From Runella rosea (GTDB lineage: Bacteria; Bacteroidota; Bacteroidia; Cytophagales; Spirosomataceae), in contig NZ_CP030850.1 in NCBI RefSeq assembly GCF_003325355.1, positions 1,054,001 through 1,118,000 of the forward strand: DNA of 64,000 nucleotides. The letters run 5' to 3'. The notes beneath the pieces were generated by a model, which was not told the DNA's origin, did no database searches, and saw nothing but the letters and a program-made list of their open reading frames with translations. Of this stretch, positions 1 through 64,000 are shown in pieces (within the stretch, counting starts at the first letter, position 1; each line of letters starts with the position of its first letter). The position numbers were made by a program, and so were the translations under genes.

Positions 1-2
1 TT

Positions 3-485
3 GGCATTACAATGTCGATTGGTGCAATTCCTACCACGGTGATTACCCTGCTTAACCACAGCCGACTGTTACGAAAATATGCCACGGAATCGTTGAGGGT
101 AAAAAATGAAAACGAAGTTCCAGAAAAGACCAATGTGCTGGGTTCAACCATTACCCTCATTGCCGAAAATGAGAAAGATTCGCTGACGGTAGCAGTCGAT
201 GAATTGCTGTTTATTGAGTCGGCCAACAATTACTCTGAAGTCGTATTTTGGCAAAGTCAAAAACATCAAAAAGTATTGATAAGAAGTAGCCTGAGCCGCC
301 TTGAAGAACAAATTTCTCACGGAGATGTGATACGTTGTCATCGCTCATTCATCATCAATTTGAGGCAGGTTAATAAAATTTCTGGCAACGCCCAAGGCTA
401 TAAATTAGAGCTTCACAACTGGGACAGTCCCCTGCCCGTGGCGCGTCGATATACCGACTTAGTTGCCAACTATTTCAGAAAATAG
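3..485 (+). CDS. LytTR-family DNA-binding regulator, 5' end outside window
   Basis: The reading frame is open to the left window edge (G-I-T before the first Met at 12), so this is the C-terminal part of a longer protein. About residues 46-157 after that Met form a LytTR DNA-binding domain: the core VDELLFIESANNYSEV, then RSSLSRLEEQ, RCHRSFIINL and a closing PVARRY before the stop. The stretch before it, with SIGAIPTTVITLLNHSRLL, could be the end of a membrane region, since Bacteroidota LytTR proteins often carry an N-terminal membrane sensor instead of a receiver; that is inference. It is followed by phased repeats and an outer-membrane protein gene on the same strand, which makes the latter a candidate target. 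Confidence 0.85.
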   Translation, partial: GITMSIGAIPTTVITLLNHSRLLRKYATESLRVKNENEVPEKTNVLGSTITLIAENEKDSLTVAVDELLFIESANNYSEVVFWQSQKHQKVLIRSSLSRLEEQISHGDVIRCHRSFIINLRQVNKISGNAQGYKLELHNWDSPLPVARRYTDLVANYFRK

Positions 486-491
486 CCTTGT

Positions 492-560
492 CATTCATCC
501 CAAAAAAGGCCAATTAACCCCAAAAAGGGTCATTCTTCCCAAATCAGGGGCTATTATCCC
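492..560 (+). promoter_or_regulatory. Four phased ~20-bp direct repeats, candidate LytTR operator
   Basis: ATT followed two or three bases later by CCC recurs four times. ATT starts at 493, 513, 532 and 553, and CCC ends at 501, 521, 540 and 560. The first two CCC blocks are followed by a run of A and then GG; the third is followed by AAATCAGGGG. The period is about two helical turns. LytTR regulators typically bind spaced direct repeats on one DNA face, and the array sits directly after the LytTR gene and before the next gene. The assignment is inference; the repetition is seen directly. Confidence 0.5.
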
Positions 561-627
561 TTTTTTTTGTAACGTTATTTTTAGGCCCCTAGGTTTGTGT
601 CAGTCAAAACACAAACACGCATTCCGT

Positions 628-1968
628 ATGAAAGTCCTATTGTATCGTGCAGCAATCAGCAACAACCCTTTCCAATTGTTTTTCCTCTTTTCATTACTCT
701 TATCTTATTTGCCACTACATGCCCAAACCGCCGAAAAAGACACCACCGTTGAACGGTTGAAAATAAGGACCTCTTTTGCAAAATCATATTTTGGAATTGA
801 TGCTTTTTCCACCACAGGAGGCTCAACCCAATACGCCGCACAAGGCGGATTAAATTCAGTGGATTTTAGCGGAACCACCTCCCCCCGCATCATACTTGGC
901 GGTACACACTTCTGGGGATATGCAGATTTTTACATCGCAATTCCAGTGGCAAAATTGGGCAATCGAGTTCCTGCAGAACTTCAAAATATCTCTTATACTG
1001 AAGGGGTAGAAACGGGCTTCCGGGTATTTCCTATGCCAATACAAGAAGGAAAATTACGCCCTTTTGTAGGAATGTCGCTCAAAGGCATAAGTTTTGCCCA
1101 GATTTCCAACGAGCCGAACAAAACGTACAAAACAGTTCCTTCGGTCGCAAAAATTAAATTCCCCTTTCAGGCAGGCTTGGTCTATGCGCGCCCCAAAGTA
1201 CTGTTTCAGGCGGGTATTAACTATCAGAAGAACACCGATTATCAATACCCCATTTCCCGTACGGAATACGGTAACTTAAAACTATCGCCCTGGTCATTCA
1301 ACATTGGGTTGAGTTATTGGATTAATTCAAACGGAGGATTAGCTTCAAAAGGAGGAGAGCGCTACATGAAAGCTGGAATACGTAAATTGAGGGCCAAAAA
1401 TCGGTTAGATAGCTGGTACTTCGGCATTGGACCTTCAAGCTCGTTTGAACTCAGCAAATCTGAATACGTCAAAGAAAAATACCCGTTTTTGAAACAATCA
1501 AGCCCCGGAACACTGATGCCTGACATCGCCGCTGGTAGGTATATTCACAAAACCGATATGAACGTGGGAGTATCTTACCGTAAACTGCGTTACGGTTCGA
1601 ACGGGTACGATGTTAAACTAAACTACGAACGTCGTTCATACACCTTCGAAATGTACAAATTTTTGGGCGACTACCACGGTTTTGTTCCCTACGTAGGCCC
1701 GACGCTCGCCTACGAAGCTTTATCCTTTACCGATACCGACGGTGGCAGTGTTCAAACTTTTAAAGCAAAAAAAATGGCCCTTGGCGTCATTTTCGGTTGG
1801 GATATTCGGATTACCCGGGCCGAAACCTGGCTTTTACGTACCAATCTTCGCTATACCCCCAACCTACATTTAAAAGCAGAAGGTAAAAAAGTAATGTTTG
1901 ACCAATTGGAGTTCAATTTCATTCAGTTCGTGTGGTTTGTGGGTAGAAACAAAGCACTGAAAGGATAA
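628..1968 (+). CDS. Outer-membrane beta-barrel protein, function unknown
   Basis: This 446-residue protein starts with a signal peptide (MKVLLYRAAIS..., hydrophobic core LFFLFSLLLSYLPL, cleavage probably after LHAQ). The rest is rich in alternating aromatic and polar residues with glycine turns (YFGIDAF, FWGYADFYIAI, SWYFGIGPSSSFEL) and ends in NFIQFVWFVGRNKALKG, which fits an outer-membrane barrel. The frame is open further upstream to 463, but that extension would run through the phased repeats and place about 55 residues before a perfect signal peptide, so ATG 628 is preferred. I cannot assign a substrate or a precise family. Its position behind the LytTR gene suggests control by that regulator. 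Confidence 0.75.
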   Translation: MKVLLYRAAISNNPFQLFFLFSLLLSYLPLHAQTAEKDTTVERLKIRTSFAKSYFGIDAFSTTGGSTQYAAQGGLNSVDFSGTTSPRIILGGTHFWGYADFYIAIPVAKLGNRVPAELQNISYTEGVETGFRVFPMPIQEGKLRPFVGMSLKGISFAQISNEPNKTYKTVPSVAKIKFPFQAGLVYARPKVLFQAGINYQKNTDYQYPISRTEYGNLKLSPWSFNIGLSYWINSNGGLASKGGERYMKAGIRKLRAKNRLDSWYFGIGPSSSFELSKSEYVKEKYPFLKQSSPGTLMPDIAAGRYIHKTDMNVGVSYRKLRYGSNGYDVKLNYERRSYTFEMYKFLGDYHGFVPYVGPTLAYEALSFTDTDGGSVQTFKAKKMALGVIFGWDIRITRAETWLLRTNLRYTPNLHLKAEGKKVMFDQLEFNFIQFVWFVGRNKALKG

Positions 1969-2071
1969 ATTTACCTCAACAAAACCGACCCTGATTTAGT
2001 CGCTAAAAAAATAATTTATACGATTTTGGCACATCAGTAAATCGTTTATTTCAAAAGTGTTCTTTATAAAT

Positions 2072-2095
2072 CTACTAATTCTTGTGAATTAGTAG
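2072..2095. repeat. 10-bp inverted repeat upstream of a small gene
   Basis: CTACTAATTC (2072-2081) and GAATTAGTAG (2086-2095) are perfect reverse complements around a 4-base TTGT loop. It lies 27 bp before the ATG of the next gene. It is not followed by a long T run, so it may be an operator or leader hairpin rather than a terminator. Confidence 0.5.
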
Positions 2096-2121
2096 TATAT
2101 TGTACTAAATACTGGAAATTG

Positions 2122-2403
2122 ATGCTCGAAGAACTATTTGATATAGCGCAAAGAAATTTACCTAAGATAAATTTTGACCTACACATCGTCCGGCACGAGC
2201 GCTTTCAAAAAGAAGCAATAAAAGTTGTCTGCACCGTAAATGACTTTTCTGCTTCCAGAATTATCCGTAAAATATATGAAAATCCCTTCAGCATCAGTAC
2301 GGCTTGGTTTATTAACGAAAGAAGAGTAAATCCCCACTATTCAACAATCCTTGAGAACATCTACGAATCACAAGTCAAAGGTATCGGCATTCTGGTCTAT
2401 TAA
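2122..2403 (+). CDS. Hypothetical protein, 93 aa
   Basis: I do not recognise this protein. It starts at ATG 2122, directly preceded by an in-frame TTG. It is charged and soluble-looking, with no signal peptide or membrane segment: an N-terminal helix-like stretch (LEELFDIAQRNLP), a strand-rich middle (IKVVCTVNDF) and NPFSISTAWFINERRVNPHYSTI before a short hydrophobic end. The order of helix, strands and helices looks like a small alpha/beta domain. It stands alone, with a hairpin upstream and about 250 bp of AT-rich DNA with no convincing gene downstream. Confidence 0.5.
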   Translation: MLEELFDIAQRNLPKINFDLHIVRHERFQKEAIKVVCTVNDFSASRIIRKIYENPFSISTAWFINERRVNPHYSTILENIYESQVKGIGILVY

Positions 2404-2656
2404 TGGCAAATTATTTCCATTTAGAGCCATCGAAAGTCTTTTCTCATCAGAATCAGTATGGTATCCCAAAACGCTCAATCTAGATACAAATCCCCCAAAA
2501 TTCCAGCAAAAAAATCATAATAAATCTTTAAATTATATTATTTAAAAATAGACGCAAAAAAATACATCCCATTTTAATTCCCGCACTACACTTTTAGGGA
2601 TATTTAGCATACATTTATGCATTAATTTACCCTACCCAATATAAATATTGTTTTTT

Positions 2657-3001
2657 ATGGATACTATTCATTATTTCGCAGACTCACGAGATGAGCAGGA
2701 CTATGTCTTACATTCCGAAATTGACAATGACTATTTAATTCATCTAAAAGCCGAGCAGTCCCTCATTGAGGCCATGAATTGGCATGGCGGAAAGATTGCA
2801 AAATACAGATTTGAGGTAAATGTCCTCCCTAAATCTTCCAAACTGGGAATAAACAACGGAAGAATCTGGAAACTCCGAATTTGGGAGGGCGAAAAAGGAA
2901 TGGCCAATGGCAGTGTTGCCAATTATGACCGCGAATGGCAGCTCGCCCCTTCAAAAGAGCTAGTGCCGCATATTATGCGGATTTTAAAATTATACAATTA
3001 G
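2657..3001 (+). CDS. Hypothetical protein, 114 aa
   Basis: A compact soluble protein without signal peptide. ATG 2657 is chosen over the in-frame TTG at 2648. Features are an acidic N-terminus, the segment NGRIWKLRIWEGEKG, and a tail VANYDREWQLAPSKELVPHIMRIL. The pattern of a strand reporting rigid small residues, then NYDR.W and a C-terminal helix, recalls small Bacteroidota and Firmicutes domains of unknown function, but I cannot name a family with confidence. It is a single gene, closed by a strong hairpin that also serves the convergent gene. Confidence 0.55.
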   Translation: MDTIHYFADSRDEQDYVLHSEIDNDYLIHLKAEQSLIEAMNWHGGKIAKYRFEVNVLPKSSKLGINNGRIWKLRIWEGEKGMANGSVANYDREWQLAPSKELVPHIMRILKLYN

Positions 3002-3008
3002 TATTTTC

Positions 3009-3039
3009 AAAAAAAGCCGCTGTAAGAGCGGCTTTTTTT
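3009..3039. terminator. Bidirectional rho-independent terminator
   Basis: AGCCGCT (3015-3021) pairs with AGCGGCT (3027-3033). An A tract on the left and a T tract on the right extend the stem. It lies between the convergent genes ending at 3001 (+) and 3065 (-). Confidence 0.85.
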
Positions 3040-3064
3040 GAAAATGAGATTTACCCGAAAATAG

Positions 3065-3745
3065 TTATAATTCAAAGGTTTCTTCCTGCTCGTCAAAAAA
3101 TAAATAATTCAGAAACTCACAATACGGCTTGATAAGACGGCAGCCCTTTACAATCTCAGCGGCAAATCCTGACGACATCACTTCCGCATCGGAATATTTA
3201 TGCATAAAAAATAATTGCTTCCGTTTCAACAGATCAATGTCTGGGTGGTCTTCGGGGTATCCTTTTGGGGAACGCTGAAGGGATTCTCCCCAAATTTCGG
3301 GAAAATAATCACGGAATTCGGGGGCTTCAATGATACTTTTCAGACCTTGTGGGTTAAAGTCAATTTCCTGCCTAAATTTGGCCAAGTGCTTAGGTGTGGG
3401 TGCCCACATTCCCGCCCCTAAAAAGGATTCCCCTGGCTGAATATGCAGGTAAAAATCGGTACGGCCCGAATGACGCCCACCTGGCCCGATGGCCGCACTA
3501 AACCATTGTTTATAAGGCGATTTATCTTTGGAAAAACGGATGTCGCGATTGATACGAAAAATACAGTCCTTTACTTCCGTGTTGGGCAATGATTCAAATT
3601 CACTCAATCCTTTCAACACAGTGGCCACCAACTGTTCAAGGTCTTTTTTTGAGGTTTCATAACGTTTACGGTTTTCGGCAAACCAATCACGGTTATTGTT
3701 TTCGGCTAAGTCTTTTAAAAAATGTAAGGTTGACTGCGTCAGCAT
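3065..3745 (-). CDS. DUF2461 family protein
   Basis: The 226-residue length and the start (TLHFLKDLAENNNRDWFAENRKRYE) are typical of the DUF2461 / TIGR02453 family. The conserved FRINRDIRFSKDKSPYK and the central SFLGAGMWAPTPKHLAKFRQEI are present. The family is widespread in Bacteroidota and its biochemical function is not established. It is a single minus-strand gene diverging from trpS, with 74 bp between the two starts, and shares a terminator with the gene it meets head-on. Confidence 0.88.
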   Translation of the reverse strand: MLTQSTLHFLKDLAENNNRDWFAENRKRYETSKKDLEQLVATVLKGLSEFESLPNTEVKDCIFRINRDIRFSKDKSPYKQWFSAAIGPGGRHSGRTDFYLHIQPGESFLGAGMWAPTPKHLAKFRQEIDFNPQGLKSIIEAPEFRDYFPEIWGESLQRSPKGYPEDHPDIDLLKRKQLFFMHKYSDAEVMSSGFAAEIVKGCRLIKPYCEFLNYLFFDEQEETFEL

Positions 3746-3819
3746 AAGATTTCGTATTTTGCCTTAAAAATAGCAATTTTGCACCGCTTCGCAGGAAGAA
3801 GTACTGTAAACTACAAAAA

Positions 3820-4797
3820 ATGTCACGAATTTTAACGGGTATTCAAAGCAGCGGCAAACCGCACCTTGGCAATATTTTGGGCGCTATTTTGCCCGCCATT
3901 CAACTTTCCGAACAGACCGGAAATGAGTCATTTTTGTTCATTGCCGATTTGCATTCCTTAACCACCCTCAAAGATGCCAACACCCTCAAGGATAATATCC
4001 GGGCCGTGGCAGCGGCGTGGTTGGCGTGCGGACTGGACACGCAAAAAGTGGTTTTTTATCGCCAATCGCGGGTAGCCGCCTACCATACTGAACTGACATG
4101 GTACCTTTCGTGCATTACGCCTTACCCCATGCTGGCCAATGCCCACTCGTTCAAAGACAAGGCAGACCGGTTGGCAGATGTCAACGCGGGCCTGTTTGTC
4201 TATCCGGTGTTGATGGCTGCCGATATATTGTTGTACGACGCTCATTTTGTGCCCGTTGGAAAAGACCAGAAGCAACACCTCGAAATGACCCGCGACATGG
4301 CCGAAAACTTCAATCGCACCTACGGCGAAACCTTCGTGGTACCCGAAGCCCGCATTGATGAGCGAATGATGGTGATCCCTGGAATTGACGGTCAAAAAAT
4401 GAGTAAATCGTACGGGAATTACATCGACATTTTCTTGCCAGAAAAAGAATTACAAAAAATAACCAAGAAAATTATTTCGGATTCTACGCCACTTGAGGCT
4501 CCCAAAGACCCCGAAAACGACATTACTTTCAAGCTTTTTTCTCTCATTGCCAGCGAATCTGACATCGAAACAATGCGTCAGAATTATCTCAAAGGAGGCT
4601 ACGGCTACGGGCACGCCAAACAGGCTTTGTTTGAAGCACTAAACAGTCGCTTTGGGAAAGAGCGTGAACTTTTCAATTATTATTACCACGAAAACCCCGC
4701 TGCTTTGGAGCAAAAATTGCAGGAAGGCGAAGAAAAAGCCCGCGCCGTTGCGGCAAAAAAAATAGCTGATGTTCGCGAGAAAATTGGTTTATCTTAA
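3820..4797 (+). CDS. trpS: Tryptophan--tRNA ligase
   Basis: This cytoplasmic class I aminoacyl-tRNA synthetase charges tRNA-Trp with tryptophan. Its 325 residues match bacterial TrpS. The HIGH-type signature is PHLGN at residues 14-18 and the KMSKS loop is near residues 193-197 (GQKMSKSYGN). The family segments VYPVLMAADILLYDA and VPVGKDQKQHLEMTRD are also present. It begins a plus-strand run with the PAP2 phosphatase gene 42 bp downstream. Confidence 0.97.
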   Translation: MSRILTGIQSSGKPHLGNILGAILPAIQLSEQTGNESFLFIADLHSLTTLKDANTLKDNIRAVAAAWLACGLDTQKVVFYRQSRVAAYHTELTWYLSCITPYPMLANAHSFKDKADRLADVNAGLFVYPVLMAADILLYDAHFVPVGKDQKQHLEMTRDMAENFNRTYGETFVVPEARIDERMMVIPGIDGQKMSKSYGNYIDIFLPEKELQKITKKIISDSTPLEAPKDPENDITFKLFSLIASESDIETMRQNYLKGGYGYGHAKQALFEALNSRFGKERELFNYYYHENPAALEQKLQEGEEKARAVAAKKIADVREKIGLS

Positions 4798-4824
4798 CTC
4801 ACGCTAACCCAGCTTCCCACAAAC

Positions 4825-4830
4825 AGGAGG
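4825..4830 (+). promoter_or_regulatory. Consensus Shine-Dalgarno before the PAP2 gene
   Basis: AGGAGG lies 9 bp before ATG 4840. Genes in this window almost never carry such a site, as expected for Bacteroidota, so a perfect one here is unusual. Confidence 0.6.
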
Positions 4831-4839
4831 AGAATCTAC

Positions 4840-5415
4840 ATGCTCCATCAAATTCAGGAAATCGACACTCATCTATTTTTAACGCTCAATGGGTTACATA
4901 CCCATTGGGCAGATACGATTATGTATTGGGTAACACAGCGAAATACGTGGATACCCCTGTACGCCCTGCTGATTATTTGGCTCATTTGGAAGTATAACCA
5001 ACGTGCAGCAGGGATGATTGGCGCGCTGATTCTTACCATTATTATTGCCGACCAAACGGCCTCGGGCTTGCTCAAGCCCTTTTTTGAACGCTTACGGCCG
5101 TGCCATGTTTTGTACTTACAAGACAAACTCCACTTAGTAGTTGAAGATTGCGGGGGTAGGTATGGATTTGCCTCCTCCCACGCCGCCAATAGCTTTGGGC
5201 TAGCAATGGCGCTGTATTTACTGGTAGGAAAAAAGCACCCTTGGATCACTTGGTTCTTCTTTCCTTGGGCAGCGGCGGTCTCCTACAGCCGTATTTATGT
5301 AGGCGTTCATTATCCGTTTGATGTAGCTGTGGGGGCATGCATCGGAGCAGCGGCGGCGTGGATTGCGGTCAAAAGTGTTGAAAGAATCCTAAGGTTACGA
5401 AAAAACCCTGTGTAA
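4840..5415 (+). CDS. PAP2-family membrane phosphatase
   Basis: This 191-residue integral membrane protein has several hydrophobic segments and the three phosphatase motifs of the PAP2 / type 2 phosphatidic acid phosphatase family: KPFFERLRP (near 85-93), the histidine-containing SSHAANS (near 111-117) and SRIYVGVHYPFDV (near 148-160). The conserved histidines act as acid and nucleophile. Likely substrates are undecaprenyl pyrophosphate or phosphatidylglycerol phosphate, which the sequence does not settle. It follows trpS closely. An unrelated uppP-type enzyme is encoded at 39697-40491, so the two could be functionally redundant. Confidence 0.88.
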   Translation: MLHQIQEIDTHLFLTLNGLHTHWADTIMYWVTQRNTWIPLYALLIIWLIWKYNQRAAGMIGALILTIIIADQTASGLLKPFFERLRPCHVLYLQDKLHLVVEDCGGRYGFASSHAANSFGLAMALYLLVGKKHPWITWFFFPWAAAVSYSRIYVGVHYPFDVAVGACIGAAAAWIAVKSVERILRLRKNPV

Positions 5416-5464
5416 GATTCTTCAAAAAACTTCCCAATCATGAATTCAGTAAAAGAAAAATCCG

Positions 5465-5472
5465 TACCTTTG
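5465..5472 (+). promoter_or_regulatory. TAnnTTTG -7 promoter box for prs
   Basis: TACCTTTG matches the Bacteroidota sigma-A -7 element. It lies inside the 5' extension of the prs frame, 18 bp before ATG 5491, so transcription would start downstream of the upstream ATG (5440). This supports the shorter protein start. Confidence 0.55.
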
Positions 5473-5490
5473 CGCAAATTTTTTCAGGGC

Positions 5491-6435
5491 ATGGCCTCAT
5501 TTAATCCGATAAAAATATTCTCTGGTTCGCAGTCAAATTATTTGGCAGAAAAGGTTGCCCGTCATTACGGGAGAGACTTAGGCGGCTATAATTTACGTAA
5601 ATTCAGTGACGGTGAAATGTCACCCAGCTTCGAAGAATCCATTCGAGGATGCGACGTTTACTTGATCCAATCAACCTTTAATTCTTCCGAAAATTTCATG
5701 GAATTATTGTTGATGATAGACGCCGTCAAGCGGGCATCCGCTCACAAAATTACGGCGGTTATTCCTTATTTCGGATACGCTCGTCAGGATCGCAAAGACA
5801 AACCAAGGGTGCCGATTGCTGCCAAATTGGTGGCAAATTTGCTCACCGCTGCTGGAGCCGAGCAAATCATGACGCTTGATTTACACGCGGGGGCTATTCA
5901 AGGATTTTTTGACATTCCAGTGGTACACCTAGAAGGTACCAGCGTATTTGTGCCTTACATCAAGAGTCTAGAGCTAGACAATTTGGTGGTGGCTTCTCCC
6001 GACGTTGGTGGTGCCGCCCGCGCCCGAAACTTTGCGAAGTTTTTTAACGCCGACATTATCCTTTGCGACAAATACCGTAAAAGAGCCAACGAAGTAGCCT
6101 CAATGCAGGTAATCGGTGATGTAAAAGACGCCAACGTGGTTTTCATTGATGATTTGATTGATACAGGAGGCACCATTTGCAAAGCGGCCGAACTCGTTAT
6201 GAGCAAAGGAGCAAAGTCGGTACGGGCCATTTGTACCCACCCAGTGATGTCAGGCCCCGCACATGAACGTATTCGTACGTCGATGTTGCAAGAACTGATT
6301 GTGACGGATACCATTCCATTGCGCGAAGAAAATGAAAAAATTAAGGTATTGTCGGTGTCAGAATTATTTGCCAAAGCCATCGGCCGTATCCGTGACCACG
6401 AATCTATTAGTTCATTGTTTATAAATCCTGCCTAG
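5491..6435 (+). CDS. prs: Ribose-phosphate pyrophosphokinase
   Basis: It makes PRPP from ribose 5-phosphate and ATP for nucleotide, His and Trp synthesis in the cytosol. From ATG 5491 the protein is 314 residues, the usual size, and begins FNPIKIFSGSQSNYLAEKVA. Clear motifs are YFGYARQDRK (ATP-binding flexible loop), the divalent-cation site DLHAGAIQGFF, and the PRPP loop VVFIDDLIDTGGTI. An ATG at 5440 would add 17 residues, but a TAnnTTTG promoter box sits inside that extension. rplY follows 56 bp downstream, the usual prs-rplY order. Confidence 0.96.
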   Translation: MASFNPIKIFSGSQSNYLAEKVARHYGRDLGGYNLRKFSDGEMSPSFEESIRGCDVYLIQSTFNSSENFMELLLMIDAVKRASAHKITAVIPYFGYARQDRKDKPRVPIAAKLVANLLTAAGAEQIMTLDLHAGAIQGFFDIPVVHLEGTSVFVPYIKSLELDNLVVASPDVGGAARARNFAKFFNADIILCDKYRKRANEVASMQVIGDVKDANVVFIDDLIDTGGTICKAAELVMSKGAKSVRAICTHPVMSGPAHERIRTSMLQELIVTDTIPLREENEKIKVLSVSELFAKAIGRIRDHESISSLFINPA

Positions 6436-6491
6436 CAGGGGTTAATGAGTGATTCATTAGCTATTTTCAAACTATTTTAAATACAAAAATT

Positions 6492-7055
6492 ATGAAAAGT
6501 ACAGAGATTGTAGGGTTTAAAAGAGCGAATCTCGGCAAGAAAGAAGCACGCGAACTACGCCTTCAGGCAATGGTTCCATGTGTATTGTACGGTGGAGCGG
6601 AACAAGTGCACTTTGCGGCACCTATGTACCTCTTCCGTGAACTTCTTTTCTCTCCTAACGTTTACAAAGTGACGTTAAACATCGAAGGTGAAATTCATTA
6701 CGGAATTTTGCAGGATGTTCAGTATCACCCAGTGAGTGATATCATCCTTCACGCCGACTTTTTGGCCATTGACGATGAAAAAGAAATCAAAATTGAAGTA
6801 CCAGTCCGTTTTACAGGAACTGCCGTTGGGGTAACCAAAGGGGGTAAATTGGTACAGAAATTACGTAAAATCAAAGTAATCGGGTTGGCAAAAAACATCC
6901 CTGATTTCGTTGATGTACCAGTAGGTGATCTTGATTTAGGAAAATCAGTAAAAGTAGGTCACTTAAAAGTAGAAGGATTTAAAATCGTAAACAATGCTTC
7001 GCTACCAATCGCGGGTGTTGAAATCCCACGTGCATTGCGCGGTACGTTGAAGTAA
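6492..7055 (+). CDS. rplY: 50S ribosomal protein L25 / CTC family
   Basis: The 187 residues correspond to the long CTC form: an N-terminal L25 domain (about 1-90, with R..LGKKEARELR and VPCVLYGG) that binds 5S rRNA, and a C-terminal beta domain (about 95-187, with VPVRFTGTAVGVTKGGKL and VDVPVGDLDLGKSVKVGHL). It follows prs and is closed by a strong terminator shared with trxA. Confidence 0.96.
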   Translation: MKSTEIVGFKRANLGKKEARELRLQAMVPCVLYGGAEQVHFAAPMYLFRELLFSPNVYKVTLNIEGEIHYGILQDVQYHPVSDIILHADFLAIDDEKEIKIEVPVRFTGTAVGVTKGGKLVQKLRKIKVIGLAKNIPDFVDVPVGDLDLGKSVKVGHLKVEGFKIVNNASLPIAGVEIPRALRGTLK

Positions 7056-7084
7056 GCTTTCCCCATAAAATGGCTAATAGACAA

Positions 7085-7109
7085 GAAGCCCCGCAAATTG
7101 CGGGGCTTC
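7085..7109. terminator. Bidirectional terminator between rplY and trxA
   Basis: GAAGCCCCGCAA (7085-7096) and TTGCGGGGCTTC (7098-7109) are exact reverse complements, followed by CTTTT on the plus strand. It separates convergent genes. Confidence 0.85.
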
Positions 7110-7140
7110 TCTTTTATATACCAGAATTTTGTACGGCAAA

Positions 7141-7476
7141 TTAGGCAGTTACGGGCAATTGAGCTTTCAATTTGTCTTCCAACACTACCTGTGGTACAGC
7201 TCCTACTACGCGGTCTACCACCTCTCCATTTTTGAAAAACAACAAAGTTGGAATGCTACGAATACCAAATTTCATGGCTGTTTCCGGGTTCATGTCAACA
7301 TCTACTTTTCCGATAACTGCCTGTCCTTCATAAGCTTCTGCAAGTTTTTCTACTACTGGGCCAACCATGCGGCAAGGTCCGCACCATTCTGCCCAAAAAT
7401 CTACCAAAACTGGCTTATCTGAACCTGCGACCAAGTCGCCAAAGTTTGCGTCTGTAATTTCGACTGCCTTTCCCAT
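7141..7476 (-). CDS. trxA: Thioredoxin
   Basis: This 111-residue cytoplasmic thioredoxin reduces protein disulfides. The active site WCGPC is at residues 31-35 in VDFWAEWCGPCRMVGPV. The cis-proline segment FGIRSIPTLLFFKNGEVV and the C-terminal helix are complete, and there is no signal peptide. It is a single gene; its leader contains a hairpin that recurs upstream of ftsX (see 7485-7513). Confidence 0.96.
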   Translation of the reverse strand: MGKAVEITDANFGDLVAGSDKPVLVDFWAEWCGPCRMVGPVVEKLAEAYEGQAVIGKVDVDMNPETAMKFGIRSIPTLLFFKNGEVVDRVVGAVPQVVLEDKLKAQLPVTA

Positions 7477-7484
7477 TTTATTAT

Positions 7485-7513
7485 TGATGACCGGGTCGCC
7501 GGTACGATTAGTG
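7485..7513 (-). promoter_or_regulatory. Leader hairpin of trxA, shared with ftsX
   Basis: Read in the trxA direction, a stem ACCGG / CCGGT (7503-7499 with 7494-7490) encloses the loop CGAC. It ends about 13 nt before the start codon. Flanks CACT.A and GTC.TCA are also present at the ftsX copy (41712-41741), where one stem pair is changed on both sides. Confidence 0.5.
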
Positions 7514-7595
7514 AATGATTGTATTTAGTGAAGAAACCATTTTGCCCCCGGCAAAAGTTCCCAAACTTTAAAATCGACAATCTTCCTACAATAGC

Positions 7596-8852
7596 CTAAT
7601 GGGGTTCGGGATGCTCTATGGAAAGCGATGCGGATTCCGCACTCACCCGCGCCCCGCGCCCCTGTAACGCTTTGGCGTAGGCATTGTAAACAAACCCCAC
7701 AATATTGCCGTCGTTAAACGGAAAAAGTAATGAACTATTTTTGTATTGAAGGGCATTCACAAACAACACACAGGTAAGGTTATTGGGAAATTTAACCCAT
7801 ATTGTACGAAGTCCACGTCCCGCAGGAGTAAGCGCTTCGTACCACCAACCATCATGATAGACCATCGTACCAAGATTTGAGGTGGCTTTATAACAACCTA
7901 AGTTGTTCACTATCAATGAATCAGCCAAGGCTGTGGCAAGCACTTCATTGGTACCCGACGATAATGCCGCTGCGTAGATTTTACCCGCTTCGGTCGCAGT
8001 TAGGTACATGCCATAACCACCGAGTACTGGCCCGAAACCACCAGGATTCCAGCCTCTTTGGTCGGCGGTAAGCGGGAAGTTGTAGGTGTAAGTGGGATTA
8101 TTGGCGGGAAAAGCCGCGATGGCATTTTGAACACCTGCTTTTTCAAAAATTTCCTGCTGTAAAAAAGCCAAATAACGCTGTTGGGTTTGGGCATCGTCGG
8201 TGGCGTCATTCCCCGTAAAAGCATAGCCCAAAATGCGGGGAATTAATATCCTAAACAGCCCAAAATTAGCATTTTGGTAGCAGTAATTTCCCCGCGAAGT
8301 TACCCCCAATGCCATCAAACTTTTTAGACCAGTGTATATATTTTCACCGTAAGCACCGTTCAGGCACGAGCTACTTAGCCCCCTGATTCCGCTTTTATGG
8401 GTTAGTAAGTCGCCAAAAGTAATTTTATCAACACCAGCCCCTAGCTTCCAGGATGGGGGCAAATAAGGTGCAATTAAATCACTGGTTTTCAATCCTTTTT
8501 GGGCAGCTAGCTTCAAAAAAGCCATTGCCGTAATCGTCTTGGTCATGCTGGCAATGTGCAGCTTTGTATCGGGTGTAAAGTCCTTTTGCCCTCCTAGGTC
8601 TGCCGTGCGGGATTGAAACCCTCCACTTCCTTGTGCCTTTAATTCTGTTCCCTCATAAATGGTAAAAGCGTAGCCAACTCCCCTATTTTGAAGCGTATCT
8701 TCCAATTTTTGGGCAAACAAATCGGCTAAAGTTGCCGTCGATGGCTCGGGCTCTGTTTCCCGACAGCTGTGAAGGCCAAGCGAAATCGTCACAACGACGA
8801 CGATGAGTGATTGAAAAAGTGTTCTAGCTTTTTTCATGTTGCTGTTATCCAT
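7596..8852 (-). CDS. Serine hydrolase, class C beta-lactamase-like lipoprotein
   Basis: The protein has 418 residues with a lipoprotein signal (VVVTISLGLHSC, Cys 30). The beta-lactamase / DD-peptidase fold shows SMTK at 102-105 (catalytic Ser 102, Lys 105) and a YQN motif near 195 (CYQNANFGLFRIL). Family members hydrolyse peptides, esters or beta-lactams, and the substrate cannot be told here. A second ATG at 8837 (MKKARTLF) is equally credible as the start. It is the last gene of a minus-strand run after miaA, 6 bp downstream. Confidence 0.85.
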   Translation of the reverse strand: MDNSNMKKARTLFQSLIVVVVTISLGLHSCRETEPEPSTATLADLFAQKLEDTLQNRGVGYAFTIYEGTELKAQGSGGFQSRTADLGGQKDFTPDTKLHIASMTKTITAMAFLKLAAQKGLKTSDLIAPYLPPSWKLGAGVDKITFGDLLTHKSGIRGLSSSCLNGAYGENIYTGLKSLMALGVTSRGNYCYQNANFGLFRILIPRILGYAFTGNDATDDAQTQQRYLAFLQQEIFEKAGVQNAIAAFPANNPTYTYNFPLTADQRGWNPGGFGPVLGGYGMYLTATEAGKIYAAALSSGTNEVLATALADSLIVNNLGCYKATSNLGTMVYHDGWWYEALTPAGRGLRTIWVKFPNNLTCVLFVNALQYKNSSLLFPFNDGNIVGFVYNAYAKALQGRGARVSAESASLSIEHPEPH

Positions 8853-8858
8853 AGATTT

Positions 8859-9782
8859 TTACAATTCTGCCGTTGATTTTATCTCTCTTATTAATTCTTC
8901 CGTGGGCAAATGTGCATCCAACCAATGAATGACCAAACCATCCCGTTCCATTTTTCTAAAAAAAGTCATCTGTCGTTTGGCAAATTGGTGAATCGCTACA
9001 TTTAAACGCTCAACCATCGTACCATAATCTAACAAACCAAGGAGATATTGGGTAATAAATTTATATTCCAATCCATAATAAATCAATTGCTCGGCCGAAA
9101 TACCCCGTTTTAACAGCGCCTGTACTTCATCAATCATTCCATTTTGCAATCGTTCATGTAGGCGTCGGGTAATGCGGGCCCGCCGCTCCTCTACGGGCAG
9201 CGAAAGTCCAAATAAATGATAATCAGGAAGAACTCCCTTCGTATTTGATGAATTAGGAAAGGGATGATGGGTGAGAAAAACCGCAATTTCGATGGCCCGA
9301 ATGAGGCGTTTTCGGGTGGACGTATCCGCCAAATGGGCGTACTCAGAGGGCGTATTTTTAAAATATTCCCGCAATTCTTCGTCCGATAATTGCAGAAGTT
9401 TTTCGCGAAATTCTTCATCAATGGGTATCGCCGTAAACTGATGTTCTTTCAACACCGCTTCGATGTACAACCCTGTTCCACCACAAATAATTGGCAGTCG
9501 ATTTCTAGCCTCAATCTCCGCAATTGCTTCATAACAATCCTGTTGAAAACGATGAACATTGTACATTTCACCCGCCTCTAACACATCAATCAGATGATAC
9601 GGTATCCGCTGATTATAAACCACATACTCTTTTAAATCCTTCCCCGTTCCGATATCCATTCCTTTGTAAACCTGACGCGAATCGGCACTGATAATTTCCC
9701 CCTCCAAGGCATACGCCAACTGCGTTGCCAAGTGGGTTTTGCCGCAGGCCGTGGGCCCGAGAATGACAATTATTGGCTTCAT
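8859..9782 (-). CDS. miaA: tRNA dimethylallyltransferase
   Basis: It transfers the dimethylallyl group to A37 of tRNAs that read UNN codons. Its 307 residues begin with the P-loop GPTACGKTHLA, followed by ISADSRQVYKGMDIGTGK, the PYHLID segment and GGTGLYIEAVL, all family hallmarks. The P-loop has Cys where Ser/Ala is more usual (ACGKT), which is tolerated. Its start overlaps the stop of the upstream gene by 4 bp, so the two are probably translationally coupled. Confidence 0.95.
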   Translation of the reverse strand: MKPIIVILGPTACGKTHLATQLAYALEGEIISADSRQVYKGMDIGTGKDLKEYVVYNQRIPYHLIDVLEAGEMYNVHRFQQDCYEAIAEIEARNRLPIICGGTGLYIEAVLKEHQFTAIPIDEEFREKLLQLSDEELREYFKNTPSEYAHLADTSTRKRLIRAIEIAVFLTHHPFPNSSNTKGVLPDYHLFGLSLPVEERRARITRRLHERLQNGMIDEVQALLKRGISAEQLIYYGLEYKFITQYLLGLLDYGTMVERLNVAIHQFAKRQMTFFRKMERDGLVIHWLDAHLPTEELIREIKSTAEL

Positions 9783-10669
9783 TTTGGATTCTTTAGGAGG
9801 TCAAGCAAATACTTTATATTGCCCGAATTATAAACTTTTACCGCATTTTCAAGCTTATTTTCAGGCGTTGCGTATTCTCGCACAAAGGTTTCAGGATTAA
9901 CAAAAAAAGCCTGAGGGGGCGTTGTCCCGAGCCGTTCAAAACCCAGTCTTTCGTAGCTTTGTCCGTTTGACCAATCGCGGTCGGCGTAGGTCATGATGTC
10001 GTCTGGATGCACTTCTTTGATGAACGCTTTTAACAATTTATCCAGCCCACCCACAACCGTCGCATCCAATACATTGGCAAAACGAATCAACTCAAACGAA
10101 CGGTATGTTTGTGAGTTTCTAGGGATATTTTTTCCTCCACTAAAGGATGCCACCGCTACAAGAAGCGAAGCCGGTTCGGGCGTGTGCAGTGAGAGGTGAG
10201 GTTTCTCAACCCATTTTTCCAATACCCTGAAATAACGTTGTGGTAAAAAAAGGCCGTACTTATACTTCGCCGTGGTCGAAACCTGCAAATGATTGATTTT
10301 TAGAAAGGCATCCAACGACGGCTTATCGATTCGGCGCACTTCCGTCAAGCGGGCTGGGATTCGATACGAACGCCCAAATAATGACTTCAGTCTGGATTGC
10401 ACGACTTCTTTTTTTGTCCGCCACACATCTTCCCAAATATGAATCACTTTTATGCCCATAGCCGCCCACGCATCAGATACGTTTACGAAGGTGTCTGGCA
10501 AAGTGGCAGTTATGCCTTTACTTAGTGGAATGCAATGAATAATAAGGCGTTGCGTGGAGAAAAACAAGTAAGAAAAGGGCATTTCAATCGAAACTGGCGG
10601 TGCTTCTATCTCCGCCAAAGTACGTAGAAAATCGGCTATTTCACGGGTAAACGGCGGGGTTGATTCCAA
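9779..10669 (-). CDS. Unknown protein resembling phage Vsr-like two-domain proteins
   Basis: This 296-residue soluble protein is not assigned to a named family. The N-terminal half has a pattern seen in Vsr-like nuclease folds (MGIKVIHIWEDVWRTKKEVVQSRLKSL). The C-terminal half has LLVAVASF, SFELIRFANVL, VVGGLDKLLKAFIKEVHP, then MTYADRDWSNGQSYERLGFERL and PPQAFFVNP, a combination I associate with proteins encoded by tailed phages near homing endonucleases. A lesion-recognition or DNA-cutting role is only a suggestion. It overlaps miaA by 4 bp and leads that operon. Confidence 0.55.
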   Translation of the reverse strand: MESTPPFTREIADFLRTLAEIEAPPVSIEMPFSYLFFSTQRLIIHCIPLSKGITATLPDTFVNVSDAWAAMGIKVIHIWEDVWRTKKEVVQSRLKSLFGRSYRIPARLTEVRRIDKPSLDAFLKINHLQVSTTAKYKYGLFLPQRYFRVLEKWVEKPHLSLHTPEPASLLVAVASFSGGKNIPRNSQTYRSFELIRFANVLDATVVGGLDKLLKAFIKEVHPDDIMTYADRDWSNGQSYERLGFERLGTTPPQAFFVNPETFVREYATPENKLENAVKVYNSGNIKYLLDLLKNPK

Positions 10670-10804
10670 AGGAAATTGGTTAATTTTTCAAGAACATACG
10701 TTAGATAAAACGTTCTTCAACTTTTTATAATAAGTTGATATTTTTATCCCGAAATCAGCCCTAAAAATCGGTCAAAACAAGTCGGGATTAATGACAAAAA
10801 TAAC

Positions 10805-11602
10805 ATGGTTTTGGATAAGTGGCTTGAAAATAAAACAATTATTATCATCGGGGGAACCACCGGGCTGGGCTTGTCGGCGGCAAAGGCATTTGTAGCACAG
10901 GGCGCCAACGTGGTGGTGGTCGGAAGAAATCCTGATAGCTGCACCGAAGCCGAAAAAATCTTGGGAAAAACAAGAGCCACGGCCATCCAAGGTGACGCCA
11001 CTGAACCACATACGGCCGACAATGCCATTCAAAAAGGAATTCAAACCTTCGGTGGATTCGATGGATTGTACCACGTAGCAGGCGGCAGCGGGCGCAAATA
11101 CGGCGATGGGCCGTTGCACGAGCTGTCGTTGGAAGGTTGGAACAAAACATTTGAACTGAACCTTACCTCGCTGATGCTTTCCAATCAGGCGGCTATCCGT
11201 CAGTTTTTAAAACAAAATACGGGCGGAAGTATCCTCAATATGGGCTCGGTGCTTGGCTACTCCCCTTCTCCCAAATACTTTGTCACGCACGCTTATGCCG
11301 CGACCAAATCGGCCATTATCGGGTTTTCTCAATCTATTGCTGCCTATTACGCCCCAAACAACATTCGAATCAATGTATTGGCCCCAGCTTTGGTAGAAAC
11401 GCCCATGAGTCAGCGCGCATCCAAAGATGAGGTTATCCTCAATTTTGTTAAAACAAAACAACCGCTAGACGGCGGTCGCAACGGACAACCCGCTGATTTA
11501 GACGGGGCTGCGGTGTATTTTATGTCCGATTATTCAACATTTACCACGGGACAAATTTTATCAGTCGACGGCGGCTGGTCCCTTTCTGAAGGACAATATT
11601 GA
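10805..11602 (+). CDS. SDR-family oxidoreductase
   Basis: A classical short-chain dehydrogenase of 265 residues. The NAD(P) motif is GGTTGLGLSAAKAF (near residues 16-29), a Gly-rich variant of TGxxxGxG. The NAG equivalent is VAGGSG, and the catalytic Ser and YxxxK lie in MGSVLGYSP and HAYAATKSA. The C-terminal SVDGGWSL is typical. The substrate is unknown. Its stop lies 2 bp before the ROK kinase start, so it probably shares the mRNA and acts on a sugar or sugar acid. Confidence 0.9.
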   Translation: MVLDKWLENKTIIIIGGTTGLGLSAAKAFVAQGANVVVVGRNPDSCTEAEKILGKTRATAIQGDATEPHTADNAIQKGIQTFGGFDGLYHVAGGSGRKYGDGPLHELSLEGWNKTFELNLTSLMLSNQAAIRQFLKQNTGGSILNMGSVLGYSPSPKYFVTHAYAATKSAIIGFSQSIAAYYAPNNIRINVLAPALVETPMSQRASKDEVILNFVKTKQPLDGGRNGQPADLDGAAVYFMSDYSTFTTGQILSVDGGWSLSEGQY

Positions 11603-11604
11603 CT

Positions 11605-12498
11605 ATGTATATCATCGGAATAGATCTTGGTGGCACCAACGTAAAAGGAATCATCATTGACGAAAATGGGACCGTTTTGAAACAACATTACGTGGCAACG
11701 CACGACAATGGCGACACCACTTGGCGCGTAAATGTGTTGGAAATGGTGCTTTACCTCAAAAGTTGGTTGCAGGAACCCGTAGCGGCCATTGGTATGTCGG
11801 CACCTGGCCTGCCAGATGAGAAGAATCAATGCATTGCTTTTCTACCCAATCGTCTGAACGGATTGGAAAATTTTGTTTGGAGCAACTACCTAGGCGAAAC
11901 CAGTTATATCCTTAACGACGCCCATTCCGCATTGATGGCCGAAGCAACCTTTGGCGTGGCAAAAGGGCACAAAAATGTCGTTTTATTGACACTCGGCACG
12001 GGAATCGGCGGCGGCTTGCTCATCAACGGGCAATTGTATCAGGGCCTTAGTCAAATGGCAGGACATTTGGGGCACTTGTCGCTCAATGCCACCGACGACG
12101 AAGTCAGCATTGTAGGAATGCCCGGCAGTTTGGAATATGCTATCGGCAATTATTCCGTTGCCAAACGCTCCAAAGGGCGTTTTGAATCGACATGGGAGCT
12201 GGTAGAAGCCTACCGAAAAGGAGACGCTTGGGCTACGCTGGTTTGGCTTTCATCCCTCCAAAAATTAGCCGTGGCACTCAGCTCGCTGGTCAATGCTTTT
12301 TCTCCTGAATTGATTGTACTCGCGGGCGGAATCACTTTTGCCGACGATGCCCTGTTTGAACCTCTCAAACAATTCATGGATTTTTATGAATGGCGACCCG
12401 GTGGGAAGAAAACACCCATCGTTCAGGCCGAGTTTGGCGACATGGCGGGCGCCATCGGAGCCGCAGGTTTTGCCATGTCAAAAATCAAAAACACGTAG
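11605..12498 (+). CDS. ROK-family sugar kinase
   Basis: 297 residues from ATG 11605; the in-frame TTG at 11599 overlaps the previous stop and is not needed. The N-terminal phosphate motif is IGIDLGGTNVKG, the catalytic Asp lies in ILNDAHSALMAE, and the second ATP motif is LLTLGTGIGGGLLINGQLY. The usual ROK zinc-binding CxCGxxGC motif is missing (the region reads HLGHLSLNATDDEV), as in some ROK kinases. Likely substrates are glucose or an amino sugar. The flanking SIS-domain gene supports sugar phosphate metabolism. Confidence 0.88.
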   Translation: MYIIGIDLGGTNVKGIIIDENGTVLKQHYVATHDNGDTTWRVNVLEMVLYLKSWLQEPVAAIGMSAPGLPDEKNQCIAFLPNRLNGLENFVWSNYLGETSYILNDAHSALMAEATFGVAKGHKNVVLLTLGTGIGGGLLINGQLYQGLSQMAGHLGHLSLNATDDEVSIVGMPGSLEYAIGNYSVAKRSKGRFESTWELVEAYRKGDAWATLVWLSSLQKLAVALSSLVNAFSPELIVLAGGITFADDALFEPLKQFMDFYEWRPGGKKTPIVQAEFGDMAGAIGAAGFAMSKIKNT

Positions 12499-12509
12499 TA
12501 AATCAGCAG

Positions 12510-12537
12510 GTAGAGGCACAAAATATTGCGTCTCTGC
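12510..12537. repeat. Imperfect short intergenic inverted repeat
   Basis: GTAGAGGCACAAAA followed by TATTGCGTCTCTGC can fold into a stem with G-U pairs. It looks like a worn copy of a GTAGAGACGC-type short intergenic repeat, and related GCGTCTCTAC ends occur near 27555. Confidence 0.35.
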
Positions 12538-12550
12538 AAAACAATTCTAT

Positions 12551-13363
12551 ATGTCAGTAATACAAGACTTTATCAATAAATCGCGCGGTATTTTAGATAC
12601 CATTGAAGCGCAACAACCGCAGATTGAGCAGGCGGCGCAATGGTTCGCGGCTTCTATTTTGGCGGGGCGAATGGTCCATGTTTTTGGCAGCGGACACAGC
12701 CGAATTATGGTTGAAGAAATGTGGCCGCGTTACGGTTCATTTGCAGGATTTAATCCCATTGTTGAACTTTCCCTTACGTTTCATAACCTCGTCGTAGGGG
12801 CCAACGGACAGCGGCAAGCGATGTTTTTGGAGAATGTACCTGGATTTGCCGAGCGCATATTACGCAATTTTGACCTTTCAGACACCGATACCGCCTTGGT
12901 TATTTCCTCTTCGGGCACCAACATTGTTCCCGTAGAAATGGCCGAAATTTTTCAACAGCGCGGCATCAAAGTCGTAGCGTTGGTAACTAGCCTACATTCG
13001 GCGGCGAGTGCCTCCAAACGTGCAGATGGCAAGAAATTAACAGATTTTGCCGATTTGGTTCTCGACACTGGCGCACCCGCTGGCGATGCCATGGTTTACG
13101 TACCCAACCTCGACACGCCCGTTGCTCCAGGCAGCACCGTGGGCGGCGCAACACTCATCAACTGCCTGAAAGCTGAAACCGCTCGCCTCCTGACCGAAGC
13201 TGGGCAGCCCCCGAAAGTACTCAGCGCCGCCGCCGTGGTAGGCACCCAACGGGCGGTAGAGCTTTTTGAAGGTGCTTATGACGAGCATGCTCACCGCATT
13301 GCGAAAATGTATGAGAAAGTAGGAATCCAGAGCTATGTCTCTGAAAATAAAACAGTTAAATAG
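12551..13363 (+). CDS. SIS-domain sugar-phosphate-binding protein
   Basis: 270 residues from ATG 12551; the open frame further upstream overlaps the ROK gene and is rejected. The SIS fold is visible in MVHVFGSGHSRIMVEEMWPRYG, the phosphate-binding ALVISSSGTNIVPVEMAEI and GIKVVALVTS. The architecture matches the UPF0309 / sugar isomerase-domain group, related to GmhA and MurQ. A role as sugar-phosphate isomerase or etherase is inferred from the fold and the adjacent kinase. It is 52 bp downstream of the ROK gene. Confidence 0.85.
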   Translation: MSVIQDFINKSRGILDTIEAQQPQIEQAAQWFAASILAGRMVHVFGSGHSRIMVEEMWPRYGSFAGFNPIVELSLTFHNLVVGANGQRQAMFLENVPGFAERILRNFDLSDTDTALVISSSGTNIVPVEMAEIFQQRGIKVVALVTSLHSAASASKRADGKKLTDFADLVLDTGAPAGDAMVYVPNLDTPVAPGSTVGGATLINCLKAETARLLTEAGQPPKVLSAAAVVGTQRAVELFEGAYDEHAHRIAKMYEKVGIQSYVSENKTVK

Positions 13364-13379
13364 AATTTCCATTCAACTG

Positions 13380-13868
13380 ATGGTTACCATACGCCCAGCC
13401 GAAATAAGCGACCAAGATACCGTTTGGGAAATTATAGAACCTATCATTCGAGCGGGCGACACCTACATGTACGCGCCAGATTCTTCCAGAGAAAAGATGA
13501 TAGCCCTCTGGTTTGATTCCGAAAAGTACACGTACGTTGCCGAAAAAGGAGGGCAAATTGTAGGTACTTTTTTCCTAAAGGCCAATCAGCCCGACCTAGG
13601 AAGCCACGTAGTAAATGCGGGATACATGGTTCATCCAGCTTATCGCGGACAGGGCATTGCGGAGCAGTTGTGCCGTTATTCGTTGGGAGAAGCCCGAAGT
13701 CTCGGGTTCAAAGCCATGCAGTTTAATTGCGTCATTTCGACCAATACCGTTGCCGTTCGTCTTTGGCAAAAATGTGGTTTTGAAATCATTGGAACATTGC
13801 CCAAAGCCTTTCAACACAAGGAATTAGGATTGACGGACGCACTTGTAATGTATCAATGGCTAGATTAG
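13380..13868 (+). CDS. GNAT-family N-acetyltransferase
   Basis: 162 residues from ATG 13380; an upstream in-frame ATG (13335) lies inside the previous gene. The GNAT fold shows TIRPAEISDQDTVWEII at the start, YVAEKGGQIVGTFFLK, the acetyl-CoA loop VHPAYRGQGIAEQLC, and the C-terminal VAVRLWQKCGFEIIGTLPKAF. The acceptor is unknown. It follows the SIS gene by 16 bp. Confidence 0.9.
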   Translation: MVTIRPAEISDQDTVWEIIEPIIRAGDTYMYAPDSSREKMIALWFDSEKYTYVAEKGGQIVGTFFLKANQPDLGSHVVNAGYMVHPAYRGQGIAEQLCRYSLGEARSLGFKAMQFNCVISTNTVAVRLWQKCGFEIIGTLPKAFQHKELGLTDALVMYQWLD

Positions 13869-13941
13869 TAACTTTCACATTTTTCGGTTCAACAACGCCA
13901 CCGCGCGAAGATTTTATTTTCTAATCAAAACCCTAAAGAAT

Positions 13942-14970
13942 ATGCAACCACTCCCCATAAAAACAACCGTAGTTGGCTCAATGCCTTTTCCGGGCTGGCT
14001 CGAATTTGCCAGTATGAATCTGGACAAATTTGGCCCAGCCGACATTGCCGAAATGATTGACGATGCCGTGATTGCGGCCGTACATGACCAAGTAGCCGCG
14101 GGGCTTGACGTAATCACGGACGGCGAACAAACGCGTTTGGACTTTAATCTTTCCTTTTACGGTTTTATCAAAGGGATTGTCAACGACGGCACCGAAACCC
14201 GCAAATATGGCCCGCCCGCCCATGACCAAAGGGGCAAAAACAGCATCATTGAGCCACTAACCGCTCCCAAAGGCTTAGGAGTAGTGGAAGAATACAAGCG
14301 ACTGAAACGCCTCGCTCCCGAAGGGCAACGCATCAAAATGTCTATTCCAGGTCCGTATACGCTTTCAGGGCGACTCAATCCTGGAGGGCTGTACAAAGAC
14401 CGTTGGGAAGTAACGGAAGCTATTTTACCGTTGGTTCGCAAAGAAATTGAAGACCTGGTGGCGCTCGGTGTACCCGAAATCTGCGTCGACGAACCTTCCA
14501 TGAGCTGCTACGCGTACCGCGAAGATACCCAGCGTTTTGTGGATATTTTTAACCGCACTGTGGCCCCTGGCGTGGGCAAAACCCGCCTTTCAATGCACCT
14601 TTGCTTTGGAAATTACAAAGGCCGGTCGGTGGGCAAGAAAACCATTGCGCCCATGTTGCCTAGCTTTTTGGACATGACCGTGGACGAACTCCACAGCGAA
14701 ATGACGGTACTCAACTTTACGGATGTACATTTATTGGAGCGCTTCGCCGAGAAATTTGACGTTGCCGTTGGCGTCATTGATGTAAAAAGTTACTACATCG
14801 AAACTGCCGAAGATGTAGCAGAGCGCATCCGCAAGGTGTTGCCGTACGTCCCTGCCGACAAACTCGCCGTGGCACCCGACTGCGGCATGAGCCAAACTGC
14901 CCGCTGGGCTACCAAACAAAAATTGAAAGCCATGTGCGATGGGGCAAAGTTGGTAAGAGCCTCTCTATAA
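13942..14970 (+). CDS. MetE C-terminal-like, cobalamin-independent methionine synthase family
   Basis: The protein has 342 residues and corresponds only to the catalytic C-terminal barrel of MetE. It lacks the N-terminal half, as in archaeal-type and short bacterial homologues. Zinc ligands are visible in SMHLCFGNYKG (His, Cys) and VAPDCGMSQTARW (Cys). The start KTTVVGSMPFPGW and the ICVDEPSMSCYAY segment match the family. It may transfer methyl groups from methylcobalamin or a small donor, or act like epoxyalkane:CoM transferases. It stands 73 bp after the GNAT gene, with a strong hairpin behind it. Confidence 0.85.
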   Translation: MQPLPIKTTVVGSMPFPGWLEFASMNLDKFGPADIAEMIDDAVIAAVHDQVAAGLDVITDGEQTRLDFNLSFYGFIKGIVNDGTETRKYGPPAHDQRGKNSIIEPLTAPKGLGVVEEYKRLKRLAPEGQRIKMSIPGPYTLSGRLNPGGLYKDRWEVTEAILPLVRKEIEDLVALGVPEICVDEPSMSCYAYREDTQRFVDIFNRTVAPGVGKTRLSMHLCFGNYKGRSVGKKTIAPMLPSFLDMTVDELHSEMTVLNFTDVHLLERFAEKFDVAVGVIDVKSYYIETAEDVAERIRKVLPYVPADKLAVAPDCGMSQTARWATKQKLKAMCDGAKLVRASL

Positions 14971-14972
14971 AA

Positions 14973-15013
14973 ATCTTTTCCACGCAGCTACATACTCGCT
15001 GCGTGGAAAAGAT
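14973..15013. terminator. 16-bp perfect hairpin between convergent genes
   Basis: Positions 14973-14988 and 14998-15013 are exact reverse complements (core CCACGCAGC / GCTGCGTGG) with a 9-base loop. It lies between genes ending at 14970 (+) and 15025 (-) and probably ends transcription from both sides. Confidence 0.75.
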
Positions 15014-15024
15014 AAAGGGTTTAT

Positions 15025-17247
15025 TTACAGATTTTTCCAGAAAGCCTTCTCCAGTTTTTTATCGCTTGCATACGAAGACGGCGCAGCATTTTCGCGGGCT
15101 GGTAACGAACTGCCAATCAATTGATAAAGCTTTGTTTCTAAGTTTTTTTTCTCCGTTTCGGTGAGGGGTTTATCGTTTGCCAGTTTCTGCAATGAACTTA
15201 AAATCGACCAGTTTGACAACCGACTATTCATCACTTTTGAGGTCAATAAATTACCTAATTCGAGTACTTTTTGTTTTTGAGAACCTTTAATCTTTTGGTT
15301 TTCAGACTCCTCAAGAATCCCTAGCACCTCCGAAACCAAACGTTCGACCTGTTGTTTTGAATAGTTTTTTTCACTCCTGTACGCTTCGTTGTAGTTTTTC
15401 AATTCTCCCGTCAGGCGCTTTTCACTTTCTTTGATGGGTGGCGGGTCATAACTTGTTTTTTTGACAAAGGTCCTTGCCCGGTGCTGCGCAGATTTCAAGT
15501 ATTCCAAGGCTTTTTTCTCAAACGGAATGGCCTTTTCTGGCTCGTACAACCGCAAATGCAGTTCCGACTGCCACATTTGTTCCAACGCCATTTTCAAGAG
15601 CGAGCGCGTTGATTGTTCATAAAACGTATTGGCTTCCCCATCGTCGTGGGAGTGAACATACTCTTCCAAAATCGAAGCTACGGGGTCTTTTTCTTCCGTT
15701 TCGCTTTTTGCACCTCCCCCATGATTATGCCCCTCATGCGAATTCCCGCCCGATTCGCCCCCAGGTTCGCCCGTATCATGGGCGTGTACAAAACCATGCA
15801 ATAATGCAAACCCCACGACGGCATCGCCGTCATTGTCTTTGGGCAAAGCATTTCCTCCACCGATAGAATTCTCAAATTCTTCCCCCAAATATTGTCCATA
15901 GCGCAAACGAAGGGCTTTTTGGTCAAATCCGATTTCGTTAGAAGTGCTGTTAAATTCTTTGGCCGTTGCTTTCTTTCGTTTGGCAATCAGCTTCTCGGTA
16001 TCAATGATAATTTGCCGCTGACTTCTAAAATATTCAGGCAAAATATTCATCGCCATGGTCGCCAATTCTGATTCTTCCACGTTGGCAGTATCTTTGTAAA
16101 CGACAAAATAAGTGTCTGACTTTGAATAGTTTGGTTCAGGGCGTTTGTTATCAATCGCCGCCCAATAGTAATACAACTCATCGCCCGGTGTAAAATTAAG
16201 GGCTTTTAGGTCAATGTTTTTGACGATGTTTGTTTCCTTAAAATTAGCTTGACTAATGGGCAGTTTTACTTCCCTGAATTTCACATTTTCACCCGACCCT
16301 CTGGCTACCGTAGCCACGATAAACGCCTGTTGGACCGCAAAATCATCCGATATTTTGGCCGAAATCTGAAGGGTTTTAGGGTCTTTCAAGAAATGATATT
16401 GGTATAATTCCTTGGAGGCAGGTTCAATCTTGGGGGCCAAATCAGGAATTGCTTCTAGGCGATAATAGTCTGATTGATAGACCAATGAGTCTTTCCAATA
16501 CGCCTTGATACCGTACAACCCTGAATTGTACAATTGGTCGCGGTATTCAAATTGATTCCCCACTTTTTTAAAGGGTAATTCTTCTCCTCGGTTATTCGTT
16601 AATTTAATCGCCACATTTTGCGAATAACTAAACGACACTTGCCATATCAACCCCGAACCACTGATGGAAGATGCGTTCAAATCCGTTCCTTCCCGAATGG
16701 GTAACTTGGTATACGCGGGCGGTGTAACAATCAGTTTGGCCGAAACCAACGAGGGGACTACAACTTGATTTTCAAGTACTTGTCCTTTTGTTACGTCATC
16801 AACTAGGTCCTTAAATTTATCTTTTTTCAGCAACGGCAATCCAAACCTCAAACCCAGACAAACCAAAAACAGGGTTACAAAAACCCACAAGTGAGATGGT
16901 AAAACACGGGGTGTTTTTTGGCCTTGAATTTTTTCGGCTAAACGTTCCAATTGTAATTGCTGTGCGACATTAGGCCGCTCTATTTCAAGCAATTGCAGGC
17001 TATACTCGGTGTCGTGAAGGTTCTGATGAATGAATTGAATTGCCTCGGTCCGCTTGCTTTGAAAAAGCCCTTTCCAGTACGCAGTCACCACAAATACCGC
17101 CAAAGCCGCAAGCGCAGGCACCACGACCGTGGATGTGACCAACGAAACCACTAAAAAAGCCGAACCCGCCAGCAATGCGCTCATCAGCAACACGCCAGCG
17201 TAGAGTTGGTAAGTTACCCAAATGATGATTTTACGGAGATGATTCAT
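15025..17247 (-). CDS. DUF4175-family large membrane-anchored protein
   Basis: 740 residues from ATG 17247, which overlaps the upstream stop (ATGA). Two adjacent hydrophobic segments lie in the first 60 residues and a third near 130-150 (WVFVTLFLVCLGLRF). A long periplasmic part follows, with Ig-like strands and then coiled-coil helices rich in Glu, Gln and Lys. A linker near residue 500 is unusually rich in His (HGFVHAHDTG, SHEGHNHGGG, EYVHSHDDGE) and could bind metal. It is the last gene of the DUF4159-MoxR-DUF58-BatA operon. Function is unknown; an envelope-stress or complex-assembly role is inferred. Confidence 0.82.
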   Translation of the reverse strand: MNHLRKIIIWVTYQLYAGVLLMSALLAGSAFLVVSLVTSTVVVPALAALAVFVVTAYWKGLFQSKRTEAIQFIHQNLHDTEYSLQLLEIERPNVAQQLQLERLAEKIQGQKTPRVLPSHLWVFVTLFLVCLGLRFGLPLLKKDKFKDLVDDVTKGQVLENQVVVPSLVSAKLIVTPPAYTKLPIREGTDLNASSISGSGLIWQVSFSYSQNVAIKLTNNRGEELPFKKVGNQFEYRDQLYNSGLYGIKAYWKDSLVYQSDYYRLEAIPDLAPKIEPASKELYQYHFLKDPKTLQISAKISDDFAVQQAFIVATVARGSGENVKFREVKLPISQANFKETNIVKNIDLKALNFTPGDELYYYWAAIDNKRPEPNYSKSDTYFVVYKDTANVEESELATMAMNILPEYFRSQRQIIIDTEKLIAKRKKATAKEFNSTSNEIGFDQKALRLRYGQYLGEEFENSIGGGNALPKDNDGDAVVGFALLHGFVHAHDTGEPGGESGGNSHEGHNHGGGAKSETEEKDPVASILEEYVHSHDDGEANTFYEQSTRSLLKMALEQMWQSELHLRLYEPEKAIPFEKKALEYLKSAQHRARTFVKKTSYDPPPIKESEKRLTGELKNYNEAYRSEKNYSKQQVERLVSEVLGILEESENQKIKGSQKQKVLELGNLLTSKVMNSRLSNWSILSSLQKLANDKPLTETEKKNLETKLYQLIGSSLPARENAAPSSYASDKKLEKAFWKNL

Positions 17248-18464
17248 GCGTTTTTTCGGATGGCTAACCAACGTTCAATGCCCAACATAATGATAAAAAA
17301 AAGAAAAATCCATTTTGAAAACTGCACCCCTTCTGCTTGATTCACCGCGAGTTGACTTTTAGTATCTAACGTTTTAAACAAGGCTTTAATTTGCTGATTG
17401 CTTAATGATTTCGAAGAAGGATTCAGTTGAAAATGACTCACCAACACTTCACCCAACCATTCGGGGAGCCGCCCATTTGTAAGCATTTCCTCCGAAAATT
17501 GCGCCGTTTTCCACTCTCCATTTATCGGGATGTGGTTTTCACTAGAAAAAATAAAACGCGTTTTGGTTGAAAAGACTTTCGCATCAGGCGGTAGTTTGCT
17601 ATCCGTAAAAACCCAGTCGTACTGTTTTTGCAGTTTTAATTTTTCGTCAATCGAAAACGCTATTTGGTACACGTCCGTCAATGCTTTCAACGCGGCCTGA
17701 ATGGCCTGCTTTTCGGTCTTATTTTGGAGAGCGACCAACACATTTACCAAATTGTTGGATAGAGGTTGTGCTTCAAATTTTTCATTTGGAGGTAACACCG
17801 CCGCAACCGTCAATTGATTGGCTTGATTAATAAACAACTTATGTTTGCCGGCAAATTCCAAGTAGGGTTTGGTTGTATTTAGAAGCGTATCCACAACGGA
17901 ATGTAGGGTGAATGTCCCCGGCACATAGATGCTTGGTACTTGACTTAACACCTGACTATTAACCAAATAAATCTCAAATTGCTTCGTCTGTACTTCCCGA
18001 TTCAATTCATGAACCTTGTTGATACTCGTTTGTAATTCCAACGGATGAATCGACCCCGAATAGGTTAGGGAGGCCATGTCGTTTAATGACTCCAATGTTG
18101 CCCCAATTTTATATATTTTTTCCCCTTTTTTGAGGGCTTCTTCTAGTTCAAATTTATAATTGTCAACCACCAAAGGATTCAGTTGTACCAAGTGGATTTT
18201 TTGAGGATTCTGAGTGCCTGTTGCCCAATGCAGGATAGGTTTTGCTAATAAAAAAGCCAACATCAATACTAATAAACACCTGATTATCAACAACAAAATA
18301 TTGTCTAGCCGAATCCCTCGTGAGGGTTGTAAGTCCTTCTCCGTCAGCCACTGCGTAGCAGCCCAATTGAGCAATTGTCCCTTTTTCTGATGCCAAAAAT
18401 GGAGGGCGATAGGAATTCCGACCGCTAAACTTCCCCACAACATCAAAGGGTTTAAAAATTCCAT
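17244..18464 (-). CDS. BatA-domain membrane protein
   Basis: The 406 residues begin with the BatA N-terminal membrane domain (FLNPLMLWGSLAVGIPIALHFWHQKK, then IRLDNILLLIIRCLLVLMLAFLLAKPIL). A periplasmic region of mixed alpha/beta character follows, and one C-terminal membrane helix (SKWIFLFFIIMLGIERWLA). The MIDAS of a von Willebrand domain is not seen. It is in an operon with the MoxR ATPase and the DUF58 protein, and its stop overlaps the DUF4175 start. Known family role: aerotolerance-type Bat operons; here the function is inferred from context. Confidence 0.82.
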   Translation of the reverse strand: MEFLNPLMLWGSLAVGIPIALHFWHQKKGQLLNWAATQWLTEKDLQPSRGIRLDNILLLIIRCLLVLMLAFLLAKPILHWATGTQNPQKIHLVQLNPLVVDNYKFELEEALKKGEKIYKIGATLESLNDMASLTYSGSIHPLELQTSINKVHELNREVQTKQFEIYLVNSQVLSQVPSIYVPGTFTLHSVVDTLLNTTKPYLEFAGKHKLFINQANQLTVAAVLPPNEKFEAQPLSNNLVNVLVALQNKTEKQAIQAALKALTDVYQIAFSIDEKLKLQKQYDWVFTDSKLPPDAKVFSTKTRFIFSSENHIPINGEWKTAQFSEEMLTNGRLPEWLGEVLVSHFQLNPSSKSLSNQQIKALFKTLDTKSQLAVNQAEGVQFSKWIFLFFIIMLGIERWLAIRKNA

Positions 18465-18522
18465 TTATATTATTCTTTTATGTTTCCTGCCCTAAAGGAC
18501 AGGACAATTCAGAAATTTATCA

Positions 18523-19383
18523 TCAAACTTTTCTCATTCTCAACGCCTCTGAAATCACCGACGCAATGGATTCGTGCAAAGTAGTCCGAATCAAATGCAC
18601 GTGCGGGATTTGTAAGGCTTCGTCTAAATCGGCCAAGTAAACGGCGGCTTTTTTTTGAACTTCTTCTTTAATTGTCGATGCTTCCAGTTCCATTTCTTTT
18701 CCCGTTTCCAAATCCTTGAACCGATAAAAACCATTTAGGTTGAAATGTAATTCTTCGGCGCCAAGTACTTGAAAAATAAGAATTTCGCGACGCGGGTTTG
18801 CTACACTCTGAATGAGTTTCATCCATTCATCATTCACCTGCAGGAAATCAGACGCAAATACGAACAGCTCCTTTTGTTTTTGTTGAAAATGCGGAAATTT
18901 AGGCTGTTCGTTCTGCCACGTTCCAACTGCTTCAGCTTTTTCTAACTCGTACAAAATCCGTTGAAAAGCCTGCTTTCCTGCGGGAACGAGGGTTTCTAAG
19001 TCTCCATTTTGCAAGGCATACAAACTCATCTGGTCACTTTGTCGGTACCCCAAATACGCCAACGAGGCCAGCAGAATCTTACAATAATTTAGGCGGCTGA
19101 TATTTTTTTCAGCATAATTCATCGACCCCGACAAGTCCAATACAAACCGAATATGGAAATTACTTTCCGTGGCGGATTCTCGTACCAAATGTTTTTGGGT
19201 ACGGGCGTAGAGTTTCCAGTCGATGCGTTTAGGATCGTCACCGGGTTCATAGTGGCGATATTGCTCAAATTCAATCCCAATCCCCGATCGTTTACTGCCA
19301 TGTATCCCCAACATCAGCTCTTCACTGACCAGTTTCCCCGCGATTTGAAGGTTATTGAGTTTGATGAGTTCGGTAGTGAGCAT
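18523..19383 (-). CDS. DUF58-family protein with VWA-like domain
   Basis: The 286 residues carry the DUF58 signature GIEFEQYRHYEPGDDPKRIDWKLYART (near 35-61). A metal-site DxSGS follows in FVLDLSGSMNY, typical of the MoxR-associated DUF58 subgroup. It is cytoplasmic or membrane-peripheral, with no signal peptide. It lies 2 bp after the MoxR gene and probably forms the usual MoxR/VWA chaperone pair, which in other systems helps to assemble metal-containing or membrane complexes. Confidence 0.9.
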   Translation of the reverse strand: MLTTELIKLNNLQIAGKLVSEELMLGIHGSKRSGIGIEFEQYRHYEPGDDPKRIDWKLYARTQKHLVRESATESNFHIRFVLDLSGSMNYAEKNISRLNYCKILLASLAYLGYRQSDQMSLYALQNGDLETLVPAGKQAFQRILYELEKAEAVGTWQNEQPKFPHFQQKQKELFVFASDFLQVNDEWMKLIQSVANPRREILIFQVLGAEELHFNLNGFYRFKDLETGKEMELEASTIKEEVQKKAAVYLADLDEALQIPHVHLIRTTLHESIASVISEALRMRKV

Positions 19384-19385
19384 AG

Positions 19386-20363
19386 CTATCCTTTCAACAA
19401 TTCTGCCACCACATCATCCGTTGTGATATTCTCGGCTTCTGCCCTGAAATTGAGCGAAATACGGTGACGCAATACAGGATACGCCAATATCTGAATGTCT
19501 TCGGGGATAACCGAAAACCGTTGGTTCAACACCGCCCGGGCCTTGGCGCAGAGAATCAACGCTTGCCCCGCCCGTGGCCCCGCCCCCCATCCGCACCATT
19601 TTTTGACAAAGGCCGATGATGTAGTAGCCGGACGCGTGGAACGGACCAATTGATTCACTTTGACAATCAATTCGTCGCTGATATGAACCTGACGTGTCAG
19701 TTTCTGTAAATCAATAATTTCTTGGTCCGTAAGAATGGTTTGAAGACTTTTACTGCCAAAACCAGTGGTATTTTTCAACACATCTAATTCCTCCTGTTCG
19801 GACGGATAGCCCAGCTTGATATACAACAAAAAACGGTCAAGTTGGGCTTCGGGCAGCGGGTAAGTACCCGCCTGTTCGATAGGGTTTTGGGTAGCAATAA
19901 TCAGAAAGGGGCGCGGTAAGTCGTAATTCATACCCGCATAAGTCACTTTGTACTCCTGCATTGCCTCCAACAACGCCGCCTGCGTTTTGGGCGGCGTACG
20001 GTTGATTTCATCGGCCAAAACGATGTTGGCAAAAATGGGACCTTGGTTAAACTTAAAAAACTTTTTGCCAGTTTCGTGGTCTTCCTCCAAAATCTCGGTC
20101 CCGATGATGTCGCCCGGCATTAAATCGGGGGTAAACTGCACCCGTTTAAATTTCATTTCGAGGGCTTCGGCCATCGTTTTTACCATGAGTGTTTTGGCCA
20201 ATCCCGGTACGCCTTCCAGCAAACAATGTCCACCAGCGAGTAGTGAAATCAGAATTTCATTGATTACTTCCTCTTGCCCGACGATTACTTTGCCAATCTC
20301 TTTTTTCAGGTGTGGTAGTTTCGATACCAGTGTTTTATAGTGGGTTAAGTCCTGCGTTTCCAA
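19386..20363 (-). CDS. MoxR-family AAA+ ATPase
   Basis: The 325 residues have Walker A in [19 protein letters not shown], Walker B in [25 protein letters not shown], sensor 1 in [25 protein letters not shown], and the C-terminal lid ([19 protein letters not shown]). All AAA+ residues appear intact. It is the second gene of the DUF4159-led operon. A second MoxR lies at 32932-33894 in a different context, so the two probably serve different clients. Confidence 0.93.
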
Positions 20364-20366
20364 TGC

Positions 20367-20984
20367 TTAAACGGTTGTTAATGCGTAACTAATAATGTTT
20401 ACTCCAAATTTTGTATTGTCTTCGGCCAACCAACGCTTATTCCTAAAATCATAATCCCACTCGCAGCCGTAATCTTTATTGCTGTACAAAACCCCGATTC
20501 GTCCGTTGATTTCGATGGCTTTCAGGTAATCATGGACCAAATCATCGCCCCACCCGTTGAGTTCGAAACTCGTCGTAGGCGGGCCTTCAAAATGAAAAAA
20601 CGAATGGTAAATGGGATGATTGTTGGGGATTTTCTGCAAAGCCTTCGGCCCAAAAGTGCGCGCCATTTCCTGCTCAAAAGACTTAGCAAACAGCCCGTCG
20701 ATATCATGATTACAATCATCCACAAACACAAAACCACCGTTTTCAACGTATTTTTTAAAATGGTCGCGTTCCTGACTGGAAAACTCCACCAATTTATGTC
20801 CGCTCAAATAACAGAAAGGGCTTCTAAACAACTCAGTACCCGTCAATTGCACAATTTTTTCTTTTTCATCAATCGGAATGGTAGTATACTCCACCAACGA
20901 ATTGAGGAGATTGGACGGCATCCGTTGGTCGGTGTCCCAATCTCCAGAAGCATACTGAATCCGGGTAAAAAAAAATGGTCTCAT
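20367..20984 (-). CDS. DUF4159-family protein
   Basis: The 205 residues begin FFFTRIQYASGDWDTDQRMPSNLLNSLVEYTTI. The segments PFCYLSGHKLVEFSSQERDHFKKYVENGG and FVFVDDCNHD are characteristic of DUF4159. The fold resembles the glutamine-amidotransferase-like domain, but I see no catalytic triad, and no signal peptide is evident. It heads the operon with MoxR (3 bp gap), DUF58, BatA-like and DUF4175 proteins. Confidence 0.85.
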   Translation of the reverse strand: MRPFFFTRIQYASGDWDTDQRMPSNLLNSLVEYTTIPIDEKEKIVQLTGTELFRSPFCYLSGHKLVEFSSQERDHFKKYVENGGFVFVDDCNHDIDGLFAKSFEQEMARTFGPKALQKIPNNHPIYHSFFHFEGPPTTSFELNGWGDDLVHDYLKAIEINGRIGVLYSNKDYGCEWDYDFRNKRWLAEDNTKFGVNIISYALTTV

Positions 20985-21047
20985 GCGTGGAAAAGATTAA
21001 ACCTCATTTCCCAACCCCTTCTCCTTCAATAAGGAGAGACTGATATA

Positions 21048-21072
21048 CCCCTCTCCTTGATAAGGAGAGGGG
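21048..21072. terminator. Intergenic hairpin, terminator or short repeat
   Basis: CCCCTCTCCTT (21048-21058) pairs perfectly with AAGGAGAGGGG (21062-21072). A weaker related hairpin (CTTCTCCTTCAATAAGGAGAG) lies just left at 21018-21038. Both are between the TldE-type gene and the DUF4159 operon on the minus strand, and resemble short intergenic repeats common in Bacteroidota. Confidence 0.6.
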
Positions 21073-21086
21073 CAGGGGTCAGGTTG

Positions 21087-22424
21087 TTATACCGCGTCGG
21101 AAAGGGATGAAAATGTAAACTCCCTGATTTTCATCGGAGGCAAGATATAATTTTGGTCTGATTCCGTACTAACGACCCGCTCAGGAATCCCTAAGGTTTC
21201 AAGATTATTCAGCATGATGATTGGACTTTCGTTGAAACGGAAGTTTTTGATAGGATATTTGATTTTCCCATCTTCGATGTAAAATGTCCCGTCGCGGGTG
21301 AGGCCCGTCAACAACAGTGTTTGAGGGTCAACGGGACGGATGTACCAGAGTTTGGTGACCAAAATACCGCGTTTGGTGCTTTTAATCATCTCGTCCAAGG
21401 TCGCCGTTCCTCCTTCCATAATCATGTTATTTGGGTTTGGAACGGGTTTCACCCCTTTTTTCTGCGCCCAAAACCGAGAATAAGAAAGGTTTTTTACCAC
21501 TCCTTTGTCAATCCAAAGCGTTTTGGCCTGCGGTTGTCCATCTCCCGACCATGCCGCTGCGGGCAAGTCAGGATGCGTTGGGTCAGAATAAAACGTAACG
21601 CGCTCATCTACAATCTTTTCTCCCAGCTTAGTTTTCCCACCTGGTTTGCTAAAGAACGAGCGCCCTTCGTCGGCACTGCGGGCATCCATTCCAAAAAAGA
21701 TACTTTCGACCAATACCGCCGCCGCCGTTGGCTCTAAAATCACGGTGTATTTTCCTGGCTCAAGCGCCTTTGCGCCTTTGGAAGCCAACGATTTCTGAAC
21801 GGCAATTTTGGTAGCCGCCGCCGTATCCAGTTTATTGAAATCATTGTATCCTTTGGCTACGTAGCCCGAGCCCGTTCCGTCGTCAGTTCTGACCGTAAGC
21901 GAAAAGTTAACGTTTGTATTTTTGTAATACGCAAACAGACCTTTCGAATTCATCATGGCGGTAAACCCTTTGCGGTCTTCCATAAACCCCGCCGCCGCAA
22001 GGCCCTGTTTACTCGATAATTCGAGGCTTTTCGCTACTGCTTCGGCCCGCTTGTCGGGGGTGATGCTGGCGGTAGATTCAAAATAACCGTTGGATTTAAT
22101 GTATTGCTGCGGCTCCATGACGCCCACGTGTTCGGGGTTTTCGGGCGCAAGTCGGGCCAATTCTTCAGAGCGGCGCACCACTTTTTCGAGCGAGGCATCG
22201 TCAAATTCATCGATAGAAGCCACGCCTACTTTTTTGCCGAAGGACGATTGGACCGAAATATCTTTGTTGGTCATTGCTCCACTGGTGGAGACTTCGTTGC
22301 GGGCGTAGCGCAGATTGCCGCGTATTTCGCCCAGCAGATTCACTTCACATTCATCCGCTTTTGAAAAGCTCAACACCTTTTGTAGCAAGGCCTTGGCTTC
22401 CGCTTCAGTTAATATAACTGCCAT
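21087..22424 (-). CDS. TldE/PmbA-type partner of TldD, copy A
   Basis: The 445 residues are of the PmbA/TldD superfamily but lack the HExxxH motif, so this is the non-catalytic TldE-type subunit. The family fold is visible in EVNLLGEIRGNLRYARNEVSTSG, FDDASLEKVVRRSEELARLAPENPE and the C-terminal RDGTFYIEDGKIKYPIKNFRFNESP. TldD/TldE complexes are peptidases that degrade unfolded or modified peptides. It follows the TldD copy A gene by 37 bp. Protein and gene order are repeated at 24345-25661, so this is one half of a duplication. Confidence 0.88.
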   Translation of the reverse strand: MAVILTEAEAKALLQKVLSFSKADECEVNLLGEIRGNLRYARNEVSTSGAMTNKDISVQSSFGKKVGVASIDEFDDASLEKVVRRSEELARLAPENPEHVGVMEPQQYIKSNGYFESTASITPDKRAEAVAKSLELSSKQGLAAAGFMEDRKGFTAMMNSKGLFAYYKNTNVNFSLTVRTDDGTGSGYVAKGYNDFNKLDTAAATKIAVQKSLASKGAKALEPGKYTVILEPTAAAVLVESIFFGMDARSADEGRSFFSKPGGKTKLGEKIVDERVTFYSDPTHPDLPAAAWSGDGQPQAKTLWIDKGVVKNLSYSRFWAQKKGVKPVPNPNNMIMEGGTATLDEMIKSTKRGILVTKLWYIRPVDPQTLLLTGLTRDGTFYIEDGKIKYPIKNFRFNESPIIMLNNLETLGIPERVVSTESDQNYILPPMKIREFTFSSLSDAV

Positions 22425-22461
22425 TTCTTTTGATGTTAATTGTTGGAGATGAGGTCAATGC

Positions 22462-24102
22462 TTAAATTTTACGAGCGGTGTTAATGACATTTACACCGTT
22501 AAAACGGGCCGTTGAGCTACCGTGCGATACCGCACTGACTTGCTGCGGCTGGCCCTTCCCGTCAAAGAATGAACCGCCCAAACGATAATCTCGCTCGTCG
22601 CACACTTTTACACAAGAATTCCAGAATTCCTGCGTATTTGACTGGTATGCCACATCTTTGAGCATTCCCGCAATTTGACCGTCCTTGATTTCGTAGTACA
22701 ACTGACCGCCAAACTGAAAATTATAGCGTTGCTGGTCAATTGAAAACGAACCGTCTCCAATAATATAAATCCCTTTTTTCACATCCTTAATCATTTCACT
22801 GACCGAAAGGGGTGTTTTCCCCGCCGCCAAAGAAACATTGGCCATGCGCTGAAACTGCACCGAGCCCCAACTGTCGGCGTAGCAACAGCCTTGTGATTCT
22901 TTTTCTCCAATGATGTGTACTTGGTCACGAATGGCTTGATAATTGACCAAAGTTCCCTCTTTTACCAAATCCCATTGCTTGGTTTTTACGCCTTCGTCGT
23001 CCCAACCAACAGCCCCCAACGAGCCTACCTGGGTTTTATCGGCAAAGAGATTTACTTCTTTGCTACCATAATTGAAGTTTTTGCTCTGCCATTTATCCAA
23101 AGTAGCAAAACTGGTCCCTGCAAAATTGGCTTCATACCCCAACACGCGGTCGAGTTCGAGCGGGTGTCCTACTGATTCGTGAATGGTCAGCCACAGGTGA
23201 GACGGATCCAGCACTAAGTCGTACTTACCTGCTTCCACCGATTTGGCCGCAAGTTTTTCTTTGGTTTGTTTGGCCGCCGAAATCACATCTTCCAGCATAT
23301 CATAGCCCTTATTATAGCGCGTCGTGATGCCAGTTACTTTGTCTTTAGGGTTGGATTGTAGGTATTCATACCCCATTCCAACGGGGGCGCTCAACGCCTG
23401 ACGTGTTTCAAACTTACCCGTTTTAGGGTCGATGGTGGTCACCGAAAAAATAGGCCAAATCCGGTGAATGTCCTGATCAATGTAGGACCCGTCGGAAGAC
23501 GCAAAGTATTTTTGCTCATTGACCATAAACAACACCGAGTTCACGTAATTAGCGCCGTTTTTTAGAGCAGCATCGTTGACACCCAACAGCAAATCTACTT
23601 TTTCTTTGATGGGTACTTCAAAAGAATTACGTTCGATGGGCGCTTTCCAGCTTACTTCACCGTAGCCTTTTTGGGGAGCCAACTGCACAGGTTGCTTCAT
23701 CAATCGGGCATTGGCTTTGGCGATGGCCACGGCTTCTTCGGCCGCTTTGGCGGTATCGTCTTCGGTCTTAGCGTCTACCACCGCCGCAAATCCCCAGCAG
23801 CCATTGGCAATGACCCGTACGCCTACCCCGTAGGATTCGGTGTTGACGATGTTCTGTACTTTGTCTTCGCGGGTAATCACAAATTGACGCAGATAGCGGC
23901 CAATCCGTACATCGGTGTAAGTAGCGCCTTTGGATTTGGCGGCGTTGAGGGCAGCATCGGCCAGACGCTTTTTGAGGGCAACATCAATGCCGCCTTCCAA
24001 TAGGGCTTCGGGAGAAACTGAATTCCCCACAATCGGGATATTGGGCAACATCATTGCGCCAAATCCCATGCCCGACAGTTGCATGAAATCTCTTCTTTTC
24101 AA
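22462..24102 (-). CDS. TldD-type metallopeptidase with Tat-like signal, copy A
   Basis: The 546-residue catalytic TldD-type subunit has HESVGH at 308-313, the HExxxH zinc site, in LTIHESVGHPLELDRVLGYEANFAG. It starts MKRRDFMQLSGMGFGAMM, a twin-arginine-like signal (RRDF), so this copy is probably exported, unlike E. coli TldD. It keeps SYGVGVRVIANGCWGF and the C-terminal FDGKGQPQQVSAVSHGSS. It forms an operon with the TldE-type gene downstream. Confidence 0.9.
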   Translation of the reverse strand: MKRRDFMQLSGMGFGAMMLPNIPIVGNSVSPEALLEGGIDVALKKRLADAALNAAKSKGATYTDVRIGRYLRQFVITREDKVQNIVNTESYGVGVRVIANGCWGFAAVVDAKTEDDTAKAAEEAVAIAKANARLMKQPVQLAPQKGYGEVSWKAPIERNSFEVPIKEKVDLLLGVNDAALKNGANYVNSVLFMVNEQKYFASSDGSYIDQDIHRIWPIFSVTTIDPKTGKFETRQALSAPVGMGYEYLQSNPKDKVTGITTRYNKGYDMLEDVISAAKQTKEKLAAKSVEAGKYDLVLDPSHLWLTIHESVGHPLELDRVLGYEANFAGTSFATLDKWQSKNFNYGSKEVNLFADKTQVGSLGAVGWDDEGVKTKQWDLVKEGTLVNYQAIRDQVHIIGEKESQGCCYADSWGSVQFQRMANVSLAAGKTPLSVSEMIKDVKKGIYIIGDGSFSIDQQRYNFQFGGQLYYEIKDGQIAGMLKDVAYQSNTQEFWNSCVKVCDERDYRLGGSFFDGKGQPQQVSAVSHGSSTARFNGVNVINTARKI

Positions 24103-24147
24103 GGCTTAGTTTGTTTATAGATGGTTGTATGGGTAATTGAAAAGACG

Positions 24148-24181
24148 TTTGAAATTGAATCATATTTAATTCAATTTCAAA
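24148..24181. repeat. 13-bp inverted repeat upstream of TldD copy A
   Basis: TTTGAAATTGAAT (24148-24160) is the exact reverse complement of ATTCAATTTCAAA (24169-24181), with an 8-base spacer. It lies in the promoter region of TldD copy A and could be an operator. Confidence 0.45.
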
Positions 24182-24248
24182 AATCCTGATAAATATAGTC
24201 TTAATTCTCCCCCAGACAGGGGGATTTTGATGAACGGCAAATGAAAGT

Positions 24249-24290
24249 GAACAGCTTAAAGTCTGACGATCGTCAGACTTTAAGCTGTTC
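24249..24290. repeat. 42-bp perfect uninterrupted palindrome
   Basis: The left half 24249-24269 (GAACAGC ... CTGACGA) is exactly repeated as its reverse complement in 24270-24290, with no spacer at the centre (ACGATCGT). It follows the stop of TldE copy B on the minus strand and could be a terminator or a mobile palindromic repeat. A further GTCTGAC follows at 24291-24297. Confidence 0.75.
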
Positions 24291-24344
24291 GTCTGACTAC
24301 TGGCAATAACTTAACCAGCAAATTCCTTTAACCTTTACACTCAA

Positions 24345-25661
24345 CTAGACTGCGTCAGACAGACTTGTAAAGGTAAAATCGCGGATTTTGAGCGGAGGAA
24401 TCATGCTTCCGTTCACGCGGGCGGGCACGCCCATCGCTTCAAGGTTGTTGAGCATGATGATTGGGCTTTCGTTGAAACGGAAGTTTTTGACGGGGTATTT
24501 GATTTGTCCGTTTTCAATATAAAACGTCCCGTCGCGGGTAAGCCCGGTGTATAACAAGGTTTGGGGATCAACGGCACGGATATACCAGAATCGAGTCACC
24601 AAAATTCCCTTTTGGGTTCCTTTAATAAGGTCTGCTAGCGATTGCGTACCACCCGCCATAATGAACCCCTGCGGCGGAGCCACGGCTTTGACACCCTGTT
24701 TTTCGGCCCAATAACGCGAATACGCCATATTCTTAACCACGCCTTTGTCGACCCAAGTCACTTTTTCTTGCGGGCGACCGTCCAGTGAAAAACCTGCTTT
24801 GGGAATATCGATGTTGGTCGGGTCGGAATAAATAGTTACGCGCTCGTCGAAAAGCTTTTCTCCCAACCGCGTTCCGCCGCCTTTTTTGCTCAAAAAGCTG
24901 CGACCTTCGTCGGCATTACGGGCGTCGATGCTGCGCATCATGTTCTGAATCAAATCAAGGGCAGCGGTAGGCTCCAGAATGACGGTATATTTTCCAGGCT
25001 CAAGGGCTTTGGCCGACACCGAGGCCATGGCTTTTTGCATTGCAATCTCCGTCGATGCTTTGGCGTTAAGCTTGGCAGCATCATTAAAATCGCGGGAAAC
25101 GTATCCTGAACCCGTTCCATCTGCCGAACGAACGGTGACGGAAAAATCGACCGACGTGGATTTGTTGTAGCCAAAAAGGCCTTTGCTGTTGCCCATTGCA
25201 AAAAAATCAGTGGTATCTTCCAGATAACCCGCCGCTGTTAAATTCTTTTTACGACAAGGGTCGATGCTGTCAAATGCCACTTTTGCCCGGTATTCGGGGT
25301 TAATATCGGCTGTACTTTGCAAAAAAGTATTGCTTTCCAAATAGGTTTGCGGCCCTAGCATCGGCACATATTCGGGATTTTCGGGCGCTAATCGGGCAAT
25401 TTCTTCGGCCCTTCGCACCGTTTTTTCCAGCGATTTGTCATCAAACTCATTGATGGTCGATGTGCCCGAGCGTTTGCCATATACGGCCGTTACTGACAAA
25501 GACAAGTCGTACGACTCACCGCTGGTCGACACCGTATTACGGGCATAGCGGATGTTTCCTGTGCGGCTGCCCGTCAGGTTCACGCTCATTTCGTCGGCTT
25601 TTGAATAAGCCAACACTTTATCTATGATTTTTTTAGCTTCTTCTTTCGTTAAAATAGCCAT
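24345..25661 (-). CDS. TldE/PmbA-type partner of TldD, copy B
   Basis: The 438-residue paralogue of the copy A protein is strongly similar throughout (VNLTGSRTGNIRYARNTVSTSG, FDDKSLEKTVRRAEEIARLAPENPE, RDGTFYIENGQIKYPVKNFRFNESP). No zinc motif is present. It follows TldD copy B by 19 bp and ends before the perfect palindrome. The duplication includes both genes of the pair in the same order. Whether A and B subunits mix is unknown. Confidence 0.88.
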   Translation of the reverse strand: MAILTKEEAKKIIDKVLAYSKADEMSVNLTGSRTGNIRYARNTVSTSGESYDLSLSVTAVYGKRSGTSTINEFDDKSLEKTVRRAEEIARLAPENPEYVPMLGPQTYLESNTFLQSTADINPEYRAKVAFDSIDPCRKKNLTAAGYLEDTTDFFAMGNSKGLFGYNKSTSVDFSVTVRSADGTGSGYVSRDFNDAAKLNAKASTEIAMQKAMASVSAKALEPGKYTVILEPTAALDLIQNMMRSIDARNADEGRSFLSKKGGGTRLGEKLFDERVTIYSDPTNIDIPKAGFSLDGRPQEKVTWVDKGVVKNMAYSRYWAEKQGVKAVAPPQGFIMAGGTQSLADLIKGTQKGILVTRFWYIRAVDPQTLLYTGLTRDGTFYIENGQIKYPVKNFRFNESPIIMLNNLEAMGVPARVNGSMIPPLKIRDFTFTSLSDAV

Positions 25662-25680
25662 TGTTGATGTCGTGGTTTAA

Positions 25681-27327
25681 TTATCCGATTTTTCTGCCCG
25701 TATTGATGATATTCACGCCGTTAAAACGCGTTGTCGAACTTCCGTGCGAAACCGCACTCACCTGCGAAGGTTGCCCTTTGCCGTCAAAAAACGACCCGAA
25801 CGTACGATAATCATCCTTGTCACAAATCTGCACGCACGAATTCCAGAACTCTTGCGTGTTTGACTGGTAGGCTACATCATCCAGCATTCCCACGATTTCT
25901 CCGTTTTTGATTTCGTAGAAAAGTTGGCCACCAAACTGGAAGTTATAACGCTGTTGGTCAATCGAATACGAACCACGACCAATAATGTATATTCCTTTTT
26001 CAACGCCCTTAATCATTTCCTGAACGTTGAGTTTTTCTTTCCCGGGGCGCAGCGACACGTTGGGCATCCGCTGGAATTGTACCGAATTCCAGTTGTCGGC
26101 GTAGCAGCAACCGTGCGAGGCGTTTTCGCCCAAAATATTCACTTGGTCACGAATCGCCTGATAATTCACCAAAATACCGTCTTTAATCAAATCCCATTCC
26201 TTGCACGGAACGCCTTCGTCGTCGTAGCCAACGGTTCCTAAAGTGTAGGGTTGGGTTTTATCAGCCACGATATTGACCTGCTTGCTGCCATAATTGAAAC
26301 TCTTGGTTTTCCATTTGTCCAAAGTCGCAAAACTGGTTCCTGCGTAATTGGCTTCGTACCCCAACACGCGGTCCAGTTCAGTCGGGTGACCTACGGACTC
26401 GTGAATAGTCAATCCCAAGTGATTTGGATCCAGCACGAGGTCATACTTACCGGGCATGACCGACTTAGCGGTCATTTTTTCTTTGGCTTGTTTAGCCGCC
26501 ATGATGGCATCTTCAACCATATCGTACGAGTTGCGGTACCCGACCAGCCCATTCGGCCCCGCGATTTTTTCGCTGGCCAAACCGTCAAGATATTCGTAAC
26601 CCATACCCATCGGTGAACTGATGGCGTCACGACTTTTGAATTTACCCGCTTGTTTATCAACGGCCGTTACGGTAAAAGTTGGCCAAATACGGTGAATATC
26701 TTGGTCAATGTACGACCCGTCGGAGGAAGCAAAATATTTTTGTTCATTGACAAAAAACAGGTTGGAAGTGACAAAACCCGCGCCGTTTTTCATTGCCTCA
26801 CCGTTTACTTTCATCAACAGGTCAATCTTTTCCTGAACCGGAACCTCAAAGGCATTTTTCTTGATGGGCGTTTTCCACGTCACCTCCCCCACTCCTTTTT
26901 GCGGAGCCAACACGACCGGCTCGGTCTGGATTTTTGAATTCGCTTTTGCAATGGCTACGGCCGTTTCGGTACATTTGGCAATGCCCTCGTTGCTCACATC
27001 ACTCGTGGCGGCAAATCCCCAAGTTCCGTTGGCAATTACGCGAATTCCTACGCCGTACGATTCCGCATTAACGATATTCTGAACCCTGGTTTCACGGGTA
27101 AAGAGGTATTGTTGAAGATAACGGCCAATGCGAACATCGGTATAAGTTGCCCCTTTCGACTTGGCCACGTTGAGGGCCACATCGGCCATCTTTTTCTTAA
27201 TGGCCGCATCGACGGCAGGTTCGAGCAGCTGCTCAACGGGAACCACATTGCCCAAAACGGGAATGGATGCTCCCATCATAGCCCCCAAGCCCATGCTTGA
27301 CAACTGAATAAAATCCCTTCTTTTCAT
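25681..27327 (-). CDS. TldD-type metallopeptidase with Tat-like signal, copy B
   Basis: The 548-residue paralogue of copy A has HESVGH at 309-314 and the matching Tat-like start MKRRDFIQLSSMGLGAMM. The zinc-site neighbourhood LTIHESVGHPTELDRVLGYEANYAG and the C-terminal FDGKGQPSQVSAVSHGSSTTRFNG are conserved. It heads the upstream pair. A TAnnTTTG box (27412-27405, minus strand) lies about 78 bp before its start. Confidence 0.9.
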   Translation of the reverse strand: MKRRDFIQLSSMGLGAMMGASIPVLGNVVPVEQLLEPAVDAAIKKKMADVALNVAKSKGATYTDVRIGRYLQQYLFTRETRVQNIVNAESYGVGIRVIANGTWGFAATSDVSNEGIAKCTETAVAIAKANSKIQTEPVVLAPQKGVGEVTWKTPIKKNAFEVPVQEKIDLLMKVNGEAMKNGAGFVTSNLFFVNEQKYFASSDGSYIDQDIHRIWPTFTVTAVDKQAGKFKSRDAISSPMGMGYEYLDGLASEKIAGPNGLVGYRNSYDMVEDAIMAAKQAKEKMTAKSVMPGKYDLVLDPNHLGLTIHESVGHPTELDRVLGYEANYAGTSFATLDKWKTKSFNYGSKQVNIVADKTQPYTLGTVGYDDEGVPCKEWDLIKDGILVNYQAIRDQVNILGENASHGCCYADNWNSVQFQRMPNVSLRPGKEKLNVQEMIKGVEKGIYIIGRGSYSIDQQRYNFQFGGQLFYEIKNGEIVGMLDDVAYQSNTQEFWNSCVQICDKDDYRTFGSFFDGKGQPSQVSAVSHGSSTTRFNGVNIINTGRKIG

Positions 27328-27404
27328 GCTTGGTCTAGTTTTGATGAATAGTTGTAATCGGTTGAAGTGAAAAAACTTCTTACCATCGGTTAGAACGTAA
27401 CATT

Positions 27405-27412
27405 CAAAAATA
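27405..27412 (-). promoter_or_regulatory. TAnnTTTG -7 box upstream of TldD copy B
   Basis: On the minus strand the sequence reads TATTTTTG, a full match to the Bacteroidota -7 element. No clear -33 TTG is visible at the right distance, so this is moderate support only. Confidence 0.4.
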
Positions 27413-27503
27413 AGGAAATTATAAAACCAGCCTACTATTCCGCGACAAATTTGCTTTTTTAAGCGACGTTATCGAAAAGCCAATGCAAAGCGACAAAATT
27501 TTC

Positions 27504-27559
27504 GACGCTGAGTCCGCAGACGCGCAGTCCGCAGACGCGCAGTCCGCAGACTCAGCGTC
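27504..27559. repeat. 15-bp tandem repeat enclosed in an 11-bp hairpin
   Basis: The unit AGTCCGCAGACGCGC occurs twice in full (27511-27525, 27526-27540), followed by an 11-bp partial copy (27541-27551). Flanking GACGCTGAGTC (27504-27514) and GACTCAGCGTC (27549-27559) are reverse complements. It stands between the TldD copy B gene and the nucleotidyltransferase gene, with no coding evidence. Confidence 0.7.
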
Positions 27560-27570
27560 TCTACCTAAAA

Positions 27571-28161
27571 TTATCCATTTTGAAAGGCTTTGTAATCTTC
27601 AGGAGTATCCAAATCTATTCTTCCCGCCTCAAAAGTCACGAGGTACGCTTCGTCCAAATGATTCATTACAACGGGTTTCGCCCCTTTATCGCCCGTCAGG
27701 GTCAACAGTTCGTCAAACATTTTACGGTCAAACAAGGCAGGAACGCCAATCTGGTCGCCGTACTTACAAGCAACAATCGGCGGTTGTTTTTCTTCATAAA
27801 TTTCTACCATCCGCTCCAACAGCGACACCGACAGATAGGGCTGGTCGCACACCAAAATTAGTACGGCATCTACGTCTTTGTAAGTCATATACAAACCTGC
27901 CATTCCCATCTTCACCGACGACGACATCCCTTCAGCCCACATGGGGTTATCAATGACGGTCAGCGGCAGATTAATGATTTCGGGGACAATTTGAGCTTTA
28001 TTGGCCCCAATGACTAATACAACAGGATAACAATCAGTTGCCAAAGCTACTTCTGCCGTCCGACGCAGGAGGCTTTTCCCGTTAATGTCCAACAGTTGTT
28101 TAGGCGAGCCCATGCGCTTGGATTCGCCAGCCGCCAATAATATAATCCCAATCTTCTTCAA
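27571..28161 (-). CDS. MobA-like nucleotidyltransferase
   Basis: 196 residues from a TTG start (28161), which puts the start immediately before KKIGIILLAAGESKRMGSPKQLL, the NTP-binding motif of MobA-like transferases. The longer open frame from 28254 would run through the truA hairpin and is less likely. VLILVCDQPYLS carries the metal-binding Asp. The family includes molybdenum-cofactor cytidylyl/guanylyltransferases (MocA type) and related enzymes. No molybdenum-cofactor genes lie next to it, so the substrate is not settled. Confidence 0.82.
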   Translation of the reverse strand: MKKIGIILLAAGESKRMGSPKQLLDINGKSLLRRTAEVALATDCYPVVLVIGANKAQIVPEIINLPLTVIDNPMWAEGMSSSVKMGMAGLYMTYKDVDAVLILVCDQPYLSVSLLERMVEIYEEKQPPIVACKYGDQIGVPALFDRKMFDELLTLTGDKGAKPVVMNHLDEAYLVTFEAGRIDLDTPEDYKAFQNG

Positions 28162-28198
28162 ATGTATATGTACGTTAAAGTGTGTCAATTTTAAGAAC

Positions 28199-28225
28199 GT
28201 ATGCGAGGCATAGAGCCTCGCATAC
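28199..28225 (-). terminator. Hairpin directly after truA
   Basis: GTATGCGAGGC (28199-28209) and GCCTCGCATAC (28215-28225) are perfect reverse complements around a 5-base loop, 1 bp past the truA stop on the minus strand. It probably ends truA transcription. Confidence 0.65.
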
Positions 28226-28226
28226 A

Positions 28227-28982
28227 TTAAATATCGTCCATGATGGATGCCCAATCGTAGCCGACTTCTACCAAAAACAGCCCACAGGCAGGCGCTTGAG
28301 CTGCGGCATTTTTACGGTTCTTGGAAATAATCAACTGTTCAAAATCCGCGTACGACTTTTTTCGTTGCCCAATTTCCAACAAAGTACCCACAATGGCACG
28401 CACCATACCGCGCAAAAAACGATTGGCTTTGATATGAAATATCAGTCCCAAACGAGTTTTCTCCCAATAGGCGTGCTCAATGCTACACAAAAAGGTTTTG
28501 ACATCGGTATGGATTTTACTGAAACATTCAAAATCGGTGTATTGAAGCAATAATGCAGCGGCCTCATTCATTCGCTGAACATCCAACTCGGGTCGAAATA
28601 CGTGGGCTAAATCGGTAAGAAAGGCGTTTTTTTGAAAAATAATGCGGTATTCATAACAGCGGTGCGTAGCGGCAAACCGCGAATGCACATCGGGTCTGAC
28701 GGCCACAATTTTGGGAACGGCAATGTCTTTAGGCAAAAGACTATTCAGCCCCAACGCCACGCGGTCGGGAGCGGCAATGGGATTTTCTACGTCAAAGTGC
28801 GCAAATTGCTGCTCAGCATGGACGCCCGCATCGGTTCGACTACTGCCGATGATTTCAACAGGCTGACGCAGGATAATTGCCAACGCTCGCTCAAGTTCTT
28901 CTTGCACGGTATTGCCGTTGGGTTGCCGTTGCCAACCGTGATAATTTGTTCCTTTATAACTTACTTCTATAAAATAACGCAT
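28227..28982 (-). CDS. truA: tRNA pseudouridine synthase A
   Basis: It isomerises uridines 38-40 in the tRNA anticodon arm. 251 residues from ATG 28982; an in-frame TTG two codons upstream (28988) is also open. The catalytic Asp 51 lies in the signature SSRTDAGVHA. Further conserved segments are YFIEVSYKGTNYHGWQRQ at the start and FHIKANRFLRGMVRAIVGTLL near the end. A TAnnTTTG box lies immediately upstream, leaving almost no leader. Confidence 0.95.
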   Translation of the reverse strand: MRYFIEVSYKGTNYHGWQRQPNGNTVQEELERALAIILRQPVEIIGSSRTDAGVHAEQQFAHFDVENPIAAPDRVALGLNSLLPKDIAVPKIVAVRPDVHSRFAATHRCYEYRIIFQKNAFLTDLAHVFRPELDVQRMNEAAALLLQYTDFECFSKIHTDVKTFLCSIEHAYWEKTRLGLIFHIKANRFLRGMVRAIVGTLLEIGQRKKSYADFEQLIISKNRKNAAAQAPACGLFLVEVGYDWASIMDDI

Positions 28983-28985
28983 GTG

Positions 28986-28993
28986 CAAAGATA
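28986..28993 (-). promoter_or_regulatory. TAnnTTTG box abutting the truA start
   Basis: The minus strand reads TATCTTTG, then CAC and ATG. If this box is used, the RNA would begin at or next to the start codon. There is no convincing -33 TTG, so it could be chance. Confidence 0.35.
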
Positions 28994-29030
28994 ATTGCTA
29001 AAACAGATTGGCAGGGGTGAAAAGGAGGTA

Positions 29031-29064
29031 TTGTTTAAACTTTCAGAAAGTTGGCGTAACTTTG
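29031..29064 (+). promoter_or_regulatory. Promoter of the prolyl isomerase genes
   Basis: TTG at 29031-29033 and TAACTTTG at 29057-29064, separated by 23 bp, fit the Bacteroidota -33 / -7 pair. It lies 52 bp before the ATG at 29117. Confidence 0.5.
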
Positions 29065-29116
29065 CAAACTTCACAATAAATGAAGGCGCATTCCTGTTAA
29101 GATTTAAAAAGTTAAG

Positions 29117-31405
29117 ATGAAGTATCGTTTTTGGGGTTTTATTGGCGTATTTATAAGTATATGGGGGTGCAAAACGTCCAAACCGGCACCACAGGCTCCC
29201 CCAGAACCTGTGATTCTTTCTATAGGTGACCGGAAATTTACGACCGATGAATTCTTTCAATCTTTTACCAAAAACCAATTTTCGGACGATACGTCCAAAT
29301 CAACCAATATTAGAGAATACCTTCAGCTTTATACAAATTTAAAGTTGAAAGTAATCGCCGCCCAAAGTGCCGGCAAAGATACCACGGCGGAATTTCGGGA
29401 AGAAATGGCTTCTTTTCGGAAACAATTGGCCCAGCCCTACCTTTATGATAAAGTATTTGTGGAAAACCTCGTAGCGGAAGCTTACGAACGTTTGAAACAA
29501 GAAGTCAGCGCTTCACATATTTTGTTCCCAGTATCTCCCGACGCCTCTCCCGAAGATACCTTATCAGCCTACCGGGCAGCCATTGCGCTGCGTAGCCGAA
29601 TCATCCAACAAGAAATTACGTTTGAGGATGCCGCAACTCGTTTTTCAAAGGATGCCTTATCCAGCCCTAAAGGGGGAAATTTAGGGTATTTCACCGTATT
29701 TCAGACAGTTTATCCTTTTGAAAACGCCGCTTACTCCGCACCCATTGGAAAGATAACGGACCCCGTACGAACGGGCGCAGGCTATCACTTAATCAAAGTG
29801 AATGACCGTCGCTCTTCACGAGGAAAGGTGCAGGTAGCCCATATTTTGGTACGTATCAGTTCCAATGCCACCTCTGAAGGAAAAGCCGCCGCCAAGGCCA
29901 AAATAGAAAAAGCCCACAGTTTATTGCAACAAGAAGCTTGGGAAGTGGTTTGTCGTGACTATTCCGACGAGCCCACCACCAAAGATAACGGAGGCATCCT
30001 TCATGAATTCGGTACAGGAGCCATGACGCCTGCTTTTGAAGAAGTGGCATTCTCTCTTAAACGCGTCGGCGATATTTCACCGCCTTTTTTAAGCAACTAC
30101 GGTTGGCACATTGTTAAATTGATTAATCGTAAGCCCATCGAATCATTCACCGAATTAGCCCCGCAACTTCGGCAAAAAGTAACCACCGATTCGCGCGGCG
30201 AGCTCATTCGGGAGGCATTAATCACCAAACTGCGTGCGTCGTCCAAAATGACGGAAATTGCCCCTATCAAAGCGGCAGCCATGGCCCAACTTGACACATC
30301 CCTGCTAAGAGGCAAATGGAAGTTCAAAACACCGCTCAACGCTTCGATTGAAAATAAAACGCTGGTGCAAATTGAGAATCAGCCGTATAGCGTCAATCAT
30401 TTTTTTGAATACGTCTATAATCGTCAGCAACCCACCCCAGCGGGCACTTCGCTACCCCTCCTTGCCGAACGTTATTTTCGTCAGTTTGTAAATCAGAAAT
30501 TGGTCGAAACGGAAGAAGCAAATTTGGAAAAAAAGTATCCTGAATTTAGAGCATTAATGACCGAAATGCGCGACGGAGTCTTGTACACCCAAGCCATGGA
30601 AGCCAACGTATTGGAGCGCTCCTTGACCGACTCATTGGGCCAGAAACAATATTGGGAACAAAATAAAGCCAACTATCGCTACCCCGAGCGCGCTTTTGCT
30701 ACCCTCGCAGTCAGTGAAAGCGATTCGCTGTTAAAACGAGCCCATGAGGCGCTTGCTTCAAAGCCGTATCAGTTGCGAAGAAAGGGGACCGATTTGCTTT
30801 TCCCTTCTAAATCGACTGTCCTCAGTGTGAAACACCGGGAAGCCCTATTTGAAGTAGCATTGACCTTGCTCAATAATGAAAATTATTCGGTCGAAGTTTC
30901 CGCTTATGGCGATGCTGATGAACCAGATTCAGTTTCCACTATGCGCCTTCATAATGCCATTAAGGCGCTTACCAACAACAGTGTCTCCTTGACCAGAATC
31001 ATTGAGAAAGATTACGGCAAATTCAAACCAGTGGCCAATGCTTCTCGCAACCGCCGGGTAAGTTTTCAGTATTTCAGCACGTCAAAAAAAGACCTCGAAA
31101 AAGCCCTTAACGCCCTAAAACTGGGCAATATACTCATTACAGAAGGGGCTTTTGCCAAAGGAGCAAACCGCTTTGTGGATGCCGCCCGCTGGGAAGTTGG
31201 CGAGCAATTGGTGAGCGTCAACAAGGAAAAAGTATGGGTTTCTATTGCCAAAATCGAACCTGCCCGCCTCAAAACCTTCACTGAAGCGCGTGGGGCCGTG
31301 ATAAACGATTACCAAAAACAACTAGAACGCAATTGGCTTATGCAATTGCGCCAAAAGTTTGCCGTACAGATAAACGAAGAAGAATTACGTAACTTAGCAA
31401 AGTAA
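29117..31405 (+). CDS. Peptidylprolyl isomerase lipoprotein with OmpA-like segment
   Basis: The protein has 762 residues. A lipoprotein signal (FIGVFISIWGC, Cys 18) anchors it to a membrane. Two parvulin-type PpiC rotamase domains lie near 130-235 (SASHILFPVS, GGNLGYFTVF) and 238-345 (QVAHILVRIS, ILHEFGTGAMTPAFEEVAF). Near 560-655 a stretch LSVKHREALFEVALTLLNNE, VSAYGDADE and NRRVSFQYF resembles a degenerate OmpA C-terminal domain, an unusual insertion. It probably helps outer-membrane proteins fold, acting in the periplasm. It pairs with the SurA-like gene 58 bp downstream. Confidence 0.85.
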   Translation: MKYRFWGFIGVFISIWGCKTSKPAPQAPPEPVILSIGDRKFTTDEFFQSFTKNQFSDDTSKSTNIREYLQLYTNLKLKVIAAQSAGKDTTAEFREEMASFRKQLAQPYLYDKVFVENLVAEAYERLKQEVSASHILFPVSPDASPEDTLSAYRAAIALRSRIIQQEITFEDAATRFSKDALSSPKGGNLGYFTVFQTVYPFENAAYSAPIGKITDPVRTGAGYHLIKVNDRRSSRGKVQVAHILVRISSNATSEGKAAAKAKIEKAHSLLQQEAWEVVCRDYSDEPTTKDNGGILHEFGTGAMTPAFEEVAFSLKRVGDISPPFLSNYGWHIVKLINRKPIESFTELAPQLRQKVTTDSRGELIREALITKLRASSKMTEIAPIKAAAMAQLDTSLLRGKWKFKTPLNASIENKTLVQIENQPYSVNHFFEYVYNRQQPTPAGTSLPLLAERYFRQFVNQKLVETEEANLEKKYPEFRALMTEMRDGVLYTQAMEANVLERSLTDSLGQKQYWEQNKANYRYPERAFATLAVSESDSLLKRAHEALASKPYQLRRKGTDLLFPSKSTVLSVKHREALFEVALTLLNNENYSVEVSAYGDADEPDSVSTMRLHNAIKALTNNSVSLTRIIEKDYGKFKPVANASRNRRVSFQYFSTSKKDLEKALNALKLGNILITEGAFAKGANRFVDAARWEVGEQLVSVNKEKVWVSIAKIEPARLKTFTEARGAVINDYQKQLERNWLMQLRQKFAVQINEEELRNLAK

Positions 31406-31463
31406 AAAACGGCGTAAGTCCGTTTACAATAGAGAATCCGATTTTGAAGTAGCCTACCAAATT

Positions 31464-32858
31464 ATGAAAAGAACATTCATTCAAAACCCATCTTACCTCT
31501 CAGTTCTTCGCTCCACCTTGGCAACGCTCGTATTGGCGTGTATTGCCTTCATCGGCGCTCAGGCACAGGGAAAAAGTACCAGCCTCAACAAAGTGGTGGC
31601 GCGCGTTGACAACTACTACATACTGCGTTCTGAATTGGAGGAGTACATGATTCAGGCACAATCTCAGGCCCAGGGCCAACAAGCCCCTACCATGTGCCAG
31701 GCCTTAGAACGCTTGATTGTAAATAAAATGCTGTTGGCAAAAGCGGAGATAGACTCCGTTATTGTTGAAGACAAACAGATTGAAAGTCAGGTAGCGGCCC
31801 GGATGGACTACATGGCCAAGCGTTTTGGCTCGGAAAAAAACATCATTGAGGCCTACGGAAAGAGCATTGAAGCCCTTAAATATGAGTTGCGGGAGCCTAT
31901 CAAACAGGAAATGATAGCGGAAAAAATGCAAAGTAAAATTACGGAAGCCATCAAAGTGACCCCCAATGAAGTAAAAAAATTCTTCAACAGCATTCCCAAA
32001 GACAGCCTACCTTATATTCCCGCCGAAGTTGAAATCGGGCAGATTGTTCGTTATGCCAAAGTAACAAAAGCACAGAACGACGAATTACGTGCGCGTTTGC
32101 TCGATTATAAAGCCCGGGTAGAAAAAGGAGAAGATTTTACCTCATTGGCCTCTGCTTATTCAGAAGATTTAGGGTCAGCGCAACGGGGTGGAGATCTTGG
32201 TTTTGCCAAACGCGGCGATATGCTACCCGAATTTGAAGGAGCCTCCCTGAAACTCAAACCAAACGAACTATCGGAGCCTATTGAGACAGAATATGGTTTG
32301 CACTTGATTCAATTGCTCGAAACGCGAGGCGCTGAATACCACGCCCGCCATATTTTATTGCGCCCCGATTATAACCGCATGGACATGTCGGCCCCAAAAA
32401 AAGTATTGGATAGTCTCTACAATTTGATCAAAACTGATACGCTAAAGTTTGAAAAAGTAGCAAAAACGTGGTCTGAAGATAAAAGTACGGCCGATGCAGG
32501 CGGTTTGTTGAAAGACCAACAGTCGGGTTCTTCGCGCTTGCCACTAGATGCTTCGATGGACTATGGCCTGTTTATGATGCTCGACACTATGAAAGTTGGC
32601 ACGATAAGTGCGCCAATGAACTATCGGACGGACGACGGAAAAACCGCCATGCGAATCATCTATTACAAAAGCAAAGTGGAGCCGCATACGGCTAGTTTGA
32701 AAGACGATTTTGAGAAACTATCCAACATTGTTTTAGCTAATAAAAAAACAGAAGCGGTGGATAAGTGGTTTAAGAAAGCAATCGAAGATGTCTTTATTAA
32801 AGTAGACCCCGAGTTTCAGGGATGTAAAATGATGGGTATTAATCTGCAGGATAATTAG
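31464..32858 (+). CDS. SurA-like periplasmic peptidylprolyl isomerase
   Basis: The 464 residues have a signal peptide (LATLVLACIAFIGAQAQ), an N-terminal chaperone helix bundle (VVARVDNYYILRSELEEY and AMCQALERLIVNKMLLAKAE-like helices), and two parvulin domains near 185-285 (EIGQIVRYAKV, GGDLGFAKRGDMLPEFEG) and 290-395 (HARHILLRPDYNR, AGGLLKDQQSG). This is the domain order of E. coli SurA, which escorts beta-barrel proteins to the outer membrane. It lies between the other isomerase and the orphan MoxR gene. Confidence 0.92.
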   Translation: MKRTFIQNPSYLSVLRSTLATLVLACIAFIGAQAQGKSTSLNKVVARVDNYYILRSELEEYMIQAQSQAQGQQAPTMCQALERLIVNKMLLAKAEIDSVIVEDKQIESQVAARMDYMAKRFGSEKNIIEAYGKSIEALKYELREPIKQEMIAEKMQSKITEAIKVTPNEVKKFFNSIPKDSLPYIPAEVEIGQIVRYAKVTKAQNDELRARLLDYKARVEKGEDFTSLASAYSEDLGSAQRGGDLGFAKRGDMLPEFEGASLKLKPNELSEPIETEYGLHLIQLLETRGAEYHARHILLRPDYNRMDMSAPKKVLDSLYNLIKTDTLKFEKVAKTWSEDKSTADAGGLLKDQQSGSSRLPLDASMDYGLFMMLDTMKVGTISAPMNYRTDDGKTAMRIIYYKSKVEPHTASLKDDFEKLSNIVLANKKTEAVDKWFKKAIEDVFIKVDPEFQGCKMMGINLQDN

Positions 32859-32931
32859 CGGCGATTGTTTTTTTGCGGCAAACAGCTATATTCACAACAA
32901 CCATTTATAAACCACTAACCATAAACCTTAA

Positions 32932-33894
32932 ATGAAGTTTTCTTCTGACGTCGCTGCTGCTGAGGCACTTAAAGAATCTTATGAAAAACTCCGTGCAGAA
33001 ATTGGCAAAGTCATTGTTGGTCAAGATGATACGGTTCGTTTATTGCTCACCGCTATATTCTGTCAGGGGCACTGCCTCTTGGTTGGGGTTCCCGGATTAG
33101 CAAAAACTCTCCTAATACAGACCATCGCGGGTGCGTTGGATTTGAGTTTTAATCGTATCCAATTCACGCCTGACTTGATGCCTTCGGATATTTTGGGTTC
33201 TGAAACTTTGGACAATGAACGCAATTTCCGTTTTATCAGAGGACCCGTATTTGCCAATATTATTTTGGCGGATGAAATCAACCGTACCCCTCCCAAAACC
33301 CAGTCGGCACTCCTCGAAGCGATGCAAGAATACGCGGTAACGGTGGGCGGCCAAAAACATTCGCTAAGTCGTCCGTTTTTTGTGTTGGCTACCCAAAACC
33401 CCATCGAACAGGAAGGAACGTATCCCCTACCCGAAGCGCAGTTAGACCGTTTTATGTTCATGGTTTACTTAGATTATCCTTCTTACCAAGAAGAGCTTAA
33501 CATTGTCAAATCCACCACAACTGATAATAAACCCGTGATTAATACGGTCATTTCAGCCGCCGAAATCGAAGCATTCCAACACCTAGTTCGGCGCGTTCCC
33601 GTCACGGACAATGTGGTAGAATATGCCGTTAAACTTGTTCAAAAAACCCGACCAATGGGCGATTTGGCCACCGCAGACACCAAAAATTACTTGGAGTGGG
33701 GAGCAGGGCCACGTGCGTCTCAAAACCTGATACTTGCCGCCAAATGCAATGCCCTCATCAACGGAAAATACTCACCTGATATTGAGGATGTAAAAGCAGT
33801 AGCACTTCCTATATTACGTCACCGCATCGTGCGTAACTTTAAAGCAGAAGCAGAAGGAATTTCGGTCAATGATATTGTAAAGCGATTAGTGTAG
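32932..33894 (+). CDS. MoxR-family AAA+ ATPase, second copy
   Basis: The 320 residues have Walker A in [22 protein letters not shown], Walker B in [25 protein letters not shown], and sensor 1 in [27 protein letters not shown]. Full-length AAA+ residues are intact. No DUF58 or VWA partner follows; the next gene is malic enzyme after 226 bp and a terminator. Its clients must therefore be encoded elsewhere or be the upstream SurA-like proteins. Confidence 0.93.
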   Translation: MKFSSDVAAAEALKESYEKLRAEIGKVIVGQDDTVRLLLTAIFCQGHCLLVGVPGLAKTLLIQTIAGALDLSFNRIQFTPDLMPSDILGSETLDNERNFRFIRGPVFANIILADEINRTPPKTQSALLEAMQEYAVTVGGQKHSLSRPFFVLATQNPIEQEGTYPLPEAQLDRFMFMVYLDYPSYQEELNIVKSTTTDNKPVINTVISAAEIEAFQHLVRRVPVTDNVVEYAVKLVQKTRPMGDLATADTKNYLEWGAGPRASQNLILAAKCNALINGKYSPDIEDVKAVALPILRHRIVRNFKAEAEGISVNDIVKRLV

Positions 33895-33911
33895 TTATTC
33901 ACTGCATATAG

Positions 33912-33969
33912 AAATCACGCAAAGACGCAGAGGAGCAAAGAAAACCCCTCTACCTCTTTTGCGTGATTT
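33912..33969 (+). terminator. Terminator after the second moxR
   Basis: AAATCACGCAAA (33912-33923) pairs with TTTGCGTGATTT (33958-33969), followed by a T run (33967-33975). A shorter AGAGG / CCTCT pairing lies inside the long loop. Confidence 0.65.
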
Positions 33970-34120
33970 TTTTTTGTTCCCTGCTCATTTTACAGCTGCA
34001 AAAACAGAATGATAAAACACAAAAGTAATAGCCAACTTCCATAAAAAGACAGTTAATTAGTACGACAAATGCTTTTCATTCGTACCTTGCAAACCCAAAT
34101 TCAACCCCCAAAAAATCGTT

Positions 34121-36391
34121 ATGCCTCCAAAAATTCGCAAAGAGGACGCACTTTATTACCATTCCAAGGGTCGTCCCGGCAAGATTCAGGTAGTGCCAAC
34201 CAAAGAAACCAACAACCAACTTGACCTGTCTTTGGCCTATTCGCCCGGCGTAGCCGAGCCGTGTATGGAAATTTTTAGAAACGTTGAAGATGTCTATAAA
34301 TACACCGCCAAAGGCAACTTAGTGGCGGTAATCAGCAACGGAACGGCTGTATTAGGTCTCGGAAACATTGGCCCCGAAGCAGGTAAACCCGTCATGGAAG
34401 GGAAAGGACTTCTTTTTAAAATTTACGCCGACATTGACGTGTTTGACATTGAACTCAATACCGAAAACGTGGATGAGTTTGTCAGAACGGTTAAAATCAT
34501 GGAGCCTACCTTCGGTGGGGTTAACCTCGAAGACATCAAAGCGCCCGAATGTTTTGAAATCGAACGTCGCCTCAAAGAAGAGCTTAACATTCCCGTCATG
34601 CACGATGACCAGCACGGGACAGCCATCATTAGCTCGGCGGCCCTGCTGAATGGACTCGAATTGGTCGGTAAAAAAGTGGAAGATATTCGCGTCGTGGTGT
34701 CAGGAGCTGGAGCCTCGGCAAGTTCTTGTACCAAGTTATATATTGCCTTGGGCGTTCGTCCCGAAAACGTCGATATGTTCGACAGCAAAGGCCACATCAA
34801 TACCGCCCGTACCGATTTAGACCCCATGAAGCAAGAATTCGCCTCTGAGCGTCGTTTCGCATCGCTGGCCGAAGGAATGGTGGGTGCCGATTTATTCCTC
34901 GGGTTGTCTAAAGCCAACGTAGTATCACAAGACATGGTGCGCTCCATGGCCAAAGACCCGATGGTATTTGCGATGGCCAATCCAGACCCCGAAATTCCGT
35001 ATCCAGACGCCGTAGCCGCCCGCGAAGACGTCATTATGGCCACTGGTCGCTCGGATTATCCCAACCAAGTCAACAACGTATTGGGCTTCCCGTACATATT
35101 CAGGGGCGCATTGGACGTGCGGGCCCGGGAAATCAACGAGCCGATGAAATTGGCGGCAGTGCACGCGCTGGCCGAATTGACCAAAAAGCCCGTTCCTGAC
35201 ATCGTTAATTTAGCTTACAATGCCGACAACATAAAATTCGGTCGTGAATATATCATCCCTAAGCCTGTTGACCCACGCCTGCTCACGACCATTGCCCCCG
35301 CGGTGGCCAAAGCTGCCATGGAGAGCGGCGTAGCTCAGTACCCCATTACGGATTGGGATGCGTACGTTCAACAGCTGGAAAAACGTTTGGGTCAGGACAA
35401 TCAGATTTCTCGGGTGATTATCAGCAAGGCCAGAAAAGCGCCCAAACGCGTGGTTTTTGCCGATGCCGAAAACGTGCAGGTACTCAAAGCGGCCCAACAG
35501 GTACGCGACGAAGGCATTGCGTTTCCGATTTTATTGGGTAAAGAAGAAAAAATACGCGCCATCATTGAGCAGAATAAACTGGACCTCGCCGAGATTCCAG
35601 TGATTGACCCTTATAGCCCTGAGCAATCGGCTAACATTGACCGCTACGCTGAAGTTTATTTCCAAAAACGCCAGCGCAAAGGTGTCAACATCATCGAAGC
35701 TCGCAAGATGATGTATTATCGGAGTTCATTCGGGGCCATGATGGTCGAAATGGGTGAAGCTGATGCCCTGATTTCTGGTTTGACCCGCAATTATCCCGAT
35801 ACCATTCGCCCTTCTTTGCAAATCATTGGGAAAGAAGCGGGGGTGAAAAAAGTGGCGGGTATGTACATATTGCTTACGCGTCGTGGGCCGTTATTTTTGG
35901 CCGATACCACCGTCAATTTTAACCCTACGGTCGATGACATCGTTGAAATCACCGAATTGACCGCCCAAGCCGTAGAACGGTTCAACATAAAGCCGCGCAT
36001 TGCCCTCCTTACTTACTCCAACTTTGGAAGTGCGAAGGGCGAAGATGCCGAAAAAATGAGCACCGCCGCCACCATTTTACACAAAAAACACCCTGATATG
36101 GTGGTAGACGGTGAAATGCAGGCACACTTACCGTTTGATTTAGAACTGTTGCGCACCAATCATCCGTTCAGCAAACTGGCGGAAGACGGGGCCAATACCC
36201 TTATTTTCCCGAATCTTTCGGCCAGCAACATCGCCTACAACCTACTCAAAGAAGTAGGGGAATACGAGGCCATCGGCCCGATTTTGCTCGGAATGCGTAA
36301 ACCTGTTTACGTACTGCAATTGGGTAGCTCCGTTCGCGAAATCGTGAACATGGTAGCTATTGCGGTGGTAGAAGCACAAATGAAAGGGTAG
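34121..36391 (+). CDS. maeB: NADP-dependent malic enzyme, MaeB type
   Basis: The 756-residue cytosolic enzyme decarboxylates malate to pyruvate. The malic enzyme domain (about 1-425) has the family segments [24 protein letters not shown] and [18 protein letters not shown] phosphotransacetylase-like domain (about 430-756) follows with [17 protein letters not shown] and [11 protein letters not shown]. The latter is regulatory in known MaeB enzymes rather than catalytic. It is a single gene with its own terminator. Confidence 0.95.
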
Positions 36392-36415
36392 TTTTTCGCC
36401 CTTATTGATAAACTT

Positions 36416-36450
36416 AAGCGCGGCAGACTTATCACTAGTCTGTCGCGCTT
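36416..36450 (+). terminator. Terminator of maeB
   Basis: AAGCGCGGCAGACT (36416-36429) pairs with AGTCTGTCGCGCTT (36437-36450), with one G-U pair and a 7-base loop, 24 bp after the maeB stop. Confidence 0.7.
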
Positions 36451-36495
36451 ATTCATGTTGAGTTGTTCTCGTATACTCCCAAACGAAGGCGTGCC

Positions 36496-37347
36496 ATGAC
36501 TCCCAACGAATTACCATCAACCAACATAGACCCTTTCTACGAAACGCAAAGTATTGCAGTACCTGAAGCGTTCGAGGAGTTTTTTACGCATTTTTATTAT
36601 GCCGCCAATCATACCCCCTACCCTGTCCATAAAAAGCTAATTCCTTCTTTTCAGACCATTTTGGTCTTTAATCTTGGCAGTAAGATTTCGATTTCGTTCG
36701 ACCAAAACCCCTCTTTCGACGCGCCGAATAGCCTGATTGTGGGGCCCATCAAAAAAAACATTGATTATAGTCTGTCACCTGGGGCCGAAATGCTCGTGGC
36801 GAATTTTAAGTGGGATGCTTTTTACCGTTTTTTTGGACAATCCTTAAAGTCATTCAATGAATTCATCATCGAACCCGATGATTTAGTCAAAGAGCAATGC
36901 TTTGCCGACGTATGGATTCGGCTCAAAGAAGCCCCATCGCTCGCTGAAAAGATCGACCTTTTGTTGAATTTCAGTTTGCCATATTTAAGAGAACGTAAAA
37001 GCAACGTGGCACAGGTTCTGGCGCAAAATGAAGCTAACGGAGCTATAAACACGGTCAAGAAAATAGCCGCAGAAAGCGGCTACAGCGAGCGAAACATTCA
37101 GCTCAACTATCAAAAATATCTGGGATTCAGCGACAAAGAACTCAATCGTTATCAACGGTTTAAAAAAGCAGTTGAACTTTTATCAAAAGCCAACGCCACA
37201 TTGCAGCCAATTGATTGGCTTGAAATTGTAGCGCAGTGCGGCTATTATGACCAAAGCCAGTTGATTCATGACTTCAATCACTTCATTAAAATGTCGCCCA
37301 CTCATTACCTTAAACTCCAAGAAGACCTCTGCATGACGGCGTTATAG
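36496..37347 (+). CDS. AraC-family transcriptional regulator
   Basis: 283 residues from ATG 36496; a TTG at 36463 is in frame but follows the terminator and lacks support. The N-terminal region (about 20-170) has a sensing-domain pattern (FEEFFTHFYYAANHTPYPVHK). The C-terminal AraC DNA-binding domain has two helix-turn-helix motifs (VKKIAAESGYSERNIQLNYQKYLG and IVAQCGYYDQSQLIHDFNHFIKMSPTHY). The next gene, a small oxidoreductase 67 bp downstream, is the likely target. Confidence 0.88.
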   Translation: MTPNELPSTNIDPFYETQSIAVPEAFEEFFTHFYYAANHTPYPVHKKLIPSFQTILVFNLGSKISISFDQNPSFDAPNSLIVGPIKKNIDYSLSPGAEMLVANFKWDAFYRFFGQSLKSFNEFIIEPDDLVKEQCFADVWIRLKEAPSLAEKIDLLLNFSLPYLRERKSNVAQVLAQNEANGAINTVKKIAAESGYSERNIQLNYQKYLGFSDKELNRYQRFKKAVELLSKANATLQPIDWLEIVAQCGYYDQSQLIHDFNHFIKMSPTHYLKLQEDLCMTAL

Positions 37348-37414
37348 CGCTTTTCGTTTTCTTACAATCAGGGCAAAACCGTGGGCGCTAGTTTTGTCAA
37401 AAAAAGAAAACAAC

Positions 37415-37987
37415 ATGAAACACTTAATCATTTATGCCCATCCCCACGCTGGGAGCCTCAATCATTTTCTCAAAGAAACGGCCGTTAATACGCTGGAAAA
37501 AGCGAATCACGAAGTTAGAATCCGCGACCTTTATGAATTGAACTTCAATCCTGTTTTATCATTGGAAGATATGGTGGGGCAACGCAAAGGGCAAGTGGTG
37601 CCTTTGGTCGGTGAAGAGCAAAAACACATCGAATGGGCAGAGGCGATTACCTTTATTTACCCGATTTGGTGGACGGGGATGCCCGCCATCATGAAAGGCT
37701 ACATCGACCGCGTGATGTCGTACGGGTTTGCGTATCGGTACGACCAAGGCATTCAAAAAGGATTGTTGAGCGGCAAACAAGCCTTTGTCGTTAATACCCA
37801 CGGTAAATCCAAGGCTGAATACAACGCCAACGGGATGGATGCAGCCCTGCGCCTCACCTCTGATACGGGAATTTATACCTATTGCGGATTAGACCTTAAA
37901 AGTCACTTATTTTTTGACAAAGCCGACCGGGTCACCGAAGAAACCATCACAATTTGGGCTACTGAAATTGAAGGAATGTATTTGTAG
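37415..37987 (+). CDS. NAD(P)H-dependent oxidoreductase, flavodoxin-like fold
   Basis: 190 residues from ATG 37415, which follows the AraC gene; the in-frame upstream start at 37394 is less likely. The family fold is visible in HLIIYAHPHAGSLNHFLKE, IRDLYELNFNPVL, ITFIYPIWWTGMPAIMKGYIDRVMSYGFAY and GKQAFVVNTHGKS. It matches the KefF/MdaB/NQO group of FMN or FAD reductases that act on quinones. It is probably a stress-inducible enzyme under the upstream AraC protein. Confidence 0.9.
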   Translation: MKHLIIYAHPHAGSLNHFLKETAVNTLEKANHEVRIRDLYELNFNPVLSLEDMVGQRKGQVVPLVGEEQKHIEWAEAITFIYPIWWTGMPAIMKGYIDRVMSYGFAYRYDQGIQKGLLSGKQAFVVNTHGKSKAEYNANGMDAALRLTSDTGIYTYCGLDLKSHLFFDKADRVTEETITIWATEIEGMYL

Positions 37988-38001
37988 ACTTTCCAAGCCT
38001 T

Positions 38002-38937
38002 TTATGAATGCTTTTTCAACGCGGCTACTGCCGCCACGCAATCCGCATCAATGGCTTTTTTGAGGGCTTCAAGACCGTCGAATTTGAGTTCGGGACGAAT
38101 AAATTCCACCAGTTCGACGGTCATTTTTTCACCGTACACATCATCATTGAAGTCAAAAATATATACTTCCTGCGTGCGATTCGTACCGTTGACGGTGGGT
38201 CGAAAACCAATGCTCATCACACCGCCCAACGTTTGCCCCCGCACTTCCACCCGCACGGCGTAAATACCGTCGGCAGGAATCAGTTTATAGTTTTCTGCCA
38301 CGTGAACATTGGCCGTTGGGTATCCAATCGTGCGCCCCAACTGCCTGCCTTTCACCACAATACCCGTAAACGTGTAGTTTCTACCCAACAGTTCAGTAGC
38401 GATGGTTGTGTCTCCCTCCAATAGCGCCTGACGAATTTTGGTTGAGCTCACAGTGATGTGTTCAATCTCCTGACGCGGAATTTCTTCAATTTCAAAACCG
38501 TAACGGGGCGCGTGTTGTTGCAGGTACTCAAAACTACCCTCACGGTTGCGTCCAAAATGATGGTCATAACCGATGACCAATTTTTTGGTCCCGATGGTTT
38601 CCACCAAAATCTGTTGGATAAACTCCTCAGACGACAATTCACTAAACTCCCGCGTAAACGGAATAATGACCAGATGATGAACGCCGTTCTGCCGTAAATA
38701 CGCAATTTTTTCTTCTAAGGTAGACAGCAACTTTAGGTTTTGGCTGTCTTTTGAAACCACCATACGTGGGTGCGGCCAAAAGGTCAACACTACGGTTTCA
38801 CCACCCATAATTTGGGCAGTTTCGGTCAAGCGGGCGAGGATAATTTGGTGACCCAAATGCACTCCGTCAAAGGTTCCGCTGGTCACAATGGCATTCTGAA
38901 GGGGCTTAAAATCAGCTATATCGTAGTAAACCTGCAT
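38002..38937 (-). CDS. ribF: Bifunctional riboflavin kinase / FAD synthetase
   Basis: It makes FMN and FAD. The 311 residues contain the N-terminal FAD synthetase domain (SGTFDGVHLGHQIILARL, TFWPHPRMVV, GYDHHFGRNREG) and the C-terminal riboflavin kinase domain (RTIGYPTANVHV, DGIYAVRVEV, SIGFRPTVNGTNRTQEVYIFDFN). It is the last gene of the ftsX-DUF3098-uppP-truB-ribF run, 17 bp after truB. Confidence 0.96.
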   Translation of the reverse strand: MQVYYDIADFKPLQNAIVTSGTFDGVHLGHQIILARLTETAQIMGGETVVLTFWPHPRMVVSKDSQNLKLLSTLEEKIAYLRQNGVHHLVIIPFTREFSELSSEEFIQQILVETIGTKKLVIGYDHHFGRNREGSFEYLQQHAPRYGFEIEEIPRQEIEHITVSSTKIRQALLEGDTTIATELLGRNYTFTGIVVKGRQLGRTIGYPTANVHVAENYKLIPADGIYAVRVEVRGQTLGGVMSIGFRPTVNGTNRTQEVYIFDFNDDVYGEKMTVELVEFIRPELKFDGLEALKKAIDADCVAAVAALKKHS

Positions 38938-38954
38938 GTTATTGAAAATGGACG

Positions 38955-39686
38955 CTAAATTTCAGACTCAGGATTGAGATTGGGTTTTCCAAGGTCGAGA
39001 TTTAGCTCCAGTCGTTTTCTTTTTACGTAATCTTCAATTTCTTCCGCGTCTTTCAGCCAATACGTTCCGATTCGGGTACGGCACAGTTCGCTCATGTAAG
39101 CACCAGACTCCAGCAACATGCCAAAATCCCGTACTAAACTGCGAATATAAGTCCCTTTGGAACAAACAATGCGAAAACTTACTTCGGGAAAGTTGACGGC
39201 ATCAATCTCAAAGACAGGAACCGAAACCGAACGCGGCTTAATCTCAACCACTTCCCCTCGGCGGGCTTTTTTGTAGAGGCGCTCCCCTCCCATTTTCACA
39301 GCAGAATAAATGGGAGGATACTGCGAAAGTTCTCCTGTCAACTTTGCTACAGCCGCCTGCATCAAATCGAGCGTAATATGATCAGTAGGGTATTCACCCT
39401 CGAAGGGCGTTTCAAGATCGATAGAAGGAGTCGTTTTTCCCAGCACCAATTTGCCAGTATATTCTTTTTCAGCTCCTTGGTACGTATCTATCTCCTTGGT
39501 TTTCTTACCCGTACACAAAATCAATAAACCAGTAGCGAGCGGGTCAAGGGTGCCCGCATGGCCAATTTTTTTGATACGACAGGCTCTCTTTATTTTGTTG
39601 ACGGCGTCAAAAGAAGTCCATGTGAGAGGTTTATTAAGCAAAATAACTTCTCCCTCGTCGGGAGAAGCAGCAGATTCATCTATCAT
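38955..39686 (-). CDS. truB: tRNA pseudouridine(55) synthase
   Basis: It makes pseudouridine 55 in the T-arm of tRNA. The 243 residues have the catalytic Asp 48 in KIGHAGTLDPLATGLL, KPLTWTSFDAVNKIK near the start, and QYPPIYSAVKMGGERLYKKAR. It lacks a long C-terminal PUA tail, as in many Bacteroidota. It lies 10 bp after uppP in the operon. Confidence 0.96.
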   Translation of the reverse strand: MIDESAASPDEGEVILLNKPLTWTSFDAVNKIKRACRIKKIGHAGTLDPLATGLLILCTGKKTKEIDTYQGAEKEYTGKLVLGKTTPSIDLETPFEGEYPTDHITLDLMQAAVAKLTGELSQYPPIYSAVKMGGERLYKKARRGEVVEIKPRSVSVPVFEIDAVNFPEVSFRIVCSKGTYIRSLVRDFGMLLESGAYMSELCRTRIGTYWLKDAEEIEDYVKRKRLELNLDLGKPNLNPESEI

Positions 39687-39696
39687 AGGTCAATCA

Positions 39697-40491
39697 TCAA
39701 ACGATTTCAAGCTTGTATCCAGCCAGCATCAAGGCCAAAATAGCCCCTCCAACGATAATGCGGTACCAGCCAAAAACGCGGAAACCATATTTTGTTAAAA
39801 AGTCAATGAAAAACTTGATGGCCAGCATTGCCACAACAAAAGCGACAACGTTGCCAATGGCAAGCAACTTGATTTGTTCGTCGGTCAGTACAAAGCCATC
39901 TTTGTAAAAATCGTAGGCTTTTTTAGCAGTAGCCGCAAACATGGTAGGCACTGCCAAAAAAAACGAAAATTCGGCGGCAGCTTTACGTGAAAGACGCTGC
40001 GCCATCCCTCCCACAATCGTGGCGCCCGACCGCGAAACGCCCGGTATCATGGCAATACACTGGAAAAAGCCAATTTTAAAGGCGGTTAGGTAATCTATTT
40101 CGTCAGAGCTTTCAATAAAGGTTTTATTAAACCATTTATCAACAAACAACAGAATAATCCCTCCTACCAGCAATGAAATGGCTACGCCCAACGGGCTTTC
40201 AAGAAGCGCATCGATGGCATCGCTGAACAACACCCCAAAAACGGCACTGGGAATAAACGCAACAAAGAGCTTAAAATAAAAATCAAAGCTGCGGAAGAAA
40301 CGCTTGAAATACAAAACAACGACCGAAAGAATGGCACCGAGCTGAATGGCCACGGTGAAAAATTTCACGAATGGGTCGGATGCAATCCCCATAAAAGAGG
40401 ACGCCAAAATCATGTGACCCGTGGAAGAAATAGGTAAATATTCCGTAATACCTTCGATTACGGCAAGAATAAGTGCTTGAATAAAATCCAT
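39697..40491 (-). CDS. uppP: Undecaprenyl-diphosphatase
   Basis: It dephosphorylates undecaprenyl pyrophosphate to recycle the lipid carrier for cell-wall synthesis. 264 residues from ATG 40491; the frame opens further upstream but [14 protein letters not shown] is the normal family start. The signatures [15 protein letters not shown] and [12 protein letters not shown] are intact, and there are about eight hydrophobic segments. It lies in the conserved run between DUF3098 and truB. Confidence 0.95.
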
Positions 40492-40553
40492 TTTAAAATT
40501 GTAAGGGGTGGGCAGTGAGGTTTTTTCTTCCTCACTCATTCATAACGTTTTGA

Positions 40554-40766
40554 TTATTTGCCGTCGGCAGGACGGCGTAAAATGGCAAAAAACTCAACGA
40601 CAAAACCAGCCATTACTACCAATGGACCCACGGTTAATCCTAGAACACCGAATCCAAACTCTTCAGAATCCATGCTCATAATGACAAATCCACCCAAAAT
40701 CAGCACGATACCAATAATCATGAAGGTGTAGTTACTTTTACCAAAGGGAAATGCGTTCTTTTTCAT
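40554..40766 (-). CDS. DUF3098-family two-helix membrane protein
   Basis: The 70 residues have two hydrophobic segments (FMIIGIVLILGGFVIMSM and FGVLGLTVGPLVVMAGFVVEFFAIL), both typical of DUF3098 proteins encoded next to ftsX in Bacteroidota. The function is unknown; the conserved linkage suggests a role around cell division or the envelope. It follows ftsX by 48 bp. Confidence 0.85.
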   Translation of the reverse strand: MKKNAFPFGKSNYTFMIIGIVLILGGFVIMSMDSEEFGFGVLGLTVGPLVVMAGFVVEFFAILRRPADGK

Positions 40767-40814
40767 TTGACTATTTTAAATGTTGAATTGATAAAAAAAG
40801 GAGGTATGGGTTTA

Positions 40815-41696
40815 TTAATACAAATCATCTAGGGTCATTCTCAAATACCTCGCCAATGCTTGAAACGTGCTTAAAATTCCAATCAGCGCCCCTAAAATAA
40901 TAACACCTAGGAGCAGAAAGCCCAGTTTTTCGTATTCCTGCAACGTGTGTAATCCTTCAATTTGGCGAAGGGCCACTTGCTGTAAACCCACAATCAAACC
41001 CGCCGCAATCAGGCCACTGATGAGCCCTTGCACCGCGCCGTTTTTGAGGAAAGGCATCTGAATAAAATTATTGGTCGCGCCCACCAATTGCATACTACGT
41101 ATCAAAAACCGTTGCGAATACAAAGCCAAGCGAATGGTATTATTCATCAACAATACAATGATTATGAGCATAATAACCGCAAAAGTGGCCAAAATGATGT
41201 AAATTTTGGTGAGGTTTTTATTAATTTGGTCGGCTAGGTTTTCCTGATACACTACTTCAAAAACGCCCTCCAATTTTTCAACGTCTGCTTTGATTTTTTG
41301 GAGTTTGGTATCTTCAAAATAATCCTCTTGTAAGCGCACCCGATAACTGTCATGCAGGGGATTTTCGCCCAGAAACGCGCTAAAATCCTCCTTCGTATCA
41401 GCAATAAACTCGCGGGCGGCCTCGTCTTTTGAATAAAAAATCACTTGAGGCTTTCCTTCAATATTCAACACAAAAGGGTTTGCAATCAGTTTTTTCTGAA
41501 TATCAGCCACTTGCGTTGAGTCAAGACCTTTGTCGAGCATGACTCGCACCTCAATATTTTGCTTAATGATAGAAATAAGCTTTTTGGACTGCATGACCAG
41601 CAAGCCACAAAATCCAATCAAAAATAACGCCGCGGTTAAGCTAACAATAATCATGGCGTTGGGATAACTGCCAACCTTTTTCTTTTTCAGAGGCAT
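40815..41696 (-). CDS. ftsX: FtsX-like permease, cell division
   Basis: The 293 residues have four membrane segments: one after the short cytoplasmic N-terminus (AMIIVSLTAALFLIGFCGLLV) and three in the C-terminal half. An extracytoplasmic domain between them (IEVRVMLDKGLDSTQV, YSKDEAAREFIADTKEDF) is typical of FtsX. FtsX pairs with the ATPase FtsE and controls peptidoglycan hydrolases at division; ftsE is not in this window. Its leader holds a hairpin shared with trxA. Confidence 0.92.
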   Translation of the reverse strand: MPLKKKKVGSYPNAMIIVSLTAALFLIGFCGLLVMQSKKLISIIKQNIEVRVMLDKGLDSTQVADIQKKLIANPFVLNIEGKPQVIFYSKDEAAREFIADTKEDFSAFLGENPLHDSYRVRLQEDYFEDTKLQKIKADVEKLEGVFEVVYQENLADQINKNLTKIYIILATFAVIMLIIIVLLMNNTIRLALYSQRFLIRSMQLVGATNNFIQMPFLKNGAVQGLISGLIAAGLIVGLQQVALRQIEGLHTLQEYEKLGFLLLGVIILGALIGILSTFQALARYLRMTLDDLY

Positions 41697-41711
41697 AAAT
41701 AGAATGTAAAG

Positions 41712-41741
41712 TGAAGACGGGGTCGCCCGTACGGTTCAGTG
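41712..41741 (-). promoter_or_regulatory. Leader hairpin of ftsX, shared with trxA
   Basis: In the ftsX direction a stem ACGGG / CCCGT (41730-41726 with 41721-41717) encloses the loop CGAC, about 20 nt before the start codon. Flanks CACT.A and GTC.TCA match the trxA copy. Relative to trxA, one C-G pair became G-C, so the stem is kept. Confidence 0.5.
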
Positions 41742-41789
41742 TATTAAAGACCAATTACGTTCGTTCATAAACTCATCCATGAATCATTG

Positions 41790-41797
41790 CAAAAATA
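41790..41797 (-). promoter_or_regulatory. TAnnTTTG -7 box for ftsX
   Basis: The minus strand reads TATTTTTG. A TTG lies at 41823-41821, 23 bp upstream. The implied leader of about 90 nt would contain the shared hairpin. Confidence 0.45.
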
Positions 41798-41886
41798 GGT
41801 AATTATTTCAAGAACGAATTCAAATAGTAGATTCGTAAATCGTTTTTAAAGTTTTTTAACCAAATTGCTGGTCATTCGAGTCCAAA

Positions 41887-44859
41887 ATGTTATCCAAAAA
41901 AAATCTCCTTCTTTCGGTTTTGCTATTATGGCCCTGCGTATTATTGGCGCAGTTACCAAACAACCTTCTCTTCCAGCGCTATTCTACCCACGAGGGGCTT
42001 TCTGACAATTATGTTTTTAACGTAGTGGAAGATCGGCAACATTTTATTTGGGCCTCCACCTTTCAGGGAATTGATCGCTTAGATGGGGTCGAAGTGCGGC
42101 ACTATAGCTTGATAGACAGCTCACAAACCGATGCCCAACCATCCATCGAAGTCATTAGAGACTACAAGGGTGGGATTTGGGCCACTAGAAATGCGAATTT
42201 GTTTAAATACAACCCTGTCCAAGACCAATTTGAACTGAAAGTACAAACGAAGAACAAAGAATTCAGCGCTAACAATAAAAAAATAAAGCAAAAATTTGCC
42301 CTGTTACACGACTCCCACAACCAGTGTTTTTGGATAGCCAGTGAAAAGGGGCTCTTTCGTTACCAAATTGAAACTAAACGTTTAGAATCCACGCCCATTC
42401 GTTCATTCAGTACACCTTATAAAATCATCAGCATCAACACCAATACCCTTATCATCGCAACCAATGAAGAATGGATAAGTTATGATACCCGCACCCAAAA
42501 GTCGTTTCGGATTCCAAAGCCATCAACCGAATGGGTCATCTATTCCACAAAGGCAAATCACTGGATTTACAGCGATGAAGGCCGCAAAATATGGGAGATT
42601 TCCTTCCAAAACAGCCAATTTTCACTCCCAGTACTCACTGAAATCAATCCCGAACGGCAGGAAATCAGAAGCATCGCTACCCTGCCAAATCAGACTGGCG
42701 CAAAAACACTTTGGTGTGGATTGGTTACGGGGGGATTGGCGGTACAGGATACCGAAAACAAAAATCATTATCAACTTTTCAATACCCGTATCAATGAAAT
42801 CAATGGTTTTCATTACCGAAGAATCTTGAATATTTTTCAGGACAGTAAGCACAACATTTGGTTAAGTACCGATCAGGGCCTATATCGAGCCAATCCTACG
42901 AAATTCCAGATTCAGAAAGAATTGTTTCCATTTTTTAGAAAACTGAACATCAGTCGGGTGCGGCAAATTGTCCAACACGCTTCTAAGCCACATCTTGAAT
43001 GGGTCGCTAATTCAAACTATGGCTTATTTTTATATGATAAAGTACGTCAAAAAATCATTAAGTCCTTTGAAATGCCAGGGAGTGGAATCACCCAAATCAA
43101 ATACGACCGTCACGGAAGGCTTTGGGTATTGTCGGCCAAAATGCTAACAATCATAGATGCGCAGTTACGCATTAAGATAATAACAACAACGCACCTAAAG
43201 CCCAATTTGCTTTGTTGGCGAATCATATTTGACCGATACGACAACGCGTGGATTGGTTCAGAAATCGGGTTATTAAAAGTAGCTTTTCCCACCCACACAC
43301 TAACGGTACATTCTCCCGACATTACCGATTCACAATCCATCAGCCACGCTTTTGTGTATGATTTAAAAAAACTTAACAATCAAAAAATAGCCTTAGCTAC
43401 GCGCAATGGGGTGGATATTTTTGATATCGACACTGAAAAAGTAGCGGAAAAAATCGGCCCTCGTCAAAATGTATTTGCCCTAGATATTGACTCCACCGAA
43501 ACGATGTGGGTAGCATACAGCAATGAATTCTTAAAAATCAGCAACCATCAAGTAGTTAAAAGCTGGAAAAGCTATGGAAATAACAGGGCGCTTCGGTTCA
43601 AAAATGGATTATCCGTTGACAAAGGCGGTAAACTGTGGATGAATACCAACGATGGCCTGCTTCATTTTGACCCTAGTACCGAAAAATTTCAATTGTTTAC
43701 TGAAAATGACGGGCTGATTAGCAATTATTTTTACGGTTTTATCTATGAAAACAATGGTAATCTTTACCTGAATTATGAAGAAGGTGTCAATTATTTTGAT
43801 CCACTCCAAGCCCACATACCCCCCAAAATATACGAAACACTCCTGACTGATTTCAGCCTGTTGGATGTACGGCAAGGCATTGACTTCCGAAAGCAACAAA
43901 GCCCGTTTAAGGTCAATTACGACCAAAATATCATCACGTTCCACTATTCAGTTGTAGAGTTTGACCAACCTGAAAAAATAACTTTTCGGTACCAACTGGA
44001 GGGATTTGACAAAGGTTGGAAAAATGGGAATACTCGTCGGGATGTCAGTTACACCAATCTCAGCGGCGGCCATTATACCTTTAGAGTACAGGCGTTGAGT
44101 AGCGACGGCAACGTAGCTTCCAACATTGCAGCGTTCCCAATTTTTGTGACTACGCCCTATTACCGAAGTTGGTGGTTCTTTGGATTGATTTTTTGCGGCA
44201 TTAGTTCATTTTTCTACGGTCTATATCGTTATCGCCTAAAGCAAATTCTTAAACTTCAGCATTTACGCAATTCGATTTCTCGGGATTTACACGACGAAGT
44301 GGGCTCGACCCTGAGCAGTATTACGATGCTGAGTGAATCCGCAAAAAAATCAATTGACATCGACGAAGCACAAACGCGTAAGTTCATGGAAAGCATTACT
44401 ACAAATGCCCAAAAAGTACTGGAAAACATGGACGACATCGTTTGGGCCATCAATCCCAAAGATGACTCCCTCGAAAGCATCGTTTTGCGCATAAAGGAGT
44501 ATGCCTATACCATCACCGAAACCAAGGATATTCATCTCAGTTTTGATATCGACCAGCGCTTCCAAAAGCTTAAGGTACCGATGAAAACCCGACAGAATCT
44601 TTATCTTATTCTGAAGGAAAGCATCAACAACGCCGTAAAACATTCTGGCTGTAATGAGCTCAAAATAACATTAAAAATAGAGAAAAAGGCGCTAAATATG
44701 ATTGTTCAGGACAATGGACAAGGATTTGACGTACTGAAACCTACCCTTCGTAACGGATTAGAAAACATGCGACAACGCGCGGAAGAACTTGACGGAAAAA
44801 TAAGGATTGACAGTCAAAAAAATAAGGGAACGACCATTTACATTCAATTAGGAAGTTGA
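41887..44859 (+). CDS. Sensor histidine kinase with periplasmic propeller
   Basis: The protein has 990 residues. A signal peptide (LLLSVLLLWPCVLLAQ) is followed by a long periplasmic region of two-component propeller repeats (HFIWASTFQGIDRLDG, NIWLSTDQGLYRANP, KLWMNTNDGLLHFDP), a Y_Y_Y-type beta domain near 675-745 (ITFRYQLEGFDKGW, GGHYTFRVQALSSDG), one membrane helix near 759-778, and a HisKA_3 and HATPase end. The phospho-acceptor His 802 lies in SRDLHDEVGSTLSS; the ATP lid NGLENMRQRAEEL is near 957-969. It probably signals to the response regulator encoded 80 bp downstream. The ligand is unknown. Confidence 0.92.
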   Translation: MLSKKNLLLSVLLLWPCVLLAQLPNNLLFQRYSTHEGLSDNYVFNVVEDRQHFIWASTFQGIDRLDGVEVRHYSLIDSSQTDAQPSIEVIRDYKGGIWATRNANLFKYNPVQDQFELKVQTKNKEFSANNKKIKQKFALLHDSHNQCFWIASEKGLFRYQIETKRLESTPIRSFSTPYKIISINTNTLIIATNEEWISYDTRTQKSFRIPKPSTEWVIYSTKANHWIYSDEGRKIWEISFQNSQFSLPVLTEINPERQEIRSIATLPNQTGAKTLWCGLVTGGLAVQDTENKNHYQLFNTRINEINGFHYRRILNIFQDSKHNIWLSTDQGLYRANPTKFQIQKELFPFFRKLNISRVRQIVQHASKPHLEWVANSNYGLFLYDKVRQKIIKSFEMPGSGITQIKYDRHGRLWVLSAKMLTIIDAQLRIKIITTTHLKPNLLCWRIIFDRYDNAWIGSEIGLLKVAFPTHTLTVHSPDITDSQSISHAFVYDLKKLNNQKIALATRNGVDIFDIDTEKVAEKIGPRQNVFALDIDSTETMWVAYSNEFLKISNHQVVKSWKSYGNNRALRFKNGLSVDKGGKLWMNTNDGLLHFDPSTEKFQLFTENDGLISNYFYGFIYENNGNLYLNYEEGVNYFDPLQAHIPPKIYETLLTDFSLLDVRQGIDFRKQQSPFKVNYDQNIITFHYSVVEFDQPEKITFRYQLEGFDKGWKNGNTRRDVSYTNLSGGHYTFRVQALSSDGNVASNIAAFPIFVTTPYYRSWWFFGLIFCGISSFFYGLYRYRLKQILKLQHLRNSISRDLHDEVGSTLSSITMLSESAKKSIDIDEAQTRKFMESITTNAQKVLENMDDIVWAINPKDDSLESIVLRIKEYAYTITETKDIHLSFDIDQRFQKLKVPMKTRQNLYLILKESINNAVKHSGCNELKITLKIEKKALNMIVQDNGQGFDVLKPTLRNGLENMRQRAEELDGKIRIDSQKNKGTTIYIQLGS

Positions 44860-44872
44860 CGTATTTCCCCCA

Positions 44873-44888
44873 ATCATGTGATTTGTGA
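44873..44888 (+). promoter_or_regulatory. 16-bp element, first copy
   Basis: The sequence ATCATGTGATTTGTGA differs at two positions from that at 45692-45707. It lies 52-67 bp before the response-regulator start. A role as operator is inference. Confidence 0.35.
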
Positions 44889-44939
44889 CTGACTTCAAAT
44901 ACCTACTTTTACTGCTCTCTTACAAGCAAAAAAAACTAC

Positions 44940-45578
44940 ATGTCACAGGCATATAACATCCGCGTAGTAATCGTTGACGACAACGACGATTTTCGCGAAG
45001 GTCTTTTCCATTTTCTCAATTTTAGCACTGGTTTTGAAGTGGTGGGGTGTTTTGCCAATCCAGTTAATATCGTAGAAAATATCACACGTACCCAACCAGA
45101 TGTGGTTCTGATGGACATCGATATGCCTCAAATTACGGGCATCGAAGCGGTAAAGTTGTTAAAAGTCCATTTCAAGCGTTTAAATATCCTGATGCTGACG
45201 GTTTTTGAAGATGAAGAACGGGTCTTTAAAGCCATGCAGGCAGGGGCAATTGGGTATTTGTTAAAAAAAACGCCCCCGCAAAAAGTCTTGGAAGCGGTTC
45301 AGGAAGTCATGGAAGGTGGCGCTCCCATGTCGCCACTAATTGCCCGAAAAGTAGTGCATTTCTTCTCCAAAACGGCCCCAACGGATTATAATCTCACCCC
45401 CAAAGAACTGGCAGTTTTGCGGTGGTTGGTCGAAGGACTCAGCTATAAACTAATTGCAGCCGAGCTTAACCTAAGTATTGATACGGTTCGCACCCATCTT
45501 AAAAATATTTATGACAAGCTTCACGTAAAATCCAACACCGAAGCGGTAGTCAAAGCCGTGCGGGATAGGATTGTGTAG
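44940..45578 (+). CDS. NarL/LuxR-type response regulator
   Basis: The 212 residues have an N-terminal receiver with phospho-acceptor Asp 59 in DVVLMDIDMPQ, acidic pocket DDND at 13-16, and Lys in GYLLKKTPP. The C-terminal LuxR helix-turn-helix has LTPKELAVLRWLVEGLSYKLIAAELNLSIDTVRTHLKNIYDKL. It is the natural partner of the upstream kinase and probably controls the following surface-protein genes. Confidence 0.95.
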   Translation: MSQAYNIRVVIVDDNDDFREGLFHFLNFSTGFEVVGCFANPVNIVENITRTQPDVVLMDIDMPQITGIEAVKLLKVHFKRLNILMLTVFEDEERVFKAMQAGAIGYLLKKTPPQKVLEAVQEVMEGGAPMSPLIARKVVHFFSKTAPTDYNLTPKELAVLRWLVEGLSYKLIAAELNLSIDTVRTHLKNIYDKLHVKSNTEAVVKAVRDRIV

Positions 45579-45956
45579 CCTCATTGCATCACGTGAACAA
45601 CCCTCCACCGCTTTTCTTAGTTTCTAAAGCCAACCGATCAGAGTCAATACGTATTTATACCTAATTTATAGCGTAGAATCCCTTTCACCCTATGATGTGA
45701 TTTTTGAAAAATTTCAATTGCCGAACTTTGTTGAAATATCATCTTTGATTTTTATTCTTTTTGACGCTGTTGTCGTCATTTGGAGAAAGTAATTTTCCAG
45801 CGTTTTTGCGAAAACAAGAGGGTATTTTGACGACCTAACTGGGCAACTACGGCAAAAAAACATCCCGCAGTTACCGTCAGAAATGCCCCCTGAAAAACCA
45901 TTCAAACCGCTATTAGCATTTTACCTTTAAGTTCAACACATAAAACATTACCATTT
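45579..45956. other. Intergenic region, 378 bp, upstream of the surface locus
   Basis: No convincing gene on either strand. It contains the second copy of the 16-bp element (45692-45707) and, 28 bp before the ATG at 45957, TACCTTTA (45922-45929), one base off the TAnnTTTG box. It probably holds the promoter for the lipoprotein and S74 genes. Confidence 0.5.
45692..45707 (+). promoter_or_regulatory. 16-bp element, second copy
   Basis: ATGATGTGATTTTTGA matches the first copy at 14 of 16 positions. A shorter inverted match (TGATGTGATTG read on the minus strand) lies at 46627-46617 before the first S74 gene. Confidence 0.35.
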
Positions 45957-46583
45957 ATGAAAAAAATACCAATTGGAATATTATTGTTGTTATTTGCCTT
46001 TAGTTGCGTCAAAAAATCAGAAGAGGTGGTTCCCCTCAAGCCTTCTTTAGTAGGAAAGTGGACGATTAAGTCAGCAAAAAATCTATCTGCTACAACATTG
46101 ACCGCTAAGGCCAACGCGACCATTGAGTTTACTGACACAAAATACACGGTAAGCCAAACGCAACCTTTTGCGAACTATAAAAATACGGCCAATCTCACTG
46201 AGTACTTACGATTTACGAGCAATTCTACCTATAAGCTGTTGCCCATCGACGAAATTCAGCCGTTGGTAGAGGCCGATTTGAAACTGTTTTTTGGGAACAA
46301 TATCCCCAACGCTTCCAAAAATATTGCTGCAGTAATTGCACTTTACAAAAAAGAAGGCATCAATTATGTAGCGATTATCAATGGTGCAACAATCGTTACC
46401 ACCAATACGGCGGGGGGTACCGAAACGACTGATATTCCTGCCTTTGGCATCGTAAACTTTACGGAGAATGGGTTTACCTTCGAAGAAATTAGCTTTGGTG
46501 ATATTTTCCTTATCAATGACGCGAAGTACGTTCCCCAACTTCCCGCCGCCAATATTCGGGCTCAGATTCTGCTGGAAAAATAA
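45957..46583 (+). CDS. Lipoprotein of unknown function
   Basis: The 208 residues have a lipoprotein signal ending in FAFSC (Cys 17). The early part LVGKWTIKSAKNLSATTLTAKANATIEFTDTKYTVSQ resembles lipocalin-like Bacteroidota lipoproteins that begin with a GKW motif. I cannot assign a binding partner. It comes before the three S74 proteins, with 57 bp to the next gene, and may be a surface or periplasmic accessory to them. Confidence 0.7.
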   Translation: MKKIPIGILLLLFAFSCVKKSEEVVPLKPSLVGKWTIKSAKNLSATTLTAKANATIEFTDTKYTVSQTQPFANYKNTANLTEYLRFTSNSTYKLLPIDEIQPLVEADLKLFFGNNIPNASKNIAAVIALYKKEGINYVAIINGATIVTTNTAGGTETTDIPAFGIVNFTENGFTFEEISFGDIFLINDAKYVPQLPAANIRAQILLEK

Positions 46584-46640
46584 CAAAGACCGTTTATTGG
46601 AATCAGCATCTTTAGCCAATCACATCAAAAAACTACCCAA

Positions 46641-48389
46641 ATGAAAAAAAAAATATTTTTTTTAATAGTCTGTTTTATCTATAACCCCAAAAGTATTGCG
46701 CAAATTTTTTTGCAAGAAACAATCGACAAATCCATCGAGATTACCCCCAGCGGTATCAAAGGGCCTACTACCCTAATACCAAGTAGTGTGACCGTGCTTG
46801 GAGCAGGTATCCCTATTTTGCAGCGGGTTGATAATACCATAGTCGGAACTGAAGCAGCAGGTCAGGGAGGCTATTTTTTAAACTCAACAATTTTGGGGTA
46901 TCGTGCCTATTACAACAGCAGGAACCTATCCAATGGAAGTACACCTCATACAGTAGCCGTAGGTTCTCAAGCCATGCTCAATTACTTTGCAAGTCAAAAT
47001 GTGGCAGTTGGTTTTGAAGCGATGCGGGGTAGTAGCACGCTTGCCAATAATACCGGACTTCGAAATGTAGCAGTAGGCTATTCGGCACTTCGACAAAATT
47101 CGACTGGTAGAGAAAACACCGCCTTAGGGGCTTTCAGTCTTTATTCAAATACCGTTGGTAATGAAAACGTAGGTATTGGCGGTTCTGCTTTGCTTTTAAA
47201 TACAGTTGGGATTCAAAATGTGGCCATTGGTGTCAATACGCTGAGGAGCAATGTCGGGGGAGATGACAATGTAGCCGTAGGCAAAAACACACTTTACAGC
47301 AATATTGAGGGCAATTCAAACACAGCGGTTGGATTTGAGGCAATGTCTCTCACCAATAGTAGTTTCAATACGGCAGTAGGAGTACACGCATTGAGAGGGA
47401 GTGATATACCTGCCAACAACACAGGAGGAAGCAATACAGCCATAGGAGATAATGCCTTACAGAAAAATTCTACTGGTAGCAATAACATTGCCATCGGTAC
47501 AAACGCACTCCTAAATAATACAACAGGAATTTATAATACGGCATTGGGCAGTGGCTTAATCGGCAATACCATCGGTTCAAACAATGTAGCTGCTGGCAGT
47601 TTGGCATTATTTGCCAACAATGCCAATAGTGGCAGTACGGCAATAGGTACCAATGCCATGCTTTATGCCGATAACCGCAGTACCTCCGAACGTTATACGT
47701 ACAATACTGCGGTGGGATACGAGGCACTCCGAGGTAGCACCACAGCTGCCAATAACACGGGCCGCTACAACACGGCTGCAGGTAGGCAGGCGCTTCGTTT
47801 GGTCTCTTCTGGCAACTACAACACAGCCGTTGGGGCTTTGGCTGGAGACGGTATCACTACGGGCAGTTATAATATCGCCATTGGTTATAATGCCGACGTG
47901 CCAACGGGTACAGCAGATACTCAAGTTCGAATCGGTGATGCCAACGTTTCTTTTGCGTGTGTACAGGTAGCCTGGACCATAACCTCCGACCGCCGTTGGA
48001 AAGAGGCCATCCGACCTTTGAGTCTAAGCAGTGATTTTGTAAAACAACTACGCCCCGTTGCCTATCATCGAAAAAATAACGAAACTCCTGACATTGAAAC
48101 AGGCTTGATTGCGCAAGAATTGGCTACAACGCTACATCAGGCAAAAATTCCAGCCCTGGGTTTGCTCAAAAAAAACCCCGATGGAATGCTCAGCGTACGT
48201 TATACTGACTTGTTGATGCCACTCATTAACGCACTCCAAGAGCAGCAACAACAAATTGAAGAGTGGAAAACAGCAAACGAAAAGGGAAAACAAACCAACG
48301 AGCAACTTACTGCTAAAAATGAGGAGGTAGCTGCCAAAATAAAGAAGATTACGGCATTGCTCGAAATGATTGAAAACAACCAAAAATAA
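46641..48389 (+). CDS. Secreted repeat protein with S74 chaperone domain, paralogue 1
   Basis: The 582 residues include a signal peptide (FFLIVCFIYNPKSIAQ), then a motif SIEITPSGIKG shared by all three paralogues. From about 100 to 440 there are repeats of the pattern N.AVG..AL..N..G, similar to trimeric-adhesin heads. The peptidase S74 domain starts with SDRRWKE (Ser 449, Lys 454). In phage fibres this domain folds as a trimer and cuts itself off. A coiled-coil tail rich in Gln and Lys follows (EEWKTANEKGKQTNEQL). The likely product is a trimeric surface fibre. No type IX sorting tail is seen. Confidence 0.85.
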   Translation: MKKKIFFLIVCFIYNPKSIAQIFLQETIDKSIEITPSGIKGPTTLIPSSVTVLGAGIPILQRVDNTIVGTEAAGQGGYFLNSTILGYRAYYNSRNLSNGSTPHTVAVGSQAMLNYFASQNVAVGFEAMRGSSTLANNTGLRNVAVGYSALRQNSTGRENTALGAFSLYSNTVGNENVGIGGSALLLNTVGIQNVAIGVNTLRSNVGGDDNVAVGKNTLYSNIEGNSNTAVGFEAMSLTNSSFNTAVGVHALRGSDIPANNTGGSNTAIGDNALQKNSTGSNNIAIGTNALLNNTTGIYNTALGSGLIGNTIGSNNVAAGSLALFANNANSGSTAIGTNAMLYADNRSTSERYTYNTAVGYEALRGSTTAANNTGRYNTAAGRQALRLVSSGNYNTAVGALAGDGITTGSYNIAIGYNADVPTGTADTQVRIGDANVSFACVQVAWTITSDRRWKEAIRPLSLSSDFVKQLRPVAYHRKNNETPDIETGLIAQELATTLHQAKIPALGLLKKNPDGMLSVRYTDLLMPLINALQEQQQQIEEWKTANEKGKQTNEQLTAKNEEVAAKIKKITALLEMIENNQK

Positions 48390-48408
48390 ACATCCACCCT
48401 TTTAATTC

Positions 48409-50199
48409 TTGATAAAAATGAAAAGGCAATTTTATTTATTTATAGGGGTGATGCTCGGCTTCCAATTCGCAACTGCACAAGTTAGCCCGATTTTAGGCAC
48501 GGACCAATCTATACAAGTTACTCCTCGTGGCATTACAGGCAGACTATCCGGAACACTATCGCCTTCCAATCTTTATTTTGGTGGTGGGAGCTTCGGTTCC
48601 GGCGGGACAGGGACACAAAATACAGGAATTGGATCTGATAGAAGTATGCCATTGTCGGGTGCCAATAATGTGATGGTCGGTACGGTTGGCGGAGCAGCTC
48701 GTGTCGATTTTAGCGGCAGCGAAAATACACTCATTGGCACCAATGTATTTGGCTATATCGAACCCGGAAATACGGCAATCAATGGAAATGTCATTGTTGG
48801 ATTTAATGCTTTTACTGCACCGGGCACTCCATTCCCCAGATTTACTGCCTCATATACAACAGTAATAGGGGCAGAAGCCATGCGTAGCACAAACGAAAGT
48901 ACGTATAATACGGCTATTGGTGCTGAAGCATTCTCATTTCCAGAAACTGGAAGTCCATATACTTACGGCTCCACAGGTATTAACAGTGTAGCCTATGGTG
49001 TTAGAGCATTGGGGAATCAAAGAAGCGGCAGCGACAATGTAGCCTATGGCTACAAAGCCATGGAGATGTCGCTGGGCGCAGATAGCTGCACAGCCATAGG
49101 TTATTTGGCACTTAATAAAAACGTAGCCAACGGCCGAATGACGGCTATTGGACGGTCGGCAATGGAAAATACCGAAGCCAATGCACTAGGTATAAACAGT
49201 TTTAATGTGGCCATTGGTTACATGTCACTTGTCAATGTACTCTCTACTGGAACCAACAATGTTGCCATCGGTAGAAATGCCTTATTAAATACCTCCTCAG
49301 GAAGTTCAAATACAGCCGCAGGTTTTGGGGCACTCATCAGCAACACTACGGGTGCATTTAATGTTGGCATTGGGTCGGGGGCTTCCAACGACAATACCAC
49401 AGGTACCGACAATGTGGCCATTGGTTATAGAACACTATCAGGCAATAAAATAAACACCCGCAATGTCGCCGTAGGTTACGAGGCCATGCGCTATGCAGAT
49501 AGCCGCACCACCTCGGGGATTCAGGCTTATAATACCGCCGTTGGTTATAAAGCAATGCACGGAAGTACTACCGCCGCCAATAACACAGGGGCAAACAATG
49601 TAGCCATCGGCGACAGCGTTCTGGTCAATGTTACGTCAGGGAGCTTCAATACGGTAGTGGGAGCCTTTGCAGGCAATAACATCACCACCGGCTCTAACAA
49701 TACGGTCATTGGCTTTGGGGCTGAAGTTCCTTCGGGTACTTCCAGCAACCAAGTAAGAATTGGCAACAGTGCCATCTCTTATGCAGGCGTGCAAGTGGCA
49801 TGGACCATTACCTCCGACCGTCGGTTGAAAGAAAACATCAAACCCATTGCCAACGGATTGGCATTTATAAAAGCGTTACGCCCCGTCGTGTATCATCGAA
49901 CAAACAATCTCATGCCCGACCGTGAACTGGGATTCATCGCTCAGGAGTTGCAGGAAGTAATGCCCCAACTCGGAATCACAAACTGGGGGATGATTCGATC
50001 CGATGACAAGGGGTTTTTAACAGTTCGTTACAACGACCTCATTGCCCCGATTATCAGCGCGGTACAGGAGCAGCAAACCCAACTTGACTCAGGCAAAAAG
50101 CGACGCAGCACATTAAAAACAATCAGTGTGGTGGACTACAATTTGCTCAATGCTCAAGCAGATGCAATATTGGAGCGTTTTGAAAACGTGACAAAATAG
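48409..50199 (+). CDS. Secreted repeat protein with S74 chaperone domain, paralogue 2
   Basis: The 596 residues have the same design as its neighbours: signal peptide (YLFIGVMLGFQFATAQ), the shared SIQVTPRGITG, head-like repeats (SFNVAIGYMSL, NNVAIGRNALLN, FNTVVGAFAGNN), then the S74 start SDRRLKENI (Ser 469, Lys 474). The C-terminal tail is shorter and more basic (KKRRSTLKTISVV), and its coiled coil is less clear than in the other two. The gap to the previous gene is 19 bp, so they are co-transcribed. Confidence 0.85.
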   Translation: MIKMKRQFYLFIGVMLGFQFATAQVSPILGTDQSIQVTPRGITGRLSGTLSPSNLYFGGGSFGSGGTGTQNTGIGSDRSMPLSGANNVMVGTVGGAARVDFSGSENTLIGTNVFGYIEPGNTAINGNVIVGFNAFTAPGTPFPRFTASYTTVIGAEAMRSTNESTYNTAIGAEAFSFPETGSPYTYGSTGINSVAYGVRALGNQRSGSDNVAYGYKAMEMSLGADSCTAIGYLALNKNVANGRMTAIGRSAMENTEANALGINSFNVAIGYMSLVNVLSTGTNNVAIGRNALLNTSSGSSNTAAGFGALISNTTGAFNVGIGSGASNDNTTGTDNVAIGYRTLSGNKINTRNVAVGYEAMRYADSRTTSGIQAYNTAVGYKAMHGSTTAANNTGANNVAIGDSVLVNVTSGSFNTVVGAFAGNNITTGSNNTVIGFGAEVPSGTSSNQVRIGNSAISYAGVQVAWTITSDRRLKENIKPIANGLAFIKALRPVVYHRTNNLMPDRELGFIAQELQEVMPQLGITNWGMIRSDDKGFLTVRYNDLIAPIISAVQEQQTQLDSGKKRRSTLKTISVVDYNLLNAQADAILERFENVTK

Positions 50200-50227
50200 C
50201 CAATGTTTTTTTTAACAAAGCATAATT

Positions 50228-52003
50228 ATGAAAAATACATACATCTTATTAATTCTGTTATTTTCCCCCTTTTTGGTTTACTCCCAAATCTTTGTGGAAG
50301 AAAGCACAGCTGGGTCAATAACACTCACGCCCAGAGGCCTTAGCAGTGCCAACAGCAACGTTACAGCTTTGGGGCAAAGTGCCCTCAAAAATGTCAGTCC
50401 AACCGCTACAAATAATGTGGCTATCGGAAGTTTTAGCTTGTTTTCAAATACAATCGGTGAATCCAATGTAGCTTTTGGTTCAGAGACACTCTATTCAAAC
50501 GTGGCCAACAATGGAAGCACTGCTTTGGGGTACCGAGCTATGTACAATGCCGACAATCGTGCCACTGGTATCTATACCTACAATACGGCAATCGGCAGTT
50601 ATGCTTTGCAGGGAAGTGGAACACCATCGGCCAACACAGGCATTAAAAATACCGCAATCGGTTTTGAGGTCTTGCTGCAAAACAGTTCGGGGTCTGAAAA
50701 CACCGCGAGTGGATATTGGGCATTAAAGGCTAACACCACCGGTAGTTTCAATACGGCGAGTGGGGCATTCAGTATGAGCAAAAATACGTTGGCAAATGCT
50801 AGTACAGCTGCGGGGGTTTGGGCACTTGATGATAACCTAACTGGCGAACAAAACCTGGCTATCGGCTATGCTGCCTTAAAGTCAAATAAATATGGTGTTT
50901 CGAATACCGTTGTTGGCAGCAGTGCTATGCAAAATGTAGATTCTTTTGATTTGGCAAGCAATAATGTAGCCATCGGTTTTTCCGCGTTAAAAGGTGAGGG
51001 ATTTAATTTTAGGGGTACATTCGGCGGCATAAACAATGTGGTAGTAGGTGCCAATGCGGCGGAGAGGGATACCTCAGGCAACGATAACGTGGTGTTGGGG
51101 GCGGGAGCTTTAAAAATCAAAAATGCCGGCGATGGAAATACGGTAATTGGTCGCAATGCCGATATAGGTGGCTTTAACGGCTATTATTTAGTCTCTCAAT
51201 CCACCACAATCGGTATAAATAAAGGGGCTTCTGTACGCACTACTGCTGTGGGGACCTACGCCGTGGACATCCAAAGCCCCACTAATACGGCCACTTACAA
51301 TACTGGTATCGGTTACAATGCCATGAATGCATATAGTTCTTCTACGAGTACACGCAATACAGCATTGGGTAGCAATTCGCTTTCGAGCTTGAGCAGTGGT
51401 GCCCAAAATACCATGATTGGAGCAGGAGTAGAATCTTTCCCTGGGCCAGTAAGTAGTGGCAACAATAATATTTTGATAGGTTTTGATTCAACCGTGCCTT
51501 CTGCCACGGCCAATAATCAAGTAAGAGTAGGACGCAACAATATTACTTATGCTGGGATTCAGGTAGCGTGGAATTGTTCCTCTGACCGCCGTTGGAAAGA
51601 GAACATAGTACCCTTGAAGTTGGGTATAAACTTTCTGAAAGAGCTACGACCTGTCACGTATCACCGCAAAAACAACCCCAGTAAAGACCTCGAAATGGGG
51701 TTAATAGCGCAGGAAGTAGAAGAAACACTCAACAAATTAGGAATCAAAGACTTGGGATTACTCCACAAAGACGAAAATGGCTATCTTTCACTCCGCTACA
51801 ATGACCTCATTGCAGTACTTGTGAAAGCTATACAAGAGCAACAGGCTGAGATTGAAGCCTTAGAAAAAGAAAGCATAGCGATAGGCCAAAACCGTCGGGA
51901 AATCATCAAAGAATACGATGCTCTTTCTGCAAAAATGAAAGCCCTTTTAGTGAGTTTTATTAATACACCGTCGAATGTAACTACGGCAAAAATCACAAAA
52001 TAA
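50228..52003 (+). CDS. Secreted repeat protein with S74 chaperone domain, paralogue 3
   Basis: The 591 residues have a signal peptide (LLILLFSPFLVYSQ), the shared SITLTPRGLSS, head-like repeats (NNVAIGSFSLFSN, NTAIGFEVLLQ, NTALGSNSLSSL), and the S74 domain starting SDRRWKENI (Ser 452, Lys 457). The C-terminal coiled coil (QEQQAEIEALEKESIAIGQNRREIIKEYDALSAKMKALL, in two parts) is the clearest of the three. The three genes lie in one direction with gaps of 13-28 bp; the next gene encodes an OmpA-domain protein. Confidence 0.85.
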   Translation: MKNTYILLILLFSPFLVYSQIFVEESTAGSITLTPRGLSSANSNVTALGQSALKNVSPTATNNVAIGSFSLFSNTIGESNVAFGSETLYSNVANNGSTALGYRAMYNADNRATGIYTYNTAIGSYALQGSGTPSANTGIKNTAIGFEVLLQNSSGSENTASGYWALKANTTGSFNTASGAFSMSKNTLANASTAAGVWALDDNLTGEQNLAIGYAALKSNKYGVSNTVVGSSAMQNVDSFDLASNNVAIGFSALKGEGFNFRGTFGGINNVVVGANAAERDTSGNDNVVLGAGALKIKNAGDGNTVIGRNADIGGFNGYYLVSQSTTIGINKGASVRTTAVGTYAVDIQSPTNTATYNTGIGYNAMNAYSSSTSTRNTALGSNSLSSLSSGAQNTMIGAGVESFPGPVSSGNNNILIGFDSTVPSATANNQVRVGRNNITYAGIQVAWNCSSDRRWKENIVPLKLGINFLKELRPVTYHRKNNPSKDLEMGLIAQEVEETLNKLGIKDLGLLHKDENGYLSLRYNDLIAVLVKAIQEQQAEIEALEKESIAIGQNRREIIKEYDALSAKMKALLVSFINTPSNVTTAKITK

Positions 52004-52016
52004 ATCACAAAACCTC

Positions 52017-53105
52017 ATGAAAAAGCTAATTCTTTTGAGTTGGATTTATCTATCGAGTCATTCTATTTTTGCCCAAACACCTGAATTCAAAACATATAGC
52101 AAATTTGATTTTGTGGCAGGAGAAAAAGTGGTGGCATTTGAGAATTTTGACCAAGACCAAATCGGCGATTTTCCTGCCAAATGGAATACCAATGGTAGCG
52201 GTGAAGTTGTGCTTATTGAAGGAACACCCAGACGATGGCTAAAAATCAACAGCAACACGGCCGCTTTTCCAACATTTGTCAATGACCTGCCAGAAAACTT
52301 CACTTTGGAGTTTAACTTAGCGGCTAATCCTGAATTAAATTACGCAGCACGTTTTATTGCTATCATTTTTACGCCAAATACCGAACCCAAAAAACTGTTT
52401 ACTGCCAATTTCCCATCAAGGGTCAGGGCATCTTTTACCCCACTAAAAGGAGGAAGAGGAAAAACGTCAGTAGATATGTATGGCGCTGACTCAAAGGCCA
52501 TTGCCCATAATGAAATCACCACTGACAAGTTTTGTTTGCCGCAAAAATCCACGGTAAAAGTATCTGTTTGGCGACAAAAAACACGTCTGAGAATCTACTT
52601 AGACGAAGAAAAAGTATGGGATCTACCCACCGCGTTTGATGCTTCGGTCAATTATAAAAAAGTGGTGTTCAGCACAAGTAACTTAACGTCTAACATGGCA
52701 TTTTACATCTCTGACATTCGGCTAGCGGTAGGCGCACCTGACACCCGCAGCAAACTCATTACCGATGGGAAATTTACCACAACTGGTATTCTGTTTGACA
52801 GCAATTCGGATAAAATCAAGCCAGAATCTTATGGCATCCTCAAACAAATAGCGCAGGTCTTGCAGGAAAACCCAACCCTGAAAATACGCATCATCGGCCA
52901 CACCGACTCCGACGGGGAAGATACCAACAACCTTGATCTTTCTAAACGCCGCGCCGCTTCTGTCAAAGCAAATTTAAGCAGTGAATTCAACATTGAATCA
53001 CCTCGCCTCCAAACTGACGGCAAAGGAGAAACCCAACCTATAGCCCCCAATACTACGCCAGAAGGCAAAGCAAACAACCGAAGAGTTGAGTTTATCAAAC
53101 TATAA
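52017..53105 (+). CDS. OmpA-domain protein of the surface locus
   Basis: The 362 residues have a signal peptide (LLSWIYLSSHSIFAQ), then a beta-sandwich-like region near 30-235 (VVAFENFDQDQIGDFPAKW, FTLEFNLAAN, KLRIYLDEEKVWDL-type strands) that resembles concanavalin/laminin-G type folds. An OmpA C-terminal domain follows from about 257 (ILFDSNSDKIKPES, IIGHTDSDGEDTNNLDLSKRRA, NNRRVEFIKL). The OmpA domain binds peptidoglycan, so this protein could anchor the secreted S74 fibres at the cell wall. It follows the last of them by 13 bp. Confidence 0.85.
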   Translation: MKKLILLSWIYLSSHSIFAQTPEFKTYSKFDFVAGEKVVAFENFDQDQIGDFPAKWNTNGSGEVVLIEGTPRRWLKINSNTAAFPTFVNDLPENFTLEFNLAANPELNYAARFIAIIFTPNTEPKKLFTANFPSRVRASFTPLKGGRGKTSVDMYGADSKAIAHNEITTDKFCLPQKSTVKVSVWRQKTRLRIYLDEEKVWDLPTAFDASVNYKKVVFSTSNLTSNMAFYISDIRLAVGAPDTRSKLITDGKFTTTGILFDSNSDKIKPESYGILKQIAQVLQENPTLKIRIIGHTDSDGEDTNNLDLSKRRAASVKANLSSEFNIESPRLQTDGKGETQPIAPNTTPEGKANNRRVEFIKL

Positions 53106-53183
53106 GTCTCACGTTATTTCAGAAACAAAAAAAGCGCATCTCAATTGAACCAAAACATCATTTTCACCCCAAATAACCATTCA

Positions 53184-53594
53184 ATGAAATAACCCTTTTT
53201 TATTTTTATCTGTCTTATTTTGATCTCTTCCTCCTGGGGTGGCACCTCCGAAACCGATATGGTTTCTACCCCAAATGGCACAATCACCATGAAAGTAAAT
53301 GGCGTGAGTTGGTCGGGAGCTGCGTCAGCCCGATTTATTGAGAATGAAAATATGGTCATCAATGGTATCAACACTACCGCTGCCAATCAGGAATCCATTG
53401 GCTTAGTGATTGGAAAAGTGACGCAGGTAGGTACTTACAAAGTCAAAGGCCGAACTGGCAATGCCATGTTATATTCGCAAAAAGCGGTCATTCATTCAGG
53501 TTGGGAAGATGGCGAAGTCACCGTTACTTCCATCACAACCACTGGAGGCAAGCGAGTCCCAAGCGGAACTTTTTTGTACTTATATCAACAATAG
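53184..53594 (+). pseudogene. Small lipoprotein, broken by a stop at codon 3
   Basis: From ATG 53184 the frame reads M-K-stop, then continues with P-F-F-I-F-I-C-L-I-L-I-S-S-S-W, a typical lipoprotein signal in which the lipobox Cys is replaced by Trp (TGG). The mature part (MKVNGVSWSGAASARF, then strands VGTYKVKG and SGTFLYLYQQ) is intact for about 110 residues. It could be expressed only from a TTG at 53220. Two lesions in the export signal suggest decay. It lies 78 bp after the OmpA-domain gene in the same direction. Confidence 0.65.
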
Positions 53595-53689
53595 CGGAGG
53601 AAAAGTATCAATCACTTAAGGGAAGTTTTAAGCCAAAATCATTTATTTGTTAGGCTTTTGAACCCTAAAACGTGTACACCTAAAAAAGC

Positions 53690-53725
53690 AAAAGGGCTGA
53701 AAACCATCTGGTAGTCAGCCCTTTT
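53690..53725. terminator. Hairpin terminator between convergent genes
   Basis: AAAAGGGCTGA (53690-53700) pairs with TCAGCCCTTTT (53715-53725). It probably serves the GMC gene (minus strand) and the surface locus (plus strand). Confidence 0.75.
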
Positions 53726-53742
53726 ATTGTTATTTATGCTTC

Positions 53743-55455
53743 TTAGATATTCCCTTTCTTTTTCTCTTTCACGGCAAAATCGGCCGCCCGAGCGGTCAAA
53801 GCCATATAAGTAAGCGATGGGTTCACGCAAGATGCGGAAGTCATACAGGCACCGTCTGTCACGAATACGTTTTTGCAGGCGTGTACTTGGTTATTGCCAT
53901 TCAAGACCGAAGTCTTGGGGTCGCGGCCCATGCGTGCCGTGCCCATTTCGTGAATCGCCATACCCAACCATGAACCACGGTCATAAGATTTTACATTTTT
54001 TACTCCTGCTTTTTCCAACATCTCTGCGGCATCATTCGCCATATCAACCCGCATTTTTTTCTCGTTTTCCTTCAATTCGGCGTCAAATACCACCAAAGGC
54101 ATCCCCCATTTATCTTTTTCTTTGGGGTCGAGGTACATTTTATTTTCGTGGTAAGGAAGCGTTTCACCAAAACCACCCAAGCCCATCGACCACGGCCCCG
54201 GTTTGGTCAGTTCTTCTTTGAAATCGGCCCCGAAACTCAATTCGGCTACATTTCGCTGCCAACTTGCACGGCTTCCACCGCCTTGATAGCCAAAACCACG
54301 CAAATAATCGCGCTTATCATTTCCGATGTTACGATAACGTGGCACGTAGATACCATTGGCACGGCGCCCGAAATAGTATTTGTCGGCATCTCCCTCCCAA
54401 GTTCCGCTTGCTCCCGTACGGAAGTGGTGATCCATGAGGTTGTGTCCCAATTCACCGCTGTCATTTCCAAAACCAGTCGGGAAGCGATTAGAAGTAGAGT
54501 TGAGCAATATCGCCGTGGTTCCCAAAGCCGAGCCGCACACAAAAATGATTCCTGCGTTGAAAATACGCTCTTCCATCGTCACGGCATCAATTACACGCAC
54601 ACCAGTGGCTTTCTTTTTGTTTTCGTCGTAAATCAGATTTGTAACCACTGACTCAGGACGAAGGGTTAATAAGCCTGTTTTTACGGCAGGTGGCAAAGTA
54701 CACGATTGCGTGCTAAAATACGCCCCAAACGGACATCCCAAGGCACATTTGTTACGATATTGACAAGCCGCCCGACCGTTGTTTATTTGGAGTTGAGTCG
54801 GTTTGGAAAGGTTGGCTACCCTACCAATCGTCATATTACGACCTGGGAATTCCTTCTCAATACGTTTGCGAACTTCTTTTTCTACGCAATACATATCCAT
54901 TGGCGGCAAAAACTCACTGTCGGGCAATTGAGGCAAGCCTAATTTTTCGCCTGAAATCCCCGCAATTTTCTCCACGTAGCTATACCAAGGCGCTACATCT
55001 TTGTAGCGAATCGGCCAATCAACAGCGATGCCGTCCTTGAGGTTAGCTTCAAAGTCAATGTCGCTCAAGCGATACGATTGGCGCCCCCACATAATAGACT
55101 TTCCACCGACGATATTGGGGCGATACCAGTCAAATCGCTTCACTTCTTTATACAAAGAATCAGAATCGTTCATCCAGTATTTTTCCGACATCTCATTGTA
55201 GGGGTAATCGCGACTCAATTTTGGATGAGATTCTTTCTGAGCCTCGGTCAACCGACCGTTGTAATTTGATTGCCATGGGTCTTTCATGGCATTTTCATAG
55301 CCTGTTACGTGCTCCAGTTTATGCCCTTTTTCGAGCATCAACACACGCAATCCTTTCTCTGTCAACTCTTTGGCTGCCCAGCCACCGCTCACCCCCGAGC
55401 CGATTACAATGGCATCGTAGGTCATTTCTTTTTGTGCATCTATATTTAGGTACAT
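53743..55455 (-). CDS. GMC-family oxidoreductase
   Basis: The 570-residue FAD-dependent enzyme has the N-terminal Rossmann motif DAIVIGSGVSGGWAAKELTEKGL, a central substrate domain with GKSIMWGRQSYRLSD, and the C-terminal GMC region ending DGACMTSASCVNPSLTYMALTARAADF. It matches the gluconate/sorbitol-dehydrogenase-type branch, which acts on sugars or polyols, works with a small subunit, and passes electrons on to cytochromes. The small-subunit gene lies 76 bp upstream. No Tat signal is visible here, so export may depend on that partner. Confidence 0.9.
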   Translation of the reverse strand: MYLNIDAQKEMTYDAIVIGSGVSGGWAAKELTEKGLRVLMLEKGHKLEHVTGYENAMKDPWQSNYNGRLTEAQKESHPKLSRDYPYNEMSEKYWMNDSDSLYKEVKRFDWYRPNIVGGKSIMWGRQSYRLSDIDFEANLKDGIAVDWPIRYKDVAPWYSYVEKIAGISGEKLGLPQLPDSEFLPPMDMYCVEKEVRKRIEKEFPGRNMTIGRVANLSKPTQLQINNGRAACQYRNKCALGCPFGAYFSTQSCTLPPAVKTGLLTLRPESVVTNLIYDENKKKATGVRVIDAVTMEERIFNAGIIFVCGSALGTTAILLNSTSNRFPTGFGNDSGELGHNLMDHHFRTGASGTWEGDADKYYFGRRANGIYVPRYRNIGNDKRDYLRGFGYQGGGSRASWQRNVAELSFGADFKEELTKPGPWSMGLGGFGETLPYHENKMYLDPKEKDKWGMPLVVFDAELKENEKKMRVDMANDAAEMLEKAGVKNVKSYDRGSWLGMAIHEMGTARMGRDPKTSVLNGNNQVHACKNVFVTDGACMTSASCVNPSLTYMALTARAADFAVKEKKKGNI

Positions 55456-55531
55456 TTTTTGGTCAAAGTTAAGTGTGAAAAGGTAAAAGTATAAAGTTGA
55501 CTTTTAACCTATAAATTTGATTCATCTGTCA

Positions 55532-56062
55532 TTACAACGCCCAGGCTTTCTGACCGGGTTTCAAAGGAACACACCCTTCAAAACGTCCGGGAATCGGCAG
55601 GTATTCTAGGGCCTTAGTCGCCCCGATTTCGGACGTAAAATAGCCAGTCACCGTCAATTCTTTCATTCGCATAAAGAACGGTTTGTTGCTAGTAGTCAAC
55701 GCTTTCACCGCGTCAATCTTTTGTTTTGAGTCCAGTTCAACAAAACTCTTTCCAAAAGCCGAGCGGCTATCGGTATTGAGTTGGGTAAGACCTGAGTAGA
55801 ATTTTTCTTGGTCAGCTTTGGGGTAGCAATCGCGCATCACCCGCACAATAAATTTCTCAACGCCAGCGGCTTTCGCACCAGGTGTAGTGGTAGTGGGAAT
55901 AATTACGTCTGCTAATTCGGACAAAAATGCCTCTTGTTCGGCACTCACGGGAAGGCTTTCCCCTACATTCAATTTTTGCCCCATTACTCCTGCCATTGTC
56001 GGAGCGGAGATCACGCTTCCCAGAAGGATAGCAACGTGCTGAATAGCATCTCTACGGTTCAT
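55532..56062 (-). CDS. Gluconate 2-dehydrogenase subunit 3 family protein
   Basis: The 176 residues have a twin-arginine-like start (MNRRDAIQHVAILLGSVIS), a region QEAFLSELADVIIPTTTTPGAKAAGV that is the subunit 3 signature, and PFFMRMKELTVTGYFTSEIGA near the end. This is the usual partner of the GMC dehydrogenase and may carry it across the membrane by the Tat route. It precedes the GMC gene in an operon of two. Confidence 0.88.
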   Translation of the reverse strand: MNRRDAIQHVAILLGSVISAPTMAGVMGQKLNVGESLPVSAEQEAFLSELADVIIPTTTTPGAKAAGVEKFIVRVMRDCYPKADQEKFYSGLTQLNTDSRSAFGKSFVELDSKQKIDAVKALTTSNKPFFMRMKELTVTGYFTSEIGATKALEYLPIPGRFEGCVPLKPGQKAWAL

Positions 56063-56395
56063 GTTTTTTCGGGTGGTTAAGTATAAATAAAGGTTGGCAT
56101 CTAGTGTTTTTACTAATGATACGTATTAAAAATTAAGCAGATTTAGTTGTACTTTTTTTTGACGCCTCAAAAATATCACGGAAAATTGGAAAGTAACAAA
56201 TTACCTTCCAGTACCTTTGGTGGAAGAACCATTACTTTTTGATAGGATACCGATGGACACTACGATTCAATGCCCATTAAATCTTAAGTTAAAAAGGCAC
56301 AATTCGGCGGTGAATTCTTCGTATTATTTAATCATACTCAACGATTTACATAAAACGTTTTATTCACTTATTTGTTTTTCAGAAATTCTTAGCCA
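56063..56395. other. Divergent intergenic region, 333 bp
   Basis: Lies between the start of the GMC operon and that of the sugar dehydrogenase. No gene seen. It holds a TAnnTTTG box for the plus strand at 56212-56219, a TTG 23 bp upstream, and an AT-rich stretch. Confidence 0.5.
56186..56219 (+). promoter_or_regulatory. Promoter of the sugar dehydrogenase gene
   Basis: TTG at 56186-56188 and TACCTTTG at 56212-56219, 23 bp apart, match the Bacteroidota -33 / -7 pair. The leader would be about 170 nt. Confidence 0.45.
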
Positions 56396-57610
56396 ATGAT
56401 AATGTCTTCATTCAAACATAAAGCAACAACCGTACTTATTTTAGTAGCAGCCGTAGGAATAGCCTCTTTGGTGTTGTTGATGTACCAGCTTAACGAAAAA
56501 AAATACGTCAAAAACTTAATTCCGGGCGCCACCAATATTCTTGAAAACGCTTTTCCGAATTTATCATTTAATGAGCCCGTAGAATTTACCCACGCTGGCG
56601 ACAGTACCAATCGGGTGTTTGTGGTGGAACAGTCTGGCAGAATCAAGGTATTTAACAACAATGTCGCCACGAAATCATCGGAGGTTTACCTCGACATTCG
56701 TGACCGTGTAAGCGACGGCGGAGAAATGGGATTGCTAGGTCTTGCTTTTGACCCCAATTTTACCAAAAACGGCTATTTTTACGTCAATTATACCCAACGC
56801 AAACCCCTCCAAACCATCATTGCCCGTTACCAAGCAACCTCCTATAAAGACATAAAAGTAGATGCCTCTACCGAAGTAATTCTGTTGAAATTCACCCAAC
56901 CCTACGACAATCATAACGGCGGAAAAATGGCCTTTGGGCCCGACGGATTTCTTTATATTTCTACGGGAGACGGGGGCGCTTGGGGCGATCAGCACAATTA
57001 TGCCCAAAATCGACAATCACTGCTCGGAAAAATCCTCCGTATCGACGTGGGCAAAATGGATAAAGGGAACTATGGCATCCCTACCGACAATCCCTATGCC
57101 GCCAATACACTGGGGTATCGGGAAGAAATCTACGCGTACGGGCTACGGAACCCGTGGAGGTTCAGTTTTGACGCCCAAACTGGCCAACTGTGGGCGGGCG
57201 ATGTAGGACAAAATGAATTTGAAGAAATTGACATAATCACCAAAGGCGGCAATTATGGTTGGCGGTTGAAAGAAGGCAACCGCTGTTACAATCCCCGCAA
57301 GGATTGTGACCCCGCAGATAGCCTCATAAACCCGATTCACCAGTATCCTCGCAGCGACGGTACTTCGGTCACCGGAGGGGTTGTATACCGTGGCAAAAGG
57401 CTGCCAGCATTGCGTGGCAAATACCTGTTCGCAGACTACAGTAATGGAAATATATGGACATTGACATTCAAAGAAAATACCAAAACCAGTCATGAGTTAC
57501 TCACCGCCAACGGAGGGTCAGTTTCGGCCTTTGGCGAAGATGCCAACCACGAAATATACGTGCTTGACCATTACAAAGGCCAAATAAAACGTTTTGTATC
57601 CTCAAAATAA
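56396..57610 (+). CDS. PQQ-dependent sugar dehydrogenase
   Basis: The 404 residues have an N-terminal hydrophobic anchor or signal (TTVLILVAAVGIASLVLLMY) and a six-blade propeller of the soluble glucose/sorbosone dehydrogenase family. Marks are FTHAGDSTNRVFVVEQSGRI, GLLGLAFDPNF, NHNGGKMAFGPDGFLYISTGDGG, and YGLRNPWRFSFD with the PQQ-proximal region. It probably oxidises an aldose in the periplasm. ATG 56402 is another possible start. Confidence 0.9.
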   Translation: MIMSSFKHKATTVLILVAAVGIASLVLLMYQLNEKKYVKNLIPGATNILENAFPNLSFNEPVEFTHAGDSTNRVFVVEQSGRIKVFNNNVATKSSEVYLDIRDRVSDGGEMGLLGLAFDPNFTKNGYFYVNYTQRKPLQTIIARYQATSYKDIKVDASTEVILLKFTQPYDNHNGGKMAFGPDGFLYISTGDGGAWGDQHNYAQNRQSLLGKILRIDVGKMDKGNYGIPTDNPYAANTLGYREEIYAYGLRNPWRFSFDAQTGQLWAGDVGQNEFEEIDIITKGGNYGWRLKEGNRCYNPRKDCDPADSLINPIHQYPRSDGTSVTGGVVYRGKRLPALRGKYLFADYSNGNIWTLTFKENTKTSHELLTANGGSVSAFGEDANHEIYVLDHYKGQIKRFVSSK

Positions 57611-58053
57611 AAGCTTTTCGGTATGCTTTCGACAAAAAATACATTTATGGAATTGTTAAGAAGCAATCAAGAATTCAAACCATTGATTTTCAGACACTAA
57701 AACTAAAATCTATGCATTTTAGGGTGCTAAACAGGTTAAATAATGGCTAAAAAAAGGCGTTTTAAAGGGTTTTAAGAAGTACCTTTCCTCATTTATTTTT
57801 AAATCATAATATATAATTAATCTAATAGGAAATTATTACGCACTTTTTTGCGTTGATACTAAACAGAATACCAATATTTCCTGATTTTTCCGTCCAACTT
57901 ATGCCTTTTACGATCACTCGTAGGGGCATCTCTAAGTCGTATAGTAAGCTCTCATTTTATTGGTATTTCTATTCAATAAAACCACAACACCATCTGTTTT
58001 TTAACCCCCTCATGCTATTGAAAAACGGATACAACGCTCAAGAACAATAAAAT
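57611..58053. other. Long intergenic leader before the cold-shock gene
   Basis: Of 443 bp, no convincing gene is seen (a 65-codon frame at 57853-58050 looks spurious). An imperfect hairpin lies at 57901-57929: ATGCC / GGCAT outside and ACGA / TCGT inside. A long leader with stable structure is common for cold-shock genes, so the region may regulate translation by temperature. Confidence 0.45.
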
Positions 58054-58503
58054 ATGGCTAGTTCACAGGAGACATTTAGTAAAAAAGAAAGAGAGAAGAA
58101 AAAATTAAAGAAGAAAAAGGACAAGGAGGAGAAAAAAGAAGAACGGCAGGCAAGTGCCAAGAAGGGTCAATCCCTAGAAGACATGATTGCCTACGTTGAC
58201 GAGAATGGCAACATTTCCAACACGCCACCAGACCCCCGCAAAAAGAAGGTGGTTAACAGTGAAGATATTACGCTTGGGGTCGCCAAACAGATTGACGAGC
58301 CTGTAGAGATTATCAGAGAGGGAGTTGTGAGTTTCTTTAACGAGCAAAAAGGCTATGGTTTCATCCGAGACCTTAAGTCTCAGGAAAGCATCTTTGTACA
58401 CATCAATGAACTGAGCGGTCCAATCAAAGAAAACGATAAAGTTACTTTCGAAATAGAAATACGCCAAAAAGGTCCAAGTGCCGTTGCGGTAAAAAAAATG
58501 TAG
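58054..58503 (+). CDS. Cold-shock domain protein with basic N-terminus
   Basis: The 149 residues have residues 1-40 nearly all Lys, Glu and Arg (FSKKEREKKKLKKKKDKEEKKEERQA), probably a charged helix. A linker of about 40 residues follows, then the cold-shock domain from about 86 to 149 (EGVVSFFNEQKGYGFIRDLKSQESIFVHINELSG). The RNP1-like KGYGFI and RNP2-like IFVHI are present. This form with a basic extension occurs in many Bacteroidota and binds RNA or single-stranded DNA. It is a single gene with a long leader and a strong terminator. Confidence 0.92.
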   Translation: MASSQETFSKKEREKKKLKKKKDKEEKKEERQASAKKGQSLEDMIAYVDENGNISNTPPDPRKKKVVNSEDITLGVAKQIDEPVEIIREGVVSFFNEQKGYGFIRDLKSQESIFVHINELSGPIKENDKVTFEIEIRQKGPSAVAVKKM

Positions 58504-58517
58504 TGAAAGTACCCTAA

Positions 58518-58572
58518 TATATTCACAACAAAACCCCGAGAAGAATCTTCTCGGGGTTTTGTTGTGAATATA
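58518..58572. terminator. 26-bp perfect hairpin terminator
   Basis: Positions 58518-58543 and 58547-58572 are exact reverse complements (core CCCCGAGAAG / CTTCTCGGGG) around the loop AAT, followed by T-rich DNA. It ends the cold-shock gene. Confidence 0.85.
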
Positions 58573-58641
58573 AGTCTCAATCAACAGTAGCACAACGTAC
58601 AAAATACGCCGTTTTATTCGTTAAAATATATACCATTCTGT

Positions 58642-58649
58642 TATCTTTG
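58642..58649 (+). promoter_or_regulatory. TAnnTTTG -7 box for the beta-helix lipoprotein gene
   Basis: TATCTTTG lies 51 bp before ATG 58700. The -33 element is not clear. Confidence 0.4.
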
Positions 58650-58699
58650 ATATACCCATAAAGAATAGCACGGGAAGCTTGATAATTCCCGCTAATTTA

Positions 58700-60082
58700 A
58701 TGTCACTTATGAACTGCCCCGTCCATAAAACCATTACCCTACCCTACACGTTGAAATTGTTTCTGGTTTTACTTTTCTTATTCGGTTGCAAAGGAAATGC
58801 AACCCCGATTGACAACCCCATTTTTGAGGTAGACGACCAAGTGCCACTCATTCCCACCCGCACCTTGGGTTCGGGTTCGGGCTATTTGACAATCGATGGA
58901 AAAGCACTTTCTATTAAACCTGGCGAAATTATAGCTATCACTCCCGGCACCTACAAAGACCTGTTATTCATCGATCTGAATGGCACATCCAGTCAACCCA
59001 TTACGATTGTGGCAAATGGTCCCGTAGAAGTAGTTGGCGGCGGAATCACGTTGGAGAATGTATCCAATCTGACGGTCACGGGTTATCGTAAAGCTAAAAA
59101 CATTTTCCTGCACGATGTAACTTACCGGGCCATTACCATCACTGGAAGCATTCCACAGGCATTGACACTGGAAGGAATACGCCTAAAAAATGTGGAAGAC
59201 TACGCCCTTTTCTACGACAATACTGCCCCCTACAACGGCACTGATGCAACCGCTTTTCTCAATTTTAAACTTCTCCACTGCGATTTTGATAATACAGGAG
59301 GCATTCAAATCAACGGGAACCTCAATAATTCGGTGGGCATAGTTAATAACGGATTTTGTAAAAACCCCGAAATCGCCTATTGCACTTTTAAGAATTGTCC
59401 AACGGTCGAAACCCTACTTTACATCGGAAACGTGGAAGGATGCGACATTCACCATAATGTACTCGACAACATCAACGGAGGCACTGATAAGCACAACGGG
59501 ATTTTTTTACTGCTCGGGAACGGCCGTGTTCACCATAACAAATGTACCAATCACCAAGGAAATTTTGTCCGATTCTGGCCGTTCTCACAAGGCAGCCAGC
59601 CCAAAGAAGTCCTACTTTATAACAACATTGTGTGGAACAGCCGTAAATACAGCGCGTTGGAAGTTCAAAGTTTTGCTCACCACATCATTGCAGGCGTAAG
59701 CACTTATTGCAACACCAAAGTATATAACAACACAGCGGGCAAGATGAATACATCCAAACCTACCGTATTTGTGGGGGTAATAGTGGATGTATACAATTTA
59801 CAAGGAGGTGATATTCAAATATTTAACAACTTATCTTTCCAACAGATTGAAACATCTGCCAACGATAAAATATGGAGTCAGCAAAGCGTAACCAAGCCAA
59901 GTTTAGTAACGAATAATCGCTATTTTTCCACGCCAACTGCAGCGGGTCTGGCGGATGAAGTAAGTTTTAAACTGCTTGCTACTTCACCCGCCAAAAAAGC
60001 TGGCTTGTATCAGTCCTTTCTAACGGACGATTTTTACAACACCCCACGGGCCAATCCGCCGTCAATCGGGGCAGTAGAATAA
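58700..60082 (+). CDS. Right-handed beta-helix lipoprotein
   Basis: 460 residues from ATG 58700 (another ATG lies at 58709). A lipoprotein signal ends in FLFGC. The mature protein has the pectate-lyase-like helix pattern: GEIIAITPGTYKDLLFIDLNG, VSNLTVTGYRKAKNIFLHDV, GCDIHHNVLDNINGG and NGRVHHNKCTN. The C-terminus returns SIGAVE. Family members cut or bind acidic polysaccharides at the surface; no catalytic triad can be named from sequence alone. Confidence 0.82.
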   Translation: MSLMNCPVHKTITLPYTLKLFLVLLFLFGCKGNATPIDNPIFEVDDQVPLIPTRTLGSGSGYLTIDGKALSIKPGEIIAITPGTYKDLLFIDLNGTSSQPITIVANGPVEVVGGGITLENVSNLTVTGYRKAKNIFLHDVTYRAITITGSIPQALTLEGIRLKNVEDYALFYDNTAPYNGTDATAFLNFKLLHCDFDNTGGIQINGNLNNSVGIVNNGFCKNPEIAYCTFKNCPTVETLLYIGNVEGCDIHHNVLDNINGGTDKHNGIFLLLGNGRVHHNKCTNHQGNFVRFWPFSQGSQPKEVLLYNNIVWNSRKYSALEVQSFAHHIIAGVSTYCNTKVYNNTAGKMNTSKPTVFVGVIVDVYNLQGGDIQIFNNLSFQQIETSANDKIWSQQSVTKPSLVTNNRYFSTPTAAGLADEVSFKLLATSPAKKAGLYQSFLTDDFYNTPRANPPSIGAVE

Positions 60083-60090
60083 GAAAAGTA

Positions 60091-60363
60091 CTATTTTACA
60101 AAAAGCCACCAGTTGCCCTGAGAAACAAACGTTTCTTCCCTAAGTTTGGAAATCATTTGAAGATTTTTCACAAACTTATCGCGGTGCTCAATAAGAGCAT
60201 TGCGACTTTCATGGTCTTGGAGAACATTATTTGAGATTGACACCAGCAGTTTTTCACTGATACTGGGAATGATGTACTTGTAGCCGTTGAAGGTTTCATC
60301 GGACTTAGAACAAGGTACAATCTCAAGCCCTGTAATTGGACAGATTGCGTAACGAATAAACAT
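60091..60363 (-). CDS. Hypothetical protein, 90 aa
   Basis: I do not recognise this 90-residue protein. It begins FIRYAICPITGLEIVPCSKSDETF, with two cysteines spaced in a way that could bind a metal, and ends in a helical stretch (HRDKFVKNLQMISKLREETF). No signal peptide or membrane helix. It is convergent with the beta-helix gene, with 8 bp between the stops. Confidence 0.55.
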   Translation of the reverse strand: MFIRYAICPITGLEIVPCSKSDETFNGYKYIIPSISEKLLVSISNNVLQDHESRNALIEHRDKFVKNLQMISKLREETFVSQGNWWLFVK

Positions 60364-60410
60364 TTTTTATGGTATTTAGTAGGGTAACTTCTTCAAATAT
60401 AGCAGATAAG

Positions 60411-60584
60411 CTAAATCAATTCCAAATTAAATTTATCTTGTTCAGCGCTATTTGATGGATCAAAATCAATCATCATTCTCCATTTTTGATCGAAAAGCAC
60501 CATCGATTCGTAATATTTTGTTGAGGCCAAAACCTGTTTTGACTTTAAGTATATTTTGGTAGTTATCTGAAAAAATATTCGCAA
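60411..60584 (-). CDS. Possible small ORF or gene remnant
   Basis: A 57-codon frame from a TTG start, too short for automatic calling, gives a natural-looking peptide (QVLASTKYYESMVLFDQKW and DFDPSNSAEQDKFNLELI in part). The frame is open for a further 8 codons upstream, with no ATG before residue 25. It could be a real small protein or a 3' fragment of a decayed gene. It lies 47 bp upstream of the 90-residue gene on the same strand. Confidence 0.3.
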   Translation of the reverse strand: MRIFFQITTKIYLKSKQVLASTKYYESMVLFDQKWRMMIDFDPSNSAEQDKFNLELI

Positions 60585-60993
60585 CCAGTCGCTTACTTCA
60601 ATTACCCTTTAACTTATTTACTTGAGATGTAGAAATATAGCACAATATAAATGACCTACATGCCAAAATATTTAAATAATACAAAATTGAATACACATTA
60701 TTATATTTATAAATTCCTTGTTGACTTACAACAATTACGGGTAAATGAGTAGAAATGCTGATAAATAGAAGACAAAAAATATCCCATAAAGACAAAAAAT
60801 AGACAATCCAGTCTGTTATCGAAATCTATAAAATTTCACGGTTACATCTACCGCAGTAAGTAAAAAAAGAAACCTGTTATGGCTATAAAAAAAATAGAAA
60901 TAATTAAAAAAAAGCCTTTATCGTTGTTTTCAAAGGCATTTACTTGTCATTTATCCAGTTTCTTCAATCCTCTTGCTCTATCCCCGAACACAT
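60585..60993. other. Intergenic AT-rich region without visible gene
   Basis: No convincing gene; a minus-strand frame at 60598-60795 has an implausible composition. The only structured element is the terminator at 60906-60937. Confidence 0.5.
60906..60937 (-). terminator. Minus-strand terminator after the small membrane protein gene
   Basis: GCCTTT (60914-60919) pairs with AAAGGC (60932-60937); on the minus strand it is followed by a T run (complement of A at 60906-60913). Confidence 0.65.
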
Positions 60994-61143
60994 TCATTTT
61001 GCCGTCAATTTCCAAAAAACAATAAGAAGCAGCAACACAATAATCCATACCCACCAAGGTGTTTTTTGGAACATTTCTCCCATCACATTTTGTGACGGTC
61101 TTCCTGAGCGGCGACTAGTTGGTCTATAGCGATTACGAGCCAT
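60994..61143 (-). CDS. 49-residue single-pass membrane protein
   Basis: A small gene from ATG 61143 to TGA 60994. Residues 1-20 are very basic (MARNRYRPTSRRSGRPSQNV), followed by GEMFQKTPWWV and a membrane helix (WIIVLLLLIVFW), ending KLTAK. This arrangement suggests a membrane anchor with a positive cytoplasmic tail. The function is unknown. It follows the acidic 110-residue gene by 61 bp and ends before a terminator. Confidence 0.65.
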   Translation of the reverse strand: MARNRYRPTSRRSGRPSQNVMGEMFQKTPWWVWIIVLLLLIVFWKLTAK

Positions 61144-61204
61144 CGTTTGATTTTTGAAAAGTGGAGGAATAACTTGAATATTCCCCCGCTAGATTGCTTC
61201 GGTT

Positions 61205-61537
61205 CTACTCATCATTTTGTTCTTCGAGGTCGATATGATTGTCACCTCCCAGGCTGTAATAATTATTCTCTTCGTCTTCAGACCCGATAGCTTCTAGGTC
61301 ATCGTCCAATTCCGCGCCAGGAATATCCAAATCGCCCCCCGAAATATCATCTTCAAAGTCTTTTTCATTCCATTCCCCAACGCCATCGTTTTCCGACTTC
61401 CGATGGGTCAGGTCTTCGGGGTCCAAATCCCCTTCTTTCGTTGCCTGATTGTAAATATCCTCACTTGCTGGATAAAGCGGATAGCCCGGAAACTCTTCCC
61501 CTCCGTTTATGTCATTATCATTCTTTTTCGTTGCCAT
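61205..61537 (-). CDS. Acidic hypothetical protein, 110 aa
   Basis: The 110 residues are dominated by Asp, Glu and Asn (DPEDLTHRKSEND, EWNEKDFEDDISGGDLDIPG, LEAIGSEDEENNYYSLGG). It starts MATKKNDNDINGGEEFPGYPLYP. No membrane or signal sequence; probably disordered. Similar acidic small proteins occur in Cytophagales, without known function. It may be co-transcribed with the basic membrane protein downstream; their opposite charge is suggestive. Confidence 0.6.
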   Translation of the reverse strand: MATKKNDNDINGGEEFPGYPLYPASEDIYNQATKEGDLDPEDLTHRKSENDGVGEWNEKDFEDDISGGDLDIPGAELDDDLEAIGSEDEENNYYSLGGDNHIDLEEQNDE

Positions 61538-61826
61538 GATTGTACCGTGATTTCATTAGTTAGCCCTGAATAAATACTAAGTTGATTAAAAAGGAGCAGA
61601 ATCTTTATGACATACTCAATTTTAATGCCAGCCCTTAACTCTCGCAAACGGGGAATCAAATCCACATTTATGACCATAAACCCTGTATATCAAGTAAATA
61701 AAGGGATAATGGTTCCTTTAGATAGTAACGTATAGTGTATATCACGTATTACATTTAGTATCAAAGACCAAGATAATTTTATAATTTTAAAAGGAATTTA
61801 TATAACCAAACCTTTCCTAATATCCT

Positions 61827-64000
61827 ATGCACATTTTACGTCTGCTTCTACCTTTATGCACCGCCTTATTTTTGGCATTTCAACACGCCATTGCTCAGCA
61901 ATCCAAACCCCAATTGCCTCAAGATACCACACGCTTTGACCGCGATTATGCGCTAGAGGCCTCAATGGTTGGGTATTTTAGCCCTGATGGGGCGCGAAAC
62001 CCTACCCTGCGAGCCAATAAAGGCGACCGGGTTCGGATAAAAATCACCAATGCTGAATTGATGACCCACGACATTGCCTTAGAAAAAATGGGCATAAAAA
62101 GTAAGACCATTCTGGAAAAAGGAATGAGTACCACCCTTACTTTCACCGCCACTCAAAATGACGTTTATTATTGCTCCGTACCCGGCCACCGGGCTGCTGG
62201 GATGGTTGGAAACTTTGAAGTGGTGGAAGGTATTATTTCTACCGCGACTATTCAAGGACAGTTGCCAAAAAAGGAAGGGCAGCCGTTAAACCTTAATTTT
62301 GAAACAGGTACATTAAAAGATTGGACTGCCACTGGAACTGCCTTTGCCAACCCTTTGATTTCCCTAGACCCCTCTCCTATGCACGAAAAAGATATGCGTA
62401 TTGGCTTTGAGGGGACGCATTTTTTGAGCAGCGGAGGTACAACCAACGCAAAATTGACTGGAACATTAACCTCTACTCCTTTTAAAGTCACTCAACCTTT
62501 TGCTGCTTTCCGGGTTTCAGGGGGAGCATTAGAGGACACCCGCGTCGAATTACGTTTGGCTGGCACCGATCAGATCATCTTTAATATCACAGGGCAGGGG
62601 CGCGCCACCCTGCAACCAGTCGTGGTCGACCTTCAGGGATACTTAGACAAAGAGATTTACATTAAGATTATTGACAATGAAACGGGTATTTCCCAAATTC
62701 CGTATATTCCGCACGATAAGTGGGCACACATCAACTTTGATGAATTTCTATTTTACCCCACCCGTCCAGAATTTCCTAACGAGCTGAAACAGAAAGACAT
62801 CATTATTCTACCCCCGTTAGATCCTGTCCTGAATGCGGGGCTGTCGGGCATCGAAGCGGCCAAAGCCATGACACTACCCAAAGGTTTTAAAATAACCTTG
62901 GCCGCTGCCGAGCCAGACGTAATTCGTCCCATTAGTTTTACGATAGATTCACGGAGCCGCCTTTGGGTGGTGGAAGGCCACACTTACCCCGTTCCTGCTC
63001 CCGAAGGACAAGGTAAAGACCGCATTTTGATTTTGGAGGATACCAACGGCGACGGCACCCTCGACAGCCGAAAAGTATTCATGGAAGGCCTAAATCTGGT
63101 CAGTGGCATTGAGATCGGCATGGGTGGCGTATGGCTCGGTGCGGCTCCTTATCTTTTATATATCCCGATAGACGCCAAAAATGACAAACCCGCTGGGCCA
63201 CCCCAAAAACTGTTGGATGGGTGGGGAACGCAAGACACCCACGAAACCCTGAACAGCTTGCGGTGGGGCCCTGATGGTTGGCTATACGGAACGCACGGTG
63301 TATTTACCCATTCCAACGTCGGAAAACCCAGCGCGCCCGATACTGAACGTACCAAAATCAACGCTGGTGTGTGGCGCTACCATCCTACTAAGCACCAATT
63401 TGAGGTATTTGCCGAAGGCACGAGCAATCCTTGGGGCATTGATTTTAACGATTACGGGCATCCTTTCATTACGGCCTGCGTGATTCCGCACATGTACCAT
63501 ATCATCCAAAATGCCCGCTATCAGCGGCAAGCGGGAAAACATTTCAACCCCTACACCTACGACGACATCAAAACCGCCGCTGACCACGTACACTGGGTCG
63601 GTGAGCGCGGTCCCCACGCTGGCAATTTTCGTTCGGCAGCCAAAGGCGGTGGTCATGCCCACGCGGGAGCCATGGTATATCTAGGCGGTTCATGGCCCGA
63701 AGAGTACCGAAATGAGATTTTTATGAACAACATCAACGGTGCCAGACTAAACAGAGACCATCCCCAACGGAACGGTTCGGGGTACGTGGTTAGACACCAG
63801 GATGATTTTTTGGCCATGAATGACACTTGGTCGCAGTGGCTCAACTTCAAATACGACGCCAGCGGGTCGGTTTTTGCCATCGACTGGTACGATAAAAACC
63901 AATGCCATAGCCCCAATCCCGATGTTCATAACAAAACCATGGGTCGAATTTTTAAAATTACCCACCAAAATGACAAATGGGTACAAGTAAACTTGGCCAA
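61827..64000 (+). CDS. Cupredoxin / PVC-type dehydrogenase-like protein, 3' end outside window
   Basis: The frame runs open from ATG 61827 through the right edge (at least 724 codons). A signal peptide (LPLCTALFLAFQHAIAQ) leads to a cupredoxin domain with a complete type 1 copper site: His 81, Cys 116, His 121, Met 126 (YYCSVPGHRAAGM). A beta-sandwich region follows (NLNFETGTLKDWTATG, HINFDEFLF), then a propeller of the PVC-type glucose/sorbosone dehydrogenase family starting near residue 350 (LPKGFKITLAAAEPDVIRPIS, VWLGAAPYLLYIP, TSNPWGIDFNDYG). Such proteins often end with a haem c domain; it is not visible here. It is probably periplasmic. Confidence 0.85.
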   Translation, partial: MHILRLLLPLCTALFLAFQHAIAQQSKPQLPQDTTRFDRDYALEASMVGYFSPDGARNPTLRANKGDRVRIKITNAELMTHDIALEKMGIKSKTILEKGMSTTLTFTATQNDVYYCSVPGHRAAGMVGNFEVVEGIISTATIQGQLPKKEGQPLNLNFETGTLKDWTATGTAFANPLISLDPSPMHEKDMRIGFEGTHFLSSGGTTNAKLTGTLTSTPFKVTQPFAAFRVSGGALEDTRVELRLAGTDQIIFNITGQGRATLQPVVVDLQGYLDKEIYIKIIDNETGISQIPYIPHDKWAHINFDEFLFYPTRPEFPNELKQKDIIILPPLDPVLNAGLSGIEAAKAMTLPKGFKITLAAAEPDVIRPISFTIDSRSRLWVVEGHTYPVPAPEGQGKDRILILEDTNGDGTLDSRKVFMEGLNLVSGIEIGMGGVWLGAAPYLLYIPIDAKNDKPAGPPQKLLDGWGTQDTHETLNSLRWGPDGWLYGTHGVFTHSNVGKPSAPDTERTKINAGVWRYHPTKHQFEVFAEGTSNPWGIDFNDYGHPFITACVIPHMYHIIQNARYQRQAGKHFNPYTYDDIKTAADHVHWVGERGPHAGNFRSAAKGGGHAHAGAMVYLGGSWPEEYRNEIFMNNINGARLNRDHPQRNGSGYVVRHQDDFLAMNDTWSQWLNFKYDASGSVFAIDWYDKNQCHSPNPDVHNKTMGRIFKITHQNDKWVQVNLA

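Follow-up and report, generated by a model that had tools for sequence, protein, structure and literature searches.

Which protein reads the four phased repeats that separate a LytTR regulator gene from its neighbor in Runella rosea, and what do these repeats control? Membrane-bound transcription regulators are enriched in Bacteroidota (excerpts of PMC10269533), and within the open-licence literature—a scope mostly outside of which subscription journals lie—we found no described operator for the four-helix membrane LytTR family. We analyzed a stretch of 64,000 nt (contig NZ_CP030850.1, 1,054,001–1,118,000, forward strand; hereafter the window), which opens within a gene for such a regulator.

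A repeat array behind a membrane LytTR regulator gene

The window contains the 3′ part of the regulator gene (positions 3–485, + strand; PF04397, 8.5e-17), with the stop codon at 483–485 and the start ~375 bases before the window (full-length match G000:C1:1053625-1054482). Its product of 286 residues unites four hydrophobic segments and a C-terminal LytTR domain in one protein, and a Pfam scan to E 0.1 returned no domain besides LytTR. Modeled with AlphaFold2 (40 sequences; pLDDT 88), the Runella limosa homologue features four long helices followed by a LytTR fold. When the modeled LytTR part was used in a fold search, LytTR domains ranked first, AgrA–DNA complexes among them. Compared at the sequence level, RCHRS of the regulator stands against FFRCHNS of AgrA, in which R198, N201, and S202 contact DNA (excerpts of PMC4227749). 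The R. rosea genome encodes one regulator of this family at E 1e-20, vs 74 LytTR-domain matches in all. Four-helix membrane LytTR proteins of this kind are found in Bacteroidota and some neighboring phyla; among 105 family members, hydropathy segments numbered four in 66, three in 34, two in four, and five in one. In all six full-length proteins of the family that were scanned, only LytTR exceeded the Pfam cut-off: an MHYT sensor domain was not found, and the four-helix part matched no Pfam family above that cut-off.

Downstream of this gene, ATT(N2–3)CCC occurs four times on the + strand, starting at 493, 513, 532, and 553, with the CCC runs ending at 501, 520/521, 540, and 560. This reproduces exactly the recurrence at 20, 19, and 21 bp described in an earlier sequence-only reading of the locus. 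Its statement that all repeats face one side of the helix holds approximately, as steps of 19–20 bp drift by ~1 bp each relative to 10.5 bp per turn (our own reckoning). Conservation extends beyond ATT..CCC: the unit starts with the TTG preceding ATT. Scored with a matrix built for the family, unit 1 (TTGTCATTCATCCCAA; 488–503, +) reached 20.2 bits and unit 3 (GGGTCATTCTTCCCAA; 527–542, +) 13.1 bits. Units 2 (GGCCAATTAACCCCAA; 508–523, +) and 4 (GGGGCTATTATCCCTT; 547–562, +) are weak, with 5.0 and 5.4 bits, respectively; the former keeps its place in an alignment of 23 arrays and the latter is proximal to the promoter.

Shuffled sequence and the lack of other pairs in the window rule out a chance origin of the array. 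Single ATT(N2–3)CCC matches are frequent in the 64 kb (67 on the + and 33 on the − strand), and a second pair at 19–21 bp is absent elsewhere on both strands. Among 20,000 dinucleotide-preserving shuffles of 486–627, a chain of two arose in 21 and a chain of three or four in none, and 100 shuffles of the whole window gave a chain of two in 16 and nothing longer. Genome-wide, the pair pattern CATTNNNCCC..ATTNNNCCC occurs at nine places, the window array included. The other eight are probably coding, since each falls within an open frame of at least 300 codons; the window array itself sits in the 501-codon, upstream-extended frame of the next gene. A model of the array spanning 116 positions (R1) found the window array as its sole strong match in the genome (E 1.4e-21; next match 0.07).

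Related regulators are followed by similar arrays

Relatives of the regulator came from whole-genome searches and from a scan of named genomes (best 80 of 404 loci), the titles of which include Runella, Spirosoma, Larkinella, Emticicia, Pontibacter, Rufibacter, Chryseobacterium, Saprospiraceae, Bacteroidales, Fodinibius, Ignavibacteriae, Kapabacterium, and others. This yielded 127 regions of DNA behind the regulator, reduced to 105 by removing 22 near-duplicates; L133 was left out of the locus set (wrong frame taken), and L015 fell outside the scripted parse, with units visible by eye in its locus. Self-similarity of the 105 loci, computed motif-free, peaked only at lags of 19–20 (z 4.9, 6.9) and 39–40 (z 2.3, 5.0). 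The 102 regions upstream of the regulator gave no signal at lags 19–22, their largest excess (0.031) falling at another lag.

The weight-matrix consensus of the unit reads TTG(C/T)CA(T/A)(T/A)C(G/A)TCCC(A/T)(A/T). Loci inspected by eye provided the seed of the matrix, which was then trained on the same loci it counts; the lag test, resampled sequences, and control loci serve as checks on this circularity. At least two units within 140 nt were present in 68 of 105 loci (1.0 in resampled sequence). Of the 116 gaps between units in the relatives, 98 measured 19–21 bp. Under a linked-unit rule, an array directly follows the regulator stop codon in 67 of the 105 de-duplicated loci—counts that share common ancestry and are not independent events. 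Two units were scored in 31 of these arrays, three in 25, and four in 11; 36 of the 67 hence score three or four, and weak units are missed in this tally. The other 38 family loci contain no array within the first 160 nt, some having one further on and others none.

None of 40 distinct control LytTR loci harbored an array, which, set beside the 67 family loci, supports the proposal of the sequence-only reading that LytTR sites stand here in a row. The control set comprised 41 loci, with L022 and L157 being duplicates and orthologues not thinned, and hydropathy marks two of its members (L016 and L017) as membrane LytTR proteins, too. Beyond the first 150 nt, 588 kb of family loci held 13 unit pairs (10 loci), some of which are arrays further downstream. 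Measured from the end of the regulator gene, all 13 are at −23 or further downstream; over the upstream DNA available for the 105 loci, no pair was found 5′ of the regulator. An array was present in 63 of 73 loci with a next gene on the same strand vs 4 of 32 others (Fisher 4e-13), and the stop-to-start distance in those 63 loci had a median of 135 nt, with 125–155 nt in 38.

Variants of the half-site (CCC vs CAC, CATTC vs CAAAC) correlate with LytTR residues, yet we dropped this co-variation as evidence, because the correlations follow clades and are uncorrected for descent. In four Chryseobacterium loci (L093, L097, L099, and L107), the half-sites carry TCAC in place of TCCC, a possible natural shift in specificity; the next gene at L099 encodes an Rce1-like protease. 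A further locus from a genome of the same family as Runella (L132, G227) has a second unit pair at +1453 nt after the regulator stop, behind a barrel-like gene, and may hold two controlled promoters.

The array accompanies the regulator and also precedes distant genes

Comparing the DNA downstream of orthologous LytTR genes, as the sequence-only reading had suggested, spoke for its proposal in 13 Runella genomes. All eight with the regulator carry the array (R1, E ≤ 8.5e-19; five of these genomes were part of the R1 training set), and none of the five lacking it has an R1 match below E 0.02, G002 among the latter being 83% complete. In 29 relatives, the array (E 1e-4) was detected in 15 of 15 genomes with the regulator (E 1e-20), six of which contributed to R1 training, and in 1 of 14 without. 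Across 291 genomes of the order, the regulator occurs in 74, an array match in 38, and both in 35 (Fisher 4e-21; the two lists were compared by hand). A regulator without an array match (E 1e-3, R1) was recorded for 39 of the 74 genomes, in a run that used stricter filters and a model trained mainly on one family.

Three genomes (G026, G086, and G229) have an array match and no family regulator at E 1e-30; searching them at 1e-5 returned LytTR-domain matches only, or nothing. In G026 (C2), two-unit ATTCGTCCC-like arrays precede look-alike genes of ~405 and 462 aa (L236 and L250), and are possibly used by an ordinary LytTR protein. Elsewhere, at L251 (G006:C1:547665), TTTGAATTTGCCCCAATGG-like repeats with a period near 20 bp matched R1 at E 3e-4 and are apparently unrelated to the operator.

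The gene following the array encodes a barrel-like protein in the Runella orthologues; elsewhere (20 proteins scanned), it specifies DUF2306, DUF2141, an acyltransferase, an Rce1-like protease, an ICMT/PEMT-like methyltransferase, or others. Because the downstream gene varies in this way, the array goes with the regulator and not with the barrel gene. In G011, a Runella genome without the regulator, the barrel homologue is reduced to three partial matches (G011:C33:375157-375721; L195–L197), as if it had been lost together with the regulator.

Arrays are not confined to the regulator's immediate neighborhood. In five genomes, a gene distant from the regulator has an array as well (L231, L234, L185, L187, and L191), and in the genomes of the last three, the regulators (L199, L201, and L205) have arrays of their own. 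In G013 and G017, the regulator lacks an adjoining array and one stands elsewhere, before a DUF2306-like gene (family assigned by N-terminus likeness). In each of G308, G343, and G322, the sole regulator found is accompanied by an array, and another array precedes a barrel homologue in a locus where no regulator was found; the two arrays of G322 lie 41 kb apart, and G308 and G343 are 82% and 71% complete. Among 15 barrel homologues (L180–L194, the one in the window included), ten have an array and four have none, L194 being left out. Three of the four without (L189, L192, and L193) belong to genomes with a family regulator, and two regulators there (L203, L204) have no adjoining array, as judged from a check of 13 loci with L207–L210 left out. 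In R. rosea itself, a DUF2306 regulon was considered and rejected: the genome has a single distant homologue (38% identity over the match, one internal stop) without a preceding unit pair.

A Bacteroidota-type promoter adjoins the last unit

Unit 4 is followed on the + strand by a promoter of the Bacteroidota type, comprising a −33 element TTTG (566–569), 20 nt, and a −7 element TAGGTTTG (590–597; TAnnTTTG), both good. The array ends 29 nt before the −7 element, and its last CCC ends 5 nt before the TTTG. This arrangement is maintained in the family: of 46 loci defined by TAnnTTTG and a CCC 20–38 nt before it, 41 place the last CCC 29–30 nt upstream of TAnnTTTG. In a set of 44 rows picked for that distance, with units inside the core promoter outside the search, TTG occurs at the −33 spacing in 21 (3.9 expected from shuffles) and is absent from 23. 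Because inclusion in the alignment (A2) required CCC at set places as well as TAnnTTTG, invariance at these positions is built in.

The putative target gene (628–1968, +) is an open reading frame for 446 aa with a signal-like N-terminus and unassigned family. Its frame is open upstream to a TTG at 463; we prefer the start at 628 because the signal-like N-terminus and the orthologues fit it. The sequence-only reading had located the repeats between the regulator and a 'barrel' protein gene; the place is right, whereas the name found no backing in Pfam or NCBIfam, neither of which matched the protein. An AlphaFold2 model (3 sequences) reached a pLDDT of 29, and a barrel fold is hence not confirmed; we retain 'barrel' as a label. 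A terminator-like hairpin with a 10-pair stem (2072–2095) is located ~100 nt 3′ of this gene.

A predicted operator and how it might work

Comparison of the sequences establishes the array, its spacing, its position relative to the promoter, the company of the regulator family, and, in some genomes, copies before distant genes. The array displays the two-turn direct repeats typical of LytTR operators (20, 19, and 21 bp), lies like them close upstream of a promoter core (in 41 of 46 loci), and goes with a LytTR protein in 35 of 38 array genomes, the reverse association being weaker (35 of 74). We are therefore confident in predicting that 488–562 is the operator of the upstream membrane LytTR regulator and governs the gene at 628, most likely by activation.

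In the mechanism we propose, the cytoplasmic LytTR domains would bind direct half-sites TTG(C/T)CA(T/A)(T/A)C(G/A)TCCC that recur every two helical turns. Each unit would take up one protomer, and the protomers would line up cooperatively on the same side of the helix. Since arrays of two, three, and four units are all common, a row of single-protomer sites, in the manner of the three-repeat CoxC operator, fits as well as dimer pairs do, and arrays with an odd number of units do not call for a strict pairing of dimers. The last half-site adjoins the −33 element; a LytTR domain there would touch RNA polymerase, and the gene at 628 would be transcribed from the promoter at 566–597 under control of the regulator, with activation as the most likely mode. 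The signal is presumably sensed by the four-helix membrane part. In general terms, an operator of two to four LytTR sites probably acts on the adjacent promoter as an activator element.

Why the operator stays behind the regulator gene while the controlled gene is swapped may have to do with delivery in cis, an idea that we consider doubtful. The regulator would be inserted into the membrane during its synthesis, drawing its own locus to the membrane, and the newly made protein would meet two to four half-sites at once. Gene order would then be part of the mechanism, and the operator would keep its place because co-synthetic insertion pulls the locus to the membrane.

Two features favor activation: none of the units in the window reaches −33, and the element at that place is often poor. 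The same operator could instead serve repression, with the unit beside −33 blocking RNA polymerase until a signal arrives. There is a precedent in CoxC, a membrane LytTR protein that represses from three direct repeats 18–21 bp apart overlapping a predicted −35 (excerpts of PMC11347149), and both promoter elements in the window are good. However, 5 nt separate the last CCC of the window array from the −33 TTTG, and the 23 of 44 loci missing a −33 TTG (among rows picked for the 29–30-nt distance) resemble activator-dependent promoters; we regard repression as rather unlikely.

It is quite improbable, in our view, that another factor—a soluble LytTR response regulator, for instance—binds the array and that its adjacency to the membrane regulator is an inherited neighborhood. 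Such a factor would account for the three genomes with an array match and no family regulator and for the 39 of 74 regulator genomes without an array match, and the 74 LytTR-domain matches of R. rosea offer candidates. Yet it sits poorly with the empty control loci (0 of 40 distinct), with the family regulator being present in 35 of 38 array genomes, with arrays that stay behind the regulator as the target genes change, and with those found before genes distant from it. Poorer still are the prospects of the array acting as RNA, its GGG/CCC hairpins and T-tract forming a terminator of the LytTR gene or a leader; we judge this highly implausible. A weak terminator-like match at 546–562, followed by a T run, speaks for it, whereas RNAalifold found no pair in 23 aligned arrays. 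Moreover, inspection by eye showed the CCC and the spacing to be kept, whereas GGG runs and a T8 tract are largely a trait of Runella arrays, and in the 23 aligned arrays the array precedes the promoter and therefore lies outside the target transcript. With no consensus pair behind that weak match, a terminator or RNA structure is disfavored.

As a predicted operator of the membrane regulator, the array yields a half-site consensus, defines the spacing and the fixed position relative to the promoter, and points to candidate targets across a large bacterial group; many of these targets are membrane or envelope proteins of unassigned function, such as DUF2306. It also makes testable how a membrane-fixed protein gets to its promoter and what number of LytTR domains is engaged there.

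Comparison with known LytTR systems

The published systems are compared here as portrayed in excerpts of the cited papers. CoxC of Afipia carboxidovorans, an MHYT–LytTR protein with three direct repeats at the coxB operator (PMC11347149), shares with the R. rosea system a membrane-bound LytTR regulator and direct repeats by a promoter, its steps of 18–21 bp bracketing those seen here. With four units, the window array has in common with the CoxC kind of operator that it comprises at least three two-turn repeats. The differences lie in the sensor—a seven-helix MHYT domain, not found in the window's family, for which four long helices are modeled—and in the CoxC half-site (TTNNNGCN), the repression, and the overlap with the predicted −35. 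RcoM1 of Paraburkholderia xenovorans, as told in the same source, likewise has more than two evenly spaced direct repeats in its LytTR operator, namely a triplet, but combines an N-terminal haem sensor, in contrast to a four-helix membrane part, with the half-site TTCNNGCA.

Closer in phylogeny are the LRS-like operons of Bacteroides thetaiotaomicron and B. ovatus, which encode LytTR proteins with several membrane segments and carry 11-bp direct repeats with an 11-bp spacer, 11 bp before a promoter of the form TGTA (TGTG in B. ovatus)-19-TATCTTTG (PMC6193735). The window promoter (TTTG, 20 nt, TAGGTTTG) resembles this TGTA-19-TATCTTTG arrangement, from the same phylum. Unlike the window's family, the Bacteroides operons, as described there, have two repeats with another half-site, upstream of the operon's own promoter, and a separate NfeD/DUF2154 membrane protein; in the window's family, two to four units stand behind the regulator and before another gene. 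Relative to LRS systems in general, the soluble LytTR protein with its separate inhibitory membrane protein is replaced by helices and LytTR in one polypeptide, and the repeats are not at the regulator's own promoter.

Two repeats are bound by PlnC and PlnD (9 bp each, 12 bp apart; PMC2714321) and, in the form GGCATTTCAT, by the E. coli activator YpdB, which has a single direct target, yhjX (PMC4847170). By eye, GGCATTTCAT is like TGTCATTCAT here, although LytTR half-sites have no common consensus according to the YpdB paper, and YpdB differs from the window regulator in being a response regulator with a receiver domain and two sites. Nearest in build is HigX of Caulobacter crescentus, in which four membrane helices are fused to LytTR without a periplasmic domain (PMC13384398); its reported motif, unlike the window array, is an 8-bp inverted repeat without spacer, derived from ChIP peaks at many genes. 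Seen against these systems, the R. rosea array would represent a variant of the LytTR direct-repeat operator, distinguished by its unusual number of units and its strongly conserved place.
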